From positions 1 through 6,451 of the forward strand of contig JAHEFL010000106.1 of NCBI GenBank assembly GCA_024640205.1: DNA of 6,451 nucleotides, given 5' to 3'. This document shows positions 1-6,451 of the stretch, in pieces. The DNA is from Flavobacteriales bacterium (GTDB taxonomy: Bacteria > Bacteroidota > Bacteroidia > Flavobacteriales_F > PHOS-HE28). The translations under genes and the position numbers were made by a program. A model generated the notes under the pieces. The model searched no databases and had not been told where the DNA came from. It worked only from the letters and a program-made list of their open reading frames with translations. How positions within the stretch are numbered: position 1 is the stretch's first letter; each line of letters begins with the position of its first letter.

Positions 1-13
1 ATAGCCTGCAGGT

Positions 14-21
14 TAACTTTG
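14..21 (+). promoter_or_regulatory. Candidate Bacteroidota -7 promoter element upstream of the FG-GAP protein gene
   Basis: The octamer TAACTTTG matches the Bacteroidota housekeeping -7 consensus TAnnTTTG exactly. The matching -33 element would lie before the window, so it cannot be checked. Transcription from here would give a leader of roughly 67 bases before the ATG at 95. Bases 22-94 show no other clear signal and no good Shine-Dalgarno sequence, which is usual in this phylum. An eight-base motif with two free positions arises easily by chance, so this remains a candidate. Confidence 0.35.
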
Positions 22-94
22 AGGCACCAGGTTCCTGGAGAAGGGGAACGACTTTAAAGGTCCCACATACCATTGGCATAATGCTCGAACAATC

Positions 95-2380
95 ATGAAC
101 AACCTCCGCCCGATCACCGCGTTACTGCTTGCCGTGTCGGTGATAGTGCCTTGCCACGCCCAATTGGACCTGCATTTCGATGGCACGGTCCCCCTGGTAA
201 GGAATGGTGATCCATTGACCTTGGCATGGGCAGGGGGCTTGAATTCAGTTCAAGTAAGCCCAGTGGACCTGAACAATGATGGGCTCAAGGACCTGTTCCT
301 TTTCGATCGTTCAGGCAACTCGGTCATCACGTTGCTGAATGATGGTATCCCGAACACGGTGAGTTATACCCTGACCCGGGAATACGACCTGGTCGGTCCA
401 TTTCCCGAACTACATGATTGGGCGCTGATGCGCGATTATGACATGGATGGGCGCGAGGATCTGTTCGCCTATTCACAGGCCGGATTCGCCGTGTATCGGA
501 ACACCTCCATTGGTAGCATGCTTTCTTTTGAGCTGGTGACCTCTCAGGTACGCTCCAACTACGTGAGTTCGAACGGAAATCCCGTTCATGCGAACCTTTT
601 CATCTCCCAAGTGGACCTCCCTGGCATCGCTGATATAGATTCCGACGGGGACCTTGATGTACTCGTATTCAGCCTGTTAGGCTCTTATGTGGAGTACCAC
701 AAGAACCTGAGCATGGAACTATACGGGCATGCGGACAGCCTGACATACGAGCTAAAGAACAGATGCTGGGGCTATTTCTCCGAAAGCGCATCGGATAACT
801 CCGTTACGCTCAATGTGCCCTGCAGTTTCAATGTGCCCAACCCTGAGATCGGTGGCGGCGGTGGTGAGCAAAGTGCGATCCGGCACGGTCAGGATGGTGC
901 CCCGAAGTCCCATTCAGGAAGCTGTCTCACCCCCCTGGACCTGAACGGTGACGGGGTGATGGACCTGCTCCTTGGCGATGTTTCGTTCAATAATGTCGTC
1001 GCGCTGTACAATGGAGGGACCGTGGACCTCGCTTTGATGACCTCGGTCGATAACTATTTTCCCATCTACGACGAGTCTGTCGAACTGGCCCTCTTCCCAG
1101 CTTCATTCTATGTGGACCTGAACAATGATGGGTTGCGGGATCTGGTCGTGAGCCCCAATGGGACCACGCTTGCGGAAAACGGCAACAGTATGTGGTATTA
1201 CCGCAACAATGGAACGGATGCTTCACCCGTGTTCAGCTTCCAGCAGGACGATGTGTTCCAGGGGTCCATGATCGACCTCGGTGAAGGTGCTTATCCCGTT
1301 CCGTTCGATCATGACGGCGATGGGCTTATGGACCTCGTTGTGGCCAACCATGGCCATTTCCAAACAGGAGATACATACGTAGGTAAGATGACGCTGCTCC
1401 GCAATACCGGCACCGTGACCGACCCTTCATTTGACGTAGTGGATGAGGACTTCGCGGGCCTCTCCAGCAGTGGGATAGGATTGAGCATGTACCCCGCCTT
1501 TGCCGATGTGGACGACGACGGGGACATGGACATGTATATCGGAGACCTTCAAGGGCGGCTTCATTTTTTCAGGAACAATGGCACGGCGCAATCGCCTGAC
1601 TTCGTCTTGGATACTCCGAACATCACGGATGAGTTCGGTGCGACCATAGATGTTGGACAATTCGCCACACCCCAATTTTTTGATCTCGATGGCGATGGTT
1701 TGAAGGATCTTCTGATCGGGGAACGCAACGGCAATCTGAACTACTACCGGAATACAGGAACGGCTTCACAACCATCCTGGCAACAGGTATCTGAATCATT
1801 GGGCGATGTCAGCACGGTTGAATGGTGGAACATCACAGGGCATTCGATCCCATTCATGTTCCAAACTCTGGATGGTGACAAGGAGATCCTCCTGGGTTCG
1901 GAGTCCGGATGGATCTATCACTACGGTGATATCGAAGGGAACGAGTTGGGTACCTACACACTATTGGACAGCACCTTCCTGGGAGTGCGGGAAGGGATCC
2001 GCAGCTCCCCTTGTCTGGCGGATCTTACTGGTGATGGGGAATTGGACCTTGTCCTTGGCAATTACAGGGGAGGTCTTTCCTTCTGGAGAAGCGACATGAT
2101 CAGCAGCACCGGGTCCAGGGAAACGAAAGACCAGCGGTCTTTCAGCATGTTCCCGAACCCAACGTCCGGCGAGGTTAGACTGGTTTTGACCGGTGAGATG
2201 CAGGGAGCGACCAACTGGGTCATCCGCGACAGTATGGGAAAGGTCGTGATGCAAGAGGCGGCTAACGGACCGACCACTGTCCTCTCGATGACCGGCCTTG
2301 CCAATAGTGTGTATTACATAAGGACCGAGGGGAGTGTGAACTCAGAGGTTCAACGCTTGATCCTGGTCGGTCCGGAATAA
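95..2380 (+). CDS. Secreted FG-GAP/VCBS repeat protein with T9SS type A sorting domain
   Basis: This 761-aa protein is probably exported by Sec and then across the outer membrane by the type IX secretion system. Residues 1-22 are a signal peptide (basic R5, hydrophobic core LLLAVSVIV, cleavage likely after HA-22). Nine Dx[D/N/T]xDGxxD-type motifs, as in FG-GAP/VCBS beta-propeller blades, begin at D58, D114, D180, D282, D341, D405, D471, D530 and D643; a degenerate tenth (LDGDKE) is at about 593. Spacing is about 55-66 residues, except for a 102-residue gap holding an insertion with C224, C243, five glycines (253-257) and C277. The acidic positions should bind calcium. Residues from about 680, starting FSMFPNPTSGEV, match the type A (Por_Secre_tail) sorting domain and run to the C-terminus, ending VQRLILVGPE. 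The first ATG gives a well-formed signal peptide, which supports the start. Ligand or enzymatic role is unknown; surface adhesion or binding is an inference. It is convergent with mdh. Confidence 0.93.
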   Translation: MNNLRPITALLLAVSVIVPCHAQLDLHFDGTVPLVRNGDPLTLAWAGGLNSVQVSPVDLNNDGLKDLFLFDRSGNSVITLLNDGIPNTVSYTLTREYDLVGPFPELHDWALMRDYDMDGREDLFAYSQAGFAVYRNTSIGSMLSFELVTSQVRSNYVSSNGNPVHANLFISQVDLPGIADIDSDGDLDVLVFSLLGSYVEYHKNLSMELYGHADSLTYELKNRCWGYFSESASDNSVTLNVPCSFNVPNPEIGGGGGEQSAIRHGQDGAPKSHSGSCLTPLDLNGDGVMDLLLGDVSFNNVVALYNGGTVDLALMTSVDNYFPIYDESVELALFPASFYVDLNNDGLRDLVVSPNGTTLAENGNSMWYYRNNGTDASPVFSFQQDDVFQGSMIDLGEGAYPVPFDHDGDGLMDLVVANHGHFQTGDTYVGKMTLLRNTGTVTDPSFDVVDEDFAGLSSSGIGLSMYPAFADVDDDGDMDMYIGDLQGRLHFFRNNGTAQSPDFVLDTPNITDEFGATIDVGQFATPQFFDLDGDGLKDLLIGERNGNLNYYRNTGTASQPSWQQVSESLGDVSTVEWWNITGHSIPFMFQTLDGDKEILLGSESGWIYHYGDIEGNELGTYTLLDSTFLGVREGIRSSPCLADLTGDGELDLVLGNYRGGLSFWRSDMISSTGSRETKDQRSFSMFPNPTSGEVRLVLTGEMQGATNWVIRDSMGKVVMQEAANGPTTVLSMTGLANSVYYIRTEGSVNSEVQRLILVGPE

Positions 2381-2403
2381 GGTTCCATAAAGGACCATCA
2401 CGC

Positions 2404-2432
2404 AGAAGGCGCCCCGAAAGGCGCCTTCTTTT
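2404..2432 (+). terminator. Rho-independent terminator of the FG-GAP protein gene
   Basis: A perfect 10-bp GC-rich stem (AGAAGGCGCC / GGCGCCTTCT) with a six-base loop CCGAAA is followed by TTTTG. It starts 23 bases after the stop codon at 2380. It lies between two convergent genes. On the minus strand the hairpin is equally stable but is followed by GCGTGATGG, not a T-tract, so it should work mainly for the plus-strand gene, though the hairpin may also help end the mdh transcript. Confidence 0.85.
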
Positions 2433-2453
2433 GTCGTTGATGAAGGGCAGTAC

Positions 2454-3395
2454 CTACGCCGTAACGCTGTTCATCTTGTCCAGGACCTCCATCACCTCTT
2501 TCACCGCTTTCGCACTGGTGTTCAAGGCCTCCATTTCATCGGCGTTCAATTTCAACTCCAGGACCTTCTCGATCCCTTTGCGCCCCAGAATGACAGGAGC
2601 GCCCATGTATACGTCCTTCAGCCCATATTCACCTTGAAGCCATACGCAACAAGGGAACACCCGCTTTTGGTCGCGCACGATCGCCTCCACCATCTGGGCG
2701 GCAGCGGTACCTGGCGCGTACCATGCACTCGTGCCCAATAGGTTCACGATCTCTCCGCCACCCTTCTTCGTCCGCTCTACGATCGCATCCAATTCCTCCG
2801 CACCGATCAACTCCGTCACCGGGATCCCACCGACAGTTGTATAGCGGGGAAGGGGCACCATGGTATCCCCATGTCCGCCCATCAGCACGGCTTGAATGTC
2901 CTTCGGGCTCACATTCAGCGCTTCGGCCAGGAAGGCACGGTACCGCGCAGTATCCAAGATACCCGCCATGCCGAACACGCGTTGGCTCGGGAACTTACTG
3001 TTCAGGAAAGCGCAATAGGTCATCACATCGAGCGGATTGCTCACCACGATAATGATCGCATCAGGGGAGTGCTTCACCACATTCTCCGTTACACTCTTCA
3101 CGATCGCCGCATTTGTGGCGATCAAGTCGTCACGGCTCATACCCGGCTTCCGAGGCAGCCCGCTCGTTATCACCACCACATCACTACCCTCGGTCCTGGT
3201 ATAATCATTGGTGGAACCCGTCAACCGGGAGTCGAACAAGTTGATCGGTGACGTTTGCCAGATATCCAGGGCCTTGCCTTCAGCGTAGCCCTCCTTGATG
3301 TCAAGAAGCACCACTTCGTTGGCCAATTCCCAACGGGCCACGGCATCAGCACATGTTGCGCCTACGTTGCCGGCCCCAACCACAGTGACTTTCAT
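2454..3395 (-). CDS. mdh: NAD-dependent malate dehydrogenase, LDH-like type
   Basis: The 313-aa cytoplasmic enzyme interconverts malate and oxaloacetate with NAD in the TCA cycle. The Rossmann motif GAGNVG is at residues 7-12 and the NAD-ribose-binding acidic residue is D32 (LLDIKEG). The active-site loop SGLPRKPGMSRDDL (78-91) carries R82, at the position that separates malate (Arg) from lactate (Gln) dehydrogenases, and R88. N120 lies in SNPLD, D148 and R151 in GILDTAR, and the catalytic base H175 in MGGHGDTMVP. Length is normal for the bacterial LDH-like MDH group (about 305-320 aa), and no key residue is missing. The ATG at 3395 sits two codons before the first beta strand, so the start is secure. 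No Shine-Dalgarno sequence is visible. It is divergent from the sigma-factor gene and convergent with the FG-GAP gene, with no operon partner in the window. Confidence 0.97.
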   Translation of the reverse strand: MKVTVVGAGNVGATCADAVARWELANEVVLLDIKEGYAEGKALDIWQTSPINLFDSRLTGSTNDYTRTEGSDVVVITSGLPRKPGMSRDDLIATNAAIVKSVTENVVKHSPDAIIIVVSNPLDVMTYCAFLNSKFPSQRVFGMAGILDTARYRAFLAEALNVSPKDIQAVLMGGHGDTMVPLPRYTTVGGIPVTELIGAEELDAIVERTKKGGGEIVNLLGTSAWYAPGTAAAQMVEAIVRDQKRVFPCCVWLQGEYGLKDVYMGAPVILGRKGIEKVLELKLNADEMEALNTSAKAVKEVMEVLDKMNSVTA

Positions 3396-3433
3396 TCGAA
3401 TGGAGGAATTATTTGAGTTTTCGGATCGGAGAG

Positions 3434-3441
3434 CGAAGGTA
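3434..3441 (-). promoter_or_regulatory. Candidate -7 promoter element for mdh
   Basis: Read on the minus strand this is TACCTTCG, one mismatch from the Bacteroidota consensus TAnnTTTG. It lies 38 bases before the mdh ATG, so a start a few bases downstream gives a leader of about 30 bases. No convincing -33 TTTG is visible at the usual spacing. The same 12 bases (CATTACCTTCGC) occur facing the other way before the sigma-factor gene, which strengthens both calls. Confidence 0.5.
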
Positions 3442-3462
3442 ATGTTAATGCCTGCTGTTGAT

Positions 3463-3473
3463 GGTCAGTGACC
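3463..3473. promoter_or_regulatory. Palindrome between divergent promoters, possible operator
   Basis: GGTCA-G-TGACC is a perfect 5-bp inverted repeat around one central base. With a single bulged G it extends outward by a further 3 bp (GAT...ATC, 3460-3477). It lies between the two outward-facing promoter-like elements, about 40 bases upstream of the expected mdh start and about 55 upstream of the expected sigma-gene start. This is where a dimeric regulator serving both genes could bind. A short palindrome can occur by chance and no regulator is identified. Confidence 0.25.
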
Positions 3474-3509
3474 GATCACCCACATCTTTCCCTAGCCCTG
3501 ACCTTCCAT

Positions 3510-3517
3510 TACCTTCG
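3510..3517 (+). promoter_or_regulatory. Candidate -7 promoter element for the sigma-factor operon
   Basis: TACCTTCG matches TAnnTTTG with one mismatch. A TTTC at 3487-3490, 19 bases upstream, is a 3-of-4 match to the -33 TTTG element at an acceptable spacing. Transcription would begin near 3523 and leave a leader of about 18 bases before the ATG at 3541. The likeness to the housekeeping consensus suggests reading by the primary sigma factor rather than autoregulation by the encoded ECF factor. Confidence 0.5.
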
Positions 3518-3540
3518 CGATGGAGGCATCCTTTTGAGAA

Positions 3541-4239
3541 ATGATGCGTCTCAAGCATTGGATGGTCGTACCTACAGCCATATCCGACGATACTACGACC
3601 GGCGAGAGGACCGCAGGGGGGCGACGTCCTCCATTGGTCATCACATGGCCCGGGACCCCGAATGCGTTGGAAAAAGCCTATTCAGAACTTATTGATGGCT
3701 GCATTTTGAATGATCGACGCAGCCAGCAGAAAGTGCACGAACTGTTCTATGGGAAGATGATGGCCGTTTGCCTGCGGTACACGAAGAATACCGACCAGGC
3801 CAAGGACATCCTGCAGGATGGGTTCATCAAGGTATTCCGGAGCATTGAGAAGTTCAATCGGGAAGGTTCCTTTGAAGGATGGATCCGGCGCATCGTTGTC
3901 AATACAGCGATCGATCATTTCAGGCGATCCAAGAATTCGTATCTCCTTCTCGGGGAGGAAAGGAGCATAGAGGATTTTGGTGATGATGATGAGGCGGACA
4001 CATGGACGGACGAAGGTCACGAGAATGACCTGGATGTTAAACCTGCCGATGTCATCAATGCCATGCAGAAACTGACACCGGCATACCGAACAGTGTTCAA
4101 CTTATATGTATTCGAGGAATTGACCCATAAAGAGATCTCAGAACTTTTGGGGATCAACATCGGCACTTCGAAAAGCAATTTGGCGAAGGCCAAGAGGAAT
4201 TTAAGGAAACTATTGACCAAGGAGGATCCGCTCCGTTAA
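3541..4239 (+). CDS. ECF-type RNA polymerase sigma factor (sigma-70 family)
   Basis: The 232-aa protein should direct RNA polymerase to a specific promoter set. Region 2 spans about residues 48-132: the segment DQAKDILQDGFIKVFRSIEK (85-104) and then FEGWIRRIVVNTAIDHFRRS (111-130) are the classic ECF core-binding and -10-recognition helices. Region 4 spans about 170-226, with LTPAYRTVFNLYVFEELTHK followed by the helix-turn-helix EISELLGINIGTSKSNLAKAK. There is no region 3, as expected for an ECF factor. The linker between the domains is strongly acidic (14 of residues 139-165 are D or E). Residues 1-45 have no counterpart in typical ECF factors, and no in-frame ATG lies between codon 8 and region 2. 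The start at 3541 (or codons 2 or 8) fits the promoter-like element 24 bases upstream, but a TTG start at codon 43 is not excluded. It is followed 11 bp later by a membrane protein that probably controls it. Confidence 0.93.
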   Translation: MMRLKHWMVVPTAISDDTTTGERTAGGRRPPLVITWPGTPNALEKAYSELIDGCILNDRRSQQKVHELFYGKMMAVCLRYTKNTDQAKDILQDGFIKVFRSIEKFNREGSFEGWIRRIVVNTAIDHFRRSKNSYLLLGEERSIEDFGDDDEADTWTDEGHENDLDVKPADVINAMQKLTPAYRTVFNLYVFEELTHKEISELLGINIGTSKSNLAKAKRNLRKLLTKEDPLR

Positions 4240-4250
4240 CTGAATAGACG

Positions 4251-5519
4251 ATGATCAAAGGGAAAGACGGCTTCGACCAGTCCTTGAGGAATATCCTCGA
4301 GCCCTATGAGGTGCCTTATAATTCGGCCGATTGGGCCCAGTTGGAAAAGCATCTCGACGAAGGGAAGGGCGTAGGACGATGGGGGTCGGCCACCGGGCTG
4401 ATAGCATTGTTGCTTGGTGGCACCCTGGCGGTCGCTACCACGGTGCATCTGATGATCCAAGAAACGGAAATGGAGGACGGAACGGGCATTGCTCAGCCTG
4501 CGCTGTTCGACCAGCGTCCGTACGCAGGTCCAAAGCTCGATGATCCGAACTCTGTGGTCGGCCACCCGGCGATCGAGGAACCGACAGCAACGGTTGTGGA
4601 GAAGAGTGCCCTGCAGCCTTCGAAGCAACGCTCCCTTACCAGTGGAACACTGCGATCCAATGACGAGGCTTTGAACGAGGGATCACCGAGCGACCTGAAC
4701 AGAACAGAACCTCCGACCGCGGTTACCACCAAGCCGGATGATGCAGCGATCACCGCTAGTATCACTGAGGGTTGTCCGGGTACCACCGTGGATTTTGCAA
4801 TGAACAATGTACCTGAGGATGGGATTTTCCTGTGGAATTTCGGGGACGGCAGTTTCTCCAACAAACCGAAGCCTTCACATACCTTCTCCAAGCCGGGGAC
4901 CTTTGAGGTCATGCTCTCCCATTCATCCATGAGCGGGGGCAAATTCGCGAACAAACCTGTCTCTGACCGTATCGTGATCCACGAGGTTCCCGATGCGTCC
5001 TTCCAATTCATTAAACGGGAGTTTGAGAACAGCATCCCATCGGTCCATTTCGAGAACCGTAGCGTAGGCGGCAAAACCTACCACTGGGATTTCGGCGATG
5101 GGTCGAGTTCCACGGTTCCGCATCCGGACCATGTGTACAAGCAGAAGGGCAATTACACGATCACATTGACCACCAGTAATTCCAATGGTTGCGTTGATCG
5201 CGCAGAGCGCAACCTCAGGATCGAATCGGACTACAACCTATTGGCCACCAGTACCTTCTCGCCGAACGGCGATGGTTTGGAGGACACGTTCATTCCTGGA
5301 GCATTACGCATCTTGAGCGCACGTTTCCACATGTCGATCTTTGATGCCCGAACGGGCGAACTCGTGTACGAAACGAACGATGCCCAACGCCCATGGAACG
5401 GCCGGATCGGGAATCGCGGTGAGCACTGTAGCCCCGGCGAGTATCTGTGGATGGTGGATATGAAGGATGGCGAAAGCTTGGGAGGATCCTACAACGGAAG
5501 TTTGAGCCTTGTGCGTTGA
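4251..5519 (+). CDS. Probable anti-sigma-like membrane protein with two PKD domains and T9SS type B C-terminal domain
   Basis: This is a 422-aa protein. Residues 1-43 (FDQSLRNILEPYEVPYNSAD then WAQLEKHLDEG) resemble the short cytoplasmic segment, with a conserved tryptophan, that precedes the membrane helix in Bacteroidota proteins encoded next to ECF sigma factors. Residues 47-69 form one transmembrane helix; K33, K39 and R43 before it predict an N-inside, C-outside topology. No cleavage site or lipobox follows. Residues 70-165 are a low-complexity linker rich in P, S, T, D and E. PKD domain 1 (about 165-245) has WNFGDGS at 195 and HTFSKPGTFEV at 210. PKD domain 2 (about 248-325) has WDFGDGS at 279 and HVYKQKGNYTITL at 294. 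Residues 328-422 are a gliding-motility-associated/T9SS type B domain (TFSPNGDGLEDTF at 335, W382-NG, PGEYLW at 395). The 11-bp gap after the sigma gene and the terminator after 5519 indicate a two-gene operon. The anti-sigma role is inferred from position and the N-terminus; it could instead be only a surface protein with a signal anchor. Confidence 0.85.
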   Translation: MIKGKDGFDQSLRNILEPYEVPYNSADWAQLEKHLDEGKGVGRWGSATGLIALLLGGTLAVATTVHLMIQETEMEDGTGIAQPALFDQRPYAGPKLDDPNSVVGHPAIEEPTATVVEKSALQPSKQRSLTSGTLRSNDEALNEGSPSDLNRTEPPTAVTTKPDDAAITASITEGCPGTTVDFAMNNVPEDGIFLWNFGDGSFSNKPKPSHTFSKPGTFEVMLSHSSMSGGKFANKPVSDRIVIHEVPDASFQFIKREFENSIPSVHFENRSVGGKTYHWDFGDGSSSTVPHPDHVYKQKGNYTITLTTSNSNGCVDRAERNLRIESDYNLLATSTFSPNGDGLEDTFIPGALRILSARFHMSIFDARTGELVYETNDAQRPWNGRIGNRGEHCSPGEYLWMVDMKDGESLGGSYNGSLSLVR

Positions 5520-5537
5520 TGAAAACTTCTAATTCCG

Positions 5538-5570
5538 AAAGAGCCCGGCAGTGCCGGGCTCTTTATTTTT
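5538..5570 (+). terminator. Rho-independent terminator of the sigma/PKD operon
   Basis: A hairpin with outer arm AAAGAGCCCGG (5538-5548) pairs with CCGGGCTCTTT (5554-5564) around a small loop of CAGTG, and is followed by TTTATTTTT ending at 5570. It begins 18 bases after the TGA at 5517-5519. Strong GC pairing and the T-rich tail make this a confident terminator. It separates the operon from the CUB/PKD gene starting at 5663. Confidence 0.9.
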
Positions 5571-5571
5571 G
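5564..5571 (+). promoter_or_regulatory. Weak candidate -7 element before the CUB/PKD gene, overlapping the terminator tail
   Basis: TATTTTTG fits TAnnTTTG exactly but lies inside the T-rich tail of the preceding terminator, so the match may be a by-product of that tail. No -33 TTTG lies at the right distance; that position is in the hairpin. It would give a leader of about 85 bases. The rest of 5572-5662 shows no better promoter or structured element. Confidence 0.18.
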
Positions 5572-5662
5572 CCCCATTGGGCAACCCGCGCAGCCCCTCT
5601 CGCATCATAGGGAGCGAAGGGCATTCCCTGTTGAAGGATAACCCCGTCCTGGGATAGTAGAA

Positions 5663-6451
5663 ATGAACATGGATGCTCGCTCGAACGATCCGACCAAAAT
5701 GGACAGCAACAATCCGATCACGCTTCGCTCACTGACACTTCTTTTCGGTTCGATCCTGTTCGCGACGATCCAGCTTCAGGGGCAGCAATTCAGCATCACA
5801 GCAGGAAGTGTCACCTCTTGTGTCGGGGTATTGGAAGATTCCGGCGGTCCCGCTGCTTCCTATTCGAACAATGAGAATTTCACAGTGGTGATCTGCCCCG
5901 ATGTGCCGGGTGATGCCATTTCCTTGTTTTGGGCGGTTTTCAATTTAAGCCCGACCGGACCGAATCCACCCGATCGGATACGGATCTGGGACGGGAACTC
6001 GACCGGAGCAACATTCCTTGGCGAATACACGGGTACGGCACTACAAGGATTGACCGTATCCGCTACGACCTTTAACCCAAGCGGGTGCCTCACGGTACAA
6101 TTCATCTCAAATGGTGCTGGAGTTGGGGATTTTGCGGCTTCCATTCTTTGCTTCACTCCATGCGACCGGCCAACGGCTGAGGCAACGATGAGCGAACCTG
6201 GACCTGCCTTGGTCTGTGTGGGAGAGGTTATCGATTTTGATGGCAGTGCTTCCTATGCTGCCCCGGGTTTCAACATCATCGAGTACGAATGGGTCTTTGC
6301 CGATGGCACCACCGCAAGTGGTCCGATCACATCCCATTCCTACGATGAACCGGGTGAATACGTGGTCCAGCTCAATCTTTTGGATGACAACGATTGTGTG
6401 AACTCCAATGTGGTCGACCTGCAGATCCTGGTGAGCACGACACCAACTTTC
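5663..6451 (+). CDS. Secreted CUB-like and PKD domain protein, partial (3' end outside the window)
   Basis: The reading frame is open for 263 codons to the last base, so only the N-terminal part is seen. The hydrophobic stretch SLTLLFGSILFATIQLQG (residues 23-40) is a signal peptide, with cleavage likely near residues 40-41. ATGs at codons 1, 3 and 13 (5663, 5669, 5699) are all possible; codon 13 gives the most usual signal-peptide length. Residues about 53-163 are CUB-like: C53, C78, C142 and C163 in the expected order, with the strands DRIRIWDG (104-111) and CLTVQFISN (142-150) followed by FAASILC. Residues about 170-258 are a PKD domain (EYEWVFADGT at 207, HSYDEPGEYVVQLNL at 225). In Bacteroidota this arrangement usually starts a long surface protein ending in a T9SS type B domain; that end is not visible. 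Role unknown; adhesion is plausible. It is separated from the upstream operon by a terminator. Confidence 0.88.
   Translation, partial: MNMDARSNDPTKMDSNNPITLRSLTLLFGSILFATIQLQGQQFSITAGSVTSCVGVLEDSGGPAASYSNNENFTVVICPDVPGDAISLFWAVFNLSPTGPNPPDRIRIWDGNSTGATFLGEYTGTALQGLTVSATTFNPSGCLTVQFISNGAGVGDFAASILCFTPCDRPTAEATMSEPGPALVCVGEVIDFDGSASYAAPGFNIIEYEWVFADGTTASGPITSHSYDEPGEYVVQLNLLDDNDCVNSNVVDLQILVSTTPTF

Follow-up and report, generated by a model that had tools for sequence, protein, structure and literature searches.

The window described here is a stretch of 6,451 nucleotides that makes up contig C379 of a 2.6 Mb Flavobacteriales genome assembly (556 contigs, 83% complete). ORF calls and Pfam/NCBIfam domain searches identify five genes. 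Positions 95-2380 encode an FG-GAP protein whose tail is of T9SS type A, and a malate dehydrogenase gene adjoins it on the minus strand (2454-3395). These are followed, on the plus strand, by the gene for an ECF sigma factor (ORF 3541-4239), a gene for a 422 aa membrane protein that is a likely anti-sigma factor (4251..5519; referred to here as the partner), and the gene for a PKD protein that is cut by the contig end (5663..6451). The partner gene begins 11 bp after the sigma stop codon. No PorP/SprF gene was found in the window; the genome as a whole has 25 matches to TIGR04131 and 11 to PorP/SprF. The gene order FG-GAP, malate dehydrogenase, sigma factor, partner, large PKD protein is retained across much of the genus, and in four other families the genes for the sigma factor, the partner, and a large PKD-cluster protein have stayed together.

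The sigma and partner genes are consistently paired. Of 34 further genus genomes searched, 32 contain a strong match to the partner; the two genomes that have no match, G012 and G030, are represented by assemblies that are 76% and 72% complete. Thirty-three regions were compared, 29 from the 32 genus genomes (G006, G015, and G024 were left out) and four from other families. In all 33, an ECF sigma ORF lies directly upstream of the partner on the same strand, with a gap of -29 to +75 bp. Similarly, a sigma gene is present at all 17 of the 80 named-record loci where the match reaches the partner N-terminus; nine of these 17 loci lie on contigs from genomes that had been counted before. Among named records, the nearest are metagenome-assembled genomes of uncultured Flavobacteriales and Bacteroidota, and the same pair is also present on record L356. 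The two-gene arrangement on which the initial annotation was built is therefore conserved among relatives.

The upstream gene is assigned as an ECF sigma factor from its match to TIGR02937 (96.3 bits) and from above-cut-off matches to Sigma70_r2 and Sigma70_r4_2. Thus, sigma-70 regions 2 and 4 were both matched, and no region 3 match is listed in the Pfam and NCBIfam results. A predicted ECF-type promoter, GGCATCC-N15-CGTCT (motif 1; 3525..3551, plus strand), lies upstream of the gene, with its boxes at 3525-3531 and 3547-3551. An exact copy of GGCAWCC-N15-CGTCT precedes the sigma gene at 30 of 34 loci; allowing spacings of 14-16 gave a count of 31 of 34. In shuffled sequences, exact matches were found in 0 of 680 cases and matches with one mismatch in 5 of 680. 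The loci with inexact copies are L056, L072, L073, and L075, which have 2-4 mismatches at spacing 15; L073 has one mismatch at spacing 14. At one locus, L283 (genome G017), there are two motif 1 sites 82 bp apart upstream of a single sigma gene. The position of the promoter has a consequence for gene annotation. Motif 1 overlaps the ATG at 3541, where the initial annotation had placed the start of the sigma gene, and the ATG at 3562 lies just 3' of the -10 box, in the same place as the start in five other genomes. Hence, 3562 fits better and is probably the real start, given the promoter position and the relatives; the sigma factor would then be encoded by 3562..4239 (plus strand) and have 225 aa. 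Because motif 1 stands before the sigma factor's own gene, we infer that it is read by this sigma factor rather than by another ECF sigma factor.

What does the partner look like? Its predicted layout draws on domain searches, hydropathy, and an AlphaFold2 model built from a 42-sequence alignment (mean pLDDT 78.9, pTM 0.58). The N-terminus is a helical domain predicted to bind the sigma factor (residues 6-37; 4266..4361), modeled as two helices at residues 6-19 and 25-37. A single transmembrane helix is predicted by both AlphaFold2 and hydropathy at residues 48-71 (4392..4463); it begins 47 residues from the N-terminus and looks like an anchor in the model. This is followed by a predicted disordered tether (residues 72-165; 4464..4745) of ~90 disordered residues, with pLDDT mostly <50 over residues 75-150. 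From residue 166 onward there are beta domains modeled with pLDDT mostly >90: two PKD domains (about residues 166-243 and 251-324; 4746..5222), and a domain resembling the C-terminal domain (CTD) of T9SS type B substrates (residues 330-422; 5238..5516), which was recognized by its matches to CHU_C and TIGR04131. A Foldseek search against the PDB returned PKD, adhesin, Ig-like, or FnIII-type structures among the 50 matches listed, with no T9SS signal among them. All of these features are encoded on the plus strand. The initial annotation, which described a sigma gene followed after 11 bp by a membrane protein with one helix, two PKD domains, and a CTD, is borne out by the ORFs, the domain searches, and the AlphaFold2 model.

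Two familiar types of sigma factor regulation were considered and set aside: the partner has no zinc-finger anti-sigma domain at E <= 1, and Pfam and NCBIfam searches found no domain of FecR/TonB-type regulation. Indeed, no named anti-sigma domain of any kind was matched in the partner at E <= 1 in Pfam or NCBIfam, and the first 45 residues matched no family in either database. This raises the possibility that the partner is a structural cell-surface protein that is simply co-transcribed with the sigma gene. Two lines of evidence make this very improbable. First, the partner has the same layout as Dma2 of Bacteroides thetaiotaomicron, which is described as having a sigma-binding N-terminus, a membrane helix, a disordered tether, and a terminal outer-membrane domain (PMC13088901). 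The genes for the described Dma1 and Dma2 proteins likewise adjoin an ECF sigma gene, of the ECF21 family, whereas in the partner two PKD domains and a CTD-like domain occupy the end at which Dma proteins are described as having a beta-barrel (PMC13088901). This agreement, which is one of described layout rather than of compared B. thetaiotaomicron sequences, suggests that the partner works like a Dma protein, with no claim that the two are the same. Second, relatives of the N-terminal domain are found behind ECF sigma genes, in proteins whose C-terminal parts are dissimilar.

The evidence for the second point comes from a profile of the N-terminal domain built from 28 aligned sequences of the partner family alone, in which F8, L16, and W28 (partner numbering) are invariant columns. 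In 296 genomes of the phylum, the profile has 12 matches at E <= 1e-3, and all 12 open a protein encoded directly behind an ECF sigma gene (11 of 11 once the window's own locus is removed). A second search, of 58 relatives at E <= 0.01, added ten further proteins, a short match at G007:C48 being left out; nine of the ten have an ECF sigma gene upstream, with L132 as the exception. In total, 22 loci with a match to the N-terminal profile were examined, and in 21 of them the match is preceded by an ECF sigma gene, which is evidence that residues 1-45 form a sigma-associated domain. This agrees with the anti-sigma-like N-terminus proposed initially; the N-terminal domain of the partner is predicted to bind the sigma factor and likely holds it inactive.

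The 21 profile-matching proteins other than the partner have varied C-terminal ends. Matches to outer-membrane barrels are found in 12 (above cut-off only in L089, L090, and L130), and a CTD-like end in four (above the CHU_C cut-off in L127 and L129, below it in L084 and L088). Three have no convincing further domain, and one, cut by a contig end, was left unscanned. The remaining protein, from L126 (1644-3539, minus strand), ends in a PorP/SprF barrel (70.7 bits, cut-off 22.3). This protein is encoded behind an ECF sigma gene and combines several copies of the N-terminal domain, matched by the profile at three places, with a membrane stretch and the barrel. Copies of the N-terminal domain also appear by eye to be repeated before the membrane helix in the L085 and L130 proteins, as if these proteins could bind several sigma molecules.

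The CTD-like domain sits close to the limits of the family to which it is related. It scores above the cut-off for CHU_C (PF13585; 42.6 bits, cut-off 27) and below that for TIGR04131, the T9SS type B model (30.4-33.7 bits, cut-off 35). Two sequence motifs, both defined from our own alignment, were used to compare it with ordinary CTDs. The first is RWG, whose place in the partner is occupied by ARTG (residues 366-369; 5346-5357). With a profile seeded with 11 RWG-bearing CTDs of this genome plus the CTDs found by TIGR04131, a combination that more divergent CTDs would escape, RWG is present in 22 of the 24 CTDs of this genome that are long enough to judge. The two exceptions are the partner and the protein from L175 on contig C385, both of which belong to sigma/anti-sigma-type pairs. 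A similar picture is seen in G010, a genus genome assembled as one contig: RWG is present in 37 of 42 CTDs, RYG, GWG, or KWG stands in three others, and the remaining two, which lack all of these, are again the anti-sigma-type proteins of the first family (that of the partner) and the second (that of L175). RWG is absent from all 38 relatives in the first family and from all 30 loci of the second, and it is found in 0 of 120 homologues among the matches listed of 1224. The second motif is the loop P[ND]xDG, present in the partner as SPNGDG. It is found in 32 of 38 first-family relatives, 16 of 29 full-length second-family proteins, and 106 of 120 homologues among the matches listed of 1224, compared with 20 of 22 ordinary CTDs in this genome and 30 of all 42 CTDs in G010. 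The loop motif is therefore less good than RWG at separating the anti-sigma families from ordinary CTDs. Loss of NGDG was also considered as a sign of a disarmed CTD, and it was dropped because just 10 of the 22 ordinary CTDs in the genome carry NGDG exactly.

What does the absence of RWG imply? Paillat et al. (2025) describe five conserved type B motifs, each of which is needed for SprB secretion or for recognition by the shuttle, (PMC12618676); RWG may be one of the five. If so, a CTD-like end that lacks RWG is probably not secreted. The C-terminal domain of the partner is related through TIGR04131 and CHU_C to those of the type B substrates SprB and PG1035 (PMC9143113, PMC12618676). It differs from those substrates in falling below the TIGR04131 cut-off, in having no RWG, in being attached to a membrane-anchored N-terminus, and in that no shuttle gene was found in the window. 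The initial annotation had called the sensing end a T9SS client. That label is now doubtful, given the TIGR04131 score, the missing RWG, and the membrane helix close to the N-terminus; the retention of P[ND]xDG in most first-family relatives counts against the doubt.

The CTD features other than RWG are largely kept, so the partner may yet be exported. In that case, the T9SS would carry the PKD domains and the CTD to the surface, where a PorP-like barrel would anchor them; with its N-terminus still cytoplasmic, the partner would span both membranes and sense surface contact or a polysaccharide. The CHU_C score, the conserved loop motif, the retention of the PKD domains across relatives, and the long predicted tether are all consistent with such an arrangement, as is the reported binding of the type B CTD proteins PG1035 and SprB to PorP-like barrels (PMC9143113). 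Nonetheless, an exported sensor is somewhat unlikely: RWG is missing in all relatives examined, TIGR04131 is matched only below cut-off, the loop motif is missing in seven of the eight named-record loci that are new, in that they do not belong to genus contigs included earlier (it is present in only one), and the membrane anchor would have to hold during translocation.

The second RWG-less family has an architecture of its own. The protein from L175 (G000:C385) and its relatives, L176-L205, form a second ECF sigma/anti-sigma-type pair in which the partner ends in a CTD-like domain. The L175 protein has two related N-terminal stretches (by eye), a membrane stretch, and no PKD domain, and it was missed by the N-terminal profile in the window's own genome. 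The second-family protein is full length at 29 of 30 loci, and an ECF sigma gene adjoins all 29. In a tree of 86 CTDs, which is based on few columns, the two anti-sigma families are placed apart, and when the RWG columns are left out, the share of 200 bootstrap trees that unite them all is 0%. A single origin is not rejected by an AU test (p 0.254), and L129, counted with the first family, clusters with the second in the tree. The tree suggests that the two CTD families have separate origins.

The second family also has its own promoter motif, GGCAACY-N16-CATCA, at its sigma genes. The form GGCAACC-N16-CATCA is present with at most one mismatch at all 27 second-family sigma loci with an anchored start (of 30), and the promoters of these sigma genes are at least three mismatches from motif 1. 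An exact copy of this motif (motif 2; 5580..5607, plus strand) lies in the window, upstream of the neighboring PKD gene. Between the sigma/partner pair and that gene there is also a terminator-like hairpin of 12 pairs followed by a T run (5538..5564, plus strand). The region scanned contains three such sites compared with 2.7 expected in shuffles, and this one has the longest stem. With the hairpin in between and motif 2 in front, a single transcript running from the pair into the PKD gene was set aside as an explanation. Control of this gene by motif 1 was also rejected: the motif is found before 0 of 31 downstream PKD genes within two mismatches at spacing 15, and before some of them with 1-2 mismatches if spacings of 14-16 are allowed. 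Motif 2 is exact upstream of the PKD gene in the window and in L050 and has one mismatch in L054, which amounts to only 3 of 31 loci. Thus, in the window's subclade, the neighboring gene may answer to the second ECF sigma factor, which would cross-wire the two systems. The relatives of the neighboring protein carry an ordinary type B CTD, with RWG visible in the final 60 residues at 23 of 34 loci; at the other loci, the protein is cut or misassigned, or the end examined stops short of the RWG site.

Which genes might the first sigma factor control? Six genus genomes were scanned with the pattern GGCAWCCN15CGTC. There is no bulk enrichment of motif 1 in these genomes (45 sites, compared with 84 for the reversed pattern), so weight was placed on groups of genes that recur across genomes. 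Genes behind 23 of the 45 sites form six cross-genome groups, compared with 4 of 30 control loci taken from the 84 reversed-pattern sites. The sigma gene itself is found behind the motif in all six genomes, and a gene for a secreted protein whose tail is of T9SS type A in five. An SprB-repeat protein, a DUF5684 membrane protein, and a nucleotide-sugar epimerase-like protein are each found in three genomes, and a possible outer-membrane protein with no Pfam match in two. The domain searches covered between one and three members per group, and the distance from site to gene is variable inside groups. None of the six groups contains T9SS machinery. The type A cargo family is present in 39 of 39 genus genomes, the window's own genome holding only a fragment at C369. 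Motif 1 lies upstream of the cargo gene with 0-1 mismatch at 23 of 30 loci (20 exact, three with one mismatch) and is missing at seven; the same criterion gave 1 of 600 in shuffles and 0 of 30 in gene bodies. Since motif 1 is common to the sigma gene and the type A cargo gene, the predicted regulon of this sigma factor likely includes T9SS cargo.

These predicted targets bear on a further alternative, in which the CTD-like domain has no link to the T9SS. It would instead be an Ig-like module, acquired on one or two occasions, and would respond to stress in the periplasm or to a ligand. The sequence drift of the CTD-like domain would be explained in this way, as would the other members of the N-terminal profile that end in outer-membrane-type barrels or in nothing, and the bulk motif 1 count gives no sign of a wide regulon. 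A general envelope sensor would not, however, be expected to have type A cargo and SprB-repeat proteins among its predicted targets, or a relative, such as the L126 protein, that ends in a PorP/SprF barrel, and we consider it unlikely. The initial link to the T9SS is supported by way of the predicted cargo targets, even though the client label attached to it is in doubt.

There are precedents for ECF sigma factors tied to the T9SS. In Porphyromonas gingivalis, an ECF sigma factor controls T9SS genes, and an interaction between SigP and the response regulator PorX is reported (PMC4800418), and PorA, a CTD protein, is reported to affect the signal (PMC7712824). The PorXY-SigP/PorA system as described is thus similar in tying an ECF sigma factor to T9SS genes (PMC4800418, PMC7712824). 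It differs in that PorA is a separate surface protein, whereas the CTD-like part is here fused to a likely anti-sigma factor (PMC7712824). In Flavobacterium psychrophilum, an ECF sigma factor probably controls T9SS genes, and the SM6 promoters are reported before an ECF sigma/anti-sigma operon, gldN, porU, and rmlB (PMC9723704). Like motif 1, the reported SM6 promoters are of ECF type, have a CGT box at -10, and precede a sigma/anti-sigma operon; SM6 includes rmlB, and the motif 1 groups include a nucleotide-sugar epimerase-like protein (PMC9723704). Unlike the six motif 1 groups, SM6 as described covers T9SS machinery (PMC9723704).

What can be read directly from the sequences is the adjacency of the two genes, the order of the domains, the kinship of the N-terminal domain with other proteins encoded behind ECF sigma genes, the absence of RWG, and an ECF-type promoter motif that also precedes a T9SS cargo gene. 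Taken together, the partner can be read as a Dma-like anti-sigma factor in which the barrel has been replaced by a CTD, itself probably secretion-deficient, that serves as a periplasmic sensor. A mechanism can be proposed in which the sensor acts as dummy cargo. The short cytoplasmic N-terminal domain of the partner would sequester the sigma factor, and the disordered tether would allow the CTD-like end to extend through the periplasm to the side of the outer membrane. At that site, the CTD-like end would meet the T9SS components responsible for type B signals, either PorP/SprF-like shuttles or the translocon, and would not be exported. When a handling site is free, the CTD-like end would dock, and the tether would be pulled or the partner cut, releasing the sigma factor. 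Contact with the T9SS machinery would thus set sigma activity, and the released sigma factor would transcribe T9SS-linked surface genes as well as the operon to which it belongs. Whether docking turns the switch on or off is a guess. That an ECF sigma factor is held by a single-pass partner whose RWG-less periplasmic end is a non-secreted sensor working in this dummy-cargo fashion has, in our judgment, about an even chance of being correct.

A more specific version of the dummy-cargo mechanism concerns the supply of cargo. In the Flavobacteriales, a trans-envelope anti-sigma factor would have acquired a T9SS export tag, perhaps on two occasions, and the tag would have been disarmed; the captive dummy would compete for the shuttle or the translocon. 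Free secretion capacity would pull on the dummy, the sigma factor would be freed, and the genes for real cargo would be turned on, such that cargo synthesis is metered by the capacity for secretion. We put this forward tentatively, as an idea that is rather more doubtful than the mechanism on which it builds.

What would these arrangements mean for the Bacteroidota? The PorP/SprF barrel that stands in place of a secretion signal in the L126 protein suggests that sigma factors have been coupled to both halves of a known contact between cargo and shuttle. A likely anti-sigma factor with a relative of a secretion signal, together with a promoter motif that is defined and a cargo gene predicted as its target, makes it testable how Bacteroidota match the synthesis of cargo to the capacity of the T9SS.
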